Positions 1 to 64,000 of a stretch of 64,000 bases of DNA are shown here, in pieces; within the stretch, counting starts at the first letter, position 1, and the number at the start of each line of letters is the position of its first letter. A program made the position numbers and the translations under genes. The stretch spans positions 1-64,000 of the forward strand of contig NZ_JAODNI010000121.1 in NCBI RefSeq assembly GCF_025465255.1, in the 5' to 3' direction. A model generated the notes under the pieces. It saw nothing but the letters and a program-made list of their open reading frames with translations, did no database searches and was not told where the DNA came from. The DNA is from Pseudonocardia sp. (GTDB lineage Bacteria; Actinomycetota; Actinomycetes; Mycobacteriales; Pseudonocardiaceae).

Positions 1-2
1 AG

Positions 3-599
3 GAGGCGCGGACCGCCGGGACGCTGGAGTTCACCCCGATCCCGAAGGCCGGCAGCCGGATCGTCCAGTCCAACACCGTGCACTTCGACGACGTGCGGGT
101 CCCGGCCCACCGCGTCGTCGGCGAGCCCGGCGCGGGCTTCGCAGTGCTGTGGGACATCCTCAACCCGGAACGGATCCTCGCCTCGGCCAGCGCGGTCGGC
201 GCCGCGGACCTCGCGTTGCGGATCGCCGTGGACTACGCCCGCGAGCGCGTCGTCTTCGACCGGCCGATCGGCGCCAACCAGGCCGTCGCGTACCCGTTGG
301 CGCAGGTCAAGGCCCAGACGGAGCTGGCCCGGCTGATGGCGCGCAAGGCGGCGTGGCTGTGGGACCGCGGGGAGCCGTCCGGGCACGAGGCCAACGTCGC
401 GAAGCTGACGGCGGCCAACGCCGCGTGGGACGCGGCGGACCGGGCGTTCCAGACGTTCGGCGGAATGGCCTACTCGGAGGAGTACCCGGTGGCGCGGCTG
501 CACCGGGACGCGCGGATCGGGAAGAACATCCCCGTGGCCGAGGAGCTGGTGCTCGCGCACATCGCAACGCAGGGACTGGGGCTCCCCCGCAGCTACTGA
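3..599 (+). CDS. Acyl-CoA dehydrogenase, C-terminal part (5' end outside window)
   Basis: This is the C-terminal ~198 residues of an FAD-dependent acyl-CoA dehydrogenase, which would oxidise an acyl-CoA at the alpha-beta bond. The frame is open from the first base, so the N-terminus lies before the window. Seen: the middle-domain stretch VHFDDVRVPAHRVVGEPGAG, an all-helical C-terminal domain with a YARERVVFDRPIG segment, and the family-typical FQTFGGMAYSEEYPVARLHRDARIGK region around the FAD-contacting Arg-Asp-Ala-Arg. The end QGLGLPRSY is followed directly by the stop codon. The next gene converges on it with no gap. Substrate cannot be told from this fragment. Confidence 0.93.
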   Translation, partial: EARTAGTLEFTPIPKAGSRIVQSNTVHFDDVRVPAHRVVGEPGAGFAVLWDILNPERILASASAVGAADLALRIAVDYARERVVFDRPIGANQAVAYPLAQVKAQTELARLMARKAAWLWDRGEPSGHEANVAKLTAANAAWDAADRAFQTFGGMAYSEEYPVARLHRDARIGKNIPVAEELVLAHIATQGLGLPRSY

Positions 600-1099
600 T
601 CAGCGGTCAGCGCCGTGCCCGCGGCGTCCGGACCACCGCGGCTCGACCCGTTCCCACTCCCGGGTCCAGCTCCGGTCGTTCACCGACGCGGTGCACCGGA
701 CCATCACGGCCCACAGCATCCGCAGCACGCCGAGCCCGCAGAGCATCGCCAGGATGCCGGCGGGCCACCCCCCCAGCGCCGCCTCGCCGACGCCCACCGG
801 GCGTCCGGCCGGCTCGCCGTCCTCGCCGGTCCAGAGCTCCACGGCGCTCCCGGCGCGGGCGGCCTCCGGCGCGGGGACGACGCCGGTGTGCTCGCGCCCG
901 CTCGCCTCGGTCCAGCGCGCGGGAGCCGGGGCGCGCGCCGCGCCGGCCGGGCGGTCCGCCGAGACCGGGGGCGGTACCCGGTCAGCACCGCGGAAACGAC
1001 GCTGCGGTGCGCGGCCTCGTATTCGACGCGCTCGACGAGCGCGCCGTGCGTTCCGACCCCGAGCACGAGGGACGCCACCACGCCGGGGCAGGCGGGCAC
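600..1099 (-). pseudogene. Rv1733c-like membrane protein, frameshifted
   Basis: Two minus-strand frames together spell one member of the actinobacterial Rv1733c-like family of membrane proteins of unknown function. The upstream frame gives the first hydrophobic segment and family core (GVVASLVLGVGTHGALVERV, then YEAAHRSVVSAVLTG). At about 965-985 the homology jumps to the next frame, which continues VPPPVSADRP, APARWTEASGREHTGVVPAPEAARAGS, a second hydrophobic helix (GGWPAGILAMLCGLGVLRMLW) and the typical SWTREWERVEPRWSGRR tail, stopping at 600. No frame covers both halves. The usual NPLRR-type N-terminus is not recognisable upstream of the GTG at 1099, so the 5' end may also be damaged. A true pseudogene and a single-base assembly error are both possible. 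Confidence 0.72.
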
Positions 1100-1235
1100 C
1101 CCCGGACGGGTCGCGGCCCTTCGACGGGTCGCGGCGGGGCGGCTCGGCCTGGGTCACAGTCCTTGACCGTCAAGGGCACCCCGGCGCCGTCAAGGCCCGG
1201 CGGCGGCCGGCCCGGCAGGTGCCCCGAACGGCCGA

Positions 1236-1267
1236 ACGCCGGGGCACCCGAAGGGGTGTCCCGGCGT
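1236..1267 (-). terminator. Strong hairpin after the choice-of-anchor gene
   Basis: A 14-bp stem (1236-1249 with 1254-1267, one G-T pair) closes on a GAAG tetraloop. It begins 19 bp past the stop codon at 1286 on the minus strand. No U-tract follows, which is common for actinobacterial terminators. It separates this operon from the frameshifted gene downstream. Confidence 0.7.
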
Positions 1268-1285
1268 CCGGTCGGGCGCGGGCGG

Positions 1286-2125
1286 TCAGCCGGTGACGGG
1301 CAGGCTGTACTCGGTCACGGCCGGCTTCGGCGCCTCCGGGTGACCGGTGGCGGGCTCCGGGATCCGAGCGTGCTCGGTCTCCTCGTCGGCCGGGCCGCAG
1401 GTCGCGGAGCCGACGGTGAGCGACAGCACGGAGCCGCCGGTCGGCAGGAGCGCCGTCAGGTCCTCGACCGTCTTCGCGTCGGCCAGCTGCGGCAGGTGCA
1501 GCGCCCCGGCGAGGTCCGGGAGCGCGTCCTGGGTCTTCTCGTCGAGCGCGGCCTTCGGGTCCTTGCCCGCGGTGACCAGGTCCAGCGTCAGCCCGGTGTA
1601 GGTCGTCGTGCCGTCGCGGTGCTCGTCGCGCTGGTTCAGCGTGAGCTCCAGCAGCGGCGACGCGGGGATGACGAGGCTCGGCGCGGGCGTCTCCGGCAGC
1701 GCGACGCCGAGCACCGACCCGTCGACGATCTGCAGGCCGCCGTCCCCGTCGTCGCACCAGGTGCGCAGGAGCTTGGCCTTGAGCAGGCCGCCGACGTTCA
1801 GGTCCGCCACGGAGCTCTCCGCGGAGTGCTCGTCCGCCTCCGCGGTCACGAGCCGGACGGAGAACGGGGCGCCCTTGAGGCTCCCGTCGGTGCCGACCAG
1901 CTCGTCGGACGCCTTCTCACCGTCGTACTCGACGTACGGCACGGCGGGGAGGCTCGCGACGGGGCTGTCCACCTTGATCCCGAACGCGTTCGACGGCCGG
2001 GGGCCGTCCGCTGCCGAGGCCGTTGCGGTCCCCAGGAGCAGCACCGCCGCGGTGGTCGCCGCGCCGACCGCGGCCGCTCCCGCACCCGCCCACTTCGAGG
2101 TCTTCACGCGACTGGTCTCCTTCAT
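1286..2125 (-). CDS. Secreted choice-of-anchor P-like protein ending in LPVTG
   Basis: A 279-residue exported protein of unknown function. The ATG at 2125 overlaps the stop of the L,D-transpeptidase gene (ATGA) and gives a signal peptide: basic KTSKW, a hydrophobic AGAGAAAVGAATTAAVLLL core and ATASA before the mature AADGPRPSNAFGIKV. The mature part has features I associate with actinobacterial choice-of-anchor P proteins: an N-terminal NAFGI element, SSVADLNVGGLLKAKLLRTWC, GGLQIVDGSVLGVALP and a late SLTVGSATC, giving two conserved cysteines. The last five residues are LPVTG, immediately followed by stop, with no membrane helix or basic tail after it. Co-translation with an L,D-transpeptidase suggests a cell-envelope role (inference). 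Confidence 0.75.
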   Translation of the reverse strand: MKETSRVKTSKWAGAGAAAVGAATTAAVLLLGTATASAADGPRPSNAFGIKVDSPVASLPAVPYVEYDGEKASDELVGTDGSLKGAPFSVRLVTAEADEHSAESSVADLNVGGLLKAKLLRTWCDDGDGGLQIVDGSVLGVALPETPAPSLVIPASPLLELTLNQRDEHRDGTTTYTGLTLDLVTAGKDPKAALDEKTQDALPDLAGALHLPQLADAKTVEDLTALLPTGGSVLSLTVGSATCGPADEETEHARIPEPATGHPEAPKPAVTEYSLPVTG

Positions 2126-2991
2126 GCTTCGTCGATCCGGACGAGGGTGCCGAGCGGCACGCTCGTGAGGGTGGTGAGGGCGTCGGCCGGAACCCGGATG
2201 CAGCCGTCGCTCGTGGCGGTGCCGAACACGTCGTCGGTCGGCCAGGTGTGGATGGCGACGGTGCCGGGGCCGCCGCCGAAGGTGTCGTGCGTGGGGCTGT
2301 GCGTGCCCAGCGGCAGGATCACCGGGGAGTACTTCTGCTTCGCGTCGCTGAACGCGCCGAGCAGGAAGGTGCGTCCGGTCGGCGTGGGGGCCGAGGCCTT
2401 GCCGATGCCGACCGTCCACCGGTCGACCCGCTGCCCGTTGCGCAGCAGCTCGAGGGTCATCGACCCGAGGTGCACGTCGATCACGTAGGGCGAGACGGCG
2501 GTCTCGAGGTCCGCGGCCGGCAGCCACCCCGTCGACGAGCTGGGCCGCGACGGGAGCAGGACCTGCACCCAGCCGCTCTGCTCACCGACGACCGGCAGCC
2601 AGGTGTCGCCGATCTGTGTCGCGGGCATGCGGGCGATCGGGGTGCCGCCCGGGGCGTCGTGGACCACGGTGTCCGTCACCGGGTGCACGACCCGGCCGTC
2701 CGTGGCCGCACGCGGGGACGGGTCCGCCGGGGCACCGTCGATCGTAGTGAAGGTGGTGCTCTCCGGTAGCGACGCGACGTCGACGGTGGCGGCCGTGCCC
2801 GCCGACGGGCTGCTCGCCGGCGCCGGCGCCGGCGTCCCCCCGCCGGTCAGCAGGCCTGCACCGAGGACGAGCGCGAGGACCGCGGCAACCCCCGCTGCGG
2901 CCCAGCCGACGAGTGCCGCCCGCCCCCGTCGCGGGCGGCCCTCTTCTGCGTCGTGCGGCGGGGCCGGCCGCACCGTGGAATGGCTCGCCAT
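2122..2991 (-). CDS. L,D-transpeptidase (YkuD domain), membrane-anchored
   Basis: A 289-residue cell-wall enzyme predicted to make 3-3 peptidoglycan cross-links or attach proteins outside the membrane. After a basic cytoplasmic start there is one transmembrane segment (GWAAAGVAAVLALVLGAGLL, about residues 29-49), a Pro/Ala-rich spacer, an SH3-like region (residues ~95-165) and a C-terminal YkuD domain from about 170. The YkuD signature is present: IHTWP about 10 residues before SDGCIRVP, whose Cys is the expected nucleophile with His and Arg. ATG start at 2991. It is first in a two-gene unit, overlapping the next gene by 4 bp. A second, lipoprotein-type L,D-transpeptidase lies at 24037. Confidence 0.92.
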   Translation of the reverse strand: MASHSTVRPAPPHDAEEGRPRRGRAALVGWAAAGVAAVLALVLGAGLLTGGGTPAPAPASSPSAGTAATVDVASLPESTTFTTIDGAPADPSPRAATDGRVVHPVTDTVVHDAPGGTPIARMPATQIGDTWLPVVGEQSGWVQVLLPSRPSSSTGWLPAADLETAVSPYVIDVHLGSMTLELLRNGQRVDRWTVGIGKASAPTPTGRTFLLGAFSDAKQKYSPVILPLGTHSPTHDTFGGGPGTVAIHTWPTDDVFGTATSDGCIRVPADALTTLTSVPLGTLVRIDEA

Positions 2992-3133
2992 CTACCGGCC
3001 CCCCGTTCGGAGGTCACCGGTTCGCGTCCGGAGGAAGATCGTGTGCACGTTCGGTAGAACGACGACCTCACGAACAGGTGACGCCAGGTAGACGGATGAT
3101 CGCACCGCGTTGCGACGGGCGGATCGTCCAGAG

Positions 3134-3162
3134 CGCCGGACGGCCGAATCCACCGTCCGGCG
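3134..3162 (-). terminator. Hairpin downstream of the GH13 gene
   Basis: A 10-bp perfect stem (3134-3143 with 3153-3162) with a 9-nt loop lies 49 bp beyond the stop of the glycosidase gene. It is inside the otherwise non-coding 2992-3210 gap before the L,D-transpeptidase gene. Confidence 0.5.
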
Positions 3163-3210
3163 ATCGGAGGTCGGTCCGAGGCAACCACCCAAGGTGAGTG
3201 GGCCGGCAGA

Positions 3211-4536
3211 TCAGTCCCCGACGACCACCCAGCCGTGCGGGCCGAGCCCGGCCTTCCCCTCGTGCAGGCCGCCGGGTCCGGCCAGCACCTCGACCGCGCC
3301 CGGGACCGGGAGCTCGGCCGGCTGGTCGTCGAGGTTGAGGGCCAGGCGCAGCCGCCGGGTGCCGTCGGCGCTGCGGCTCTCGAGCACGGCGCGGGTGTTC
3401 TGCAGCTCGACGGCGGTGGTGCGGGCCGTGTGCAGCCACGGGTGGCGGCGGCGCAGCCCGATCAGCTCCTGGTGCACGTGGAAGACGGGCATGCCGAGCT
3501 CGGAGAGCGACTCCGGCCCGTCGGTCGGGAACTCGGGGCGGATCTGGTCGTCCCCGCCGGCGCGTTCCTCCTTGACGCCGCGGTAGGCCTGCTCGTCCCC
3601 GTAGTAGACGGCCGGGGTGCCGGCGACGGTGAACAGCACCGCCAGCGCGTGCGGCAGCAGCTGCTCGGGCAGCGCGCTCGCGAGGCGGGTGACGTCGTGG
3701 TTCCCGACGAACGTCATCGGCACGAAGGTCTCGAGGAACTCGTTGTGCCGTTTCAGGTTCCAGTCCAGCTCGAAGAGGTTCCCCTCGGCGAGCGCGTTCC
3801 GGATCGACTTCCACAGCTCGTACTGGGTGACGGCGTCGACGCCGCTCGCCTCCACGAAGCCCGGGTAGTCGCCGTGGATCACCTCGCCGACGACGTAGAC
3901 GTCCGGGTGCCTATCCCGTACCCGCGGCAGCACCCGCGCCCAGAACGCCTCGGGCACCGCGTAGGCCGCGTCGAGCCGCCAGCCGTCGGCGCCCGCGTCG
4001 AGCCAGTGGTTCATGACCTCGACCACGTGGTCCACCACGGCCGGTGAGTCGTGGTTGAGCGCGACGAGCTCGGAGTGGCCCTCGAAGTCCCCGTAGCCCG
4101 GCTCCGTCCCCGGGCCCGCGCCGTCCGGCCAGGTGAGCCGGAACCAGTCCGCCTCGGGCGCCGACGGCCCCTGTTCCAGCACCCGCCTGAAGGCCGGGAA
4201 CGCCCGCCCGACGTGGTTGAACACTCCGTCGAGCAGCACCCTCAGACCACGCCCGTGCGCCGCCTCGACCAGGCGGGCGAACGAGTCCGCGTCGCCGAGG
4301 CGCGGGTCGATGCGCAGGTGGTCGACGGTGTCGTAGCCGTGGGTCTGCGAGGCGAAGATCGGCCCGAGCGCGATCCCGGAGGCGCCGAGCTCGACGGCGT
4401 AGTCCAGCCACTCGACGAGCCGGTCCAGTCGCTGCCGCACGGGCCCGTCGGGGTCACCCTGCTGCTCGGCCCCGGTGAAGCCGAGCGGATAGACCTGCCA
4501 CCAGATCGCGTGCTGCACCCACTCCTCGCTACTCAC
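3211..4536 (-). CDS. Glycoside hydrolase family 13 (alpha-amylase type)
   Basis: About 441 residues with all four GH13 conserved regions in order: LDGVFNHVGR (I), DGWRLDAAY with the catalytic Asp (II), YVVGEV with the acid Glu (III) and FVGNHDVTR with the third Asp (IV). The TIM barrel runs from about residue 5 to 360, followed by a short beta C-terminal domain. There is no signal peptide, so it probably acts in the cytosol on alpha-glucans or small alpha-glucosides. Which substrate, and whether it transfers or hydrolyses, is not visible. I chose the GTG at 4536 (VSSEEWVQHAIWWQVYP); the frame is open to 4647, but the extra 37 residues look non-coding. Confidence 0.9.
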   Translation of the reverse strand: MSSEEWVQHAIWWQVYPLGFTGAEQQGDPDGPVRQRLDRLVEWLDYAVELGASGIALGPIFASQTHGYDTVDHLRIDPRLGDADSFARLVEAAHGRGLRVLLDGVFNHVGRAFPAFRRVLEQGPSAPEADWFRLTWPDGAGPGTEPGYGDFEGHSELVALNHDSPAVVDHVVEVMNHWLDAGADGWRLDAAYAVPEAFWARVLPRVRDRHPDVYVVGEVIHGDYPGFVEASGVDAVTQYELWKSIRNALAEGNLFELDWNLKRHNEFLETFVPMTFVGNHDVTRLASALPEQLLPHALAVLFTVAGTPAVYYGDEQAYRGVKEERAGGDDQIRPEFPTDGPESLSELGMPVFHVHQELIGLRRRHPWLHTARTTAVELQNTRAVLESRSADGTRRLRLALNLDDQPAELPVPGAVEVLAGPGGLHEGKAGLGPHGWVVVGD

Positions 4537-4823
4537 GACCGAAGTCTCGCAGTAGCTCGGCGTGACCGCCGGGTGGCGGCGCTCGTGGGAACCACGGCCG
4601 TGAGGCCGGTACGGACCACGGCCGCAGGCCCGCGACGTGAGCCGCACGCGTGAGGGCCACGGCTGCAGGGGCTCCGTCTCACACCGCGGAGGGCAGAGAC
4701 CACCCGCGCGAGGCCGCGCACCTCGTGCCTACGGGTCCCGGCGGGCGGCTCATCGGGCGACTCGGGGTTCGTCGGCCGTGGGAGACCCGCATGCCGCACA
4801 GGTCTACCCGAACACGGCGGCGG

Positions 4824-6605
4824 TTACCTGCCGACGGCGTAGCCCTGCATCCCCCGGGGGTTGGCACCGGCCGACAGGATCCTCGTCTCCGGGTCCCGCG
4901 CGACCGCGCTGATCCGGCCCTCGGACCAGGGGTCGCCGACCGTGACGTCGTGCCCGCGGCGGGTCAGCTCGTCGATCACGGCCTCCCCGATCCGCGACTC
5001 GACGACGACGCTGCCCGCGCTCATCGCGCGCGGGTAGAACGAGCTGGGGAAGCTCTCCGTGTGCCAGTTCGGGGCGTCGATCGCGCCCTGCAGGTCCGGC
5101 CCGCCCCGCACCGGCTCGCGCAGGGCGACGGCGAGCAGGAAGTGCACGGTCCACTGGTCCTGCTGGTCCCCGCCGGGCGTCCCGAACGCCATCACCGGCT
5201 CGCCGTCGCGGAGCGCGAGCGAGGGGCTGAGCGTGGTCCGCGGGCGCTTTTCGGGTGCCAGCGAGTTCGGCAGGCCGGGTTCCAGCCAGGACATCTGCAG
5301 CCGGGTCCCGAGCGGGAAGCCCAGCTCGGGGACGACCGGGTTGGACTGCAGCCAGCCCCCGCTCGGCGTCGCGGAGATCATGTTTCCCCACCGGTCGACG
5401 ACGTCGACGTGGCAGGTGTCGCCCCGGGTGGCGCCGTCGCGGGCGACGGTCGGCTCCCCCGCTCCGGCGCCGGGCGCCACGGTGACCGCCCCGCTCGCCG
5501 CGGCGAGGGCCTGTTTGCTCAGCCGCGGTTCCCGCCCGTCCGGGCTGCCGGGCCGCAGCTCGTACGAGGCGTGCTCACCGATCAGGGCGCGGCGCGCCGC
5601 GCTGTAGGCGGGATCGAGCAGTGCGTCCAGCGGGACGGGGGCGTCGTCGCCGTACCAGGCCTCGCGGTCCGCCATCGCGAGCTTCGCCCCCTCGACCAGC
5701 GTGTGCACGTACTCCGGGGTCCCGTACTCCAGCCCGCCGGGCAGGAGCGCGAGCTGCTGCAGGAACACCGGGCCCTGGCTCCAGAGCCCGGGCTTCGCGA
5801 TCGTCCAGCCGTTCCAGGTGAAGGTCGCCGGCTCCTCGTAGGTGGCTTCGAACCCCGCCATGTCGTCGACCGTGAGGGTGCCCGCATGTCGTTCCCCCGA
5901 GGTGTCCATGGTCGGCCGGGCCGCGGCCGCGGCGAGGTGCTCGGCGACGAACCCCTCCCGCCAGACCCGCCGGGCCGCGTCGATCTCGGCTTCCCGGGTT
6001 CCCCCCGCGGACTCCGCGAGGAGCCGGCGCCAGGTGGCCGCGAGGGCCGGGTTGCGCAGCAGCGCACCGGGCCTCGGCGGTGCGCCGCCCGGCAGGTAGA
6101 CGGCGGCGGAGGTGGTCCACTCCGTCTCGAACAGCTCCTGCACGGCGGACACCGCCGCCCCGACCCGATCGACGGCCGGATGCCCGTCCTCGGCGTACCC
6201 GACGGCGTACTTCAGGACCTCGGCCAGGGACTTCGTGCCGTGGTCCCGCAGCAGGACCAGCCACGCCTCGACGGCGCCGGGCACGGCCGCCGCGAGCGGC
6301 CCGGTCCCGGGGACGAGATCCAGGCCCAGGCCCGTGTAGTGCGCGATCGTCGCGCCGGCCGGCGCCGGGCCCTGCCCGCAGAGGACCTGCACCCGGCCCC
6401 CGGCCGGCGCCAGGATGATCGGCAGGTCCCCGCCCGGCCCGTTCAGATGCGGTTCGACGACCTGCAGCACGAACCCCGCGGCCACTGCGGCGTCGAACGC
6501 GTTGCCGCCGTCCTCGAGGACCGCCATGGCCGTCGAGGAGGCGAGCCAGTGCGTCGACGCGGCCATGCCGAAGATGCCCTGCAGGGTGGGCCGGGTCGTG
6601 AACAC
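4824..6605 (-). CDS. Gamma-glutamyltransferase family protein
   Basis: 593 residues of the Ntn-hydrolase gamma-glutamyltransferase family, which self-cleave to expose a Thr nucleophile and act on gamma-glutamyl or related amide bonds. Seen: the N-terminal MAASTHWLASSTAMAVLEDGGNAFDAAVAAGF, GPGGDLP, and the processing-site region DTCHVDVVDRWGNMIS near residue 395, in the place of the usual TTHxSVVDxxGN. The C-terminus contains FGTPGGDQQDQW and ends GMQGYAVGR. The central GNAFDAAVA and GGD elements are intact. There is no signal peptide, unlike the classic periplasmic or secreted enzymes, so a cytosolic amidohydrolase (for example of the oxamate or acylase type) is as likely as a glutathione enzyme. 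Single-gene unit. Confidence 0.88.
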   Translation of the reverse strand: MFTTRPTLQGIFGMAASTHWLASSTAMAVLEDGGNAFDAAVAAGFVLQVVEPHLNGPGGDLPIILAPAGGRVQVLCGQGPAPAGATIAHYTGLGLDLVPGTGPLAAAVPGAVEAWLVLLRDHGTKSLAEVLKYAVGYAEDGHPAVDRVGAAVSAVQELFETEWTTSAAVYLPGGAPPRPGALLRNPALAATWRRLLAESAGGTREAEIDAARRVWREGFVAEHLAAAAARPTMDTSGERHAGTLTVDDMAGFEATYEEPATFTWNGWTIAKPGLWSQGPVFLQQLALLPGGLEYGTPEYVHTLVEGAKLAMADREAWYGDDAPVPLDALLDPAYSAARRALIGEHASYELRPGSPDGREPRLSKQALAAASGAVTVAPGAGAGEPTVARDGATRGDTCHVDVVDRWGNMISATPSGGWLQSNPVVPELGFPLGTRLQMSWLEPGLPNSLAPEKRPRTTLSPSLALRDGEPVMAFGTPGGDQQDQWTVHFLLAVALREPVRGGPDLQGAIDAPNWHTESFPSSFYPRAMSAGSVVVESRIGEAVIDELTRRGHDVTVGDPWSEGRISAVARDPETRILSAGANPRGMQGYAVGR

Positions 6606-6690
6606 GGGAGCAGCTCCTCCGGTCGTGAGGGCGAGGACACCCGATGATCCCCCACGTCCAGGACGCCCGCCGGACGCGGGTAACCCGGTG

Positions 6691-7248
6691 TCAGGGCTTG
6701 GCCTTGCTCCCGTCGGGGGCCACGGCGAACCAGGTGCCGTCGGTGCCGTTGCCCGCCGTGGTCGTCAGCGAGCCGTCGTCGGCGGCGTTGCGGTAGAGCG
6801 GCCAGCCCTTCAGCGTGAGCTGCGCGGACCCGTCCGCGCGCGTCGCCGTGCCGACCGCGGAGTCGTCGACGCCCATCAGGCCGGGGGTCTGCCCTGCCGG
6901 CAGCAGGACCGGAACCCAGGAGGCCGTGCAGGCGTCCGTGCAGGTGGACGTCGGTGGGGTCGCGCTGTCCGAGTCCGAGCGGAGCAGGACGTGCCCGCCG
7001 CCGTCGGTGACGACGGTGCCGAGCAGCCCGGTCTGCACGGCCCAGAGCTCGACGGACCCGCTCCCGCCGCCGTGGTGCATGCCCTCCATCCCCTGCATGC
7101 CCTCCATCCCCTGCATGCCGGCCATGTCGTGGACGGTGGCGGCGGGGGCCGCAGCCGGGGCGACGGGCTCGTTCGCGCACGCCGACAGCACGGTCAGGCC
7201 CGCGGCGGCCAGCAGCGCCGCCGCCCACGACCGGTTCCTGCGCGTCAT
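6691..7248 (-). CDS. Lipoprotein with secreted-repeat (Lipoprotein_15-like) domains and a Met-rich segment
   Basis: A 185-residue predicted lipoprotein. From the ATG at 7248 it has MTRRNRSW, a hydrophobic stretch and the lipobox TVLSAC. The start of the lipid-modified mature protein is followed by an Ala/Pro linker and a Met/His segment, HDMAGMQGMEGMQGMEGMHH (residues ~34-53). The rest resembles the 'secreted repeat of unknown function' family: two copies of a VVTDGGGHVLLRS / LTLKGWPLYRNAADD type unit with a paired-Cys loop (CTDACTASWVPVL), ending TWFAVAPDGSKAKP. Clustered Met and His suggest soft-metal (copper) binding outside the membrane; this is inference, as no copper gene is adjacent. 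The frame extends upstream to 7431 but without signal-peptide logic. Confidence 0.85.
   Translation of the reverse strand: MTRRNRSWAAALLAAAGLTVLSACANEPVAPAAAPAATVHDMAGMQGMEGMQGMEGMHHGGGSGSVELWAVQTGLLGTVVTDGGGHVLLRSDSDSATPPTSTCTDACTASWVPVLLPAGQTPGLMGVDDSAVGTATRADGSAQLTLKGWPLYRNAADDGSLTTTAGNGTDGTWFAVAPDGSKAKP
7081..7116. repeat. Two perfect 18-bp tandem repeats in the Met-rich coding segment
   Basis: Two identical 18-bp units (7081-7098 and 7099-7116) encode the doubled Gly-Met-Glu-Gly-Met-Gln block of the lipoprotein. A further partial unit follows toward 7125. The in-frame period of six codons means slippage would lengthen or shorten the Met tract without a frameshift. Confidence 0.85.
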
Positions 7249-7493
7249 CTCCGGACCGCTCCTCGCCTCGACTGTGGTGCACGAGGACGGTAGGCGGGCG
7301 GGCCCCGGAACCCGGCCAACCTGAGCAACCCCGGCCGCGGGACCCGCCCAACCGCCGTTCGACGGCGGCGAACGGGCCCGCGTTGCTCCGTCCGGTCCAG
7401 GCTCGACGTCCGGAAGCCGCGCCCGGTCCACAGGAACGCCCAGGGCGGCCCGCGCCTACCCTGGGGAGTCCACCGATCCCGCCAGGAGTGCCC

Positions 7494-7967
7494 GTGCCGC
7501 AGCGCCCCGACCGCTCGTCCCCGAAGAACCGCGGCCCGTCGGATCCGTTCTCGGCAGCCGCCGCGGCCCTGCCGACCGCCGCGACCCGCCCGACGGTCAT
7601 CGTCGTGCTGCTCGCGATCGCGGCCGTCGTCCAGGCCGGGCTGGCGGTCACGACCTTCGGCGCCGGACCGGTGCCGGCCGTCCTCGCCGCGGTGATCGCA
7701 TTGGCCGAGGTCGCGCTGGCCGTCATGATCGCGCGCAGGCACAGCCCCGGGCTGGTGCTCGGCGCCGCGGTCGTGGGGATGCTCGGGATCGCCTGCTTCG
7801 TGCTGGTCGCGGTGCTGTCGGTGTCCGGATCGGTCGCGACCGAGGGCTGGGTGGGGCCGTGGGGCATCGGCGCGGCGCTGGCGGACTCGATGGTGGTCCG
7901 GATCGCCGCGGTCGTGCTCCGCCGCCCGTCCGCCGCGTCCGGGACGAGCGCGACGAAGCGGACGTAG
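7494..7967 (+). CDS. Small multi-pass membrane protein of unknown function
   Basis: About 157 residues. The first ~37 residues are polar and Pro/Ser/Arg-rich. Three clear transmembrane helices follow (VIVVLLAIAAVVQAGLAV, VLAAVIALAEVALAVMIA, GLVLGAAVVGMLGIACFVLV) and a weaker fourth near the end (IGAALADSMVVRIAAVVL). The tail is basic. I chose the GTG at 7494 because AGGAG sits 5 nt upstream; the frame is open further 5' without a better start. I recognise no family. It converges on the bifunctional-nuclease-family gene, ending 24 bp away. Confidence 0.7.
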   Translation: MPQRPDRSSPKNRGPSDPFSAAAAALPTAATRPTVIVVLLAIAAVVQAGLAVTTFGAGPVPAVLAAVIALAEVALAVMIARRHSPGLVLGAAVVGMLGIACFVLVAVLSVSGSVATEGWVGPWGIGAALADSMVVRIAAVVLRRPSAASGTSATKRT

Positions 7968-7991
7968 CGTCTCAGATCCGCAGGTCAGGGA

Positions 7992-8531
7992 CTACGACGG
8001 TTTGTCGAAGTCCTCCGGCGACGCCTGGTCCAGGAACTTCCGGAACGCCTCGACCTCGTCCGGGTCGACGACCGGCTCCCCGGACTCGTCGACGGCGATC
8101 TCGTGCTCCTCCTCCTGGTCGTCCTCGACGTTCACCACCGTGAGCTCGGTGGCCCCCGCCGCGAGGACGTCCTCCTCCACGAGGATCGGCAGCTCCAGGT
8201 GCAGCGCCAGCGTGACCGCGTCGGTGAGCCGCGAGGACACGGTGACGCCGCCGTCGAGCCGCAGCTCGGCGTGGTAGATCCCGTCCCGGAGCTCGGTGAT
8301 CCGCACCCCCTCGATCCGGTGACCCAGCGCCTCGACGACGTTGCAGATCAACGCGTGGGTCTGCGGGCGTTCAGGCCGGGCGCCGCTGCGTTCCAGCTCG
8401 ACGGCCTGCGCCTCGGGGATGCCGACGGCGATCGGCAGCACCCGGCCCGGTCCGTCGGTCTCCTGCAGGACGAGCAGCGGCCGTGACCCCTGCGGGTCGA
8501 CGCCCAGTGCCATGACGCGTACCTCGGGCAC
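7992..8531 (-). CDS. Bifunctional nuclease family protein (DUF151)
   Basis: A 179-residue protein of the bifunctional nuclease (BFN/DUF151) family, whose founding members show DNase/RNase activity; the bacterial role is unclear. From the GTG at 8531 it reads VPEVRVMALGVDPQGSRPLLVLQE, then LPIAVGIPEAQAVELE, THALICNVVEALGHRIEGVRITEL, YHAELRL and VSSRLTDAVTLALHLELPILVEEDVL. These elements match the family order along its whole length. An acidic tail (DDQEEEHE, then PDEVEAFRKFLDQASPEDF) closes it. The frame is open to 8867, but homology begins at this GTG. It is divergent from the small gene at 8582, 50 bp away. Confidence 0.9.
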   Translation of the reverse strand: MPEVRVMALGVDPQGSRPLLVLQETDGPGRVLPIAVGIPEAQAVELERSGARPERPQTHALICNVVEALGHRIEGVRITELRDGIYHAELRLDGGVTVSSRLTDAVTLALHLELPILVEEDVLAAGATELTVVNVEDDQEEEHEIAVDESGEPVVDPDEVEAFRKFLDQASPEDFDKPS

Positions 8532-8581
8532 CGCCCACCCCCTTCGCGTTTGATCGCGCGGAGTGCCGGGCACACCACGCC

Positions 8582-8821
8582 ATGCTCGAGTCGACACCTG
8601 ACCACGAGTCCGCGTCCGGCGCATCTCGCGACCCCGACCAGGATCCCGCACAGAGTGACCTGGAGGACACCGTCGACGAGATGGAAGAACGGGTCCTCGG
8701 CCACACGGTGGACCAGGTCCGGGACGAGGACGACGCCGAGACCCCCGCCGAGGAGCAGGATCTCGACCCGGACGACGGCGGAACGGGCGCCGGCCGGGGC
8801 CCGGGCGCCGAACCCGCCTGA
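8582..8821 (+). CDS. Small acidic protein, unknown
   Basis: 79 residues, very rich in Asp and Glu (for example DLEDTVDEMEERVLGHTVDQ and DEDDAETPAEEQDLDPDD), no Cys, no hydrophobic segment, probably disordered around one amphipathic helix. No family is recognised. A real gene is supported by an ATG, codon positions with the expected GC-rich third base, and a strong hairpin starting 6 bp after the stop. It is divergently placed from the bifunctional-nuclease-family gene. Confidence 0.55.
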   Translation: MLESTPDHESASGASRDPDQDPAQSDLEDTVDEMEERVLGHTVDQVRDEDDAETPAEEQDLDPDDGGTGAGRGPGAEPA

Positions 8822-8826
8822 CGGCT

Positions 8827-8868
8827 CGTGCGCGGTGGGTGGTGCCGGGGCACGGCCCACCGCGCACG
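8827..8868. terminator. Bidirectional terminator between convergent genes
   Basis: A 14-bp stem (8827-8840 with 8855-8868, one G-T pair) lies in the 54-bp gap between the small acidic gene (plus) and the clpC-like gene (minus). The loop contains a second short GTGCC/GGCAC stem. The outer arm begins CGTGCGCGG, shared with the hairpins at 11420 and 17233. Confidence 0.75.
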
Positions 8869-8875
8869 ACCGACG

Positions 8876-11404
8876 TCAGCTGCTACCGGTGACCTGCAGA
8901 TCCAGCTCCCCCTCCCGCACGTCGACGTGCACCGCGCCGCCGTTCTCGATCTCACCCGAGAGCATGAGCGAGGCCAGCCGGTTGTCCAGCTCGCGGCGGA
9001 TCGTGCGGCGCAGCGGGCGGGCCCCGAACTCCGGCTGGTAGCCGCGCTCGGACAGCAGCGAGATCGCGTCCGGGGTGATGTCCAGCTCGATGTCCCGCTC
9101 GGCGAGCCGGGCGCGCACCTCGTCCAGCAGCAGCTCGGTGATCGTGCTCAGCTGCTCGGGCTCCAGGCGCCGGAAGACGATCGTCTCGTCGATCCGGTTG
9201 AGGAACTCGGGCCGGAACACGTCGCGCAGCCGCGGCAACAGGCGTTCCCGCAGCACCGCGTCCTCGCGGGAGCCCTCGTCGGACTGTCGCTCGGCCGTCG
9301 AGCCGAAGCCGAGCGTCGCGCCGCGGCTGGTGATCAGCTCGGACCCGACGTTGGACGTCATGATGATCACGGTGTTGCGGAAGTCCACGGTGCGGCCCTG
9401 GCCGTCGGTGAGCCGCCCGTCGTCGAGGACCTGCAGCAACGTGTTGAACACGTCCGGGTGGGCCTTCTCGATCTCATCGAGCAGCAGCACCGAGTACGGC
9501 CGGCGGCGGACGGCCTCGGTCAGCTCGCCGGACTCGCCGTAGCCGACGTAGCCGGGCGGGGACCCGACCATCCGCGCGACGGTGTGCCGCTCCCCGTACT
9601 CGCTCATGTCGAGGCGGACCATCCGGTCCTCCTCGCCGAACAGCGCCACGGCGAGCGCCTTGGCGAGCTCGGTCTTGCCGACGCCCGTCGGGCCGAGGAA
9701 GAGGAAGCTGCCGACGGGCCGGTCAGGATCCGCCAGCCCCGTCCGGGACAGCCGGATCGCCTCGGCGACGGCGTGCACCGCCTCGTCCTGCCCGACGATC
9801 CGCTTGTGCAGCTCGTCCTCCAGGCGCAGCAGGCGTTCGCGCTCGGTCTCGGTCAGCTGCGAGACGGGGATGCCGGTGGAGCGGGCCACGACGTCCGCGA
9901 TCTCCTCGACACCCACCTCCGGCACGCTCCCGGGACCCCCGCGCGTCGCCGCCAGCTCGGCCCGGACCTGCGCGATCTCGTCCCGCAGCTCCACCGCGCG
10001 CTCGAACTGCTCGTCCGCGACCGCCTGGTCCTTGTCCCGGATCAGCTGTTCGAGGCGCTGTTCGAGGCCGCGGCGGTCCGTCGACGGCGTGCGCGTGCGC
10101 AGCCGCACCCGGGCCCCGGCCTGGTCGACGAGGTCGATGGCCTTGTCCGGCAGGAACCGCTCGGTGATGTACCGGTCGGACATCTCGGCCGCCGCCCGGA
10201 GGGCGTCCTCGGTGTAGCGGACCTGGTGGTGGGCCTCGTAGCGGTCGCGCAGGCCGCCGAGGATCGCGATCGTGTCCTCGACGCTCGGCTCCGGCACCAG
10301 GACGGGCTGGAAGCGACGGGCCAGCGCGGCGTCGGACTCGATGTGGCGGCGGTACTCGTCGAGCGTCGTGGCGCCGATGACGTGCAGCTCGCCGCGGGCG
10401 AGGGCGGGCTTGAGCATGTTGCCCGCGTCCATGCCACCGCCACCGCCACCGCCGTCGCCACCGCCGCCGCCGGCGCCGGCGCGGACCATGGTGTGCAGCT
10501 CGTCGATGAAGACGATGAGCTCCGCCGAGTGCGCGCGGACCTCCTCGATGACGGAGCGCATGCGCTCCTCGAAGTCGCCCCGGTACCGCGTTCCGGCGAC
10601 GACACCGGAGAGGTCGAGCTGGACGACGCGACGGTCCTTGAGGGTGTCCGGCACCTCGCCGTCGGCGATGCGCTGGGCGATGCCCTCGACCACTGCGGTC
10701 TTGCCGACACCCGCCTCGCCGACCAGCACGGGGTTGTTCTTGGTGCGCCGGGACAGTACCTCGATCGTCTGCTCGATCTCGTCCTCGCGGCCGATGACGG
10801 GGTCGAGACTGCCGCCGCGGGCGGCGGCCGTGAGGTCCTGGCCGTACTGGTCCAGGGTCGGCGTGCTGCTCGGTCCCTGCTGTTCGGCGGCCTGCAGGGG
10901 CTGGCCCCGCGTGGCCGCCGCGGGGGTGAACCGCGCCTCGGCCAGCAGCCGTCCGGCCGCGGACTCGTCGTTCGAGGCCAGGGCGAGCAGCAGGTGCTCG
11001 GGGCCGATGTAGGTGGCGCCGAGCGAGCGCGAGATCTGGTGTCCGTCGAGCAGCGCGCGCTTCGCGGCGGGCGTCAGGACGGGGGGCCGGCCACGGGACC
11101 GGCCGCGCGGCAGGCCCTCCTCGAGGGCCTTGATCAGGGTGTCGGGGTCCGTCCCCGCCCTGGTCAGCCACTGCCGGGTGGGTTCGAGCCGGGCCGCGGC
11201 GAGCAGCATGTGCGTCGCGTCCAGATCGGCGTCACCGCGTTCTATCGCCTCGCGCGCGGCGGCCGCCATGATCTCGCGGGACCCCGCGCTCATCAGGCGG
11301 GTCAGGTCGATCCGGTGCGCCGGGCCGCGGGGGTCGCCGGGACCCATGTGCGGGAACTGGTCCCCGGGGTCCGGAGGGCCTCCCGGCCCGAAGAAGCCGG
11401 TCAC
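8876..11404 (-). CDS. ClpC-type AAA+ ATPase with Gly-rich insert
   Basis: An 842-residue Clp/Hsp100 protein that would unfold substrates for ClpP or act as a chaperone in the cytosol. Order: an unusual Pro/Gly-rich start ([12 protein letters not shown]), a double Clp-N repeat (~30-170), AAA1 with Walker A GEAGVGKT and Walker B VFIDELHT, a coiled middle segment with a UVR-like [20 protein letters not shown] stretch, and AAA2 with [22 protein letters not shown] and SNVGSE. The C-terminal D2-small domain ends QVTGSS. A poly-Gly run (residues ~305-322) sits just after AAA1 Walker B. The GTG at 11404 has GAGAGGAG upstream. ClpC versus ClpB/ClpE assignment rests on the middle segment; no ClpP lies nearby. 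Confidence 0.88.
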
Positions 11405-11419
11405 GTGAGTACTCCTCTC

Positions 11420-11469
11420 ACCTCGTGCGCGGGCACCGCCGCCGGGGCGACGGCGCCCGCGCACGAGGT
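11420..11469 (-). terminator. Hairpin filling the gap between the PfpI gene and clpC
   Basis: A perfect 15-bp stem (11420-11434 with 11455-11469) starts at the base next to the PfpI stop codon and ends just before the clpC ribosome-binding site. It can act as terminator of the upstream gene. Because it fills the 65-bp gap it leaves little room for a clpC promoter, so read-through or attenuation is possible. It shares the CTCGTGCGCGG arm with other hairpins here. Confidence 0.65.
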
Positions 11470-12045
11470 TCAGCTCGTCGCGCCCTCGTCGTGCATCTCG
11501 TGCGTACCCTCGGCGAACTCCTCGACGACCTTCGCGCAGAACGCGGGCAGGTCGTCCGGGTTGCGGCTGGAGACGAGTCCCTTGTCGGTGACGACCTCCT
11601 CGTCCACCACGGTGCCGCCCGCGTTGCGGATGTCCGTGCGCAGGCTGGGGAACGACGTCAGGGTGCGCCCCCGAACGAGGTCCGCCTCCACGAGCGTCCA
11701 CGGCCCGTGGCAGATGACGCCGACGGGCTTGCCCGCCGCGAACACGTCCTTGACGAAGGTGAGCACGTCCGCGTCCATGCGGAGCCGGTCCGCGTTGACG
11801 GTGCCGCCCGGCATGAGCAGCGCGTCGTAGTCGTCGGCCGAGACCTTCGACGCGACCTTGTCCACCGGGTAGGTGCCCGCGGGGACGATGTCGCTGTTCA
11901 TGGCCTGGATCGCGTCGTCGGAGATGGACACGATCTCCGTCGTGGCGCCCGCGTCCTCCACCGCCTTCCGCGGCCGGGTCAGCTCGACCTCCTCGACACC
12001 GTCCGTCGCCAGGATCGCGACGCGCCTTCCGGTCAGCGTGCTCAT
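11470..12045 (-). CDS. DJ-1/PfpI family protein (YraA/YhbO type)
   Basis: 191 residues of the DJ-1/PfpI superfamily, with the fold and nucleophile-elbow Cys of class I glutamine amidotransferases. Members act as stress-related deglycases, glyoxalases or cysteine peptidases. Seen: RRVAILATDGVEEVELTRPRKAVEDAG, the conserved early Glu in GVEEVEL, YDALLMPGGTVNADRLR, and the nucleophile motif GVICHGPWTL followed by GRTLTSFPSLRTDIRNAGG. ATG at 12045 with a GAGAGGAG ribosome-binding site. It lies between the F420 oxidoreductase gene and clpC on the same strand; the stress-protein pairing with clpC is suggestive only. Confidence 0.9.
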   Translation of the reverse strand: MSTLTGRRVAILATDGVEEVELTRPRKAVEDAGATTEIVSISDDAIQAMNSDIVPAGTYPVDKVASKVSADDYDALLMPGGTVNADRLRMDADVLTFVKDVFAAGKPVGVICHGPWTLVEADLVRGRTLTSFPSLRTDIRNAGGTVVDEEVVTDKGLVSSRNPDDLPAFCAKVVEEFAEGTHEMHDEGATS

Positions 12046-12082
12046 GCGTTCTCCTCTCGTGGGTCGTGGGGGTGTACCCCGC

Positions 12083-13093
12083 TCAGCGCCCGCTACGCAG
12101 GCCGATCGCCGGCTCCTTGGCCTCGCCGAACTCCTCCCGCAGCGCGGGCAGCAGCTCGTCGCGGGCGAAGTCGCAGAACGCGGGCTGGGTCTCCCCACCC
12201 ACCTGGGCGAGGGCGACGTGGGTGAACCCCGCGTCGACGAACGGCCGGACCGCCTCGACGTGCGCGGACACGTCCGGCCCACACGGGAACGCCTGCGCGA
12301 CGTCCTCCCTCCGCACGAACGAGGTCGCGGCGGCGAACCCGGCGGTGCCCGGAAGCTCCGCGTTGACCTTCCAGCCGCCCGCGAACCACCGGAACAGCTC
12401 GTGCGCCCGCTCCACCGCGGTGTCCCGGTCCGGGTCCCAGCTGATCGGCTGCTGGCCGATCTTGGGCAGCTCGGCCCCGGCAGCCCGGTCGAAACCCTGC
12501 ACCAGCGCGGGTTCGGGCTCCACCGCGACCATCGCGTCGCTCACCGGGGCGAAGTGCTCGATCGACTGCGTGCCGGACACCGCGACGGCGATCGGCACGC
12601 CGCCGTCCGGGACGTCCCAGAGCTTCGCCGAGTCCACCCGGTAGTGCTTGCCGACGAAGTTGACGTAGCCGCCCCCGAAGAGCTCGCGGATGATCACCAC
12701 GGCCTCGTCGAGCATCTCGTGCCGGACGTTCGCCGGGGGCCAGCCCTGCCCGACGACGTGCTCGTTCAGGTTCTCCCCCGCGCCCAGCCCGAGGGTGAAG
12801 CGGCCCTCGGCGAGCAGGGCGACCGTCGCCGCCTTCTGCGCCACGACAGCCGGGTGGTACCGGATCGTCGGGCACGTCACGTAGGTCATCAGCCCGACCC
12901 GCTCGGTGGCCGTGGCGACCGCGCCGAGCACGCTCCAGGCGTACGGCGCGTGCCCCATGGAGTCCAGCCAGGGGAAGTAGTGGTCGCTGATGACCTCGAA
13001 GTCGAAGCCGGCCCGTTCCGCGGCGACCGCGTCCGAGACCAGCTCGCGAGGGCCACGCTGCTCGCAGAGAAGGGTGTATCCGAAAGCCGTCAT
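12083..13093 (-). CDS. F420-dependent LLM-class oxidoreductase (glucose-6-P dehydrogenase-like)
   Basis: 336 residues of the luciferase-like monooxygenase superfamily, subgroup using coenzyme F420. Seen from the ATG at 13093: MTAFGYTLLCEQRGP, FDFEVISDHYFPWLDSMGHAPYAW, GLMTYVTCPTIRYHPAVVAQKAATVALLAEGRFTLGLGAGENLNEHVV (F420 and barrel-core region), and PIAVAVSGTQSIE. The ISDHY...GHAPYAW and GAGENLNEH elements match the F420-dependent glucose-6-phosphate dehydrogenase branch, though the true substrate is unknown. It is divergent from another F420/FMN-type protein, with a 44-bp gap, so the pair may share control. Confidence 0.88.
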   Translation of the reverse strand: MTAFGYTLLCEQRGPRELVSDAVAAERAGFDFEVISDHYFPWLDSMGHAPYAWSVLGAVATATERVGLMTYVTCPTIRYHPAVVAQKAATVALLAEGRFTLGLGAGENLNEHVVGQGWPPANVRHEMLDEAVVIIRELFGGGYVNFVGKHYRVDSAKLWDVPDGGVPIAVAVSGTQSIEHFAPVSDAMVAVEPEPALVQGFDRAAGAELPKIGQQPISWDPDRDTAVERAHELFRWFAGGWKVNAELPGTAGFAAATSFVRREDVAQAFPCGPDVSAHVEAVRPFVDAGFTHVALAQVGGETQPAFCDFARDELLPALREEFGEAKEPAIGLRSGR

Positions 13094-13125
13094 GGCGGGG
13101 GCGGTACCCGCGGCCCCGGCTCCCG

Positions 13126-13131
13126 TAACGT
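13126..13131 (+). promoter_or_regulatory. Candidate -10 box (TAACGT), leaderless arrangement
   Basis: TAACGT lies 6 nt before the ATG at 13138. A sigma-70-type start about 7 nt downstream of the box would fall on the start codon. No ribosome-binding site is visible. No convincing -35 hexamer is seen. Confidence 0.45.
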
Positions 13132-13137
13132 CCGGCC

Positions 13138-13536
13138 ATGGCCACCCCACCGCTTCCCGGCCCGATGCTCGAGCTCCTGCGCCGGGCCAGCCCCTGCTAC
13201 CTCGCGACCGTCATGCCGGACGGCTCCCCGCAGCTCACCCAGACCTGGGTGGACACGGACGGCACGCACATCCTGATCAACTCCGTCCGTGGCCACCAGA
13301 AGGTCCGCAACATCGAGCGGGACCCGCGGGTGGCGGTGAACGTGTCCGATCCGGACGACCCCGCCCGGTACTTCGGGATACGCGGCCGGGTCGTCGACGT
13401 CACCACCGAGGGCGCGGTCGAGCACATCGAGTCCTTGGCGCAGCGCTACCTCGGCGGCCCCTACCCCTGGTACGGCGGCCGGAACGAGACGCGGCTGCTC
13501 CTGCGGATCGAGGCGGACTCGGTCCTCGCGATGTAG
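13138..13536 (+). CDS. F420/FMN-dependent split-barrel oxidoreductase (PPOX class)
   Basis: 132 residues of the pyridoxamine-5'-phosphate-oxidase-like split beta-barrel, the actinobacterial type that binds F420 or FMN. Seen: LRRASPCYLATVMPDGSPQLTQTWVDTDG, the turn HILINSVRGHQKVRNIERDPRVAVNVSDPDDP, FGIRGRVVDVTTEGAVEHIESLAQRYLG, and a terminal RLLLRIEADSVLAM. The RGHQKVRNIERDP stretch is the phosphate- and cofactor-binding arm. The ATG agrees with the full family length. It is divergent from an F420 LLM oxidoreductase. Confidence 0.9.
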   Translation: MATPPLPGPMLELLRRASPCYLATVMPDGSPQLTQTWVDTDGTHILINSVRGHQKVRNIERDPRVAVNVSDPDDPARYFGIRGRVVDVTTEGAVEHIESLAQRYLGGPYPWYGGRNETRLLLRIEADSVLAM

Positions 13537-13588
13537 CCGTGCCGGGGTGGCACCCGGGCCAGGAGCGCCTACCGGGCAGACTGGCGCC

Positions 13589-14251
13589 ATGCTGCTGGCC
13601 GACGAGCGGGCGTCGATCGTCGGGTACTGCCGCCGGATGGACGCCGACGGGCTCACGGTCGGGACGTCGGGGAACCTCAGCGTGCGGGTCGGCGACCTGG
13701 TGGTGGTGACGCCCAGCGGCGTCGACTACGCGACGCTCACCCCGGGGGACGTGTGCGTGCTCGACCTCGACGGCGGCCCGGTCGACGCGCGGTGCGAGCC
13801 CTCGTCGGAGGTGCCCATGCACCTGGCGGTGTACCGGGGGACGGACGCCCGGGCCGTCGTCCACACACATCCGCTCCACGCCACGGCGCTGTCCACGCTG
13901 CTCGACGAGCTGCCGCCGATCCACTACCTCGTCGGGCTGCTCGGCGGGCCGGTGCGGGTGGCGCCCTACGCCACCTACGGTTCCGCCGAGCTGGCCGAGG
14001 CGAGCGTGCGCGCGCTCGAGGGCCGGTCCGCGGTGCTGCTGCGCAACCACGGCGCGACGACGTACGGCGCCACGCTTGCGGAGGCGTACACCCGTACGAC
14101 CTACCTGGAGTGGCTCTGCCGGCTCCACCACCAGGCGTCGCTCCTCGGGACGCCGAGCCTGATCCCGCCCGACGAGCTCGAACGCGTCACCGCGAAGCTC
14201 CGGACCTACGGGCGGCATCCGGGCACGCGTCCGCCAGAATCCGCGGGATGA
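13589..14251 (+). CDS. Class II aldolase/adducin family protein (fuculose-phosphate aldolase-like)
   Basis: 220 residues of the zinc-dependent class II aldolase/epimerase fold, which cleave sugar phosphates such as L-fuculose-1-phosphate, or epimerise L-ribulose-5-phosphate. Seen: GLTVGTSGNLSVRVGDLVVVTPSGVDYATLTPGDV (phosphate-binding SGN and TPSG loops), SSEVPMHLAVYRG with the catalytic Glu position, VVHTHPLHATALS (two of the zinc His) and LLRNHGATTYG with the third His. All metal ligands are present. ATG at 13589. Its stop overlaps (ATGA) the start of the collapsed hydrolase gene, so both were probably one operon. No sugar-kinase gene is adjacent, so the substrate is unknown. Confidence 0.9.
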   Translation: MLLADERASIVGYCRRMDADGLTVGTSGNLSVRVGDLVVVTPSGVDYATLTPGDVCVLDLDGGPVDARCEPSSEVPMHLAVYRGTDARAVVHTHPLHATALSTLLDELPPIHYLVGLLGGPVRVAPYATYGSAELAEASVRALEGRSAVLLRNHGATTYGATLAEAYTRTTYLEWLCRLHHQASLLGTPSLIPPDELERVTAKLRTYGRHPGTRPPESAG

Positions 14252-14560
14252 CCACCACCTTCGTCCTCGTGCCCGGGGCCGGCTGCACGTCCGCGGTGTG
14301 GGCCCCGACGGTCCGCGAGCTCACCCTGCGCGGGCACCGCGCGCTCGCCGTCGACCTTCCCGGGCACGGGTTCGGCGCCACCTACGTCCGGCCCACCGAC
14401 GACTCGGCGCTGCCGCTCGCCGTCCAGGACTGATGATCGCCGAGGGCGACGCGCTCACCCGGAGAACCCGTTCGACGTGCACTCCCTGGCGAGCTCGCAC
14501 GTCCGCTTCCAGCTGCACCCGGACGTGTTCGTGACGATCCTCGACGGGCTCGCGCACTAG
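14248..14560 (+). pseudogene. Alpha/beta hydrolase gene reduced to its two ends
   Basis: The ATG at 14248 starts a typical alpha/beta hydrolase N-terminus: TTTFVLVPGAGCTSAVWAPTVRELTLRGHRALAVDLPGHGFGATY, with the HG-like oxyanion loop changed to PG. After 61 codons the frame stops at 14433. In another frame 14462-14560 reads ENPFDVHSLASSHVRFQLHP followed by DVFVTILDGLAH and a stop, which looks like the C-terminus of the same family with its late His region. The ~150 residues carrying the Ser nucleophile and acid are gone. An internal deletion plus frameshift is the simplest explanation. Confidence 0.65.
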
Positions 14561-14570
14561 TTCCTGCAGG

Positions 14571-15731
14571 TCAGCCGGGCGACGCCAGACCCTCGACCGC
14601 CCCGACGACGACCTCCGCCCCGGGCAGCTCCGCGGCCTCGTCGGCGAGGATCCGGGCGGCCCCGGCGAAGGCGGGTTCGCGCAGCACCCGCAGCGTCGCG
14701 GCGCCGATCTCCGCGGGCGTCGCCGTCAGGGGGTCGAGGACGAGCCCGGTCCCCAGGTCCGCGACCCGGCCGGCGTTGCGGTCCTGGTCCGCGCCCAGCG
14801 GCAGCACCACCACCGGGACGCCGTGGGCGAGCGCGCCGATCACCGTCCCCGAGCCGCCGTGCGACACCACCGCCGCGCAGTGCGGCAGCACCCCGGCCTG
14901 CGGGACGAACGACGCGACGTGGACGTGCGGCGGCCGCGGCCCGACCTCCGACGGGCGGACGTGCCGGCCCACGGTGAGCAGGACGTTCACCGGGAGCGCG
15001 CCGAGCCCCGCGGCGAGCCGGGAGAAGAGGTCTCCGGACTCGGTGTCGAAGATCGTGCCGAGGGTGGCGTAGACGATCGGGGCGCCGGGCCGGGCGACCG
15101 GCCAGGGCGGCGGGGCCCTGCCGCCCGCCCTTGCGGGGCACACGCCCGGCGGGCGGATCGACACGGCGGTCGGCGGCAGCGGGTGCCCCGGGTCCCGGAA
15201 CCCCGGCGGGAACGGTGCGACGACGAGGTCCCGCGCCGGCATCGCCAGCCCCGGGTCCGGCGGCAGCCCGGACTCGCGCCGCAGCGCGTCGAGGGCCGGG
15301 GCAACCACCTCCGGCCGCACGAACGATCCCGCGGCCGTGACCAGCACCGTCGCGGCCCGGACCCCGAACCGCTCCGCCGCGACCATCGCGCCGAAGTCGA
15401 TCTCGTCGCAGACCAGGACGTCCGGCACCCAGTAGCGGCACAGCGCGAACACGTCCGTGGCCCGGCGACGGGCGGTGCGGCCGGCGAACCCGCGGCGCAG
15501 CGAGTCGTCCTCCCGGTCCGTGTCGTACGCGAGCAGCGGGAAGCGCTTCCCGGTGTCCCCCAGGTCCTCGCCGGTGGCGAGGAAGGGGAACCCGGCGTCG
15601 AGCACCGCCTGCCCCATCGACGGCTGCCCGGTCACCAGCAGCGAGTGCCCGGCCGTCTCGAGCGCACGCGCGACCGGCAGCAGCGGCTCCAGATGGCCAC
15701 GACCGCCGACGAAGGACACGAGCACCCGCAC
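14571..15731 (-). CDS. Macrolide-type glycosyltransferase (GT1, UDP-glycosyltransferase-like)
   Basis: About 386 residues of the GT-B fold used by glycosyltransferases of natural products and xenobiotics. Seen: start VRVLVSFVGGRGHLEPLLPVARALETAGHS (acceptor domain loop), a middle VIYATLGTIFD strand opening the C-terminal domain, and the donor-binding region VHVASFVPQAGVLPHCAAVVSHGGSGTVIGALAHGVPVVVLPLGADQDRNAGRV. The HGGSGT and DQxxNA elements that bind the nucleotide and sugar are intact. I chose the GTG at 15731 where homology begins. There is no polyketide gene nearby. It converges on a decayed hydrolase gene and its start faces a LysR fragment, so it may be an insertion. Confidence 0.88.
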   Translation of the reverse strand: MRVLVSFVGGRGHLEPLLPVARALETAGHSLLVTGQPSMGQAVLDAGFPFLATGEDLGDTGKRFPLLAYDTDREDDSLRRGFAGRTARRRATDVFALCRYWVPDVLVCDEIDFGAMVAAERFGVRAATVLVTAAGSFVRPEVVAPALDALRRESGLPPDPGLAMPARDLVVAPFPPGFRDPGHPLPPTAVSIRPPGVCPARAGGRAPPPWPVARPGAPIVYATLGTIFDTESGDLFSRLAAGLGALPVNVLLTVGRHVRPSEVGPRPPHVHVASFVPQAGVLPHCAAVVSHGGSGTVIGALAHGVPVVVLPLGADQDRNAGRVADLGTGLVLDPLTATPAEIGAATLRVLREPAFAGAARILADEAAELPGAEVVVGAVEGLASPG

Positions 15732-15798
15732 ATGCCGATCATGTCGCGGATCGCGAACCCGCGGGGCGAAGACGCTCCTCCCGCAGCGCGCTCCGCCG

Positions 15799-15984
15799 GT
15801 CTCACTGGTCAGCGCCGGTGTCGGGGTCGGGCTGGTGCTCGACCCGGCCGACGAGCTGGCGGTGCCGGGGGTGGTGCTGCGGCCGCTGACGAGCGAGCAC
15901 GTTGTGCCGCTGGGGCTCGCGTGGCGCACGGACAACCCGAACCCCGTCCTCCCCTCCCTGCTCGCTGCCGCCCAGGCGCTGTGA
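15799..15984 (+). pseudogene. LysR-type regulator remnant (last ~60 codons)
   Basis: An isolated plus-strand stretch of 61 codons reads VSLVSAGVGVGLVLDPADEL, then AVPGVVLRPL, VPLGLAWRTDNPNPVLPSL and LAAAQAL before a stop. This is the normal C-terminal end of a LysR-family effector-binding domain (the VxAGxGVxLVP strand, VVxRPL, LAWRxDNPxP). Nothing upstream in any frame gives the HTH or the rest of the effector domain, and the divergent glycosyltransferase gene starts 68 bp away. Its former target genes cannot be told. Confidence 0.65.
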
Positions 15985-15998
15985 GATCGGCCCGGTGG

Positions 15999-17210
15999 TC
16001 AGAGACCGACGAAGTCCCCCAGGGCACGCAGCAGGCGGTCGACGTCGTCGTCGTTCGTGTAGGGGGCCAGGCCGATCCGCAGGGAGCCCGTGTCCCCCAG
16101 CCCGAGCCGGCGCGAGGCCTCCAGCGCGTAGAACGAGCCCGCCGGGGCGTTGACGTTGCGCTGGGCCAGGTAGCGGTAGGCCTTCTGCGGGTCCCCGTCC
16201 GGGAACTCGACGAGCAGGGTCGGCGTCCGGTGCGCCGCCCGGGACCGGACGACGACGCCCGGCAGCTGCGCGAGCCCCGCCTCGATCCGGGCGAGCAGCG
16301 GCGTCTCGTGCTCCTCGACCGCCGTCATGCCGGCCACGATCCGCTCCCGGCGCGGGGCGTCCTCACTGCCCTTGCCGCTCAGGTCCGCGAGGAAGCCGAC
16401 GGCCGCGGTCGTCCCCGCGAGCAGCTCGTAGGGCAGGGTGCCCAGCTCGAAGCGCTCCGGGACGTCGTCCGTGGACGGCGCGAGCTTGGCCGGTCGCAGC
16501 CCCTCGAGCAGCTCCGGATGGGCGGCGAGGACCCCGCAGTGAGGGCCGAGGAACTTGTAGGGCGAGCAGGCGAAGAAGTCCGCGCCCAGCTCCGCGACGT
16601 CGACGGGCACGTGCGCGGTCAGGTGTACGCCGTCGACGAACGCCAGCGCCCCGGCCGCGCGCGCCAGCCGGGTGATCTCCGCGACCGGGGGCCGCGTCCC
16701 CAGGATGTTCGACGACCCGGTGACGGCCACCAGCTTCGTGCGCGACGACAGCACGGCGGCGACGTGGTCCGCCGTGAGCTCCGCGGTCTCCGGATCGAAC
16801 TCGGCCCAGCGGACGGTCGCACCGGAGATCTCCGCGGCGAGCAGCCAGGGCCGGATGTTGGCGTCGTGGTCCAGGCTCGTGACGACGACCTCGTCCCCCG
16901 GCCCCCAGGTCGCGGCGAGGGCCCGGGCGAGGTCGTAGGTCAGCTGGGTCATGCTGCGGCCGAACACGATCCCGCGGGAGTCCGCGTTCAGCAGGTCCCC
17001 CATGGCGGCGCGGGCCCGTAGCACGATCCCGTCCGCGTGCCGCTCCGCCGCCGTGACGCGGCCCCGGTTGGCCAGCGGGGACAGCAGCGTCGTCGCCACG
17101 GCCTCGGCGACGGCGACCGGCACCTGGGACCCGCCGGGGCCGTCGAAGTGGGCCGCCCCCGCGGCGAGGGCGGGGAACCGGGACCGGAGCGTCGCGACGT
17201 CGTAGCTCAT
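15999..17210 (-). CDS. Cysteine desulfurase-like PLP enzyme (class V aminotransferase)
   Basis: 403 residues of the class V aminotransferase fold. Seen: AAHFDGPGGSQVP near the start, GIVFGRSMTQLTYDLARAL, DEVVVTSLDHDANIRPW, ALAFVDGVHLTAHVPVDV with the PLP-binding Asp, and FACSPYKFLGPHCGVLA with the Schiff-base Lys in SPYKF. The sequence matches the 'cysteine desulfurase-like' subgroup rather than IscS/SufS: the mobile Cys loop of true desulfurases is not obvious and no Fe-S scaffold gene is adjacent, so the reaction is uncertain. ATG at 17210. It is 73 bp upstream of the end of the MHS transporter gene on the same strand. Confidence 0.87.
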   Translation of the reverse strand: MSYDVATLRSRFPALAAGAAHFDGPGGSQVPVAVAEAVATTLLSPLANRGRVTAAERHADGIVLRARAAMGDLLNADSRGIVFGRSMTQLTYDLARALAATWGPGDEVVVTSLDHDANIRPWLLAAEISGATVRWAEFDPETAELTADHVAAVLSSRTKLVAVTGSSNILGTRPPVAEITRLARAAGALAFVDGVHLTAHVPVDVAELGADFFACSPYKFLGPHCGVLAAHPELLEGLRPAKLAPSTDDVPERFELGTLPYELLAGTTAAVGFLADLSGKGSEDAPRRERIVAGMTAVEEHETPLLARIEAGLAQLPGVVVRSRAAHRTPTLLVEFPDGDPQKAYRYLAQRNVNAPAGSFYALEASRRLGLGDTGSLRIGLAPYTNDDDVDRLLRALGDFVGL

Positions 17211-17232
17211 GTGCCCATAGTGGGGCGTCGCC

Positions 17233-17280
17233 GCTCGTGCGCGGAAGTCGTCGCCCTGGCAACGAGATCCGCGCACGGGC
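17233..17280 (-). terminator. Terminator hairpin after the MHS transporter gene
   Basis: A 13-bp stem (17233-17245 with 17268-17280, one G-T pair) with a 22-nt loop starts 4 bp past the transporter stop. The arm CTCGTGCGCGG matches the arms at 8825 and 11422. Confidence 0.6.
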
Positions 17281-17283
17281 GCG

Positions 17284-18585
17284 TCAGCGCAGGACGATGC
17301 CCTTCGTCTCCGGCAGGGTGAGGATCGTCAGGAACGCGATGACCGCCCCGCCCGCGACGTACCAGAAGAACGCCTGCGACGCCCCGGCCTCGGACAACGC
17401 CTGGATGACCAGCGGTGCCGTGCCGCCGAACACCGCGACCGTGAGGTTGTACCAGGCCCCGATGCCCAGCCCGCGCAGCTCGGTCGGGAAGAGCTCGCTC
17501 ATGATCGCCGGGGCGATGGACGTCATGGCCGTGTAGAGCGCGAGCCCGACGCCGAACACCACGAGCAGGTTGCCGAACCCGGGGCCGATCAGCGAGGAGA
17601 GCGGCACGATCAGGACCGCGGTCGCCGCGGACCAGACCAGCAGCTGCGGCTTGCGGCCGATCCGGTCCGAGAGCAGGCCCATCGGGTACTGCAGGAGCAC
17701 GAACAGCGCGGTCGCGATCGACAGCGCCAGGAACACCTCGCCCGCGTCCGCCCCCCGGGACTTCACCGCGAACGGCGTCAGCGCGGAGAAGAACGTGTAG
17801 TAGCAGAGCGTGGAGAGCAGCGTGAACCCGACGAGCTGCGCGACGGCCTTGGGGTGCTCGCGCAAGGTCGTGAGCAGCGGGTTCTTCAGCTCCTGGGCCT
17901 TGCGCTTGTTCTCCTCGAACTGCTCGGTCTCGGGGATGGTCCGGCGCAGCCACATGCCGAAGAAGCCCAGCAGCCCGCCGACCAGGAACGGGATCCGCCA
18001 GCCCCACGACGCGAGCTGGCCGTGGTCGAGGACCCCGGTCAGCAGCGCGCCCAGCAGCGAGGCGAGCAGCACCGCCGTGCCTGTCGAGATGTAGAAGAAC
18101 GACGAGTAGCGCCCGCGCATCGCCGGCGGCGCGACCTCGCCGAGGTAGGCCGACGCGTTCGAGACCTCGCCGCCCAGCGACATGCCCTGCGCGATCCGGG
18201 CCAGCACCAGCAGGATCGGCGCGAGCCAGCCGACCATCCCGAACGTCGGCAGGATCGCGATCACCAGCGAGCCACCGGCCATCAGCAGGATGGTCACGAA
18301 CATCGCCGTCCGGCGACCGCGCAGGTCGGCGAACCGGCCGAGCAGGTAACCGCCGAGCGGACGGAAGAAGAACGCCAGCGCGTACGTGGCGAACGTGCTC
18401 AGCAGGGCGAGCGCCTCGTTGCCGGCCGGGAAGATCTGGGTCGCGAAGTAGATCGAGAACGTCGCGTAGATCGTCCAGTCGTACCACTCGATAGCGTTGC
18501 CGATGGAGGCCGCGACGAGCGTCCGCACCGGCAACCGGTGCTTCTTCCCGCCGGTCGTGGTCGTCTTCGCCGACTGTTCGGTCAT
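17284..18585 (-). CDS. MHS-family (metabolite:H+ symporter) MFS transporter
   Basis: 433 residues with twelve predicted transmembrane helices. It belongs to the MHS group of the major facilitator superfamily, proton symporters for carboxylates, betaines or shikimate-like acids. Diagnostic parts: VAASIGNAIEWYDWTIYATFSIYFA in helix 1, FFFRPLGGYLLGRFADLRGRR (loop 2-3 motif), ARIAQGMSLGGEVSNASAYL and ETEQFEENKRKA in the central loop, then GLLSDRIGRKPQ in loop 8-9. ATG at 18585 with GGAGCAG upstream. It lies 38 bp after the histidine kinase gene on the same strand, so the two may be co-transcribed and the transporter may be what the kinase controls (inference). Confidence 0.9.
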   Translation of the reverse strand: MTEQSAKTTTTGGKKHRLPVRTLVAASIGNAIEWYDWTIYATFSIYFATQIFPAGNEALALLSTFATYALAFFFRPLGGYLLGRFADLRGRRTAMFVTILLMAGGSLVIAILPTFGMVGWLAPILLVLARIAQGMSLGGEVSNASAYLGEVAPPAMRGRYSSFFYISTGTAVLLASLLGALLTGVLDHGQLASWGWRIPFLVGGLLGFFGMWLRRTIPETEQFEENKRKAQELKNPLLTTLREHPKAVAQLVGFTLLSTLCYYTFFSALTPFAVKSRGADAGEVFLALSIATALFVLLQYPMGLLSDRIGRKPQLLVWSAATAVLIVPLSSLIGPGFGNLLVVFGVGLALYTAMTSIAPAIMSELFPTELRGLGIGAWYNLTVAVFGGTAPLVIQALSEAGASQAFFWYVAGGAVIAFLTILTLPETKGIVLR

Positions 18586-18623
18586 ACCTGCTCCCCCGCG
18601 ACGGCAACCGGATTCCCGGGAGG

Positions 18624-20174
18624 TTAGACGCGAACCACCGCCTCGTCACCCGGAAGGATGACCGGCTCCTGCGGCGCGGCCCCGGTCGGGAGCCGGACCG
18701 TGAACAGCGTCCGCCCGGGCGCACTGCACACTGTGATCGACCCGCCGTGCGCCGCCGTCACCGCCTCGACGATCGCCAGCCCGAGCCCGCTGCTCGCGGT
18801 CTCGTTCGCGGCGCGCGCCCGGGACGCCTCGCCCCGCGCGAACCGCTCGAAGACGTGTGGGAGCAGGTCCGCGGGGATGCCGGGCCCGGTGTCCGCGACG
18901 GTCAGCCGCACCTCGCGCCCACGGAAGGCCAGGCCCGCGGTGACCTCCGTGCCCTCCGGGGTGTGGGTACGGGCGTTGGCCAGCAGGTTCGTCAGGACCT
19001 GGGTCAGCCGGGCCCCGTCGCCGACGACCATCACCGGTTCGTCCGGCACCGTCAGCCGCCAGCGGTGCCGCGGGCCGGCCGCGCTCGCGTCGGACACCGC
19101 GTCGACGACGATCCGGGTGAGGTCGACGGGGAGCCGCTCCAGCGGGCGGCCGGCGTCGAGCCGGGCGAGCAGCAGCAGGTCCTCCACCAGCGCACTCATT
19201 CTCAACGACTGCGAGGAGATGCGCTGCAATGAGTACGCGGCCCCCGGGGGCAGCGCCGGGTCGCGGCCGCTCAGCTCGGCGTACCCGCGGATCGCGGCGA
19301 GCGGGGTGCGCAGCTCGTGGCTCGCGTCCGCGACGAACTGCCGCAGCTGCGTCTCGCTCGCGTGCCGGGCCTCCAGGGCGGCCGCGACGTTGTCCAGCAT
19401 CCGGTTGAGCGCCACACCGACCTGCCCGACCTCGGTCCGCGGGTCCGTGTCGAGGGCCGGCACCCGCTCGACGAGCTCGACGTCCCCGCTGTCCAGCCGC
19501 AGGTCCGACACCCGCGCCGCGGTTGCCGCAACCCGCTCCAGCGGCCGCAGCTCGCGGCGCACCGCGACGGCCCCGGCGACGCCGGCGACGAGCAGCGCCA
19601 CCCCGATCACCACGCCCTCCGCGAGCACCAGCAGCCCGAGCAGGTGATCGACCCCCGCCTGCGGCAGGCCGATGACCAGCACCGATCCGTCCCGGTCCAG
19701 AGTCGCGACGAGGCGGTAGGCGCCGAGGTCGCCGAGGTCCGCGCTGACCGGGTGCGCGCCCGGCAGGACCGCCGCGAGGGTCGCGTGCAGGTCGCCGGGG
19801 ACGGTCGAGGTGGCACCGCCGCGGTCGCTCACCACGGCGTCGGTGACGCTCCCCGCCACGACGACGGCGCCGACCGTCCGCGGCGCCTGGGCCGGACCGA
19901 GGAAGTCCGTACCGCCGTCCGGCTGCTCCCCGTGCGCGAGCCCGAGCGGAGGCGCCGAGCCGTGGTCCTGCTGCATGCCGACGAAGCGGCCGCGCGCGGA
20001 GGCGAGGTCGTCGTCGAGCTGGTCGAGCAGGAAGTGCCGCAGGGCGACGGCGGTCGCGATGCCGACCACGGCGCACACGGCGGCGAGCAGCAGCAGCACG
20101 GACGCGACGAGCCGCGCGTGCAGGGACCGCGGGCCCCTGTCCGCGACCGTCCTCGCCCGCCGTCCGCCCGTCAC
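18624..20174 (-). CDS. Sensor histidine kinase, no adjacent response regulator
   Basis: About 516 residues. Helix 1 is near residues 25-48 (LVASVLLLLAAVCAVVGIATAVAL), followed by an extracytoplasmic sensor region of ~120 residues and helix 2 (LLVLAEGVVIGVALLVAGVAGAVAV). A HAMP linker (RELRPLERVAATAARV) leads to the dimerisation domain with the H-box FVADASHELRTPLAAIRGYAE and a HATPase domain with N-box LTNLLANARTHTP, G1 DTGPGIP and G2 SSGLGLAIVEA. All catalytic boxes are intact. The GTG at 20174 is chosen because the basic RRART segment and first helix follow it; the frame is open to 20366. No response regulator is found on either side. Confidence 0.9.
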   Translation of the reverse strand: MTGGRRARTVADRGPRSLHARLVASVLLLLAAVCAVVGIATAVALRHFLLDQLDDDLASARGRFVGMQQDHGSAPPLGLAHGEQPDGGTDFLGPAQAPRTVGAVVVAGSVTDAVVSDRGGATSTVPGDLHATLAAVLPGAHPVSADLGDLGAYRLVATLDRDGSVLVIGLPQAGVDHLLGLLVLAEGVVIGVALLVAGVAGAVAVRRELRPLERVAATAARVSDLRLDSGDVELVERVPALDTDPRTEVGQVGVALNRMLDNVAAALEARHASETQLRQFVADASHELRTPLAAIRGYAELSGRDPALPPGAAYSLQRISSQSLRMSALVEDLLLLARLDAGRPLERLPVDLTRIVVDAVSDASAAGPRHRWRLTVPDEPVMVVGDGARLTQVLTNLLANARTHTPEGTEVTAGLAFRGREVRLTVADTGPGIPADLLPHVFERFARGEASRARAANETASSGLGLAIVEAVTAAHGGSITVCSAPGRTLFTVRLPTGAAPQEPVILPGDEAVVRV

Positions 20175-20262
20175 GGGTCGAGGGTGCGCCCCTGGGTTGT
20201 GGGCGATCTGGGACGTCCCTGTGAGTCGGCTGTCAGCGCCCCGGCGTGGCACGGTGATCACC

Positions 20263-21765
20263 GTGCCCGCACCTCGCTCGCGCCTCCTGCTCGAGACCGT
20301 CCTCGACGACGGTTCGTTCCGCTCCTGGGACAGCACGCCCGCGCCCGTCCCGCTGATCTCGGACACGCCCGCCTACCGGGCCGAGCTCGCCGCCGCGCAC
20401 GAGCGCAGCGGCGTCGACGAGGCGGTGGTGACGGGCGAGGGCCGGATCGACGGCCGCCGGGTCGCGGTGGTGTGCAGCGAGTTCGCGTTCCTCGCGGGCT
20501 CGATCGGCGTCGCGACGGCCGAGCGGCTGATCGGCGCCATCGAGCGGGCCACCGCGGAGCGCCTGCCGCTGCTCGCCGCCACGGCGTCCGGGGGGACCCG
20601 GATGCAGGAGGGTGCGCTCGCGTTCCTGCGGATGGCGGCGATCTCGGCTGCGGTCACCGCGCACCGCGCCTCGGGCCTCGCCTATCTCGTCTACCTGCGG
20701 CATCCGACGACGGGCGGGGTCTTCGCCTCCTGGGGCTCGCTCGGCCACGTCACCGTCGCCGAGCCCGGCGCGCTCGTCGGCTTCCTCGGGCCGAAGGTCT
20801 ACTCGGCGCTGCACGGCGAAGCCTTCCCGGACGGCGTGCAGACCGCGGAGAACCTGCACCGGCACGGTCTCGTCGACGCGGTGCTGCCCGCGGACCGGCT
20901 CGCGGGCGTCGCGGCGCGGGTGCTGGCCATGCTCGACCCGGTCGACCCGATGGTGCCGCCGCCCGGTCCCCCGTCCCGCACCGAACCCGCGGACCCGGAG
21001 GCGGACGCCTGGACGTCGATCACGATCTCCCGGCGACCGGAGCGGCCCGGCGTGCGGGACCTGCTGCGCCTCGCGGCCACGGACGTCATCCCCCTGGCGG
21101 GGACCGGCGAGGGCGAGGCCGGGACGGGGCTGCTGCTGGCGCTGGTGCGGTTCGGCAGCGTCGCCTGCGTGCTGATCGGCCAGGACCGCCGCGCCCAGGC
21201 CCGCTCCCCGCTCGGGCCCGGCGCGCTGCGGACGGCGCGGCGCGGGATGCGGCTGGCCGGGGAGCTGGGCCTGCCGCTCGTCTCGGTGATCGACACGACG
21301 GGTGCGTCCCTGTCCGTCGAGGCGGAGGAGGGCGGGCTGGCCGGGGAGATCGCCCGCTGCCTCGGCGACCTCACCGAGCTCTCGGTGCCGACGGTCTCGG
21401 TGCTGCTCGGGCAGGGCACCGGCGGGGCAGCGCTGGCCCTGCTGCCGACGGACCGGGTCGTCGCCGCGCGGCACGGCTGGCTCACCCCGCTCCCGCCGGA
21501 GGGCGCCAGCACGATCGTCCACGGCACGCCGGACCAGGCGGCGGACGTCGCGGCGTCCCAGCACGTCCGCAGCGTCGACCTGTTCCGGGCGGGGGCGGTG
21601 GACACGATCGTCGACGAGCTCCCGGACGCCGCGGACGAGCCGGAGGCCTTCACCGGGCGAGTGGCCGCGACGATCGAGACGGAGCTGCGGGCGCTGCTCC
21701 CGCTGTCCCCGATGGACCGCCTGGTGCGACGACGGCGGCGCTATCGGACCCTCGGCCTGCGCTGA
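20263..21765 (+). CDS. Acyl-CoA carboxylase carboxyltransferase, beta and alpha halves in one chain
   Basis: About 500 residues with two crotonase-fold halves. The N-terminal half is AccD-like: DEAVVTGEGRIDGRRVAVVCSEFAFLAGSIGVATAERL, LPLLAATASGGTRMQEGALAFLRMA (oxyanion GGTR loop) and GALVGFLGPKV. The C-terminal half is AccA-like: VACVLIGQDRR, LVSVIDTTGASLSVEAEEGGLAGEIARCL and SVLLGQGTGGAALALLPTDRVV. It would move a carboxyl group from biotin to an acyl-CoA. The zinc finger of bacterial AccD is absent, and no biotin carboxylase or biotin carrier gene is nearby. Two in-frame GTGs (20254, 20263) precede the conserved PRSRLLLETVLDDGSF start; the second is used here. Confidence 0.86.
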   Translation: MPAPRSRLLLETVLDDGSFRSWDSTPAPVPLISDTPAYRAELAAAHERSGVDEAVVTGEGRIDGRRVAVVCSEFAFLAGSIGVATAERLIGAIERATAERLPLLAATASGGTRMQEGALAFLRMAAISAAVTAHRASGLAYLVYLRHPTTGGVFASWGSLGHVTVAEPGALVGFLGPKVYSALHGEAFPDGVQTAENLHRHGLVDAVLPADRLAGVAARVLAMLDPVDPMVPPPGPPSRTEPADPEADAWTSITISRRPERPGVRDLLRLAATDVIPLAGTGEGEAGTGLLLALVRFGSVACVLIGQDRRAQARSPLGPGALRTARRGMRLAGELGLPLVSVIDTTGASLSVEAEEGGLAGEIARCLGDLTELSVPTVSVLLGQGTGGAALALLPTDRVVAARHGWLTPLPPEGASTIVHGTPDQAADVAASQHVRSVDLFRAGAVDTIVDELPDAADEPEAFTGRVAATIETELRALLPLSPMDRLVRRRRRYRTLGLR

Positions 21766-21787
21766 CGGCCCGCCCCTGATCCGCGGC

Positions 21788-23851
21788 TCAGCGCTCGTCG
21801 GCGTCCAGCGCCGCCGCGATCGCGATCGTCTCCGGGCCCGGTTCGGCCCACCGGGCGAGCACGCTGCCGCCGGCGTCGCGGAGCTCCCGCACCCACTGCA
21901 CCCCGCGCAGGGCGTTCGTCAGGAACGCCCCGTCCGCCCCGGCCAGCTCCCCGAGCGTGACGACGGCGGGTCGCGCGTCCGGCCGCTCGTCCAGCACGGC
22001 CTGGCGTGCGGTCCCGGGCAGGATCCGGCCGTCCAGCGGCGGCGTCCGGACCAGCCCGTCCCGCACCGTGAACACGGACGAGCGGGTGGACTCGAGGACC
22101 GGGCCGGCGTCGTCGACGAGCAGGGGTGTCTCCCCGGCGCCAACCGCGGCCTCGTGCGCGTCCAGCCAGGCCCGGTCGACGAGCTTGTGCCGCTCACCTG
22201 CGGTCTCCGTACACACCCGCAGCACCAGGCCGGGCTGCGCGGCGAGCGGGACGGGCTCGAAGGGAGCCACGGCCACGCGCACACGGTCCGGCGAGCCCGG
22301 GTGGGCGACGACCCGCATCCGAGCGGCGGTCCTCGTGGGCTCCGCCGCCAGGGCAAGGGCCACCGCCGCCTCGACGTCCGCGCTGAGCCGCACTCCGTAG
22401 GCCTCCCAGTACGAGCGCCGCAGCCGCCCGACGTGGTCCGCCAGCCGCCGCACCCGGCCGCCGCGGAGCAGGATCGTCTCGAAGATCCCCCCGGCCGGAT
22501 CCGCCACGCGTGCCGTCGGGGCCGCGGGAACGGCCGCGCCGAGGACCTCCAGGACGGGGGCCGCCTTGGTGAGGCACTCCGCCCACTCCTCGGCGGGCGT
22601 CGAGTCGACCGTGACCCCGCCGCCGACGCCGAGCCGGGCCCGGCCGTCCGGGGTGAGCTCCAGCGTCCGGATCGCCACCGCCAGCTCCAGGCCGGCCAGC
22701 GGGCTCAGGTACCCCAGCGCCCCGGTGAAGAGCCCGCGCGGTGCCGCCTCCAGCTCCTCGATGAGCTCGACCGCCCGGATCTTCGGCGTCCCCGTCACCG
22801 AGCCGGGCGGGAAGGCCGCGCGCAGCAGATCCGCGTCGTCCCGGCCGGCGGCGAGGGTGCCGCGGACCTCCGAGACGAGATGCCAGACCCCCGCATGCGG
22901 TTCGACGGCGAGCAGCCGCGGCACCGTGACCGTGCCCGTCGCGCAGACCCGGGCGAGGTCGTTGCGCATCAGGTCGACGATCATCACGTTCTCCGCGGCG
23001 TCCTTCGCCGACGCCGCCAGGCGGGCGCGTTCGTGCTGGTCCGCAGCCCCGGTGCGGGGGCGGGTGCCCTTGATCGGCGCCGTCCGGACCACCCGGCCCT
23101 CCCGATGCAGGAACAGCTCCGGGCTCGCGCTCACCGCCGTCCCGGCCGGGTCCGCGACGAATCCCGCCCGGGCCGGCCCGTGCGCCTCGACCAGCCGGGC
23201 CCAGGCGTCGTGTGCCGAGCCGGTGAACCGCGCGTCGAGCTGCGTGGCGATGTTGACCTGGTAGATCTCGCCGCGGCGGATGGCGCGCACGGCCTCCTCG
23301 ACGGCGACGACGTGCGCGGTCCGGCCCGCGGGCCCGATCCCCTCGGGCCCGATGCCGCGGAGCCGGGCCGGGACCGGCGACGACGGCCGGTGCAGGTCCG
23401 CGACGACCGCGGCACGGCGCTCGGCGGCCCTCTCGGCCGAGATCCCGTACGGGCCGGGCCCGAGCAGGGCCTCGTACCACCAGGCGGCGCCGTCGAACCG
23501 GAGGACGTCCGGGTACCAGGCGAGGCTGCGCCGCGGGAACGGTGCCGCCCGCCCCGGGAAGGACAGGTAGCCGAACCACCCCCCGCCCACCAGCGCGTCG
23601 CCGGGCTCGGGCGCCGGGACCGCCGGCAGGAACGGGTCCGCGGGCCCGGCGAGCGGAGCCGGGTCGCATGTCACGAGCCCGCCCCGGGACCACGCCCCGG
23701 ACCACGCCGTCACCCGCTCCCGCCCCGCCAGCCGGCGGACCGCCTCGGCCACCCCGACCTCCGCGGGCACGTCGAGCGGGATCGCGCAGGTCCGGAGCGC
23801 GGAGGTCGGCACTTCGGAGACAGGGAGCCCGGAGGCGGGGGCCGCGGTCAC
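21788..23851 (-). CDS. pabBC: Aminodeoxychorismate synthase component I fused to aminodeoxychorismate lyase
   Basis: About 687 residues in two parts. Residues ~1-440 are chorismate-utilising PabB: GEIYQVNIATQL, FLHREGRVVRTAPIKGTRPR (the PIKGT Lys marks PabB rather than TrpE), ENVMIVDLMRNDLARVC and FPPGSVTGTPKIRAVELIEELE. Residues ~450-687 are a class IV aminotransferase-fold lyase like PabC: GGIFETILL, HKLVDRAWLDAHEAA with the PLP Lys, and GPVLESTRSSVFTV. One polypeptide would turn chorismate to 4-aminobenzoate for folate, with glutamine amidotransferase PabA supplied elsewhere or ammonia used directly. GTG at 23851. It is a single-gene unit, divergent from the L,D-transpeptidase gene. Confidence 0.92.
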   Translation of the reverse strand: MTAAPASGLPVSEVPTSALRTCAIPLDVPAEVGVAEAVRRLAGRERVTAWSGAWSRGGLVTCDPAPLAGPADPFLPAVPAPEPGDALVGGGWFGYLSFPGRAAPFPRRSLAWYPDVLRFDGAAWWYEALLGPGPYGISAERAAERRAAVVADLHRPSSPVPARLRGIGPEGIGPAGRTAHVVAVEEAVRAIRRGEIYQVNIATQLDARFTGSAHDAWARLVEAHGPARAGFVADPAGTAVSASPELFLHREGRVVRTAPIKGTRPRTGAADQHERARLAASAKDAAENVMIVDLMRNDLARVCATGTVTVPRLLAVEPHAGVWHLVSEVRGTLAAGRDDADLLRAAFPPGSVTGTPKIRAVELIEELEAAPRGLFTGALGYLSPLAGLELAVAIRTLELTPDGRARLGVGGGVTVDSTPAEEWAECLTKAAPVLEVLGAAVPAAPTARVADPAGGIFETILLRGGRVRRLADHVGRLRRSYWEAYGVRLSADVEAAVALALAAEPTRTAARMRVVAHPGSPDRVRVAVAPFEPVPLAAQPGLVLRVCTETAGERHKLVDRAWLDAHEAAVGAGETPLLVDDAGPVLESTRSSVFTVRDGLVRTPPLDGRILPGTARQAVLDERPDARPAVVTLGELAGADGAFLTNALRGVQWVRELRDAGGSVLARWAEPGPETIAIAAALDADER

Positions 23852-24036
23852 CCGGACATCATCCCCGCCGACGACGAGCAGGCCTTCAGGGGTGTCAGGT
23901 GCTCCGTTCGGTCTATATCTCTGTCCGCCGGACGGGCGGATCATGGAGTCGTTAGTGAATCGAGACCGGAGGAGCGAAACACGGCGCGACGTGCACCGAT
24001 AGTCGCGGTGAGTGACACATGACAAGAGGGGGAAGC

Positions 24037-25266
24037 GTGCAGTCCGTGCACACGAGCGTGCTCCGGCGGGTCCTCGCCGGGGCGGTCGCGCTGGGGACGG
24101 TGGCGGCGTTGGCCGTCGGCTGTGCGACGGCCTCGGCCCGCTCCCCGCGGGACTCCGCCGCCGCGGGGACGCAGCAGGCCGCGCCCGCCCCGGAGGCGAT
24201 CATCCCCGTCGTCAGCGTCCAGCCCGCCGCGGACACGGCGGACTTCGGCCCGGCCTCGTCGGTCAGCGCGTCCACCACGGCCGGTACGCTGCGTGACGTC
24301 GCCCTCACATCCTCGAGGGGCACGTCGGTCGCCGGGACGCTCTCGGCGGACGGCCGGCAGTGGACCGCAACGGAGCCGCTGGGCTACGGCACGGACTACA
24401 CCTGGAGCGGCTCCGCGGTCGCCCCGGACGGCAGCGCCACCCCGCTGACCGGCTCGTTCTCCACCGTGAGTCCGACGAGGACCGTCCGCGCGTGGACGAA
24501 CATCGCCGACGGCGCCACGGTCGGCGTCGCGGCCCCGATCGAGATCAGCTTCAGCCGGGACCTGTCCGACGAGGCCAAGGCCGAGGTCGAGCGCACCCTG
24601 GCGGTGACGACGTCGGTGCCGGTCGAGGGCGCCTGGGCCTGGTTGCCCGACGGCCCGGACGGTTCCCGCGTGCACTACCGACCCAAGGAGTACTGGCCGG
24701 CGAACACCCAGGTCGGCGTGAGCGCGAAGATCTACGGGCACGACCTCGGCGCCGCCGGGTTCGGCAAGGCGGACGTCGCCAGCACCTTCACGATCGGCCG
24801 CAGCCAGATCGTGAAGGCGGCGGAGGACAGCCACCACATCGTCGTCGTCCGGGACGGCCTGCAGGTGATGGACCTGCCCGCCAGCTACGGCATGGAGTCG
24901 GACCCGAACCGCGTCACCCGCAACGGCGTGCACATCGTGATGGCGAAGTCCGAGAAGGTCCTCATGTCCAACCCGGCCTACGGGTACGAGAACGTGCCGG
25001 AGTACTGGGCGGTCCGGATCTCCAACAACGGCGAGTTCATCCACGCCAACCCCGCGTCGACCTCGGCGCAGGGCAGGCGCAACATCTCGCACGGCTGCAT
25101 CAACCTGTCCACCGCGAACGCGAAGGCCTACTTCGACACCGCGCTGTACGGGGACCCGGTGGAGGTCACCGGGAGCAGCGTGCCGCTCTCCGCCGAGGAC
25201 GGCGACGTCTACGACTGGACCATCCCCTGGGACCGGTGGAAGGCGATGTCGAAGCTCGCCGCCTGA
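24037..25266 (+). CDS. L,D-transpeptidase, Ig-domain lipoprotein (LdtMt2-like)
   Basis: About 409 residues, outer-face peptidoglycan cross-linking enzyme. Signal region VLRRVLAGAVALGTVAALAVGCATA has a lipobox-like LAVGC. Two Ig-like domains follow (about residues 65-145 and 150-250; for example LSADGRQWTATEPLGYGTDYTW, and ADGATVGVAAPIEISFSRDL), then the YkuD domain from ~255 with VRISNNGEFIHAN and the catalytic RNISHGCINLSTANAKAYF. The C-terminal WTIPWDRWKAMSK resembles LdtMt2 closely. The ATG at 24019 is in frame, but the AGAGGGGG just after it makes the GTG at 24037 the likelier start. It converges on the acyl-CoA ligase gene. Confidence 0.93.
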   Translation: MQSVHTSVLRRVLAGAVALGTVAALAVGCATASARSPRDSAAAGTQQAAPAPEAIIPVVSVQPAADTADFGPASSVSASTTAGTLRDVALTSSRGTSVAGTLSADGRQWTATEPLGYGTDYTWSGSAVAPDGSATPLTGSFSTVSPTRTVRAWTNIADGATVGVAAPIEISFSRDLSDEAKAEVERTLAVTTSVPVEGAWAWLPDGPDGSRVHYRPKEYWPANTQVGVSAKIYGHDLGAAGFGKADVASTFTIGRSQIVKAAEDSHHIVVVRDGLQVMDLPASYGMESDPNRVTRNGVHIVMAKSEKVLMSNPAYGYENVPEYWAVRISNNGEFIHANPASTSAQGRRNISHGCINLSTANAKAYFDTALYGDPVEVTGSSVPLSAEDGDVYDWTIPWDRWKAMSKLAA

Positions 25267-25275
25267 TCCTCCCCA

Positions 25276-25296
25276 CCGGATCTCTACTGGATCCGG
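25276..25296. terminator. Short hairpin between convergent genes
   Basis: A 7-bp stem (25276-25282 with 25290-25296) and 7-nt loop lie in the 17-bp gap between the L,D-transpeptidase gene and the acyl-CoA ligase gene, overlapping the ligase stop codon. Modest, but well placed for both strands. Confidence 0.4.
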
Positions 25297-26867
25297 CGTT
25301 CGACCCCCGCCCAGGCCTTGTCCCGGAGCACGAACTTCTGGATCTTGCCGGTGGAGGTCTTGGGGAGCTCGCCGAACGTGACCGTCTTGGGCGCCTTGAA
25401 CCGCGCCAGCCGGCCCTTCACGTGTTCGACGATCTCCTCCTCGGTCACGCTCGCGCCCTCCTGCAGGGTCACGTACGCGGCCGGGACCTCCCCCCACCGC
25501 TCGTCCGGGACGGCGATCACCGCCGCCTCCAGCACGGCGGGGTGGTCCATGATCGCCTGCTCCACCTCCACCGAGGCGATGTTCTCCCCACCCGAGATGA
25601 TCACGTCCTTGGTGCGGTCGCGGAGCTCCACATAGCCGTCCGGGTGCACGACACCGATATCCCCGGTCCGGAACCAGCCGTCCGGCGCGGCCGCGGCCGT
25701 CGCCTCCGGGTCCTTGAGGTAGCCGAGCATGACGTTGTTGCCCCGCAGCGCGATCTGCCCGGTCGTCGCGCCGTCCGCGGGGACGTCCGCGCCGTCCTCG
25801 CCGATCACCCGCGGCGTGAACGCGATCATGTTCCCGACGCCCTGCCGCGCCTTGAGCCGCGACTGCGCGTCCTGGTCCAGGCCGTTCCACTCCGGCTTCC
25901 AGTCGCAGATCATCGCCGGGCCGAACGTCTCGGTCAGCCCGTAGAGATGCGTGACGTCGAACCCGAGCTCGTCCATCCGCCGCAGGATGGCGGGCGAGGG
26001 CGGCGCCCCGCCCGTGGCAATCCGCACGACGTGGCCGTCGGGCAGCGGCGAGGCCTCCTTCGCGTACGCCAGCATGCTCAGCACCGTCGGCGCGCCGTTG
26101 AGGTGCGTGACGCCCTCGTCGCGGATCAGCCGCCACACCTCCTTCGGATCGACCTTCGGCAGGCACACGTGCGTCGCGGCCGCCGCCGTCACCGCCCAGG
26201 GGAAGCACCAGCCGTTGCAGTGGAACATCGGCAACGTCCAGAGGTGGACCGCCGACGGCGAGAGCCCGGTGTGTCCGACCATCGCCAGGGCCTGCAGGTA
26301 GGCGCCGCGGTGGTGGTACATCACGCCCTTGGGACGGCCGGTGGTCCCGGACGTGTAGTTGATCGAGAGCAGCGACCGCTCGTCCGCCGGGGTGATCGCC
26401 GCCGGCTCGGCGCCCGCGATCAGCGCCTCGTACTCCGCTCCGCCTCGGATCCGCACCGGCGGGCGGCCGAGCTGCGCGTACGCGGTGTCCACCAGCTCGT
26501 CGAAGGCCGGGTCGTGGACCAGCACGGCCGCCTCGGAGTGCTCGAGGATGTAGGCGACCTCCCCCGCGGAGAGCCGCGTGTTCACCGCGACGAGCGGGAC
26601 GCCCGCCCACGGGACGCCGTAGTTCGCCTCCAGCAGGACGTGCGTGTTCGGCGCCAGCACCGCCACCGGCCGGCCCTGAGCCAACGGTTCGAGGGCCCCC
26701 GCCAGGCGCCGGCACCGGTCGCGCAGCTCCGCGTAGGTCCAGCGCTCGGCGCCGTCGATCACCGCCGTCCGGTCCCCGTGCGCGGCCGCGGCGCGGTCCA
26801 GGTACGAGACCGGCGTCAGCGGCTCGAACGACAGGGCGGACAGGAGATCGGTGGCGTCGGTGCTCAC
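25284..26867 (-). CDS. Acyl-CoA ligase (fatty-acid type, AMP-forming)
   Basis: 527 residues of the ANL superfamily, activating a carboxylic acid through an acyl-AMP to its CoA ester. Seen: the P-loop INYTSGTTGRPKGVMYHHRGAY, LWTLPMFHCNGWCFPWAVTA (substrate tunnel motif seen in AlkK-like medium/long-chain ligases), YGLTETFGPAMICDW, DGWFRTGDIGVVHPDGYVELRDRTKDVIISGGENIASVEVE and the C-terminal lysine in PKTSTGKIQKFVLR. The GTG at 26867 gives the usual length; an in-frame GTG at 26891 is an alternative. It is divergent from an acyl-CoA dehydrogenase gene across 171 bp, which makes a beta-oxidation or acid-catabolism pair plausible. Confidence 0.9.
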   Translation of the reverse strand: MSTDATDLLSALSFEPLTPVSYLDRAAAAHGDRTAVIDGAERWTYAELRDRCRRLAGALEPLAQGRPVAVLAPNTHVLLEANYGVPWAGVPLVAVNTRLSAGEVAYILEHSEAAVLVHDPAFDELVDTAYAQLGRPPVRIRGGAEYEALIAGAEPAAITPADERSLLSINYTSGTTGRPKGVMYHHRGAYLQALAMVGHTGLSPSAVHLWTLPMFHCNGWCFPWAVTAAAATHVCLPKVDPKEVWRLIRDEGVTHLNGAPTVLSMLAYAKEASPLPDGHVVRIATGGAPPSPAILRRMDELGFDVTHLYGLTETFGPAMICDWKPEWNGLDQDAQSRLKARQGVGNMIAFTPRVIGEDGADVPADGATTGQIALRGNNVMLGYLKDPEATAAAAPDGWFRTGDIGVVHPDGYVELRDRTKDVIISGGENIASVEVEQAIMDHPAVLEAAVIAVPDERWGEVPAAYVTLQEGASVTEEEIVEHVKGRLARFKAPKTVTFGELPKTSTGKIQKFVLRDKAWAGVERRIQ

Positions 26868-26950
26868 GTCCGCAGCTTCCCGGTGCCGCACCGGTACCGC
26901 AACGGGTGGGGCGCCGGGAGTGCCACCTCACGATCCGCCCGACTTTTAAT

Positions 26951-26969
26951 GCGACTGCACTACTGTCGC
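26951..26969. promoter_or_regulatory. Candidate operator (GCGAC-N9-GTCGC) in the divergent ligase/dehydrogenase gap
   Basis: Inverted 5-bp arms flank 9 nt, just downstream of the most AT-rich patch of the gap (26943-26950). The position between two divergent acyl-CoA genes fits a shared regulator of TetR type. No consensus is known to me, so this is a weak call. Confidence 0.3.
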
Positions 26970-27038
26970 CAGCACATGCATCGGGTGCAGGATGGGCCCG
27001 GAGCTCAGGAGCGCGACGACAGCGGAGGTGCGGACACG

Positions 27039-28325
27039 ATGGCGTGGGACTTCTCCACCGAACCGGAGTTCGAGAAGCAGTTGCAGTGGATGCAGGAGTT
27101 CGTCCGCGAGGAGATCTTCCCGCTGGAGACCCTGGACATCGACCGTGAGACGTTCGGGCGGATCACCGCCCCGCTCAAGGAGAAGGTCAAGGAGAAGGGC
27201 CTGTGGGCCTCGCACCTGCCTCCGGAGCTCGGCGGCGGCGGGTTCGGGCAGGTCAAGCTCGGCCTGATGCACGAGATCCTCGGACAATGCCGGTACGCGC
27301 CGGGCATCTTCGGCAACCAGGCGCCGGACTCTGGCAACGCCGAGCTGCTGGCGATCGGCGGCTCGCCGGAGCAGAAGGAGCAGTGGATGCACCCGCTGCT
27401 GCGCGGCGAGCTGCGCAGCTGCTTCTCCATGACCGAGCCCGGCGCCGGCGCCGACCCGACCCTGCTGACCACGCGCGCCGTCCTCGAGGGCGACGAGTAC
27501 GTCATCAACGGGCACAAGTGGTTCTCGTCCAACGCCTCGGCAGCGGACTTCCTCATCGTCATGGCGGTGACGGATCCCGACGTCTCGCCGTACCAGGGCT
27601 CGTCGATGATCATCGTTCCGGTGGACACACCCGGCGTGGACATCGTCAGGGACATCCCGGTGATGGAGCACTCGTTCGTGCAGCCCCGCCTCGAGGGCGG
27701 GCACGCGGAGATCCTCTACCGCGATGTGCGGGTGCCGAGGAGCAACCTCGTCGGCAACCCGGGCGACGGCTTCAAGCTCGCCCAACAGCGCCTCGGCCCG
27801 GGCCGCATCCACCACGCGATGCGCTGGCTCGGCCAGTCGAAGCGCGCCTTCGACATGCTCTGCGAGCGGGCCGTCAGCCGGCACACGCACGGCTCGGTGC
27901 TGGCCGACAAGCAGATGATCCAGGAAATGGTCGCGATGTCGGCGGCGGAGATGAAGGCCGCGCGGCTGCTCACCCTGCAGGCCGCCTGGACGATGGACCA
28001 GGTCGGCGCGTCGAACGCCCGGGTCGAGATCGGCATGATCAAGTACTGGGGCGCGAAGGTGCTCCACGACGTGATCGACCGCGCGATCCAGGTGCACGGC
28101 TCGCTGGGTTTCTCCGGCGACCTGCCGCTCGAGTCGATGTACCGCGCCGCCCGCGCCGCCCGGATCTACGACGGCCCGGACGAGGTGCACAAGGCCACGG
28201 TCGCGAAGCGGATCCTGCGCGGCTACACGCCGACCGAGGTCCCGACGGAGCACGTCCCGACCCGCACCGCGGCGGCCCAGAAGAAGTTCGCCCAGTACCT
28301 GGAGCTGGCGACCGCCAACGCGTAG
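27039..28325 (+). CDS. Acyl-CoA dehydrogenase (ACAD10/11-like subgroup)
   Basis: 428 residues, flavoprotein oxidising acyl-CoA esters. Seen: an N-terminal helical domain with GLWASHLPPELGGGGFGQVKLG, the middle beta domain with CFSMTEPGAGADPTLLTTRA and INGHKWFSSNASAADFLIVM, VRVPRSNLVGNPGDGFKLAQQRLGPGRIHHAMR, and C-terminal VHGSLGFSGDLPLESMYRAARAARIYDGPDEVHKATVAKRIL. The YDGPDEVH stretch at the active-site position and the long AARLLTLQAAW helix resemble the ACAD10/11-like branch rather than short-chain FadE. ATG at 27039 with GGAGG 11 nt upstream. Its end is followed within 4 bp by the long palindromic repeat. Confidence 0.92.
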   Translation: MAWDFSTEPEFEKQLQWMQEFVREEIFPLETLDIDRETFGRITAPLKEKVKEKGLWASHLPPELGGGGFGQVKLGLMHEILGQCRYAPGIFGNQAPDSGNAELLAIGGSPEQKEQWMHPLLRGELRSCFSMTEPGAGADPTLLTTRAVLEGDEYVINGHKWFSSNASAADFLIVMAVTDPDVSPYQGSSMIIVPVDTPGVDIVRDIPVMEHSFVQPRLEGGHAEILYRDVRVPRSNLVGNPGDGFKLAQQRLGPGRIHHAMRWLGQSKRAFDMLCERAVSRHTHGSVLADKQMIQEMVAMSAAEMKAARLLTLQAAWTMDQVGASNARVEIGMIKYWGAKVLHDVIDRAIQVHGSLGFSGDLPLESMYRAARAARIYDGPDEVHKATVAKRILRGYTPTEVPTEHVPTRTAAAQKKFAQYLELATANA

Positions 28326-28329
28326 CCCC

Positions 28330-28388
28330 CGTCATGGAGCCACAACGCGCGTTTTCGGGCCAGGAAACCGCGTTGTGGCTCCATGACG
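28330..28388. repeat. Long palindromic repeat, copy 1 (bidirectional terminator-like)
   Basis: A perfect 20-bp stem (28330-28349 with 28369-28388) whose arm reads CATGGAGCCACAACGCG in part. After one unpaired base the stem continues for six more pairs (28351-28356 with 28363-28368, one G-T) to a GGGCCA loop. It sits between the stop of the acyl-CoA dehydrogenase gene and the stop of the convergent 55-residue gene. A second copy with nearly the same arms is at 35712-35760. Confidence 0.85.
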
Positions 28389-28407
28389 CCGATTTCCGGT
28401 GGGCGCG

Positions 28408-28575
28408 TTACGACTGTCCGGTGTTCGTTTCGGCGGCGCGTTCATGGAGGCGGGAGCGGATCTCGTCCGGGGTGTAGGCGCGGCGCCGCCGCTCGCCCCG
28501 GGCCGCCACCACGCCCGTCGCCGCGACGCCGGCCAGGCCGGCGAGGCCCAGCGCCTTCCAGAGGGTGATCCGCAC
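28408..28575 (-). CDS. Small membrane-type protein (55 aa), unknown
   Basis: Starts with GTG at 28575 and ends TAA at 28408. Sequence features: VRITLWKALGLAGLAGVAATGVV, a single hydrophobic Gly/Ala helix, then a basic stop-transfer RGERRRRAYTPDEIRSRLHER and a polar end. The GLAGVAATGVVxARxERRRRxYTPDEIRxRLHER layout looks like a small conserved actinobacterial protein of unknown role; I know it only as a pattern. It is divergent from the papain-like hydrolase gene with just 18 bp between starts, so both promoters must overlap coding or start regions. No enzyme motif. Confidence 0.65.
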   Translation of the reverse strand: MRITLWKALGLAGLAGVAATGVVAARGERRRRAYTPDEIRSRLHERAAETNTGQS

Positions 28576-28580
28576 CGCCC

Positions 28581-28586
28581 TAGGCT
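28581..28586 (+). promoter_or_regulatory. Candidate -10 box (TAGGCT), leaderless arrangement
   Basis: TAGGCT ends 7 nt before the GTG at 28594 and there is no ribosome-binding site. Same spacing as the boxes at 30689, 31636 and 38826. Confidence 0.5.
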
Positions 28587-28593
28587 AGCGGCC

Positions 28594-29352
28594 GTGCCCC
28601 GCACCACGATCACGCTGGACCAGGCGCTCGACCTGACCCGCACGGGCGACGTCTGGCTCTTCCGCGGTCGCAGCGGTGCTGACCGCGCGATCCGCAGTCT
28701 GACGAACGCGCCGGTCAACCATGTCGGCATGGCGATCGTGGTCGACGACCTCCCGCCGCTGATGTGGCACGCGGAGCTCGGCCGGGCCCTGCCGGACCTC
28801 TGGGCGGGCCGCCACCACCGCGGCGTGCAGCTGCACGACCTGCGCCACGCCGTCATGCAGTGGGGTCACCGCTACGGCCAGCGCGCCTGGCTGCGCCAGC
28901 TCGAGGGCGAGGTCACCCGCGAGATGGAGGACGCCGCGCTCCGCACGGTCGCCCGCCTCGACGGCACGCCGTTCCCCTCCACCGCGCGCCTCGCCGGACG
29001 CTGGCTGCGCGGCCGGGCGCCGCAGGCCCAGGACACGCTCACGCGGTTCCGCCGGAGCGGCGGCACGGTCCTGGGGAAGGTGCGCGGTCTCGTCGGCGGG
29101 GAGCGGGAGTTCCGGGAGACACCCGGCACCGGGACCGGCGCGGGCGAGGCCTTCTCTGCGCTGTCGACCGCGTACTGCGCGGAGGTCGTCGCCGTCACGT
29201 ACGAGGAGATGCGGCTGCTGCCCGCCGGTAACCGGCCCAACTGGTACGACCCGGGCAGGTTCTGGAGCGGCGACGAGCTGGTCCTCGCCCCCGGCTACTC
29301 CCTCGGCGGGGAGATCGCGGTCGCACTCCCGCCACCGCGTCCACAGGCGTGA
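28594..29352 (+). CDS. YiiX/YebB-like permuted papain-fold cysteine hydrolase
   Basis: 252 residues. The order of catalytic residues is that of permuted NlpC/P60-like (C92, YiiX-type) hydrolases: an early GDVWLFRGRSGADRAIRSLTNAPVNHVGMAIVV with the His, and a late FSALSTAYCAEVVAVTYEEMRLLP with the Cys. Middle region FRRSGGTVLGKVRGLVGG is basic. There is no signal peptide or membrane helix. Relatives act as amidases or lipid-modifying enzymes; the substrate is unknown. GTG start at 28594 by leaderless arrangement. The 3' end overlaps the convergent MarR gene by 58 bp. Confidence 0.78.
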   Translation: MPRTTITLDQALDLTRTGDVWLFRGRSGADRAIRSLTNAPVNHVGMAIVVDDLPPLMWHAELGRALPDLWAGRHHRGVQLHDLRHAVMQWGHRYGQRAWLRQLEGEVTREMEDAALRTVARLDGTPFPSTARLAGRWLRGRAPQAQDTLTRFRRSGGTVLGKVRGLVGGEREFRETPGTGTGAGEAFSALSTAYCAEVVAVTYEEMRLLPAGNRPNWYDPGRFWSGDELVLAPGYSLGGEIAVALPPPRPQA

Positions 29353-29870
29353 CCGGGAGACGGCCCCGGCCCGCCTCCGGGGATGCCCCGGACGAGTTCC
29401 TGTTCGGACTCGCGGTGCCGGCCGAGCATCTCCGTCGTCCCGGCCAGGAACCGCAGGACGACGTCCAGTTCGGCGTCGGAGAAACCGGTGAGCATCGCGT
29501 CCATCCGGTCCCCGAGCGGGCCGAAGAACTGCCGGCCGATCGCCGCCGCCGTGTCCCTGTACCGCAGAGCGACGCGTCGGCGGTCCGAGTCCTCCCGGGT
29601 GCGCAGGACGTGCCCGAGCCGTTCCAGCCGGTCGACGACGGCGGTGGTCGCGCCCGAGGAGAGGCCCAGCTGCGCGCCGAGCCGGCCCGGGGTCAGCGGC
29701 GAACCCTCGAGGTCCGCCTGCAGCACCGCGAGCATCGCGTTCAGGTCCGTGGGATGCAGCCCGTGCCGCTCGGCGAAGACCTGCCCCACGAGGACCGACT
29801 CCGACGCGTACCCCTGCAGCAGCCGCACCAGCTCGTCCCGGCGGCCGCCCCGGGCCGGCTCGTCCCCCAT
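29295..29870 (-). CDS. MarR-family transcriptional regulator
   Basis: 191 residues. Winged-helix MarR fold: HGLHPTDLNAMLAVLQADLEGSPLTPGRLGAQLGLSSGATTAVVDRLERLGHVLRTREDSDRRRVALRYRDTA contains the recognition helix (SSGATTAVVDRLERLG) and the wing DSDRRRVAL. C-terminal dimerisation helices follow (FSDAELDVVLRFLAGTTEML). The last ~30 residues are Gly/Pro-rich and lie over the end of the convergent hydrolase gene, suggesting a stop-codon shift. ATG at 29870. The crotonase gene ends 25 bp upstream on the same strand; the target is unknown. Confidence 0.9.
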   Translation of the reverse strand: MGDEPARGGRRDELVRLLQGYASESVLVGQVFAERHGLHPTDLNAMLAVLQADLEGSPLTPGRLGAQLGLSSGATTAVVDRLERLGHVLRTREDSDRRRVALRYRDTAAAIGRQFFGPLGDRMDAMLTGFSDAELDVVLRFLAGTTEMLGRHRESEQELVRGIPGGGPGPSPGHACGRGGGSATAISPPRE

Positions 29871-29895
29871 GATCGGAGCCTAACTCCGGTCCCGC

Positions 29896-30678
29896 TCAAC
29901 GGCCCGACCAGCGCGGCGGCCGCTTCTGCAGGAACGCGTCGACGCCCTCCTGCCGGTCCGTGGACGCCATGATCGCCTCGGTCGCCGTGGCCGTCGCGGC
30001 CCAGCCCCGCTCGTCCGGCTCGCCGACCACGGCCTCCAGCGCCCGCAGCGAGGCGGACACCGCGACCGGCGCGTTGGCGCACACCTGCTCGGCCAGCGCG
30101 ACCGCCGCGGCCTCGGCCTCGCCGGCGTCGACCAGCTCGTTGACCAGCCCGAGGCCGTACGCGCGCTCGGCGCCCAGGGGCTGCCCGGTCAGCAGCATCT
30201 GCTTGGCTACGTTGAGCGGCAGCGGCCGCGGGGTCCGGAACAGCGCGCCGCAGTTGGCGATCAGCCCGCGGGCGACCTCCGGCAGCGCGAACCGCGCGTC
30301 CCGGCCCGCGACGACGAGGTCGCAGGCCAGCACGATCTCGAACCCGCCGCCGTAGGCGACGCCCTCGACCGCCGCGATCAACGGAGTGGCGCGCTCCCGG
30401 CGGACGACGCCGTAGTTGCCGCCGCGCTCGGTCGGGGTGCCGGCGCCGTTCGCGAGGTCCGTCCCGGCGCAGAACGCGGCCGGGCCGCCGGTGAGGACGC
30501 CGCACCAGAGGTCCGGGTCGTCGTCGAGCTCGTTGAGGGCCGCGTCGAGACCGGCGGTCATGGCGGCGTCGACGGCATTGCGCTTGTCGGCGCGGTCCAT
30601 GTGGATCAGCAGGACGCGCCCGCGGCGCTCGGTGGTGACCCGCGGCGGCGTCACGGGCGCGGAGAGGGAGGTGCTCAC
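29896..30678 (-). CDS. Enoyl-CoA hydratase/isomerase (crotonase) family protein
   Basis: 260 residues of the crotonase fold. Oxyanion-hole elements ADKRNAVDAAMTAGL and GPAAFCAGTDL are present, and GVAYGGGFEIVLACDLVVAGRDARFALPEVARGL carries both glutamates expected for hydratase activity. The C-terminal DRQEGVDAFLQKRPPRWSGR is the usual CoA-contacting end. GTG at 30678, divergent from an LLM oxidoreductase gene (23-bp gap). The substrate is unknown; function in beta-oxidation alongside the acyl-CoA ligases here is inference. Confidence 0.92.
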   Translation of the reverse strand: MSTSLSAPVTPPRVTTERRGRVLLIHMDRADKRNAVDAAMTAGLDAALNELDDDPDLWCGVLTGGPAAFCAGTDLANGAGTPTERGGNYGVVRRERATPLIAAVEGVAYGGGFEIVLACDLVVAGRDARFALPEVARGLIANCGALFRTPRPLPLNVAKQMLLTGQPLGAERAYGLGLVNELVDAGEAEAAAVALAEQVCANAPVAVSASLRALEAVVGEPDERGWAATATATEAIMASTDRQEGVDAFLQKRPPRWSGR

Positions 30679-30688
30679 AGGGCCACCG

Positions 30689-30694
30689 TAAGGT
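30689..30694 (+). promoter_or_regulatory. Candidate -10 box (TAAGGT), leaderless arrangement
   Basis: TAAGGT ends 7 nt before the GTG at 30702, inside the 23-bp divergent gap. No ribosome-binding site is visible. Confidence 0.5.
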
Positions 30695-30701
30695 CCGGAG
30701 C

Positions 30702-31625
30702 GTGACTGACACAGGTGACACGATCGTCAAATTCAGTCTGCCGCCGATCGGCGTGTGGACCGGGGCGCTGGACACGGTCCCCGCCTCACGGGCCCGCGAG
30801 CTGGCCGCCGAGCTGGAGTCCCTGGGTTACGGCGCGCTCTGGATCCCCGAGGTCGCCGGCCGGGACCCCTTCGTCCACCTGTCGTTCCTGCTCTCCGCCA
30901 CCGAGCGGCTGATCGGGGCCACGGGCATCGCGAACATCTGGGCGCGCGACGCCGTCGCCACCTCCTGCGCGACGAAGGCGCTCACCGAGGCGTTCCCCGA
31001 ACGGGTGCTGATCGGCCTGGGCGTGAGCCACCAGAACCTGGTCGGCGGGCTGCGCGGGCACGACTACGCCAAACCGCTGACCGCGATGCGCGAGTACCTC
31101 GACGGGATCGAGGGTGCGCCGTACACCGCGCAGCGCCCGGCCACCCCGGCCCGCTACGTGCTCGCCGCGCTGCGCCCCAAGATGCTCGGCCTCGCCGGCG
31201 AACGGACCCAGGGCGCCCACCCGTACTTCGTGACGCCCGAGCACACGGCCCGCGCGCGGGAGACCCTCGGCACCGGCCCGCTGCTGTGCCCGGAGCAGGC
31301 CGTGGTGCTGGAGACGGACCCGGAGAAGGCACGCGTTATCGGCCGCGTCTACACCAGGACGTACCTGGCGCAGCCGAACTACGTGAACAACATCAGGACC
31401 CTCGGGTTCACCGAGGAGGACCTCGCGCCCGAGGGTGGTTCGGACGCCTTCGTCGACGCGCTGGTGGCGTGGGGCGACGTGGACACCGTCGTCGCCCGGG
31501 TCAAGGAGCACCTGGACGCGGGCGCCGACCACGTCGCGGTGCAGGCGCTGCCCGCCGAGAAGCGCGCGCTGCCGGACGCCCAGTGGCGCGAGCTGGCCGC
31601 GCCCCTCGCCGCCCTCCGCCGCTGA
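30702..31625 (+). CDS. LLM-class F420-type oxidoreductase
   Basis: 307 residues of the luciferase-like monooxygenase superfamily. Seen: PPIGVWTGALDTVPASRARELAAELESLGYGALWIPEVAGRDPFVHLSFLLSATERLIGATGIANIW, ERVLIGLGVSHQNLV, PARYVLAALRPKMLGLAGERTQGAHPYFVTPEHTARARE and DHVAVQALP. These elements match an actinobacterial F420-dependent subgroup whose reactions are mostly unknown; FMN use cannot be excluded. GTG start supported by a -10 box at 30689. Its stop is 23 bp from the MBL gene, which has its own candidate promoter overlapping the gap. Confidence 0.85.
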   Translation: MTDTGDTIVKFSLPPIGVWTGALDTVPASRARELAAELESLGYGALWIPEVAGRDPFVHLSFLLSATERLIGATGIANIWARDAVATSCATKALTEAFPERVLIGLGVSHQNLVGGLRGHDYAKPLTAMREYLDGIEGAPYTAQRPATPARYVLAALRPKMLGLAGERTQGAHPYFVTPEHTARARETLGTGPLLCPEQAVVLETDPEKARVIGRVYTRTYLAQPNYVNNIRTLGFTEEDLAPEGGSDAFVDALVAWGDVDTVVARVKEHLDAGADHVAVQALPAEKRALPDAQWRELAAPLAALRR

Positions 31626-31635
31626 CGCCGGACTC

Positions 31636-31641
31636 TAGGCT
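31636..31641 (+). promoter_or_regulatory. Candidate -10 box (TAGGCT), leaderless arrangement
   Basis: TAGGCT, identical to the box at 28581, ends 7 nt before the GTG at 31649. It lies in the 23-bp gap after the LLM gene, so the MBL gene can be transcribed independently. Confidence 0.5.
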
Positions 31642-31648
31642 CCCCCTC

Positions 31649-32770
31649 GTGCCCGCCCGCCCGATCGCCCGCTCCCTCCTCACCGCCGGGGCCCTCGCGG
31701 GGGCGACGGTCCTGGGCCGGGCGGCGCGCGGCCTTCCCACAGCCCTCGGCGCCGGATCGACCGCCCTGCTCGCGGCGGCCGCCCGCTCCCCGCACGCCCG
31801 GGACGGGGTGTTCACCAACACCGAGCCCGGGTCCGTCCTCGTCGAGGCGAGCCCGTGGACGATCCTGGGCCTCCTGCTCACCCGCGGGAGATCCGGACGC
31901 CCGTCCGACCCGGTGCCGCTGGCGCCCGCCCTGCCGCACGACGCGGACGCGGCCGAGCTGGCGGTGACCTGGTTCGGCCACTCGAGCGTCCTGCTCGAGA
32001 TCGACGGCTGTCGCGTGCTGGCGGACCCCGTCTGGGGCGAGCGCGTCTCCCCCTCCCCCGTCTTCGGGCCGAAGCGCCTGCACCCGGCGCCGGCGCCGCT
32101 GGAGCGGCTGCCGCCCGTCGACGTCCTGCTGATCTCGCACGACCACTACGACCATCTCGACCTGCCGACGGTCACCGCGATCGCCGCGGACCCGAAGCAT
32201 TCGGCGGCGCGGTTCGTCGTCCCGCTGGGGATCGGCGCCCACCTGCGTTCCTGGGGCGTCCCGGACGAGCGGATCACCGAGCTGGACTGGGGCGGCGCGA
32301 CGCGCGTGGCCGGACTGACCCTGACCTGCGCCGAGGCGCGGCACTTCTCCGGGCGGAGCCTGCGCCGCAACACGACGCAGTGGTCGTCCTGGGCGATCGC
32401 CGGCCCGCGGCATCGCGTGTACTTCGGCGGGGACACCGGCTACACGGCGGCCTTCGCCCGTGCGGGTGAACGACTCGGACCGTTCGACCTCACGGTCCTG
32501 CCGATCGGCGCCTACGCCGAGGTCTGGCCCGACGTCCACATGAATCCCGAGGAATCGGTCGCCGCACACCGGGATCTGCGGGGCGGGGTACTGCTGCCGG
32601 TGCACTGGGCCACGTTCAATCTCGGTTTCCACGCCTGGGCCGAACCCGTCGACCGGTTGCGTCTCGCCGCAGGAAAGGCGGGAATCCCGCTCGCGCTGCC
32701 CCTTCCCGGCCAGCGAATCGACCTCGCCGATCCTCCCGAGGTCCACGACTGGTGGTCACCGGTGGCCTGA
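31649..32770 (+). CDS. MBL-fold metallo-hydrolase (NAPE-PLD/UlaG-like)
   Basis: 373 residues. An N-terminal hydrophobic stretch (SLLTAGALAGATVLGRAARGL) may be an anchor or signal. The metallo-beta-lactamase core starts at LAVTWFGHSSVLLEIDGCRVLADPVW and has the metal motif LISHDHYDHLDLPT, EARHFSGRSLRRNTTQWSSW, YFGGDTGYTAAF with a bridging Asp and LLPVHWATFNLGFHAWAEPVDRL with the last His. This set matches the NAPE-PLD-like lipid phosphodiesterases and their bacterial relatives. Whether it hydrolyses a membrane lipid is inference. GTG at 31649. Confidence 0.87.
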   Translation: MPARPIARSLLTAGALAGATVLGRAARGLPTALGAGSTALLAAAARSPHARDGVFTNTEPGSVLVEASPWTILGLLLTRGRSGRPSDPVPLAPALPHDADAAELAVTWFGHSSVLLEIDGCRVLADPVWGERVSPSPVFGPKRLHPAPAPLERLPPVDVLLISHDHYDHLDLPTVTAIAADPKHSAARFVVPLGIGAHLRSWGVPDERITELDWGGATRVAGLTLTCAEARHFSGRSLRRNTTQWSSWAIAGPRHRVYFGGDTGYTAAFARAGERLGPFDLTVLPIGAYAEVWPDVHMNPEESVAAHRDLRGGVLLPVHWATFNLGFHAWAEPVDRLRLAAGKAGIPLALPLPGQRIDLADPPEVHDWWSPVA

Positions 32771-32923
32771 TCGACGCGTTCGCGGCTGCCGCACGGCGCG
32801 TTTCCCCTCATTCCCGCCCGTTTCCCCAGGTCGAAGGCCGCGTCCCGGCGACTTGCGGAGTGTGGGCCGAACAACACCCCGGGAACCTGCCACCCCCAAT
32901 CGACATTCGCGGCACTCGTCGTT

Positions 32924-32929
32924 TATTCT
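32924..32929 (+). promoter_or_regulatory. Candidate lsr2 promoter -10 (TATTCT)
   Basis: TATTCT is the best -10 match in the 289-bp gap before lsr2, in its most AT-rich patch. It would leave a 5' leader of about 125 nt. No good -35 was found, so this is tentative. The rest of the gap (32771-33059) shows nothing else. Confidence 0.3.
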
Positions 32930-33059
32930 CTGGACGGAAAGCACGAACCCAGGATTGAGTCAACGCAGCATCACGATCTCACCGCGAACAGTCCCCACCG
33001 GTCTCGGCCGGGGTTCCGGCGTACCCGGATCGACGAACACGTATCGAGAGGCGACGGAA

Positions 33060-33404
33060 GTGGCGAAGCAGACGACGGTGACCCTGATCGACGACCTCGA
33101 CGGTGGCGAGGCGGACGAGCAGATCGAATTCTCCGTCAACGGCAAGGCGTACGAGCTCGACCTGTCCGCGAAGAACGCCGAGGCCCTGCGCGACGCGCTC
33201 GCCCCGTACATTTCCGCGGCCCGGCGCGCCGCGGGCGGCAGCCGCCGCGGCGCCGCTTCCACCTCCGCGCCCGCGAGCCGGCCGGTTTCCGACCGCGAGC
33301 AGAATCAGGCGATTCGGGAATGGGCCGTCGCCCAGGGGATGAAGATCTCCGAGCGCGGCCGTATCCCGTCGAATGTGCTCCGGTCCTACCACGCCGCGCA
33401 CTGA
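33060..33404 (+). CDS. lsr2: Lsr2, H-NS-like nucleoid protein
   Basis: 114 residues. N-terminal dimerisation/oligomerisation domain: AKQTTVTLIDDLDGGEADEQIEFSVNGKAYELDLSAKNAEALRDALAPYISAARR. A flexible Gly/Ser/Arg-rich linker follows, then the DNA-binding domain NQAIREWAVAQGMKISERGRIPSNVLRSYHAAH with the AT-hook-like RGR that inserts into the minor groove of AT-rich DNA. It silences horizontally acquired and AT-rich genes in actinobacteria. The GTG at 33060 gives exactly the family N-terminus (MAKQT). Stand-alone gene with a hairpin after it. Confidence 0.97.
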   Translation: MAKQTTVTLIDDLDGGEADEQIEFSVNGKAYELDLSAKNAEALRDALAPYISAARRAAGGSRRGAASTSAPASRPVSDREQNQAIREWAVAQGMKISERGRIPSNVLRSYHAAH

Positions 33405-33414
33405 TCGCGGAATC

Positions 33415-33442
33415 GCCGGCCCGCGGCCCCGCCGCGGTCGGC
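33415..33442 (+). terminator. Hairpin after lsr2
   Basis: CCGCGG arms (33421-33426 with 33432-33437) extended by GCCG/CGGC outer arms across a small internal mismatch, loop of 5 nt, 10 bp past the lsr2 stop. Confidence 0.5.
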
Positions 33443-33816
33443 ACAACGCGGCCCGGATTGCGATCATCGGACGATCCCGGTGGATCCCGAAAACGTGACC
33501 GCCGGGAATCGAGACCGGTTCGCGACAAAGGCTCGCGCAGGCCCGGCAATGCAGCGCGAGCCGGAATGGCGCGGGCCCGCTCGGGAATCGGCGTGAACCG
33601 CCCCGTTCCCCGCTTGCCGCAGCCGGCCGACCACCCGGCGTCATCAAATCGGTGTCGACACGCCCTTACGCGACGAACGGCCCCTCCGGTCCGGTGAGAA
33701 TCGTCGCACTCCTCCGTGGGACCCGGACACGGAGCGCACGCACTACCGTGGCGCGCTCCACCGGTGGTGGTTCCTCCCGGAACCGCCGCCGATCCCCGAG
33801 TGGAAGGCACGCCCCC
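33443..33816. other. Non-coding stretch between lsr2 and the small zinc-finger gene
   Basis: 374 bp with no frame on either strand that looks coding (no conserved motif, poor periodicity) and a somewhat higher A+T content than its surroundings. I see no RNA gene or clear repeat; a few short GC palindromes only. It may hold regulatory DNA for the small gene at 33817. Confidence 0.4.
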
Positions 33817-34038
33817 TTGACCGACGCACCACGGCAGCAGGACCCGCGGCCCCCCACCCGCGCGGCCCACCCGCAGTACGGCACCTGCTCGTACTGCCAC
33901 CGGCTCAAGCACGTCACCCCGGACGGACTCGTCCGGCTGCACAACCGCTACGAGGCCCACGGCACCGTCGTCACCACGTTGCGCTGCGCCGGATCCGGCG
34001 CGCCCTACGCCGAGATCCCGCAGCAGCGCCCCGCCTGA
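33817..34038 (+). CDS. Small Cys/His protein with zinc-binding look, unknown
   Basis: 73 residues from a TTG at 33817 with GTGGAAGG upstream. Two features stand out: YGTCSYCHRLKHVTPDGLVRLHNRYEAHG, which supplies CxxC and several His, and VVTTLRCAGSGAPYAEIPQ, which supplies a third Cys in a CxGSGxPP-like element. Together they resemble the small Cys-His proteins common in Actinomycetes, often near mobile or integrated DNA. The frame is open farther upstream but without such content. Function unknown; zinc binding is inference from spacing. Confidence 0.62.
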   Translation: MTDAPRQQDPRPPTRAAHPQYGTCSYCHRLKHVTPDGLVRLHNRYEAHGTVVTTLRCAGSGAPYAEIPQQRPA

Positions 34039-34142
34039 GCCCCGCCCGGGCCGTGGCCGGGTGGGCGGTCAAGGTCACCTCCGCCCACGTGGGGCCCGGT
34101 GGCAGGATCGGTCGTGGCCCGCCCGCAGACGAGAGGACCCCG

Positions 34143-35681
34143 ATGTTCCCCGGCACGCACGCCGCGACGACCCCGGACAAACCCGCAGTGGTGATGGCGG
34201 GCTCCGGTGAGACGCTGACGTTCCGCGAGCTGGAGGACGGTTCGGTCCGGCTCGCCCGGTACCTGCACGACGCCGGCCTGCGCCGCGGGGACGTCGTCGC
34301 GCTCGTCGCGGACAACTCCCCCCGCGTCTTCGAGGTCTACTGGGCCGCGCAGCGCTCAGGCCTCTACATCACCGCCGTCAACCACCACCTGTCCGCGCCC
34401 GAGGCCGCCTACATCGTGCGGGACTGCGGCGCCGAGGCGCTGATCGTGTCCGCCGGCGTGGCCGGGCTGGCCGCGGCGGTCGGGGACCAGGTCGAGGTGC
34501 CGGTCCGGCTGTCCTACGGCGGCGAGATCCCCGGGTCGGCGGCCTACACGGATTACGACACCGCCCTGGCGGGCCTTCCCGCCGAGCCGCTCGCGGGCCA
34601 GCCGCGCGGCGCGGACATGCTGTACTCCTCCGGCACCACCGGCCGTCCGAAGGGCATCAAGCCGCCCCTGCCCGAGCGGCGGATCGATGAGCCCGGCGAC
34701 ACCTACATCGCGCTGTTCGGCCCGATGTACGGCTTCGACGACGACTCCGTCTACCTCTCCCCCGCCCCGCTCTACCACGCGGCCCCGCTGCGGTTCAGCG
34801 CCACCGTGCAGGCTCTGGGCGGCACCGCGGTGATCATGGAGCGCTTCGATCCGGAGGGAGCCCTCGCCGCGATCGAGAAGTTCCGGGTCACGCACAGCCA
34901 GTGGGTGCCGACCATGTTCGTCCGCCTGCTCAAGCTGCCCGAGGCCGTGCGCAGCCGGTACGACGTGTCGTCGCTGAAGGTCGCGATCCACGCCGCCGCG
35001 CCGTGCCCGCCCGAGGTCAAGCAGGCGATGATCGACTGGTGGGGCCCGGTGCTGCACGAGTACTACTCGTCGACCGAGGCCAACGGCATCACCTTCATCG
35101 ACTCCGCGCAGTGGCTGGACCGGCCCGGCTCGGTGGGGCGCGCCGGGCTCGGCGTCCTGCACGTCACGGACGACGAGGGCAAGGAGCTCGCGACCGGCGA
35201 CGTCGGCACCGTGTACTTCGAGCGCGACGAGCGGCCGTTCGAATACCACAACGACCCGGACCGGACGGCCGCCGCGCAGCACCCCGAGCACGAGAACTGG
35301 ACCACCACCGGTGACCTGGGCTTCGTGGACGGCGACGGCTACCTCTTCCTCACCGACCGCAAGGCCTTCACGATCATCTCCGGCGGGGTGAACATCTACC
35401 CGCGCGAGATCGAGGACGTGCTGGTGGGCCACCCGTCGGTGCTCGACGTCGCGGTCATCGGCGTGCCGGACGACGAGATGGGCGAGGCCGTCAAGGCGGT
35501 CGTGCAGCCGGCGCCCGGGGTCGAGGGCGGACCGGCGCTGGAGAAGGAGCTCATCGAGTACGTCCGGGGGCAGATCGCGCACTACAAGGCGCCCCGGACC
35601 GTGGACTTCACGGACTTCCTGCCCAGGACCCCGACCGGCAAGCTCGTCAAGCAGCAGCTACGGGACCGCTACCCCCACTGA
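34143..35681 (+). CDS. Acyl-CoA synthetase (FadD4-like), AMP-forming
   Basis: 512 residues of the ANL superfamily. Seen: the P-loop MLYSSGTTGRPKGIKPPLPE, VYLSPAPLYHAAPLRFSATVQ, HEYYSSTEANGITFIDSAQWLDRPGSVGRA (adenine-site motif), NWTTTGDLGFVDGDGYLFLTDRKAFTIISGGVNIYPREIEDVL and the final lysine in LPRTPTGKLVKQQLRDRYPH. The KPPLPE extension after the P-loop and the YYSSTE motif resemble mycobacterial FadD4-type ligases. ATG at 34143 with GAGAGGA upstream. It is followed by palindromic repeat copy 2 and the convergent MFS gene. The acid substrate is unknown. Confidence 0.9.
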   Translation: MFPGTHAATTPDKPAVVMAGSGETLTFRELEDGSVRLARYLHDAGLRRGDVVALVADNSPRVFEVYWAAQRSGLYITAVNHHLSAPEAAYIVRDCGAEALIVSAGVAGLAAAVGDQVEVPVRLSYGGEIPGSAAYTDYDTALAGLPAEPLAGQPRGADMLYSSGTTGRPKGIKPPLPERRIDEPGDTYIALFGPMYGFDDDSVYLSPAPLYHAAPLRFSATVQALGGTAVIMERFDPEGALAAIEKFRVTHSQWVPTMFVRLLKLPEAVRSRYDVSSLKVAIHAAAPCPPEVKQAMIDWWGPVLHEYYSSTEANGITFIDSAQWLDRPGSVGRAGLGVLHVTDDEGKELATGDVGTVYFERDERPFEYHNDPDRTAAAQHPEHENWTTTGDLGFVDGDGYLFLTDRKAFTIISGGVNIYPREIEDVLVGHPSVLDVAVIGVPDDEMGEAVKAVVQPAPGVEGGPALEKELIEYVRGQIAHYKAPRTVDFTDFLPRTPTGKLVKQQLRDRYPH

Positions 35682-35711
35682 CCCCCGGGGTCACTCCGCC
35701 CACCCGCGTCA

Positions 35712-35760
35712 TGGAGCCACAACGCGCTTTCCGGGCCCGCTCAGGCGCATTGTGGCTCCA
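35712..35760. repeat. Long palindromic repeat, copy 2
   Basis: 16-bp arms (35712-35727 with 35745-35760, one mismatch) around a 17-nt loop. The left arm is the same sequence as in copy 1 (28330-28388), including its GTC flank, and the loop shares CCGGGC. It lies between the acyl-CoA synthetase stop and the stop of the convergent MFS gene, the same kind of position as copy 1. Confidence 0.85.
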
Positions 35761-35781
35761 CAACGCCGGTTCCGGGGCGGT

Positions 35782-37026
35782 TCAGCTCTCGCGGGCGCGG
35801 GCGTACCCGCGGCGGGCGAGCACCGCCGCGACCACCAGCGGGACCGAGATCGCCAGCGCCGCCCGGAAGACGGTCTCGAACTCGCCGCCGTCGGCGAACG
35901 GCGCGGCCACCCCCGTGCCGATCGCGCTGCCCAGGAACAGCACCCCGGCGAACAGCGCCACGGCGGACGCCCGTGCCGCCGGCACGACCTCGGTGGCCCA
36001 CGTCTGCAGGGTCGAGTGCAGGAACGCCCACGTCGCGCCGAGCAGCAGGCCCGCCACGAGGATCGTCGGCAGGCTCACGCCGAACGACGGGACCGCCCAT
36101 CCGGCCACGAGGCAGGCACCCCCGATCGCGGCCAGCCCGGACGGCGGAATCCGGCCCACGAGCGGCCGCACCACCCGGCTGACCAGCACCGTCCCCACCC
36201 CGTAGGCCCCGGACACGACGCCGGCGACCGTCGCCGAGTACCCCAGCGCTTGCAGCGCGGGCGACAGGTAGGTCAGGGTGCCGAGCACGATCGCGCCCTC
36301 GACGAGCGCGAGGAGCATCACGATGCGCGCCCAGCGGTCGGCCAGCACGGTCCCGAGGGGGCGGACGAGCTCGAGGAGCCAGCCCCCGACGCGTCCGAGC
36401 ACCCCGACCCCGCCGCCGCCGGACCCCGACCCGCCGGGCTCTTGCGCGGGCAGGGTCGGTTCGGGGAGACGGCGCAGCGCAAACCAGAGGACCGCCCCGA
36501 CGGCCGCGGTCACCGCGAAGACGATCCGCCAGCCGACGAGGTCCGCGAGCACCCCCGCGCCGGCCGTCGCGGTGGCCGTGCCGAGCGCGGACGCGGCCAG
36601 GACGTCGGAGAGCGGGCGCTGCCGGATCGCCGCGGGCCAGGTGTCCCCCACGTACACCAGCGACGCCGGGATCAGTGCCGCCACGAAGCCACCGGTGATC
36701 ACCCGCGCGACCGTGAGCAGCGGCAACGTGGGCGCGAGCGCCGACACGACCCCGGCGATCGCGGCCCCGACCAGGGCCACCCGCATCACGCGGACCCGGC
36801 CGAGCCGGTCACTCACCATCCCCCACACCGGCTGCATGACCCCGTAGGCGAGGAAGTAGGCGCCGGCCATCCCGGCCGCGGCGGCGAGGGAGACGTGCAG
36901 GTCCGCGGCGATCAGCACCAGCAGCGGCGCGATCGCGAACCTGTCGATCGTGCTCGTCAATGCGACGAGCTGGAGCAGGCGTAGCCGCCGGGCCCCGTCG
37001 GGTACTGCAGTCGCCTCGGTCACCAC
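35782..37026 (-). CDS. MFS transporter (drug-efflux type)
   Basis: About 414 residues with 12 predicted helices. Motif A region GMVSDRLGRVRVMRVALVGA in loop 2-3 and ALGTATATAGAGVLADLVGWRIVF, an antiporter-type motif C neighbourhood, suggest an exporter of the DHA1 type. A Gly/Ser-rich cytoplasmic loop (PAQEPGGSGSGGGGVGVLG) separates the halves. I chose the GTG pair at 37026/37023 following AAGG; the frame is open to 37107. Divergent from an acyl-CoA synthetase gene (140 bp). Substrate unknown. Confidence 0.85.
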   Translation of the reverse strand: MVTEATAVPDGARRLRLLQLVALTSTIDRFAIAPLLVLIAADLHVSLAAAAGMAGAYFLAYGVMQPVWGMVSDRLGRVRVMRVALVGAAIAGVVSALAPTLPLLTVARVITGGFVAALIPASLVYVGDTWPAAIRQRPLSDVLAASALGTATATAGAGVLADLVGWRIVFAVTAAVGAVLWFALRRLPEPTLPAQEPGGSGSGGGGVGVLGRVGGWLLELVRPLGTVLADRWARIVMLLALVEGAIVLGTLTYLSPALQALGYSATVAGVVSGAYGVGTVLVSRVVRPLVGRIPPSGLAAIGGACLVAGWAVPSFGVSLPTILVAGLLLGATWAFLHSTLQTWATEVVPAARASAVALFAGVLFLGSAIGTGVAAPFADGGEFETVFRAALAISVPLVVAAVLARRGYARARES

Positions 37027-37166
37027 CCCGAGAACCTTGCTCGACCCGTCCGGTCGGCGCACCACCGACCCCTGTGACGACACCCACTCGACCAGCGGCC
37101 GGCGCACCGGTCGCCAGCGGGAACCAGGTCTTGATTCACGTGCATCAGCCCGCGAGCATGGTGCCT

Positions 37167-38750
37167 ATGACGACGGAGTCGGGCACGAACGCCATCACCG
37201 GCCGCGGGATGACCATGAGCGACATCCTCGCGCGTTTCGCCCGCGTGACACCGGACACCCCGGCCTTCGTCGACGCCGGGACCGGCGAGCGCCGCAGCTA
37301 CGGCGAGGCGGACGACCGCGTGACCCGGCTTGCCAACGCGCTCGCGGCGGGTGGCGTGCGCGAGGGCGACCGGGTGGCCGTCCTCGGGCTGAACAGCATC
37401 CCGCTGATCGAGGCCTACATCGCCACGCTGCGCGCCGGCGCCCTCTGCGTGCCGGTCAACTTCCGCCTCGTCGCGGACGAGATCGCCTACGCCCTGACCG
37501 ACAGCGGCGCGGTGGCCGTCGTCGTCGACCAGGCGCTGGCGCCGCAGCTGGAGAAGGCCCGCGCGCAGGCACCGGCCGTCGAGCAGGTCGTCACCATCGG
37601 CGGGGACCTCGAGGACGTGCTGGCGGCGGCCTCGCCGGGCTACGCCGAGCTGCCCGTCCCGGACGAGGCGACGGCCTACATCATGTACACCTCCGGCACC
37701 ACCGGCCGGCCCAAGGGCGCGATGCTCAGCCACCGCAACCTGTTCCTGCACGCGTTCTCCAGCACCGCGCACCTCGGCTCCTCCGGCAGCGGCGGCGTCT
37801 GGATGTCCGGGGCGCCGCTCTTCCACATCGCGGGCCTCGCGGGGATGCTGCCGTCGCTGCTCACCGGCGGCACGACGATCATCCCGCCGTCCGGCGGGTT
37901 CGACCCGGCCGGGACGGTCGCGACGCTCGAGCGCGAGCGCGTCGCGTCCTGCTTCTTCATCCCGGCGCAGTGGGCGGCGATCGTCGCGGTGCCGGACATC
38001 GCGGAGCGGGACCTGTCGTCGCTGACCAGGCTGTCCTGGGGGGCCGCGCCGGCGTCGACGACCCTCCTGCGCAAGATGATCGAGACGTTCCCGCACGCGG
38101 ACGTCGTCACGTCGTTCGGGCAGACCGAGTGCAGCCCGGTCACCACGACCCTGAAGGGCGAGGACTCGATCCGCAAGATCGGCTCGGCCGGCACGCCGAT
38201 GATCAACGTCGAGTGCCGGGTCGTGGACGACGAGATGAACGACGTCCCCCGCGGTGAGGTCGGCGAGATCGTCTACCGCGGCCCGCTCGTGATGAGCGGC
38301 TACTGGAACAAGCCGAAGGAGACCGCCGAGGCGTTCCGGGGCGGCTGGTTCCACTCCGGCGACCTGGTCCGGCAGGACGCCGACGGCTACTACTACGTCG
38401 TCGACCGCAAGAAGGACATGATCATCTCGGGCGGGGAGAACATCTACTGCGCCGAGGTGGAGAACGTCCTGGCCGCGCACCCGGAGATCGGGGACGTCGC
38501 CCTGATCGGCGTGCCGGACGAGCAGTGGGGCGAGACGCCGCTCGCGGTGATCGTCCCCGCGGACCCGGCGAACCCGCCCACCGCGGCGTCGATCGAGGCC
38601 CACTGCCGGGAGCACCTGGCGGCGTACAAGCGGCCGCGGCGGCTGTCGATCGTGGACGCGCTGCCCCGCAACCCGAGCGGCAAGGTGCTGAAGACCCAGC
38701 TCCGGGAGGAGAACCAGGCGGGCTCGCTGGTCTCTCAACCCGCCGTCTGA
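37167..38750 (+). CDS. Acyl-CoA synthetase (FadD/long-chain type)
   Basis: 527 residues, ANL superfamily. Seen: YIMYTSGTTGRPKGAMLSHRNLF (P-loop), WMSGAPLFHIAGLAGMLPSLLTGG, VVTSFGQTECSPVTTTLKG, GWFHSGDLVRQDADGYYYVVDRKKDMIISGGENIYCAEVENVL and the terminal lysine in LPRNPSGKVLKTQLREEN. An atypical FGQTE replaces the usual YGxTE. The start is uncertain between ATGs at 37158 and 37167; the conserved region begins at MTMSDILARFARVTPDTPAF. The gene is followed by a perfect 16-bp hairpin. Substrate unknown. Confidence 0.9.
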   Translation: MTTESGTNAITGRGMTMSDILARFARVTPDTPAFVDAGTGERRSYGEADDRVTRLANALAAGGVREGDRVAVLGLNSIPLIEAYIATLRAGALCVPVNFRLVADEIAYALTDSGAVAVVVDQALAPQLEKARAQAPAVEQVVTIGGDLEDVLAAASPGYAELPVPDEATAYIMYTSGTTGRPKGAMLSHRNLFLHAFSSTAHLGSSGSGGVWMSGAPLFHIAGLAGMLPSLLTGGTTIIPPSGGFDPAGTVATLERERVASCFFIPAQWAAIVAVPDIAERDLSSLTRLSWGAAPASTTLLRKMIETFPHADVVTSFGQTECSPVTTTLKGEDSIRKIGSAGTPMINVECRVVDDEMNDVPRGEVGEIVYRGPLVMSGYWNKPKETAEAFRGGWFHSGDLVRQDADGYYYVVDRKKDMIISGGENIYCAEVENVLAAHPEIGDVALIGVPDEQWGETPLAVIVPADPANPPTAASIEAHCREHLAAYKRPRRLSIVDALPRNPSGKVLKTQLREENQAGSLVSQPAV

Positions 38751-38785
38751 CCCCCGCGAGTCGGCGTTTCCGGTCGACCGAGTCC

Positions 38786-38823
38786 GCGATCCCGGACGCA
38801 CGTCGGGGTGCGTCCGGGATCGC
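38786..38823 (+). terminator. Perfect 16-bp terminator hairpin
   Basis: Arms 38786-38801 and 38808-38823 pair perfectly across a GTCGGG loop, 35 bp after the acyl-CoA synthetase stop. It ends only 2 bp before the -10 box of the next gene, so termination and initiation are packed together. Confidence 0.8.
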
Positions 38824-38825
38824 AG

Positions 38826-38831
38826 TACCGT
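38826..38831 (+). promoter_or_regulatory. Candidate -10 box (TACCGT), leaderless arrangement
   Basis: TACCGT ends 7 nt before the GTG at 38839. The -35 region would fall inside the preceding terminator hairpin. Confidence 0.45.
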
Positions 38832-38838
38832 CGCCCTC

Positions 38839-40266
38839 GTGCCTGATCTCGATCCCGACGAGTTCCGCCGGCTCGGCCACCAGCTCGTCGACTGGGTGGC
38901 GGAGCATCGCGCCTCGCTCGCCTCGCTGCCCGTCCGACCCGAGGTGACGCCCGGCTCGATCCGTGCGCAGCTTCCGGCGTCGTTGCCCGACAAGCCCGCG
39001 GACGACGTCGGTGCCACGCTGACCTCGCTCCTCGACGATGTGGTCGTCCCCGGCTCCCTGCACTGGCAGCACCCGGGCTTCTTCGGCTACTTCCCGGCGA
39101 ACGCGTCGCTGCTCTCGCTGCTCGGTGACCTCGCCTCCGGCGGGCTCGGTGGGCAGGGCATGCTCTGGTCGACCGCGCCCGCCGGGACGGAGGTCGAGCA
39201 GGTCCTGATGGACGCGTTCGCCGAGGCGCTCGGCCTCGGGCCGGAGTTCACGTTCGACGGCGGGGGCGGCGGCTCGCTGCAGGACTCCGCCTCGTCGGGG
39301 GCGCTCGTCGCGCTCCTGGCGGCGCTGCACCGCTCCTCGCCGGACTGGCGGGAGTCCGGGGTGGACGGCCGCGAGCGGGTCTACGTCACCGCCGAGACGC
39401 ACTCGTCGCTGGCGAAGGCGGTGCGGGTCGCCGGGCTCGGCGCGCAGGCGCTGCGGATCGTCCCCTTCTCCCCCGGCACGTTCGCCATGTCGCCGGAGGA
39501 GCTGACCGGGATGCTCGCCGACGACGTCGCCGCCGGTCTGCGGCCCGTGCTCGTCTGCCCGACGGTCGGGACCACCGGGACCGGCGCCGTCGACCCCGTC
39601 CGGGCGGTGGCCCTCGCGGCCCGCGAGCACGGAGCCTGGGTGCACGTGGACGCGGCGTGGGCCGGGGTCGCGGCGCTCTGCCCGGAGTTCCGGTACGTGC
39701 TCGACGGCGTCGAGCTCGTCGACTCGTTCTGCACGGACGCGCACAAGTGGCTCTACACGGCGTTCGACGCGTCGTTCCTCTGGGTGCGGGACGGCCGGGC
39801 GCTGCCGGACGCGCTGTCCATCACGCCGGAGTACCTGCGGAACGCGGCGACGGAGTCCGGCGCGGTCGTCGACTACCGGGACTGGCAGGTGCCGCTCGGC
39901 CGCCGTTTCCGCGCGCTGAAGCTGTGGGCCGTCGTGCAGGGCACCGGGCTCGACGGGCTGCGCGAGCACATCCGCGGCCACGTCGCGCTGGCGTCCGAAT
40001 TCGCCGAGAGGGTGCGGGCCGAACCGCGGTTCGCCCTGGCCGTGGAGCCGTCGCTGGCGCTGGTGTGCCTGTACGTCCTCGGCCCGGACGGTTCGCCGGA
40101 CGACGAGGCCACTCGCGCGACCCTGGAACGCGTCAACGCCGGTGGGAGGTCGTTCCTCACCCACACCGGCATCGACGGCCACTACGCGATCCGGGTCGCG
40201 ATCGGCTCGCTCACCACCACCGCGTCCGACGTCGACGTCCTCTGGCGCTCCCTCACCTCCGCCTGA
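38839..40266 (+). CDS. PLP-dependent group II decarboxylase (aromatic-L-amino-acid type)
   Basis: 475 residues. Typical group II decarboxylase order: FRRLGHQLVDWVAEH, HWQHPGFFGYFPANASLLSLLGDLA (substrate-binding P-H-F-F region), GGGSLQDSASSGALVALLAA, HSSLAKAVRVAGLG (stacking His), WVHVDAAWAGVAALCPEFR with the PLP Asp, and DSFCTDAHKWLYTAFDASFLWVR with the Schiff-base Lys. Closest in layout to tyrosine/DOPA/tryptophan decarboxylases. No amine-using pathway gene is adjacent. Next gene converges, 16 bp away. Not linked by any evidence to the siderophore locus. Confidence 0.9.
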   Translation: MPDLDPDEFRRLGHQLVDWVAEHRASLASLPVRPEVTPGSIRAQLPASLPDKPADDVGATLTSLLDDVVVPGSLHWQHPGFFGYFPANASLLSLLGDLASGGLGGQGMLWSTAPAGTEVEQVLMDAFAEALGLGPEFTFDGGGGGSLQDSASSGALVALLAALHRSSPDWRESGVDGRERVYVTAETHSSLAKAVRVAGLGAQALRIVPFSPGTFAMSPEELTGMLADDVAAGLRPVLVCPTVGTTGTGAVDPVRAVALAAREHGAWVHVDAAWAGVAALCPEFRYVLDGVELVDSFCTDAHKWLYTAFDASFLWVRDGRALPDALSITPEYLRNAATESGAVVDYRDWQVPLGRRFRALKLWAVVQGTGLDGLREHIRGHVALASEFAERVRAEPRFALAVEPSLALVCLYVLGPDGSPDDEATRATLERVNAGGRSFLTHTGIDGHYAIRVAIGSLTTTASDVDVLWRSLTSA

Positions 40267-40282
40267 TCGTCCCGAGGCGGGG

Positions 40283-40882
40283 TCAGTCCGGGACGGCGGC
40301 GGTGTCCGGCACGACGACGCCGAAGAGGTCCGCGATAGCGGCGAGGCTCGCGGCCTGCATGGCCGGGGCCGGGACGTCCGCTCCGCCGGGGCCGGGCAGG
40401 GTGCGCGTCGCCGTGGCCCCGGCGACGACCGTCGGCGCGTAGCCCAGGCTGAACGCGCCGCGGGCCGTGGAGTTCACGCACATGTGGGTCATGAAGCCGG
40501 CGAGCAGCAGCGGACGGCCCGGGTTCGTCTTCAGCAGCGTGTCGAGCTCGGTCCGGACGAACGAGTTCGGGTAGTTCTTGACGACCGTCGGCTCGTCGCC
40601 GCGGGGTGCGACCCGGTCCACGATCGCGCCGATCTCGTCCCGGACGTCGTAGGGCGAGCCCGCGCCGCCGTCGTGCTGGACGTGGATGATCGGGATGCCC
40701 GCGCTCCGGGCCCGGTCGAGCAACTCCTCGGCCTGGTCCAGCGCGGCCTGGACGCCGTCGAGCTCCATGACGCCGCGGGTGTAGGTGTTCTGACAGTCGA
40801 TCATGACCAGGGTCGCGTCCCCGAGCGACGGCGGGGCGTCGGGGAGGCCGCTGATCGTCCGCAGGGTGGTGGGGTCGCTCAT
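40283..40882 (-). CDS. Isochorismatase-family cysteine hydrolase
   Basis: 199 residues. Isochorismatase-like fold with the D-K-C triad: LVMIDCQNTYTRGVMELDG (Asp), VVKNYPNSFVRTELDTLL (Lys) and LLLAGFMTHMCVNSTARGAFSLGY (Cys nucleophile after a cis-peptide-like GFMTHM). Members cleave amides or vinyl ethers, such as nicotinamide or N-carbamoyl compounds. ATG at 40882 with AGGAGACCC upstream. Without isochorismate synthase or a dihydroxybenzoate ligase nearby, a siderophore role as true isochorismatase is unlikely. Confidence 0.9.
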   Translation of the reverse strand: MSDPTTLRTISGLPDAPPSLGDATLVMIDCQNTYTRGVMELDGVQAALDQAEELLDRARSAGIPIIHVQHDGGAGSPYDVRDEIGAIVDRVAPRGDEPTVVKNYPNSFVRTELDTLLKTNPGRPLLLAGFMTHMCVNSTARGAFSLGYAPTVVAGATATRTLPGPGGADVPAPAMQAASLAAIADLFGVVVPDTAAVPD

Positions 40883-41012
40883 GAAGGGTCTCCTCGCACG
40901 GCGTCGGGCGTGGGTGGCGTGTCCGACCGTATCCACCCCCGGGCGCCGGGAGAAGGTCCGCGGCCGCGGGCCCCTCCCGGAGCCGAGCAGGACGCGGGTC
41001 CCGACTCGCGGG

Positions 41013-41969
41013 TCAGGGGGTGACGGGGTGGGAGGTGAGGTATCCGCCCATCCGAGTGAAGTACTCCTGCGCGCCGAGCTCGCGGCCGTCGTCGGTGCGG
41101 ACGGTCTCGATCAGCAGGCCCTTGTTGCGGCCCTTCCGCGCGTCCGCGCCCGCGACGATCACCACGCCGCCGCCCTGCCGGATGAAGATGCGGCCCGGGG
41201 TGCCGCCGAAGGGCGTGTCGGTGACGCGGGCGCGCACGATCCGCAGGCGCTCGGCGCCGTGGTAGCAGTAGGCGTTCGGGTACGGGTCGACCTGGGCGCG
41301 GACGAGGTTGAAGAGGTCGCGCGCCGGCCAGGTCCAGTCGATGCGGTTCTCCTCGTCGGTGCGGCGGTGGAAGTAGGAGGCGGCGCGGCGGTCCTGCGGG
41401 GTCCGGTCCGTCCGGCCGGCGGCGATCAGCTCGAGCGCGTCCACCGTGATCGGGCCGAACATCGCGAGCGTCCGGTCGAAGAGGTCGACGACCGTGTCCT
41501 CGTCGGCGATCGCGGTGGACCACTGCAGGACGACGTCCCCGGCGTCGAACTCCGCGTTCATCATGTGCGCGGTGACGCCGACCTCGGGCTCGTCGTTGAT
41601 CAGCGCCCAGTTCAGCGGGGCGAAGCCGGCGTAGGCCGGCAGGAGCGCGTCGTGCACGTTGAGCGTGCCGAGCCGCGGGCGGGAGAAGACCTCCGGGGAG
41701 AGCCAGGTCCGCCAGTTGGACACGACCATGACGTCCGCGTCCGCGTCCCGGACCGCGGCCTTCACCTCGTCGTCGTCCGCACGTCTGCGGACCAGCACGG
41801 GGATGTCCCGGTCCCGGGCCAGCTCGGACACCGACTCGTTGAAGATCTTCTCGTACGGGTTGTCGCTGTCCGCGTGGGTCACGATCAGCGGGACCTCGTG
41901 GCCCGCGTCGAGCACCGCCTTGATCGTCCGACGGCCCCAGGTCATGTATCCGAACGCGACGACCCGCAT
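41013..41969 (-). CDS. Hydroxyornithine N5-formyltransferase (methionyl-tRNA formyltransferase-like)
   Basis: 318 residues. Formyltransferase domain (residues ~1-205): MRVVAFGYMTWGRRTIKAVLDAGHEVPLIVTH, LGTLNVHDALLPAYAGFAPLNWALINDEPEVGVTAHMMNAEFDAGDVV with the catalytic His and Asp. The C-terminal OB-like domain (~205-318) has DWTWPARDLFNLVRAQVDPYPNAY. It lacks tRNA-specific context and is shorter than usual for Fmt paralogues, fitting the stand-alone enzymes of coelichelin-type pathways that formylate N5-hydroxyornithine from 10-formyl-THF. GAGGAGG precedes the ATG at 41969. Divergent from the ABC exporter genes, with an iron box between. Role rests on context plus family. Confidence 0.83.
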   Translation of the reverse strand: MRVVAFGYMTWGRRTIKAVLDAGHEVPLIVTHADSDNPYEKIFNESVSELARDRDIPVLVRRRADDDEVKAAVRDADADVMVVSNWRTWLSPEVFSRPRLGTLNVHDALLPAYAGFAPLNWALINDEPEVGVTAHMMNAEFDAGDVVLQWSTAIADEDTVVDLFDRTLAMFGPITVDALELIAAGRTDRTPQDRRAASYFHRRTDEENRIDWTWPARDLFNLVRAQVDPYPNAYCYHGAERLRIVRARVTDTPFGGTPGRIFIRQGGGVVIVAGADARKGRNKGLLIETVRTDDGRELGAQEYFTRMGGYLTSHPVTP

Positions 41970-42009
41970 CCGACCTCCTCGCTCGTGTGTCCGGGCTCGC
42001 CCCGGCAAA

Positions 42010-42028
42010 CCAGGTAAGGATAGCCTCA
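42010..42028. promoter_or_regulatory. IdeR/DmdR1-type iron box (divergent)
   Basis: The 19-mer CCAGGTAAGGATAGCCTCA matches the consensus TTAGGTTAGGCTAACCTAA at 13 of 19 places by eye. It ends 4 bp before the ATG of the exporter gene and lies 41 bp from the formyltransferase start, so it can repress both units when iron is plentiful. Confidence 0.6.
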
Positions 42029-42032
42029 CAGA

Positions 42033-43736
42033 ATGACCCCGCAAGTGATCACCGGCCGGGCCGTACTGCTCGACTCGATCCGGCACCACCGGCGGCAGCT
42101 GATCACCGCGGCGGTCCTGCTGTGCGGCCACCAGGGCGGCGAGGCGCTCGTGCCCGTGCTGGTCGGCGTCGTGATCGACCGCGCCGTCGGGACCGGCGAC
42201 GCCGGGTCGTTGCTGTTCTGGCTCGCCGTGCTCGGCCTCGACTTCCTGGTGCTCTCGTTCTCCTATCGTTTCGGCGCCCGCCGCGCCTGGCTCGCCGACG
42301 TCCGCGCGGACCAGCGCATGCGCCATGCCGTCGCGGACCGGGTCCTGCATCCGGCGGGCGGCGCGGAGACGGGCCGCCTGCCCGGCGCCCTGACCAGCGT
42401 CGCGGTCGCCGACGCGAAGCGGGTCGGCGTGCTGAACTTCGCGCTCCCGCTCGGCCTGGCCGCCTTCGCCGCCCTCGTCGTCGCGACGGTCTCGCTGCTG
42501 CGGATCTCGCTCCCGCTCGGCCTGCTGATCCTGCTGGGCACGCCTCCCCTGCTCTACGCCGTGCACCTGCTCGGCAAGCCCCTGGAGCGGCGCAGCGGCC
42601 CGGAGCAGGAACGGGCGGCGCAGGCGTCCGGCGTGGCGGCGGACCTCGTCGCGGGGGTGCGGGTGCTCAAGGGCATCGGCGTGGAGCCCGCTGCCGTCCG
42701 CCGCTACACCACCACCAGCCGCGCCGCCCTGGCCGCGACGCTGCGGGCCAACGGCGCGCAGGCCTGGTACTCCGGTGCCGTGCTGGCGGTCAACGGGCTG
42801 CTCCTAGCGCTCGTCGCCCTGGTCGGCGGCCGGCTCGCCGCCGAGGGCGCCATCACGATCGGCGGCCTGGTCTCGGCCGTCGGGCTGGCTCAGTTCCTGC
42901 TCGGCCCGCTGGAGATCTTCGGCTGGGTCAACGGCCGGTTCGCCCAGGCCAGAGCCTCGGCGGCGCGGATCGCCGAGGTCCGCTCCGCGGCGCCGGCGGT
43001 GTCCGGCGGGGCTGCGGCCGTCGGCGACGGCCCGGGCGACCTGCGGATCCGCGGCCTGCGGACCCCCGGCCTGACCGTCGGCCTGGACCTCGACGTCGCC
43101 GCGGGCGAGACCGTGGGGCTGGTCGTCCCGGACCCGGCGGTCGCGGCCGCGCTGCTGCAGGTGCTGGGCCGCGAGCAGGACCCGCAGGCCGGTTCCGTGG
43201 AGCTCGACAGCGTGGACCTGGCGCTGGTCCCGCCCGCGGCGGCCCGGGCCGCGGTGATCGTCGCGGCGCACGATGCGCGGCTCTTCGCGGGGACCGTGCT
43301 GGAGAACGTCCTCGCCGGCCGGAGCGCCGGGCCCGGTGTCGACCCCGGCGTCGACAGGGCGATGCGCGCCGCCCAGGCGGACCAGGTCGCGGACGCCCTG
43401 CCGGACGGCCGGGACACCGAGATCGCCGAGCAGGGCAGCTCGCTGTCCGGCGGGCAGCGACAACGGGTGGCCCTCGCCAGGGCTCTCGCCGCGCAGGCGC
43501 GCGTCCTCGTGCTGCACGACCCGACGACGGCCGTCGACGCCGTCACCGAGGCCCGGATCGCCGCCGGCCTCCGCGAGGTCCGGGCGGGCCGGACCACCCT
43601 GGTCCTCACCACCAGCCCCGCGCTGCTCGCGGCGGCGGACCGCGTCGTCGTCCTCGACGGCGCGCGCCGCGCGGAGGGCCCACACGCCGAACTCCTGCAC
43701 ACGGACGCCGCGTACCGGGAGCTGGTGCTGCCATGA
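42033..43736 (+). CDS. ABC exporter half with degenerate ATPase site (siderophore export, subunit 1)
   Basis: 567 residues: a six-helix transmembrane domain (~1-320) and a nucleotide-binding domain. The family-typical LSGGQRQRVALARAL signature is intact, but the Walker A loop reads GLVVPDPAVAAALLQ with the Lys replaced by Ala, and Walker B reads VLVLHDPTTAVD, giving His and Asp for the usual Asp-Glu. The H-loop His is replaced (TTSPALL) and the Q-loop reads AAHDARLF. ATP should therefore not be hydrolysed at its own site. ATG at 42033; stop overlaps the next start (ATGA), so the two halves are translationally coupled. Export of the locus's siderophore is inferred from position and the iron box. 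Confidence 0.88.
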   Translation: MTPQVITGRAVLLDSIRHHRRQLITAAVLLCGHQGGEALVPVLVGVVIDRAVGTGDAGSLLFWLAVLGLDFLVLSFSYRFGARRAWLADVRADQRMRHAVADRVLHPAGGAETGRLPGALTSVAVADAKRVGVLNFALPLGLAAFAALVVATVSLLRISLPLGLLILLGTPPLLYAVHLLGKPLERRSGPEQERAAQASGVAADLVAGVRVLKGIGVEPAAVRRYTTTSRAALAATLRANGAQAWYSGAVLAVNGLLLALVALVGGRLAAEGAITIGGLVSAVGLAQFLLGPLEIFGWVNGRFAQARASAARIAEVRSAAPAVSGGAAAVGDGPGDLRIRGLRTPGLTVGLDLDVAAGETVGLVVPDPAVAAALLQVLGREQDPQAGSVELDSVDLALVPPAAARAAVIVAAHDARLFAGTVLENVLAGRSAGPGVDPGVDRAMRAAQADQVADALPDGRDTEIAEQGSSLSGGQRQRVALARALAAQARVLVLHDPTTAVDAVTEARIAAGLREVRAGRTTLVLTTSPALLAAADRVVVLDGARRAEGPHAELLHTDAAYRELVLP

Positions 43737-45499
43737 GCCGGAACCGGGATCTGCTCCCCGTCGCCACCGGCCCCCGGATCCGCGGCGCCCTCGCCGGGCT
43801 CCTGGGTCCCCACCGGGGCCGGGCGGTCGTCGCGGTGCTCGCGCTCGTGGCCGGGGCCGCAACCGGGCTGCTCACCGCCCCGCTGCTGGGGCGCATCGTG
43901 GACATCGTCGCCAACCGGCAGGGCGCGTCCGCCGTGACGACGCCGGTGCTGCTGCTCGTCGCGGTCGCCGTGGCGCAGGGGCTGCTGGCGGTGCTCGGCG
44001 TGGCCCTGGTGGCCCGGGTGGGCGAGGGGATGCTCGCCGAGCTGCGCGAACGGTTCGTCGCCCGGGTCCTCGGGTTGCCGCTCGACCGCATCGAGGAGGC
44101 GGGGGCCGGGGACCTGACCTCGCGGGTCACCGCGGACGTGGCGCTGGTCGGCGAGGCGGTGCGCGAGGCCGTCCCGGAGTTCGCCCGCGCCGCGCTGGTG
44201 ATCGCCCTGACCCTCGTCGGGCTGGCCGTCCTGGACTGGCGCTTCCTGCTCGCCGCCCTGCTCGCGGTGCCCGTCCAGGTGCTCACCGCGCGGTGGTACC
44301 TGCGGCGCTCCGGACCGATCTACGCCGAGCAGCGCCGGGTCGGCGGCGCCCAGCAGCAGCAGCTCCTGGACACCGTCGGCGGGGCGACGACCGTGCGCGC
44401 GTTCGGGCTCGCGGACGCCCACGCGGCCAAGGTCCGCTCCCGGTCCGAGGACGTCGTGCGGCTCGCGCTGGACGTCGTCCGGTTCCAGACCCGGTTCTTC
44501 GGCCGGCTGAACGGGGCCGAGTTCGTCGGGGTCGCGGCGGTGCTCGCCGTCGGGTTCTGGCTCGTCCGGGACGGGTCGGCGTCGATCGGCGCGGCGAGTG
44601 CGGCGGCGCTGTACTTCATCAACCTGTTCGGGCCGATCAACCAGGTGCTCTTCCTGCTGGACACCGCCCAGTCCGCCACGGCGAGCCTCGCCCGGATCGT
44701 CGGCGTCGCGGACCTTCCGCCGCAGGAACGCCCGGCCGCTCCGGTCCGGCCGGTCGACGCGGGGGTGAGCACCAAGGGCGTCGGGCACAGCTACGTCGAG
44801 GGCCACCCCGTGCTCGACGGCGTCGACCTCGATCTCGAGCCCGGCTCCCGGGTCGCGCTGGTCGGCGCCAGCGGCGCGGGCAAGACGACGCTGGCGAAGC
44901 TGGTGGCCGGGGTGCACCTGCCCACGGCCGGGATCGTCCGGATCGGCGGCGCCACGCTCGAGGAGCAGGGCCCGGACGTCGTCCGCGAGACCGTCGCGTT
45001 GATCACTCAGGAGGTGCACGTCTTCGCCGGCCCGCTGGCCGAGGACCTGCGCCTGGCCCGCCCGGACGCGACGGACGCCCAGCTGCGGACCGCGCTCGAC
45101 GCCGTCGACGCGCTGGGCTGGGTGGAGGCCCTGCCGGAGGGGCTGGACACCGTGGTGGGCAGCGGCGGCCAGGGGCTGACCGTCGTGCAGGCCCAGCAGG
45201 TCGCCCTGGCCCGGCTGGTGCTCGCCGACCGGCCGGTCGCCGTGCTCGACGAGGCCACCGCCGAGGCGGGGAGCGCGGGCTCGCGGGTGCTCGAGCGCGC
45301 CGCGGCCCGGGCGCTCGACGGCCGGACCGGGCTGATGGTCGCCCATCGGCTGACCCAGGCGGCCACGGCGGACCGGATCGTGGTGCTGGACGCGGGCCGG
45401 GTCGTCGAGCAGGGGACGCACGCCGAGCTCGTCGCCGCGGACGGTCGGTACGCCCGGTTGTGGGCCGCCTGGTCGGACGAACGGGACGAAAGACCGTGA
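43733..45499 (+). CDS. ABC exporter half with intact Walker motifs (siderophore export, subunit 2)
   Basis: 588 residues, six transmembrane helices (~25-330) then a nucleotide-binding domain. Walker A VALVGASGAGKTTLAKLVAG, Q-loop LITQEVHVF, Walker B VAVLDEATAEAGS and the H-loop MVAHRLTQA are all intact. The signature is degenerate: LTVVQAQQVALARLVL in the place of LSGGQ, and the D-loop reads AEAGS. This complements subunit 1, which has the signature but not the rest: the pair forms one working composite site. ATG at 43733 overlaps the previous stop by 4 bp. Confidence 0.9.
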   Translation: MSRNRDLLPVATGPRIRGALAGLLGPHRGRAVVAVLALVAGAATGLLTAPLLGRIVDIVANRQGASAVTTPVLLLVAVAVAQGLLAVLGVALVARVGEGMLAELRERFVARVLGLPLDRIEEAGAGDLTSRVTADVALVGEAVREAVPEFARAALVIALTLVGLAVLDWRFLLAALLAVPVQVLTARWYLRRSGPIYAEQRRVGGAQQQQLLDTVGGATTVRAFGLADAHAAKVRSRSEDVVRLALDVVRFQTRFFGRLNGAEFVGVAAVLAVGFWLVRDGSASIGAASAAALYFINLFGPINQVLFLLDTAQSATASLARIVGVADLPPQERPAAPVRPVDAGVSTKGVGHSYVEGHPVLDGVDLDLEPGSRVALVGASGAGKTTLAKLVAGVHLPTAGIVRIGGATLEEQGPDVVRETVALITQEVHVFAGPLAEDLRLARPDATDAQLRTALDAVDALGWVEALPEGLDTVVGSGGQGLTVVQAQQVALARLVLADRPVAVLDEATAEAGSAGSRVLERAAARALDGRTGLMVAHRLTQAATADRIVVLDAGRVVEQGTHAELVAADGRYARLWAAWSDERDERP

Positions 45500-45524
45500 C
45501 GTTCCCGTTACTTGACGGGCAGTG

Positions 45525-45543
45525 TTCGGGTAGGCGAACCTAA
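45525..45543 (+). promoter_or_regulatory. IdeR/DmdR1-type iron box
   Basis: The 19-mer TTCGGGTAGGCGAACCTAA matches TTAGGTTAGGCTAACCTAA at 16 of 19 places. It lies 60 bp before the binding-lipoprotein ATG and 26 bp after the exporter operon, giving that gene its own iron-controlled promoter. Confidence 0.75.
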
Positions 45544-45602
45544 CTTCATCCGGTGATCGTCACCCGACCGGAGTACCTGAACCACGTCCAGGAGGACCCC
45601 GC

Positions 45603-46613
45603 ATGGCTCGCCCGAGCTCCCCATCCGCCCGCCCGAGACGAGCCGGGTTCCTGCGAACCCTCGCCGCGGGGGCGCTCGCCCTCGTTGCCGTCGCCGGGTG
45701 TGGCAGCAGCGAGCAGGCCTCGACGGCCACCCCGCAGCCCGGGGCCCCGGCCACCGCCGGTGCGGCGGAGTTCCCCGTGACGCTCAAGCACCAGTTCGGC
45801 GAGACGACGATCCCGGCGCAGCCGACGCGCGTCGTGACCGTCGGCTACAACGAGGGCGACTTCCCGCTGGCCCTCGGCGTCGTCCCGCTCGGCGAGCGGG
45901 AGTTCTCCGGCGGCTTCGCCTGGCAGGACCGGCCGTGGGCGCAGGCCGCCAAGGGCGGCGCGCAGCCGGAGGTCGTCGGCGGCGACGAGATCCAGTTCGA
46001 GAAGATCGCCGCATTGGCGCCGGACCTGATCCTCGGCGTGTACTCGTTCATGGACCAGGCCACCTACGACACCCTGGCCAAGATCGCGCCGACCGTCGGC
46101 CCGCCCGGTGACGGCACGAAGGCCGCCACGTGGCAGGAGCAGACCCGGATCACGGGCCAGGCGCTCGGGCTGACCGCCAAGGCCGAGCAGGTCGTGGCGG
46201 ACACCGAGACGAAGCTGGCGCAGGTCAAGGCCGCCCACCCGGCGCTGGACGGCAAGAACCTGGCGCTGGACTTCGACGTCGAGGGTGTCCCGTACAGGCT
46301 CGGCACCGACGACCTGCGGTCCCAGCTGTTCGCGGGCCTCGGCCTGAAGGTCGGGGACACCACCGAGACGCTCACCGCCGAGACCCTGCAACCGCTGGAC
46401 CAGCAGGCCCTGATCGTCATGGGCGTGACGCAGCAGCAGCTCGCCGGGAACCAGCTCTTCCAGAGCCTGAACGTCGTGAAGAACGGCAAGACGCTCTACC
46501 TGGGCGACTACACGACGTCGTTCGCCGGAGCGCTCGGCTACAGCAGCCCGCTGAGCCTGCCCTACGCCGCGGACCTCGTCGCCCCGCAGCTGCAGACGGC
46601 CCTCGCCGGCTGA
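45603..46613 (+). CDS. Iron-siderophore-binding ABC lipoprotein
   Basis: 336 residues, high-affinity receptor outside the membrane for ferric siderophore. Lipoprotein signal: basic start, GFLRTLAAGALALVAVAGC with the lipobox VAGC. Periplasmic-binding-fold type III (FepB/BtuF-like) follows: TTIPAQPTRVVTVGYNEGDFPLALGVVPLGE, GGDEIQFEKIAALAPDLILGVYSFMDQATYDTLAKIAPTV, and the C-terminal lobe from VEGVPYRLGTDDL. AGGAGG lies 8 nt before the ATG. No permease (FecCD-like) or ATPase gene for import is in the window, so the rest of the importer must be elsewhere. Convergent with the NRPS gene. Confidence 0.92.
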   Translation: MARPSSPSARPRRAGFLRTLAAGALALVAVAGCGSSEQASTATPQPGAPATAGAAEFPVTLKHQFGETTIPAQPTRVVTVGYNEGDFPLALGVVPLGEREFSGGFAWQDRPWAQAAKGGAQPEVVGGDEIQFEKIAALAPDLILGVYSFMDQATYDTLAKIAPTVGPPGDGTKAATWQEQTRITGQALGLTAKAEQVVADTETKLAQVKAAHPALDGKNLALDFDVEGVPYRLGTDDLRSQLFAGLGLKVGDTTETLTAETLQPLDQQALIVMGVTQQQLAGNQLFQSLNVVKNGKTLYLGDYTTSFAGALGYSSPLSLPYAADLVAPQLQTALAG

Positions 46614-46626
46614 CCCGCTCCCCCGA

Positions 46627-46663
46627 CGAAGGCCCCCTGCCGCGCTCCGGCAGGGGGCCTTCG
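46627..46663. terminator. Bidirectional terminator between the binding lipoprotein and NRPS genes
   Basis: A perfect 16-bp stem (46627-46642 with 46648-46663) with a 5-nt loop fills most of the 52-bp convergent gap. Confidence 0.85.
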
Positions 46664-46665
46664 GG

Positions 46666-49600
46666 TCAGCCCGTGACCGACCGAAGCAGCGCGACGAGCT
46701 CCTGCGCCAGCGCCGCCGCCGTCTCCCGGTCGTACGCGGCGAGCCGGTGGGTGAGCTCCACCGGCACCGCGGCGCCGCCGGAGGTCTCGAAGAACCCGAC
46801 GGTCAGGTCCGCGGTGGACCCGCCCACGTCGACGGCGTCGAGCGCGCCGAGCACGGACCGTTCGGCCCCGAGGTCCGCCTGCTCGTGGTGCACGAGCAGC
46901 ACCGGCGGCCTGCGCAGCCCGGTCGCGTCCGCGACGTCGGAGAACCCGGTCTCCTGGTGGTCCAGGGCGGCGAGGTTCGCGGTGCGGACCCGGCCGAGGA
47001 GCGCGTCGAACCCGTCGCCTTCCACCCGCACGGGCAGCACCAGCACGTTCGCCACACAGCCGACGACGTCGACGAGCGACGCCTCGGTCCGGCCCGCCGC
47101 GAACGACCCCACGGGCACCACCGGGCCCGCGCCGCGCCGGGCGAGGACCGTGGCCAGACCCGCCTGCAGGACCATGAACATGCTGGTCCGCGTCCTGCGG
47201 GCGAGCACATCGACCCCCGCGCGGAGCTCGGTGTCCAGTTCGAACGCGACCGTCGCCGCGGTCTCGTCCCCTCCCGGATCCGTAAGGGGTGCGCCGTCGA
47301 GGGCCTCCCGCCAGAACGCGAGCGCCCGGGCGTGTCGGCTCTCCGGGTTCGCGGGGTCGCCCCCGAGGGCTCCGGCCCAGCGGGCGTAGTCCGAGTACCC
47401 GACGGGCAGCGGCGCCCGGTCCGGCGCCCGGCCGTCCCGCCGGGCCTCGTACGCCGTCGCGAGGTCCCGCAGCAGCGGGACGACTGACCACTCGTCGACG
47501 CCCAGGTAGTGCAGGACGAGGAGCAACTCACCGCCGGCGAGGACCGCCCGGAACGGGGGTTCGGCGGTGAGGTCGAACGGCTCCCGGGCCAGCTCGGCAA
47601 GCGGGCGGTCCGAGCGGGCGAGGCCGGGCCCGCGGCCCTGAACGTGGCGCCGTCCCTCCGGGGAGAACACCGTGCGCAGCGGCTCGTGCCGGGCGACGAG
47701 GTCGTCGACCGCCGCGGCCAGGGCCGCCTCGTCGTAGGGCTCGTCCGGGCGCAGGACCAGCGCGTGGTCCGGCCGCGGGGCCATCCGGTGGCGCTCCCAG
47801 CGCCACCGCTGCGCCGGGGCCGGCGGTTCGGACTCCTCCGGCGGCCCGGACGGGGTCAGCGCGGGCCGGGTCGACGGCCGCTGCGCCAGCACCTCGACGA
47901 GCCCGGCGACGGTCGGCGCGTCGAACACGTCCCGCACGCCCAGGTCCGCCCCGAACCGCGTACGCACCCGTCCGATCAGCCGCATCGCCGCCATCGAGTG
48001 CCCGCCCAGGGCGAAGAAGTCGTCGTGCACCCCGACCTCGGGCAGCCCCAGGACCTCGGCGAACACCGCGGCTAGCCATTCCTCCTCGGGCGTGCACGGG
48101 GCGCCGTCACCGGTGAGCCCCGACCGGTCCGGGGCGGGCAGGGCGCGGCGGTCCAGCTTGCCGTTCGGGGTGAGCGGCACCGGCCCGTCGAGCACGACGA
48201 CGATCGCCGGGACCATGTACTCCGGCAGCCGCCGCGCGGCCGCGGCCCGGACCTCCGCCGGGTCGAGCGGCCCATCCTCCGGCACCACGTAGCCGACGAT
48301 CCGGGTCATGTCCCCGGACCCGTCGGCGACGGCGACGGCCTGCCGGATCCCTGCGTGCCCGGTCAGCGCGGACGCGACCTCGCCGAGCTCGACGCGGAAG
48401 CCGCGGACCTTGACCTGGTCGTCGTCGCGGCCGAGGAAGTCGACGTTCCCGTCCCGGCGCCAGCGCGCCCGGTCGCCGGTGCGGTACAGCCGGGTCCCGT
48501 GCGGCCCGAACGGGTCCGCGACGAACCTCTCCGCCGTCAGGCCCGGCCGCCCGAGGTAGCCGCGGGCCAGCCCGCGCCCGCCCACGTAGAGGTCCCCGAC
48601 GACCCCCGGCGGCACCGGCCGCAGCCGCGAGTCCAGCACGAAGCAGGTGGTGTTGGGGTCCGGAACGCCGATCGGCACCGCGGCCGCCCAGCCCGGTTCG
48701 GCCTGCCACAGCGTGGAGTTCACGGTCGCCTCGGTGAGCCCGTACGCCGCGATGAGGTTCAGCCGCTCCGCCCACCGGCCGATCAGGTCCGGCGGCACCG
48801 TCTCGGTCCCGACCAGCACCGTCAGGCCCGCCGGCAGCTGCTGGTCCGGCGGCAGGGCCGCGACCAGCGACGGCGGCAGGATCCCGTGCGTCACGCCGTG
48901 TTCGGCGAGGAAGCCGGTGAGCGGCGGGCCGGCCACCCGGGCGTCGTCCGGGCAGATCACCAGCCGCGCACCCAGGCCGAGCGCCATCGTCAGCTCGAAC
49001 ACGACGACGTCGAAGCCGACGGAGGCGAACTGGAGCACAGTGGCGTCGGACGTGACGCCCATCCGGTCCTCGGCGGTGGCCGCGAGGCTGGTGATGCCGT
49101 CGTGCGGGACGACGACGCCCTTCGGCCGTCCCGTGGAGCCGGACGTGTAGATGACGTAGGCGGCGAGGTCCGTGCCCCATGGCCGCTCCCGTTTGCGGGG
49201 TGCAGCGGGCGCTGCGCCCTCGTCCGGCACGACGAGCCGCTCCGGGCCGCCGACGACCAGCCCCAGCTGCGCCGCGGTGCCGACCAGCAGCCGGGCCCGG
49301 GAGTCCGCGAGCAGGTGGCCGATCCGCTCCGGCGGGTGCTTGAGGTCCAGCGGGAGCCAGGCCGCGCCCAGCTTCAGCAGCCCCAGCACGGTCGCGACCA
49401 TCGCGGCCGAGCGCGGCATGGCTACGCCCACGACGTCCTCCGGCCCGATCCCCCGTGCGGCCAGCAGCCGAGCGGCGCCCTCGGCCCGGCCGTCGAGCTC
49501 GGCGTAGGTGAGCGTGCCGCGCCCGTCCGTGACGGCCGGGGCGTGGGGGCGCTCCCGGACCTGCCGCTCGACCATGTCGATCAACGTCTCGGCCGGGACG

Positions 49601-52600
49601 TCACGCACGTCCCGGCGCCCGGCGAACCGCTCGAGGACGAGCTCGCGCTCTCCCACGACGGCGACGTCCAGCTCGGCGACGCCGATCCGCGGGTTCGCCG
49701 CGACCGCCGCTGCCACCCGGGCGAACCGCTCCCCCAGCCGCGCGACGGTGTCCCGCTCGAACAGCTCCGCCGAGTACTCGAGGTGCAGCGTCGCCGCCCT
49801 GTCCCGTTCAACGCCGTCCGGCTCGGCGAACGCGAAGACGAGGTCGAACTTCGCCGTCGCCTCCTCGACGGGCTCCTCGACCGCCTCCACGCCCGGCAGC
49901 GCGAGCAGGTCCCCGCGGCGGGCATGGTGGGCCACCATCACCTGGAACAGCGGGTTCCGGGACAGCGTCCGGGACGGGTTGAGCCGCTCGACGACCGCCT
50001 CGAACGGCACGTCGGCGTGGGAGAACGCGGCCAGCCCGGCGTCGCGGACGCGCGCGGCGAGCGTCGCGAAGTCCGGGTCGCCGGAGACGTCCGCGCGCAG
50101 GACGACGGTGTTGACGAAGAACCCGACGAGGTCGTCGAGCCGCGCGTCGGTCCGGCCGGTGACCGGGGTGCCGAGCGGGACGTCGTCCCCGGCGCCGAGT
50201 CGGTGCAGCAGCGCCGCGACTGCCGCGTGCAGCACGAGCAGCAGGCTGGCGCCGGTGTCGTCGGCGATCCGGCGGAGCCCGGCGAGCGTCTCCGGGGCGA
50301 GCGGGACGTCGACGACCCCGCCGGCGGAGGTCGGCCGCGCGGGCCGCGGCCGGTCCGTCGGGAGCGTCAGCTCGTCCGGGGCGCCGTCGAGCGTGCGGGC
50401 CCAGAAGTCGAGCTGCCGGGCGGCGAGGCTCGTCGGCTCGGCCGGGTCGCCGAGCCGCGCGGCGTGCCAGAGCGCGTAGTCCGCGTACTGCACCGGCAGC
50501 GGCGCCCACTCCGGTGCCCGGCCCTCGCGCCGAGCCGCGTAGGCGGCGGCGAGATCGTCCAAGAACGGGCGATCGGACCACTCATCGGTCGTGATGTGGT
50601 GCAGCAGCAGGACGAGGACGTGTTCGGCGCCGTCCTGGATCAGCGCGGCCCGGATCGGGAGCTCGGCCGTCAGGTCGAACGGCCGCGCGAGCTCCGCGGC
50701 CACGTCGTTCACCTGCGCGAACGGCACCCGGAGATCGTCGCGGACCTCCTGGTACGGCGTCCCGTCGACGACGGTGAAGACGGTCCGCAACGCCTCGTGC
50801 CGGACCGCGACGTCCTGCAGCGCGGCGTCCAGCGCGGCTCCGTCCACGTCCCCGCGCAGCCGCAGCACGATCGGGAAGTGGTACGCCGCGCCGCCTCCGG
50901 CGCCGCCGAGCTGCTGGACCAGCCAGAGCCGTTGCTGCGCCGCGGAGAGGGGCAGCAGCGCCGGGCGCTCGAGCGACCCCAGCTCGGGCCCGACCACCGC
51001 CTCGCGCTCGGCCGCCCGCAGGGCGAGTTCCGCGGGGGTCGGCGCCTCGAAGAGGTCCCGGAGCGTGAGGTCCGCGGCGAGGGCTGTCCGGGCTCGGCTG
51101 AGTAGCCGGGTGGCGACCAGCGAGTGCCCGCCGAGATCGAAGAAGTCGTCCTCGGGCCCCACCGCGTCCAGGCCCAGGACCTGCGCGAACAGCCCGCACA
51201 GCTGCTCCTCGGCGCGGCTGCGCGGCGGCCGCCCGGCCCCGGCGGTGACCGGCTCCGGTCGGGGCAGCGCGCCGACGTCGAGCTTGCCGTTGACCGTGAG
51301 CGGCAGCTCCGGGACCGGCACGAGGACGGCCGGGACCATGTGGTCCGGCAGCCGGTCCCGCAGCGCCGCTCGGACCTCCGCGAGATCGTGCGTCGTCACC
51401 GAAGGCACCACGTACCCGACGAGCCGTGCGAGACCCCCGGGCCCGGACCGGTCCGCGACGACCGCCGCCCGAGCGACCGCGGGGTGCGCGGTGAGCGCCG
51501 CGGCCAGCTCGCCCGGCTCCACCCGGTAGCCGCGGATCTTCACCTGGTCGTCCGTGCGGCCGAGGAAGTCCAGGATGCCGACCGGTCGGCGGCGCACCAG
51601 GTCGCCGGTGCGGTACATCCGGCCGCCCGGTACGGCCGGGTCGGCCACGAACCGCTCCGCGGTCAGCGCGTACCGGCCGAGGTAGCCGCGCGCGAGGCCG
51701 TCACCGGCGATGTACAGCTCGCCCGGGACGCCGTCCGGCACCGGTCGCAGCCACGGGTCGAGGACGTGCGCGCGGGTGTTGGTGATCGGTCGGCCGACCG
51801 CGGGGGTCGGGCTGTCGTCCGTGCCCGCGCCGAGCGCGTTGATCGTGTACTCGGTGGGGCCGTAGAGGTTGTAGCCCAGCGTGCCGGGGGTGTCCCGCAG
51901 CGTCGTCCACACGTCGTCGGACACGGCCTCGCCGCCGAGCAGAACCAGCGGTGGTGTGTGCCCGGCGAGCAGGCCCGTCTCGAACAGGGCGGCCGCGTAG
52001 GTCGGTGTCACGTTGACGACGTCGACCTCGTGCTCCGCGCAGTACGCGACGAGCGCGGTCGCGTCGCGGCGCAGCTCCTCGTCGCACACGTGCACCTCGT
52101 GTCCCTCGACGAGCCAGAGCAGCTCCTCCCAGGACATGTCGAAGGCGAACGAGACGGTGTGCGCGATCCGCAACCGCCGCCCACCCGCCGTAGCGACAAC
52201 CGGTTCGAAGATCTCCGCACGGTGGTTGAGCTGCATGTTCGTCAGCCCGCGGTACGGCGTGACGACGCCCTTGGGCCTCCCGGTCGAGCCGGACGTGTAG
52301 ATCACGTAGGCGGGCAGGTCGAGCCGGTCCGGATTCGTGCGGGCGAAGTTGCCCGACCCCGCATCGGCCAGCTCGGCGTCCGTCAGCGGCCCGGGATCGA
52401 GGGCCGCGCGCTCGGCGGCGGTCCCCGGCTCGTCGAGCACGACGGCGGGCACGCCGGCCGCAGCCAGCGGGCCGGCGACCCGCTCGACCGTGAGCAGGCA
52501 GACCGGTGCCGCGTCCGCCATCGTGGACACCAGTCGCTCGGTCGGGTGGTCGAGCTCCAGCGGCAGGTAGGCCGCGCCGGTGCGCAGCACCGCGAACAGC

Positions 52601-55600
52601 GCGACGACGGTCTCGACGGACCTGGGCACGGCCAGCGCGACGACGCGTTCCGGCCCGGCCCCGCGGGCTCTCAGCAGCCGCGCGGTGCGGTTCACCGCGG
52701 CGTCCAGCTCGGCGTAGGTCAGCCGCTCCGGGCCCGAGACGAGGGCGATCTCGTCCGGGACCAGGGCGGCGCGCTCGCCGAGCAGGTCCGCGATCGTGTC
52801 CGTCCCGACGTCGACGGCCCGGCCGTCCCGGGCCGCGAGGACCGCCTCGCGCTCCGCGGGCAGCAGCGCGTCGAACGCCGCGACGGGCGCGTCCGGTGTC
52901 GCCAGGACCTGGTCGAGCAGCGCGACGAGCCGCGGCAGGTAGCTCTCACCGGCGTCGCCGAGGGTGTGGGCCAGGGTCAGCCGCATCCGCGCGCCCGGCG
53001 TCACGATCAGGTTCAGCGGGTAGTGCGTCGCGTCCGCGTTGGCCATCGCGGTGATCCCGTGCCGTGCGCCCAGCTCCGCGACCCGCTCCTCGCCGCCCTC
53101 GGGGCGGTAGACGAACAGGGTGTCGAACAGGGTGCGGTGCCCGGACAGGCGCTGGATCTCGCCGAGACCGGTGGGCTCGTGCGGTTCCAGGGCCATCCGC
53201 TCGTCCTGGACCCGGCGCAGTAGCGCGGCCAGCGGCTCGCCGGGGCGGAAGGTCATCCGGGCGGGCACGGTGTTCAGGAACAGCCCGATCGCGGACTCGA
53301 CGTCCGGGACCGCGGTCGGGCGCCCGGCGACGGACGTGCCGAACACGACGTCCGTGCGTCCGGTCGCGGCCCCGAGCACGAGGCCCCAGACGGTGCTGAG
53401 CACGGTGTTCACCGTGACGCCCAGCTCGCGGGCCAGGTCGCGGACCCGCGCGGTGGTGTCCGCGGACAGCTCGACCTCCCGCTCCCGAGGCGCGCCGGTC
53501 CGGGTTGCGTCACCCGAGCCCGGGCCGATCAGCGTGGGTTCGTCGAGCCCGGCCAGCGCGGTCCGCCAAGCCTCCGCGCTCTCGGGCCCGTCCCGCGACG
53601 CGAGCCACGCCAGGTGGTCCCGGTAGGAGCCGGCCGGCGCGAGCGGCTCCCCGACGTAGGCTGCAAACAGCCGCTCGACGAACAGCCACGCGGACCAGCC
53701 GTCCCACAGCAGCAGGTGCCGGCCGATCACCAGCCGGTCCCGCCGGCCGTCTCCATCACCCAGCCGGATCAGCAGCAGCCGGAACAGGGGCGGGTGGTCC
53801 AGGGCGAAGTGGGTGGCGCGGTCCGCGGCCATGACCTCGTCGAGCCGCCGGGCCTGCTCGTCCGCGGGCAGGTCCGAGAGGTCGACCTCGGTCACGGGCG
53901 GGGCGAGCGCGCCGGGGACGAACTGCACCGGCCCGTCGAGGCCCTCCCCGGTGAACCCGGCGCGGATCGCGTCCGTCCCGGCCATGACGGCGGCGCACGC
54001 GGCGCGGAGCCGGTCGAGGTCGAGCCGGTGGTCGAGGTCGATCGACTCCTGGACCGTGTAGACGTCGGCCTCGACGCCGTCGAGCGTCGCGTGGAAGTAG
54101 AGCCCCTCCTGCAACGGCGACAGCGGCCAGACCTCGGCGACGGGCGCCGGGCTGATCCGGTTCACCTGCGCGAGGACCGCCGGGTCCGCGGCCGGGAGCG
54201 GTGTGATCCCCTCCGGTCCGGTGCGGCCGGCGAGCGCCGCCAGGCCGGCCGGGGTGCGGGCGGCGAAGACCTCCCGCGGCCCGACGTCCAGGCCCGCCCG
54301 CCGGGCGCGCGAGGACACCGAGATCGACGAGATGCTATCCCCGCCGAGGGCGAAGAAGTCGTCGTCCGCGTACACGGACTCCCGGCCCAGCACCTCGGCG
54401 AACACCGCGCAGAACAGCCGCTCCGCGTCGGTCCCGGGCTCGCGCCGTCGCACGCCGATCGTCGCGACGGGCGCCGGGAGGGCCTTCCGGTCGAGCTTGC
54501 CGCTGGGGCTCAGCGGGAGCTCCTCGAGCAGCACCACCGCGGAGGGGACCATCGCCGCGGGCAGCCGCTCGGCCAGCATCGCGAGCAGCGCGGGACCGGT
54601 GATCGCCGCCTGTGGTACCTCCCGGCCCCCGGTGACCGGGATGTACCGCGGGTCGGGATCATGGGGCGCCGGCACCACGTACGCGACGAGTGTGTGTCCC
54701 GCCCCCTCCCGCCGCGCCGCGACCGCGGCCCGCGCGACCTCCGGCAGCCCGGTCAGCGCGGCCTCGATCTCGCCGTGCTCCACCCGGTTCCCGCGGATCT
54801 TGACCTGGAAGTCGGTGCGGCCCAGGTACTCGAGCTCCCCCGTGCGGGAGCGCCGGACCACGTCACCGGTGCGGTACATCCGCGCCCCCGGCGTGCCGAA
54901 GGGGTTCGCGACGAAGCGGTCCGCGGTCAGGCCGGGCCGGGCGTGGTAGCCCCGCGCGAGCTGCGCCCCCGCGAGGTACAGCTCCCCCGCGACGCCGTCC
55001 GGGACCGGCCGCAGGCAGCCGTCGAGCACGTGCAACCGGGTGTTCCAGACCGGACGTCCGAGGGGGACGGACGAACCGTCCGCCGTCGAGTACGGGTGGT
55101 ACGTGACGTCGACGGCGGCCTCGGTCGGTCCGTAGAGGTTGTGGATCGGGACGCCCGTCAGCGCCGTCCACCGCGCGGCCGCGGATCCGGGCAGCGCCTC
55201 ACCTGACGCGAACACCCGCCGCAGCGGGGCCGCCCAGGACGGGTCCGCGGTCACGGCGTCGGAGGCGAGGAACCCCTCCAGCATCGCCGGGACGAAGTGC
55301 AACGTCGTGATCCGCTCGGCGCGCACGAGCCCGGCCAGGTACTCCGGGTCCCGGTGCCCGTCCGGCCTCGCGAGGACCACGGCGGCGCCCTGGCAGAGCG
55401 CCCAGAAGAACTCCCACACCGAGACGTCGAAGCTCGCCGGGGTCTTCTGCAGCACCCGGTCGTCCGCGGCCAGGCCGTACTCCGCCTGCATCCACGCGAG
55501 CCGGTTGACGATCGCGCGGTGGCTCACCACCACGCCCTTCGGCCGCCCGGTGGAACCCGAGGTGTAGATCAGGTACGCGGCGTCGTCGGGGTCCGTGGCC

Positions 55601-58600
55601 GGGGCGTCCGCCGGGCCGGTCTCGTCCGTGACCAGCAGCGATTCCGGACCGGCGGGCACCCGCCCGGCGGCCTCCGCGGTGGTGACCACCGTGTCCACAC
55701 CCGCGTCGGCGATCATGAACGCGAGCCGCTCGGCGGGATAGTCCAGGTCCAGCGGCAGGTAGGCGGCCCCGGAGCGGAGCACGCCGAGCAGGGCGACCAT
55801 CAGCTCCGCGGAGCGCGGCACCGCCACCCCGACGACGGACCCGGGGCCGGCCCCCCGTTCCCGCAGCCGACGGGCGAGGGCTCCGGCGCGGCCGTCGAGC
55901 TCGGCGTAGGTGAGGGAGCGCCCCTCGGCCACGACCGCGGTGGCGTCCGGGGTACCGGCGACCTGGGCGGCGATCCGCGCGGTCAAGGTCGTGGCCGGTA
56001 CTAGGTGCTCGGTGTCCCCGGCCGGCTCCGGCGCGTCCCGCAGCCGGATCGACGCGACCGGCGCCGCGAGGTCGTCGGCGAGTGCCGTCAGGGTGCGCCG
56101 CAGTTGTGCGACGACGATCCCCGCCGCCTCGGCGGACACCCGCGCGGCGTCGTGCTTGAGCGTGAACTCCAGCTCCCGGCCGGTCGAGGCGATCAGCGCG
56201 ATCGGATAGTGGACCGCGTCGACCACGTCGATCCGCACGCCGGACGGACGGCGGTAGTTCTCCACGACCAGCAGCGAGTCGAACAGCTCCGGCAGCCCGG
56301 TGGCGCGCTGGACGTCGCCGAGCTGGACCTGCTGATGGTCGAGCAGCGCCGCCCGGGTGTCCTGGGTGCGGCGCAGGACCGTGGCCAGGGACTCCCCCGG
56401 CGCCCACCGCATCCGGGTGGGCAGGGTCGCGATGAAGAGGCCGACCGCGTCCTCCAGGCCGGCGACCGCCGCGTCGCGGCCGGACACGGTGCTGCCGAAC
56501 ACGACGTCCGGGCTGCCGGTGAGCCCGCCGAGCAGCAGGCCCCACGCCCCGTGCAGCACGGTGCCGAGGGTCAGGCCGCGCTCCCGGGCACTCGCGAGCA
56601 GCGCCGAGGTGGTGCGCTCGTCGAGGGTGAACCGGACCTGTCGGTGCGGCCGGAACCCCGGTTCGGCGATCGGGGACGGCGCCGCGAAGGCGTCCGCGAG
56701 CCGGGTCGGCTCGTCCAGCCCGGCGAGCTCGGCGCGCCACACCTCCTGCGCGGCCGCCTCGTCGCGCCGGGCGAGCGCGGTGAACCAGGCGCGGTGCCGC
56801 GCCAGGGCGTCGCCGCCCCGCGAGGTGCCGCCGAGGATCTCGTCCACGAGGAGGGCGACGGACCAGCCGTCGAGGACGATGTGCTGGAAGGTGAGGACCA
56901 GCCGGGCCCGGTCGGGGCCGAGCCGCAGCAGAGCCACGCGCAGCAGCGGCGGCCGGGCGAGATCGAACGGCGCGGCCCGCTGCGCGGCGATCGCCGCGTC
57001 GACCTCGGCCGCGTCGTCCAGGGAGGGGGCCACGTCCAGCACGGTCCACGGCAACTCGGCGTGCGTCGCGACGGCCTGCACCACGGTCCCGTCGGCCCGC
57101 TGCGCGAACCCGGTACGCAGCTGCGGGTGCCGGTCCAGCACCGCCTGCGCCGACGCCCGCAACGCGGCCGGATCGACCGGTCCGCGCAGGTCCAGGACCT
57201 CCTGAAGGGTGTAGACGTCCGCGGCGCCCTCGCCGAGGGCGGAGTGGAAGAAGAAGCCCTCCTGCAGCGGCGACACCGGCCAGACGTCCGCGATCTCCCC
57301 GACCGCGGCCAGGGCGTCCCGCGCGGTGGCGTCCAGCTCGGCCAGCGGGCCGTCCGGGACCTCCACCACCGTCTCGTGCAGCGTCACCACCGGGGCCAGC
57401 TCGGCCGCGGTCCGGTGCGTGAACAGCTGCCGCGGCGTGACGACCAGCCCCGCGGCGCGCGCCCGGACGACGAGCCGGATCGAGATGATGCTGTCCCCGC
57501 CGAGGGCGAAGAAGTCGTCGTCGACGCCGATCCCCGGCACCTCCAGGACCTCGGCGAACAGCGTGCACAGCAGCTCCTCGCGCGGGGTGCGCGGCGGCCG
57601 CCCGCCGACCTGCGCCGCGAGGTCCGGGACGGGCAGGGCGTTGCGGTCGATCTTGCCGTTGGGCATCACCGGGAGCGCCGGCAGCGGGACGACGGCGGCC
57701 GGGACCATGTACTCCGGCAGCCGCTCCCGCAGGTGCTCGCGCACGGAGCCGACGAGCGCGGCGACGTCGCGGAACGGGGCCGGCCGGTTCGCGAGGTCTT
57801 CGGGGCGCGCGGCCACCGACGGCAGGTGGACGGGCCCGGCGTCCACGCCGTCCCGGGTGAGGAGCAGGTCGAACTCCCCGGCCGTCCCGCCGGCCGTCCA
57901 GGCCGCGGCGCTGCGGTAGCCCGCCTCGTCCGCGGCCCGCGCCACGGCCTCCGGGTCGATCCCACGCTCCTGCGGCGCCGCCAGGCCGTCGATCGCGGCG
58001 AGGGCCGCGAGATCGTCGGCGAGCCGGGCGTTGGGGATCCCGCGCAGGCGCAGCGCGTCCGGACGACGGCGACGCAGGTGTTCGGCCAGGTCGTGCGAGG
58101 TCCAGCCGGCGGGCCAGGTGAGCTGAACGGCCTCGATCCCCGGCGCCCGTTCCCCGGCCCGCAGGACGACGTCGTAGCGGTATCGGCTCAGCTCGTCGTG
58201 TGCCGTGGCCCGCTTGAGCCGCAGGTCCGCCGACCCCAGCTCGGGGATCGTCGCCGCGGCGGCCGTGAAGAAGTCCGGCTCGCAGAGCAGTTCGCCCTCC
58301 CACGCCACCGACGCGTCGACGGCCCGGCGCAGTGTCTCAGGGGATGCCGCCTCCCCGTCGGACGTTCCGGCGCGGGCGGTCTCCACCCCGGCGCGGAACG
58401 TGCGGAGCAGGCCGGCGTGCCGGACGTCGCCGACGAGGATCGCGCCCCCGGGCGCGAGCAGCCGCGCGGCCTGCCGCAGCACGTCCAGCAGGTACTCCGG
58501 GCCCGGGAAGTACTGGGCCACGGAGTTGATCACGATCGTGTCGAAGGGGCCCTCGTCCGCGAGGCCGGCCAGCTCGTGCGCCGGGCGGGCTTCGAGGACC

Positions 58601-60351
58601 ACCCGGCCGTCGAGCCTCGGGTCCGCCGCGACCCGCCGGCGCAGCGCCGCGACGGCCTCCTCGGACAGGTCGAACCCGCGGTAGAGCGAGCAGCCCGGGG
58701 CGAGCTCGGTGAGCAGCAGCCCACTGCCCACCCCGACCTCTAGCAGCCGGTCCGGGGCGAGCTCGCGGATCCGGGAGACCGTGGCGTCCCGCCAGGCCCG
58801 CATGTCCTCGCGCGGGATCGGGGCGCCGTCGTAGGTGGAGTTCCACCCCGCGAAGCCGTCCTCGAACGCCCCGTTCTCGAACTTCCCGGCCTCGTCGTCG
58901 GCGGAGGTGGCGCCGTAGAGCAGCTCGTGCAGCTCCTTCCACGCCGCCACCTGCTCCGGCGTGCTCGACCCGAGCTCCGGCACCACGTACGCGGCCAGCC
59001 GCCGGTCCCCCGGCGTGATCTCCCGGACCTGCACGGTCGCCTGCGCGACGCCCGGATGCGCCGCCAGCACGGACTCGATCTCCCCCGGCTCGATCCGGTA
59101 CCCGCGGATCTTCACCTGGTCGTCGACCCGGCCGAGGAAGTCCAGGCTCCCGTCCGCGAGCCGCCGGACGAGGTCCCCGGTCCGGTAGAGCCGCTCGCCG
59201 GGCGCCCCGGACGGGTCCGCCACGAAGCGCTCCGCCGTCAGGCCCGCGCGTCCCAGGTAGCCGCGGGCCAGCCCCGGCCCCCCGAGGTAGAGCTCGCCCT
59301 CGACGGCGGGCTGCAGCCGCTCGTCGAGGACGTGCGCCGAGGTCAGCGGGTCCGGCACGCCGATCGGGACCGACGTGCCGTGCAACCGGTCCGGGTGGCT
59401 CTCGCCGAGCGTCGAGTTCACGGTGGCCTCGGTGGGCCCGTAGGCGTTGTACATCCGCCTGCCCCGCCCCCACCGCGCCACCAGCTCCGGCGACACCCGT
59501 TCGGTCCCGGCGAGCAGGGTCGCCGGCGGCAGCGTGACGTCCGGTGGCATCGCGGCGAGCAGCGCGGGTGGCAGGATCATGTGCGTGACGCCCTGGGCGT
59601 GCGCGTACTCGGCCAGCTCGGGTCCCGGCACCCGCCGCTCCGCGGGCACGACGACGAGCCGCCCGCCGGACAGCAGCGCCTGGCAGAGGTCCCAGAACGC
59701 GACGTCGAAGCTCGGTGACGCGAACTGCAGGATCCGGCTCTCCGGCCCGACGCCGAGCCGCTCGGTCTGGGTGGCCACCAGGCCGGTGACGCCGCTGTGG
59801 GTCAGCACCACGCCCTTGGGCCGGCCCGTCGACCCGGAGGTGTAGATCAGGTACGCGGCCGAGCGGACGTCCAGGTCCGCAGGCGGCAGCGTGCCCGGGG
59901 CCGCGGCGATCTCCGCGGCGGAGACCGGGTCGTCCAGCAGCAGGAGCCGCGGCGCGCCGGGCAGCTCGCCGGCGAGCCCGGCCACCGTGACGACGACGGC
60001 GGGGGCCGCGTCCTCGAGCATGAAGGCCAGCCGCTGCGCGGGGTAGTCCGGGTCCAGCGGCAGGTACGCCGCGCCCGCCCGGAGCACCGCGACCTGCGCG
60101 ACGACCATGCCCACGGACCGCGGCAGCGCCAGCGCGACCACGGTCTCCGGGCCCGCGCCCCGCTCCCGCAGCACGTGGGCGAGCCGGGCCGAGCGCGCGT
60201 CGAGCTCGGCGTAGGTGAGCCGCTCCTCCTCCAGCACGACGGCCACCGCGTCCGGGGCGCGCCGGACCTGCTCGGCGAACAGGTCGGGCCAGGTGCGCAG
60301 GCCCTCGACTGGACCGGTCGACAGGGGGCGGGACATCTCGCTCTGGGTCAC
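46666..60351 (-). CDS. Four-module siderophore NRPS: A-nMT-T / C-A-T / C-A-T / C-A-T / C*
   Basis: 4561 residues. Module 1: A1 (~20-455 and its C-lobe 865-905) interrupted by an N-methyltransferase (~460-860, [12 protein letters not shown] near 533), T1 [11 protein letters not shown] (~945). Module 2: C1 (~1024-1455, QHIVLDGW), A2 (~1480-1960), T2 GGDSISS (~2000). Module 3: C2 (~2075-2505, RHLLLWDGW), A3 (~2540-3030), T3 GGHS (~3070). Module 4: C3 (~3132-3570, HHITTDEW), A4 (~3610-4078), T4 GGHS (~4113). C* (~4177-4561, HYLGVDEW) ends the protein; no thioesterase. Hand-aligned specificity codes: A1 DVWILAAVNK, A2 DVWHFSLVDK (serine), A3 DMENLGLINK (N5-hydroxyornithine type), A4 DVFIVVAVNK. 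Likely product N-Me-X-Ser-hydroxyOrn-X, X probably formyl-hydroxyOrn (inference). C2 and C* lack the second His. GTG start after GGGAGA. Confidence 0.95.
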
Positions 60352-60414
60352 AGTTCTCCCACCGCGCGGCCGGCGGGCCCGCGGTTCTCGATCGAAGAGG
60401 ATGGGCCGAGTGGG

Positions 60415-60627
60415 CTAGCGGCTCGAACGCTCGACCAGGCTGCGGGGACGGAGGTCCGTCCAGTTCGCCTCGACGTGCTCGAGGCACTCCGCCCGGCTCG
60501 CCGGGCCGTGCGCGACGGTCCAGCCCGCCGGCACGTCGACGAACGTGGGCCAGAGCGAGTACTGGCCCTCGTCGTTGACCAGCGCGTGGAACGTGCCGTT
60601 CTCGTCGTCGAAGGGGTTCGTGGACAC
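60415..60627 (-). CDS. mbtH: MbtH-like protein
   Basis: 70 residues, the small chaperone that binds and activates NRPS adenylation domains. Seen: [40 protein letters not shown] and [22 protein letters not shown], carrying the family's NPF, SLWP and the two Trp that contact the A domain. GTG at 60627. It sits between the hydroxylase gene (42-bp gap) and the NRPS gene (63-bp gap) on the same strand, so it is made with its client. Likely required by one or more of the four A domains. Confidence 0.97.
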
Positions 60628-60669
60628 AGGAGTCTCCCGAGATCGTGCGTGCGGGGGTGGGGGCCGGGC

Positions 60670-62082
60670 TCAGCGGGCGGTGGTGGCCACCGGGTCCGCC
60701 GGCGCCTCGCCACGGATCGGCTCGGCGGGCCCGGCGTCCGGCACGAGCGCGCCGGTCAGGGAGTCCACGATCTCGCCCGAGCGGGCGGCGACCGTGGACA
60801 GCAGCGTCGAGGTGATGCCGTGCGTGTGCTCGGTGGCGCCCTGGACGTAGATCCCGGCGGAGAGCGGGGCGGCGCCGGCGGCGCGGTGGGTGGCGATCCG
60901 GTAGTCCCGCAGCACCTGCAGCCGGCCGGCCTCGTCCCGGGCGCACGCGCCGGCCAGCGCCGGGTCGAGCAGCCAGAGGGGGTCGCTGGAGCGGTAGCCC
61001 GTCGCGTACACGACGACGTCCGCCGCCAGCACCTCGCGGGAGCCGTCGATCAGGGACTCGACGGCCAGTTCGACGCGGTCCCCCATGTCGACCACGTCCG
61101 CCACCCGGGACACGTTGTGGAACTGCAGGCGCTCCCGGCCCGCGACCCGCTCGTGGTAGTGCCGGCGGTAGAGCTCCTCGATCAGCTCCGGGTCGACCAC
61201 GGAGTAGTTCGTGTTGCCGTGGTAACCCATGATCCTCTGCTTGACGTCCGCGGGGGCGTCGTAGAAGTCGTCGACGGCGGACGGGTCGAAGATCCGGTTC
61301 GCGAACGCGCTGTCGTCCGCCGGGCTGTAGCCGTAGCGGGCGAACACCGCGCAGACCTCGGCGTCCGGGAACGTCCGGTGCAGGTAGTCGACCGTCTCGG
61401 CCGCGCTCTGCCCCGCGCCGACCACGGCGAACCGCTTCGGGGTGGTCCCGGCGAGCTCGGGGATGCGGGTCAGCAGGTCCCGGTTGTGCCAGACGCGCCG
61501 GCCCAGGACGGCCTCGCGCGGCACGTTCGGGGTCAGGCCGGTCGCGAGCACGACGTTGCGGGCCCGGACCCGGACCGGCGCGCCGTCCGCGCGGCTCGCG
61601 ACGACGTCGACCAGGCCGACCGGCTCCCCGGCGGCCTCGCGGACCGGTACCACCTCGGTGACCTCCGCGCCGTAGTGCACCCGCTCCGTGAAGCTCCCCG
61701 CGGCCCACTCGAGGTAGTCGTGGAACTCCAGGCGCGTGGGGAACACGCTGCCGTAGTTGATGAAGTCGACCAGCCGGTCCCGGGCGTGCAGGTAGGACAG
61801 GAAGCTGAACCGGCTCGTGGGGTTGCGCAGCGTGGCCAGGTCCTTGAGGAAGGAGATCTGCATCGTGGCGTCCTCGAGCAGCATGCCGCGGTGCCACCCG
61901 AAGCGGTCCTGCCGCTCGACAAAGCAGTACGTGAGCCGCGCGCCCTCCCCGACGGCCCCGTTGTGCTCCTCGATCGCGACGGCCAGCGCGAGGTTCGACG
62001 GCCCGAACCCGATGCCCACGACGTCCACGTGTTCGATCCCGGCGACGTCCCCGGTCGTGCGCTCGGTGTGCGGCTCGCTCAT
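60670..62082 (-). CDS. L-ornithine N5-monooxygenase (siderophore hydroxylase)
   Basis: 470 residues, FAD/NADPH-dependent N-hydroxylating monooxygenase of the SidA/PvdA/CchB class, making N5-hydroxyornithine for hydroxamate iron ligands. Seen: FAD motif VDVVGIGFGPSNLALAVA, FGWHRGMLLEDATMQISFLKDLATLRNPTSRFSFLSYLH, the substrate loop DDSAFANRIFDPS, NADPH motif FAVVGAGQSAAETVDYL, DVVVYATGYR and a late THGITSTLLS. All are class-typical. The start at 62082 is preferred because GAGAGG lies 6 nt upstream; an ATG at 62088 directly abuts that site. First gene of the NRPS operon, preceded by an iron box. Confidence 0.93.
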   Translation of the reverse strand: MSEPHTERTTGDVAGIEHVDVVGIGFGPSNLALAVAIEEHNGAVGEGARLTYCFVERQDRFGWHRGMLLEDATMQISFLKDLATLRNPTSRFSFLSYLHARDRLVDFINYGSVFPTRLEFHDYLEWAAGSFTERVHYGAEVTEVVPVREAAGEPVGLVDVVASRADGAPVRVRARNVVLATGLTPNVPREAVLGRRVWHNRDLLTRIPELAGTTPKRFAVVGAGQSAAETVDYLHRTFPDAEVCAVFARYGYSPADDSAFANRIFDPSAVDDFYDAPADVKQRIMGYHGNTNYSVVDPELIEELYRRHYHERVAGRERLQFHNVSRVADVVDMGDRVELAVESLIDGSREVLAADVVVYATGYRSSDPLWLLDPALAGACARDEAGRLQVLRDYRIATHRAAGAAPLSAGIYVQGATEHTHGITSTLLSTVAARSGEIVDSLTGALVPDAGPAEPIRGEAPADPVATTAR

Positions 62083-62130
62083 CGTCATCCTCTCGGCACC
62101 CCGACGGGGTACGGGTCACGGCAGCCTTAC

Positions 62131-62149
62131 TCAGGGCAGGCTAACCAAT
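62131..62149 (-). promoter_or_regulatory. IdeR/DmdR1-type iron box for the NRPS operon
   Basis: The 19-mer TCAGGGCAGGCTAACCAAT matches the consensus TTAGGTTAGGCTAACCTAA at 14 of 19 places. It lies 48 bp before the hydroxylase start. An overlapping inverted AGCCT-N10-AGGCT extends it to the left (62124-62142), so two overlapping protein dimers could bind. Confidence 0.65.
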
Positions 62150-62313
62150 AGTGAGGATGCACTACGCCACCGGGCGGGTGATCTTCACGCAGCGACGGAA
62201 ACCCGGTTGCCGCGCGGGACGCGGCCGACCGGCGGAAAGCGGGATCACACCTGGTGACAGGAGCACCACGATGGCAGGATGGCAGGATGCCCGGCCCCCC
62301 TCAGGGAACCGGG

Positions 62314-62955
62314 TCAGCGGGCGGCAGCGGGCCCGTCGAGCAGGGTGCGGGCGAGCTCCTGCCACTGCGCGACCATCGGGTCCGTCGCGGGATCCCGGGG
62401 ATCGAACGTGTAGGTCATGGCGGTGCCGCGCATGCTCGTGAACAACAGGTCCCGCAGGCGGGTGAACCCGGGTCGCGAGGCGAGCTCGTCGCCGAACATC
62501 CGGGTCATCGAGGCGCGGATCGCCGCGCCGAGGGTGCGTTCCTCGGGCCGCAGCGCGTCCGCGATCTCCGGGTTGGCACGGGCCGCGGTCCACAGCTCGA
62601 TGGCCGCCCAGAAGTGCGGCTCGGTGAAGCTCTCCCACAACGACTCGATCACCCGGTCGGCGCGCTGCCACACGTCGGTGGGTGGGTGGCCGTCGAGCAG
62701 CAGGGCGAGCCGGTCCTCGGTGTCCTGCACGCGTTTGACGGCCAGGTGTTGCGCCGCGGCGACGAGCAACAGGTCCCTCGACGGGAAGTGGTGCAGCAGC
62801 CGGCCGCGCGAGACCCCGGCCCGGGCCTGGATGGTGAGCGTGGTCGCGCCGGAGTAGCCGCCCTCGACGAGGGCGCTCACGGCGGCGTCCAGGATCCGGG
62901 CGCGGCTGTCGGAGGTGCGCTGCGCCCGGGTCCTGGGCTCGGCTCCCGAAGTCAT
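62314..62955 (-). CDS. TetR-family transcriptional regulator
   Basis: 213 residues. N-terminal TetR HTH (about 18-64): SRARILDAAVSALVEGGYSGATTLTIQARAGVSRGRLLHHFPSRDLLLVAAAQHL with the recognition helix SRGRLLHHF. The remaining helical ligand domain contains ESFTEPHFWAAIELWTAAR and TRLRDLLFTSMRGTAMTY. ATG at 62955. It lies 24 bp from the start of the stop of the preceding acyl-CoA dehydrogenase gene on the same strand, which suggests co-transcription with that gene and control of fatty-acid/acyl metabolism rather than of the siderophore operon (inference). Its start is separated from the siderophore unit by an apparently non-coding 231-bp stretch. Confidence 0.92.
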   Translation of the reverse strand: MTSGAEPRTRAQRTSDSRARILDAAVSALVEGGYSGATTLTIQARAGVSRGRLLHHFPSRDLLLVAAAQHLAVKRVQDTEDRLALLLDGHPPTDVWQRADRVIESLWESFTEPHFWAAIELWTAARANPEIADALRPEERTLGAAIRASMTRMFGDELASRPGFTRLRDLLFTSMRGTAMTYTFDPRDPATDPMVAQWQELARTLLDGPAAAR

Positions 62956-62979
62956 GGATTCCCTGACGTCATGCGGCGA

Positions 62980-64000
62980 TCACAGGCCGAGACTACGGCC
63001 GATGACCTCCTTCATGATCTCGGTGGTGCCGCCGTAGATGCGGGTGATGCGGGCGTCGGCGTACGCCTTCGCGATCGGGTACTCGTTCATGTAGCCGTAG
63101 CCGCCGTGCAGCTGCAGGCACTTGTCGACGACCCGGCCCTGCAGCTCGGTGCACCAGTACTTCGCCTTGCTGGCGTCGACGGCGGTGAGCTCGCCCGCGT
63201 TCAGGGCGCGGATGCAGTCGTCCACGTAGTGCTCGGCGATGTCGATCTCGGTGTCGAGCTCGGCGAGGACGAACCTCGAGTTCTGGAACGAGCCGATCGG
63301 CGAGCCGAAGGCCTTGCGCTCTTTGACGTAGTCCAGGGTCCAGCCCAGCGCGGCCCGGGACGCGGCGACCCCGGCGACGGCGATGGAGAGGCGCTCCTGC
63401 GGCAGGTTGGTGACGAGCTGGGTGAAGCCCTTCCCCTCCTCGCCGAGCAGGTTCGCGACCGGGACCCGGACGTCGGTGAACGACAGCTCCGCGGTGTCCT
63501 GGGCGTGCTGGCCGAGCTTGTCGAGGTTGCGGCCGCGCTCGAAGCCCTCCATCCCGCGCTCGATCACCAGCAGCGAGATGCCCTTGTGCTTCTGCGACGG
63601 GTCGGTCTTGACCGCGGTGATCACCAGGTCGGAGTTGATCCCGTTGGTGATGAACGTCTTGGCGCCGTTGACGACGTAGTGGTCGCCCTCGCGCCGGGCC
63701 GTCGTCGACATCGAGGCGAGGTCCGAGCCGATGCCCGGCTCGGTCATCGCGATCGCGCTGATCAGCTCGCCGGAGACGATGCCGGGCAGCCAGCGCTGCT
63801 TCTGCTCCTCCGTGCAGTACGCGAGGAAGTACGGCATGCAGATGTCGTTGTGCAGGGTCAGGCCCAGCCCGGCCGCCGCCGCCCCCGAGCGCATGAACTC
63901 CTCGGTGATCACGGCGTTGAACCGGAAGTCCTTGACCCCACCGCCGCCGTACTCCTCCGGCACGTCGATGCCGAGGAAGCCGGACTTCCCGGCGGTCGCG
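62980..64000 (-). CDS. Acyl-CoA dehydrogenase (N-terminus outside window)
   Basis: At least 339 residues of an FAD acyl-CoA dehydrogenase; the frame runs off the right edge, continuing as ATAGKSGFLGIDVPEEYGGGG. Seen: AIAMTEPGIGSDLASMSTTARREGDHYVVNGAKTFITNG (FAD-binding middle domain), VRVPVANLLGEEGKGFTQL, AERKAFG-like YVKERKAFGSPIGSFQNSRF, QLHGGYGYMNEYPIAKAYADARI and the active-site IYGGTTEIMKEVIGRSLGL with the expected base Glu. Length and motifs resemble medium/long-chain FadE enzymes. It ends 24 bp before the TetR start on the same strand. Confidence 0.94.
   Translation of the reverse strand, partial: ATAGKSGFLGIDVPEEYGGGGVKDFRFNAVITEEFMRSGAAAAGLGLTLHNDICMPYFLAYCTEEQKQRWLPGIVSGELISAIAMTEPGIGSDLASMSTTARREGDHYVVNGAKTFITNGINSDLVITAVKTDPSQKHKGISLLVIERGMEGFERGRNLDKLGQHAQDTAELSFTDVRVPVANLLGEEGKGFTQLVTNLPQERLSIAVAGVAASRAALGWTLDYVKERKAFGSPIGSFQNSRFVLAELDTEIDIAEHYVDDCIRALNAGELTAVDASKAKYWCTELQGRVVDKCLQLHGGYGYMNEYPIAKAYADARITRIYGGTTEIMKEVIGRSLGL

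Follow-up and report, generated by a model that had tools for sequence, protein, structure and literature searches.

A condensation-domain clade without the second active-site histidine is coupled to N5-hydroxyornithine acceptors in actinobacterial peptide synthetases

The siderophore locus and condensation domain C2

The window, by which we mean the whole 64-kb stretch of Pseudonocardia sp. DNA analysed here, carries a siderophore cluster in its right-hand third, built around a nonribosomal peptide synthetase (NRPS). The genes, and the domains and motifs of the NRPS, are the following:

41013..41969, minus strand: formyltransferase (PF00551/PF02911)
43829..45499, plus strand: ABC transporter, membrane and ATPase parts (PF00664, PF00005), gene start not fixed
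45603..46613, plus strand: iron/siderophore-type ABC substrate-binding protein (PF01497, E 2e-22)
46666..60351, minus strand: NRPS gene, 4561 aa, A1-MT-T1-C1-A2-T2-C2-A3-T3-C3-A4-T4-C4
47491..47511, minus strand: motif HYLGVDE of the terminal domain C4, Tyr for the second His (alignment)
48337..49512, minus strand: A4 core, code DVFILGAVN, probably for N5-acyl-N5-hydroxyornithine (acyl-hOrn)
50581..50601, minus strand: C3 motif HHITTDE, second His kept (alignment)
51466..52722, minus strand: A3 core, code DMENLGLIN, presumably for N5-hydroxyornithine (hOrn), the acceptor of C2
52843..54138, minus strand: condensation domain C2 (PF00668; profile match, AlphaFold2 model, Foldseek)
53695..53721, minus strand: C2 active-site motif R2211-H-L-L-L-W-D-G-W2219 (sequence)
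53713..53715, minus strand: Leu2213, codon CTG, at the second (catalytic) His position (sequence and alignments)
54727..55914, minus strand: A2 core, code DVWHFSLVD, presumably for Ser, the donor residue of C2
56866..56886, minus strand: C1 motif QHIVLDG, second His kept (alignment)
58408..58776, minus strand: methyltransferase (MT) domain inside module 1 (Methyltransf_12 and related; SAM motif LEVGVGSG, residue 537)
59038..60219, minus strand: A1 core, code DVWILGAVN, probably for acyl-hOrn
60415..60627, minus strand: MbtH-like protein, 70 aa (PF03621, E 3e-29)
60670..62088, minus strand: L-ornithine N5-monooxygenase by family, source of hOrn (PF13434, E 1.3e-108)

Read from the A-domain codes, the residue order of the NRPS is acyl-hOrn-like, Ser, hOrn, acyl-hOrn-like; we take DMENLGLIN to stand for hOrn and DVWHFSLVD for Ser, and the codes of A1 and A4 are probably those of acyl-hOrn. 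The third letter of the A3 code was set by eye from the raw residues FDMSWEE, as the aligner output, DMWNLGLIN, is one column off. The N5-monooxygenase gene lies adjacent, which counts for the reading of C2 proposed below. A preliminary description of this DNA had C2 joining Ser to hydroxyornithine, and the A2 and A3 codes agree with it.

The same description held that C2 has lost its catalytic His, Leu standing for the second His of HHxxxDG while C1 and C3 retain theirs, and proposed to check this by alignment and in related NRPSs. Both statements hold. MAFFT places all four motifs of the window in the same ungapped columns, C1 (QHIVLDGWS) and C3 (HHITTDEWS) with the second His and C2 with Leu2213; tblastn aligns the C2 motif without gaps to domains that have both His (HH), e.g. 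those of L025, L029 and L030 (numbers of this form denote loci and the NRPS lines found in them); and phmmer opens no gap within the motif against PvdL and SrfA-C. A one-residue insertion that would keep a His in register (RHxxxxDG) is ruled out by these alignments, and also by 14 of the 140 relatives with the same loss described below, which have no His at either position (the first is Q in 11, R in 2 and E in 1). C4, on which the description was silent, reads HYLGVDEWS and has no second His either.

In all other respects C2 resembles a complete condensation domain. It matches PF00668 at 214.1 bits (curated cut-off 30.6), and its AlphaFold2 model displays the full C fold (mean pLDDT 84.7, pTM 0.80), with the C domain of SrfA-C (8f7h) as best Foldseek match (E 1.3e-35, TM 0.76/0.82); in the model, a strand is predicted to end at H2212 and a helix to begin at the Gly. 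The canonical L-CL/D-CL domains of SrfA-C, PvdL (C3) and FscG (C3) share with C2 the fold, the DG/DE and the surrounding motifs, but keep the second His of HHxxxDG, where C2 has L2213. C2 does not have the DxxxxD of a Cy domain, as its motif is HLLLWDG and it feeds an hOrn A domain rather than one for Ser, Thr or Cys; nor does it look like a dual E/C domain, because its N terminus, inspected by eye, has no extra HH[I/L]xxxxGD and its HHxxxDG is broken. The X domain of glycopeptide synthetases, which reportedly does not serve any module for elongation, has no A domain after it, whereas C2 sits T-C-A, with A3, which it feeds, directly downstream. The second His is naturally replaced in the X domain as well, by Arg according to an excerpt of PMC1894796, whereas C2 has Leu.

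Such a replacement touches a residue that excerpts of published work describe as invariant in C domains (PMC1894796), the motif being almost always HHxxxD outside the heterocyclization type (PMC10212144). As far as the available parts of the reports go, the second His of FscG C3 lies 3.6 Å from the acceptor amine, and Gln in its place leaves about 1% activity (PMC8097023); AmbB H953A is inactive, and EntF, TycB1 and SrfA-A are equally dependent on the residue, whereas VibH and VibF tolerate its loss (PMC8968710). Its role, as base, acid-base shuttle or positioning residue, is debated (PMC11546977, in part), and water has been proposed as an alternate base (PMC8097023, in part).

Distribution and ancestry of the histidine loss

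We collected 555 distinct C-A pairs (C at least 250 and A at least 200 profile positions, C-A distance at most 620 aa), leaving out five loci that duplicate the window, counting identical domains once and setting aside 3 pairs with a gapped motif. The second position is non-His in 140 of 148 C domains that feed hOrn A domains, and in 0 of 404 that feed other A domains; the hOrn class includes the near-codes DMxNMGLIN, with 8 His-less rows reading QV..WDG and one HH row (L196). Because C2 and hOrn A domains served as queries, the sampling is biased to relatives and the counts are no population frequencies; one of the six seeds of the initial search, which yielded 80 loci, was LWDGWSAW. Loci drawn solely by A-domain queries (the window A3 and the last A domain of L142), chosen to avoid dependence on C2, give 50 of 58 His-less before hOrn and 0 of 149 before other A domains, with 2 gapped. 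Most of the best C2 matches in related loci read H(L/F/V/M)xxWDGWS or show a variant of this motif. The hOrn modules sampled are from Actinomycetota only; a phylum-wide search with A3 gave matches in 11 of 396 genomes, and the four Proteobacterial plasmid matches that were opened (L146-L149) contain other A domains, none of them for hOrn. The observation in the preliminary description is thus confirmed and turns out more general than it supposed: the loss is real in C2, and instead of being confined to one enzyme it occurs in 12 named actinobacterial genera, mostly within one supported clade.

The acceptor codes DV[FWL]xxG[AC][VT]N behave in the opposite way, as all 100 of the C domains preceding them keep the second His. 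These codes, found in A1 and A4 of the window, probably denote acyl-hOrn, whose N-OH is already acylated, so that only the alpha-amine is left for linkage. Neither donor type nor upstream epimerization accounts for the distribution, since the donor codes upstream of His-less C domains include Ser, Thr and others, and a gap of the size of an epimerization (E) domain is present in some cases and absent in others.

The C-domain trees suggest a loss with one or few origins, not 140, and one or few origins mean that phylogenetically independent support for the association is small. The trees were built on samples of 151, 91 and 70 rows, the last without the final hOrn A domain of L142, which is identical to the other one in the same protein. 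In the first tree a single clade (SH-aLRT 100) takes in 49 of the 51 His-less rows sampled, with L177 (EL) and L144 (QV) outside it. In the second, of 91 rows, from which the motif columns were removed and four named odd rows left out, the His-less group needed 3 changes and the starred branches forced at least 2; nevertheless, a single His-less clade was not rejected there and had the higher likelihood (p-AU 0.835). The two trees place some rows apart, but we do not claim several independent losses, as a single origin fits too. C2 itself lies inside the supported clade that feeds hOrn, having both the non-His second position and the hOrn A domain downstream.

Conservation of C2 is that of a domain in use. 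Its identity to seven orthologous lines is 59-78%, against 53-66% for C1 and 61-73% for C3; C2 is about as conserved as its neighbours and is the product of neither error nor decay. In an alignment of 22 chosen C2 domains, from the window and the 80 loci of the initial search, many positions do not vary, among them the Asp-Gly and the flanking residues. Comparisons of 35 clade rows with 46, and then with 20, other rows brought out L2214, W2216, L2359, R2385, D2205 and W2075 as near-fixed in the clade and rare in HH domains.

Modules with both histidines and related synthetases

In each of the 8 hOrn modules whose C domain has HH, the A domain is the last of the protein; 5 of these modules carry a thioesterase-like GxSFG motif, and 3 (L142, L154, L155) have a longer tail without one. 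A siderophore can end here in a cyclic hOrn lactam; the ring is then closed by the residue's own N-OH, so that the chain must sit on the alpha-amine. Kasichelin, for which an excerpt of PMC12305651 reports a terminal hydroxyornithine lactam, is an example of such a product.

Four lines (L142, L144, L154, L155) contain both kinds of module, the upstream hOrn module being His-less and the last one HH. Identity between the two hOrn A domains of a line is 100% in L142, 92% in L144, 88% in L154 and 82% in L155, whereas the two C domains are only 29-32% identical and fall in different parts of the C tree. As L142 and L154 are closely related (89% over about 3000 residues), these lines amount to three cases at most. 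To judge from these figures, the A domain is a copy, and the C domain that goes with it belongs to another kind. This contrast between A and C domains is our strongest evidence, as the acceptor-selecting domains of L142 are letter-for-letter the same, and the weight of the association lies in such contrasts inside the same proteins more than in the total counts.

Two simple explanations fail against these modules. Acceptor identity alone does not cause the loss, because 8 hOrn modules keep HH, one of them with an A domain identical to that of a His-less module. Position in the line alone is insufficient, because some His-less modules are terminal: those of L133 and L157 have a thioesterase motif at the end, as a delta-linked last residue would also allow, and the eight of the coelichelin (CchH) type described below end their proteins. 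The contrasts offered by acyl-hOrn acceptors, by terminal HH modules and by the lines with both kinds point instead to the nitrogen that is acylated, and not the residue, as what matters.

Known siderophore systems agree with this. In erythrochelin, hOrn and acyl-hOrn reportedly form a diketopiperazine; the ring uses the alpha-amine of the hOrn, and Ser sits on its delta-N(OH). L120, which is probably EtcD, the erythrochelin synthetase of Saccharopolyspora erythraea, has HLVLWDG before hOrn and HYLGIDE at its end, and like the window NRPS it has the codes acyl-hOrn/Ser/hOrn/acyl-hOrn, a His-less C domain before hOrn and a terminal C domain with HY. The albachelin- and scabichelin-type lines, i.e. 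Amycolatopsis L116/L117 and Streptomyces scabiei L103, which we take to be the scabichelin line, share with the window NRPS the order acyl-hOrn/Ser/hOrn with a His-less C domain, but are longer (L103 has at least 5 modules, the Amycolatopsis lines show 6) and have no terminal HY domain in the stretches seen. They also have the code DAWEGGLVD, presumably for cyclic hOrn, after a C domain with the second His. In the Amycolatopsis lines (A1 from L051-L078, the rest from L116 and L117), whose order agrees with the known product composition, a His-less C domain precedes hOrn at position 3 and a C domain with QH precedes the last residue; for residue 3 to be a hydroxamate, the Ser before it has to be attached to its delta-N.

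Eight lines are of the coelichelin CchH type by architecture (L134, L136, L145, L159, L160, L161, L184, L188). They read HLLLWDGWS before hOrn, as C2 does, but differ from the window NRPS in having three A domains, with hOrn last and a post-A tail too short for a thioesterase, and in a Thr-like donor code (different in L161) where the window has Ser. A CchH without a thioesterase domain is described in an excerpt of PMC9854754; the composition with two Thr given there for coelichelin differs from the structure assumed here, so that coelichelin is not relied on.

Proposed hydroxamate formation and competing explanations

That the second His is gone, that its loss is fixed in a clade and that this clade is coupled to hOrn acceptors with a free N-OH can be read directly from the alignments and trees. 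We consider it probable that the C domains of this clade, C2 among them, are functional and join the donor acyl chain to the delta-N-hydroxylamine of carrier-bound hOrn, so that a hydroxamate forms in place of an alpha-amide; C2 itself would most likely be a working, hydroxamate-forming variant. We infer the regiochemistry from architecture, composition and the structures reported for siderophores such as erythrochelin and scabichelin, and the mechanism from general chemistry. At neutral pH most of an N-alkylhydroxylamine is unprotonated, and as a strong alpha-effect nucleophile it is better than a protonated alpha-amine. Such a nucleophile would need neither a general base nor a His that positions the alpha-amine, and a second His might even steer the reaction to the wrong nitrogen. 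The acceptor pocket could be reshaped for the side chain by a hydrophobic residue in place of the His and by the Trp that precedes the Asp, which makes L2213 and W2216 candidates for the pocket that presents it. C2 would then form Ser-C(=O)-N(OH)-hOrn and leave the alpha-amine free for diketopiperazine release, as in erythrochelin. Methylation within the module was dropped as a proof of delta linkage, the MT motif being present in 17 of 74 modules (those in which a regular expression found the carrier motif). The wider proposal, that a natural C-domain subtype makes hydroxamates on the hOrn side chain and that evolution has done away with the catalytic His where a hydroxylamine is the attacking group, we hold with somewhat less assurance, though we still favour it. 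In the preliminary description the ways out of the loss were another route, another domain or a non-standard mechanism; hydroxamate formation retains the last of these, whereas no other domain is needed if the bond itself is different.

Among the alternatives, the one that survives best, though we think it unlikely, is that C2 has no catalytic activity and serves only to position the carrier proteins; the hydroxylamine would then attack the Ser thioester without acid-base catalysis, or another enzyme would make the bond in trans. Hydroxylamines readily attack thioesters, and C2 lacks the very residue without which FscG C3 retains about 1% activity (PMC8097023) and AmbB none, with EntF, TycB1 and SrfA-A cited as similar cases (PMC8968710), as far as the available parts of these sources go. 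However, a mere scaffold would be expected to have lost more than C2 has: conservation takes in the DG, the flanking motif and a large part of the domain, and the model predicts a full C fold.

Slightly less likely still is that the loss is a functionless clade marker, a single ancestral event inherited together with the hOrn A domain. The one clade with 49 of 51 His-less rows and the fit of a single origin would suit this, but the identical or near-identical hOrn A domains next to unrelated HH C domains in the same protein argue that C and A domains have been separated by recombination, with the C type varying from module to module, and a residue near-essential elsewhere would stay lost in 140 distinct conserved domains only if the reaction tolerates its loss.

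We give little credence to an ordinary alpha-amide made with another base, either the first His (H2212) or water. The tolerance of VibH and VibF (PMC8968710, in part), the proposed water base (PMC8097023, in part) and a first His kept in 126 of the 140 His-less domains speak for it; yet the other 14 lack the first His as well, so that it is no stand-in for the second, and another base would leave unexplained both the restriction to hOrn acceptors and the HH C domains that serve the same A domain in last modules. A sequencing or assembly error, which the preliminary description had allowed for, or a decaying pseudodomain has a negligible chance, as CTG is two base changes from any His codon, the position is non-His in 140 distinct domains and C2 is well conserved.

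In the literature we searched, whose reach excluded most subscription journals, we found no account of a His-less C clade that feeds hOrn. If the hydroxamate reading is true, one could read from the motif residue whether hOrn is alpha-linked, as it is in pyoverdine, or delta-linked, and nature would have provided in this clade an experiment on what the second His does when an ordinary peptide bond is formed; a conserved His-less clade tied to a weakly basic hydroxylamine acceptor makes that question directly testable. In genome mining, sequence would tell by which nitrogen hOrn is joined, that of its alpha-amine or that of its N-OH, and on this depend the number of hydroxamates in a siderophore and its ability to close a diketopiperazine. 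His-less C domains could also be used to introduce hydroxamates into engineered peptides.

For the window, the predicted product is (N-Me)fhOrn-Ser-[N-delta]hOrn-fhOrn, whose free hOrn alpha-amine would close a diketopiperazine at release. The order acyl-hOrn, Ser, hOrn, acyl-hOrn followed by a terminal C domain is that of the erythrochelin/foroxymithine type, and with the same order and the HY domain the erythrochelin argument applies: ring closure at release needs the free alpha-amine of hOrn, so that Ser must be on the N-OH. C4 is probably the diketopiperazine-release domain. Unlike EtcD, the window NRPS has an MT domain in module 1, no starter C domain and no room for E domains, which erythrochelin synthetase reportedly has in modules 1 and 2: its only four PF00668 stretches are C1 to C4, and no E domain was found in it, the A2 and C2 matches starting 587 aa apart, a distance filled by the A core and T. 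The window cluster differs from that of EtcD also by the formyltransferase in its neighbourhood (41013..41969), which could possibly place N5-formyl groups on residues 1 and 4, and the siderophore would then be a formylated, N-methylated member of the erythrochelin/foroxymithine type.

Terminal condensation domains with Tyr at the catalytic position

Terminal condensation (C) domains with Tyr at the second, catalytic His of the HHxxxDG motif constitute a second His-less group, represented in the window NRPS by its last domain:

47491-47511, minus strand, motif of C4, the terminal C domain, with Tyr at the second His

The same replacement occurs in the terminal C domains of related diketopiperazine-type lines, namely L036-L039, L041, L042, L044, the erythrochelin-type L120 and many from Streptomyces; the motif begins with HY, and also with GY, SY, RY or AY. 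In the C-domain tree, eight of the nine sampled His-less terminal C rows form a separate supported clade (SH-aLRT 100); the ninth, from locus L155 (HQ), falls outside this Tyr-type clade on a long branch. HH is retained in the end domain of three loci carrying the DVFILGAVN code (L121, L123 and L040). The His-less terminal C domain of the window line probably serves in release.

Methylation, configuration and N5-acylation

58408-58776, minus strand, methyltransferase in module 1 of the window NRPS, on the putative acylated hydroxyornithine residue
54334-54357, carrier motif LGGDS of T2
residue 947 of the window NRPS, carrier motif LGGDS of T1
41013-41969, minus strand, formyltransferase near the window NRPS

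In the hydroxyornithine (hOrn) module of many albachelin- and scabichelin-type relatives there is a long gap, in some with a methyltransferase motif, whereas the window methyltransferase lies in module 1. LGGDS is the carrier motif usually found ahead of epimerization domains; despite its presence in both T1 and T2, the window contains no epimerization domain, whereas L120 has gaps of that size at matching places. Either the donors of the window NRPS remain L, or its C domains accept both configurations. The formyltransferase close to the NRPS suggests N5-formyl (foroxymithine-like) rather than N5-acetyl (erythrochelin-like) residues.

Relatives with two hydroxyornithine modules

Four relatives (L126, L127, L156 and L168) carry two hOrn modules each, both His-less (HF and HL); these are very long lines, with open frames of ~7700-8200 aa. 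In Pseudonocardia sp. HH130630-07 (L142), a salicylate/hOrn siderophore cluster, including a salicylate synthase and a formyltransferase, is located on plasmid pLS2-1. Its two hOrn A domains are identical across 386 residues, which looks like recent copying through gene conversion, whereas their C domains share 32%.
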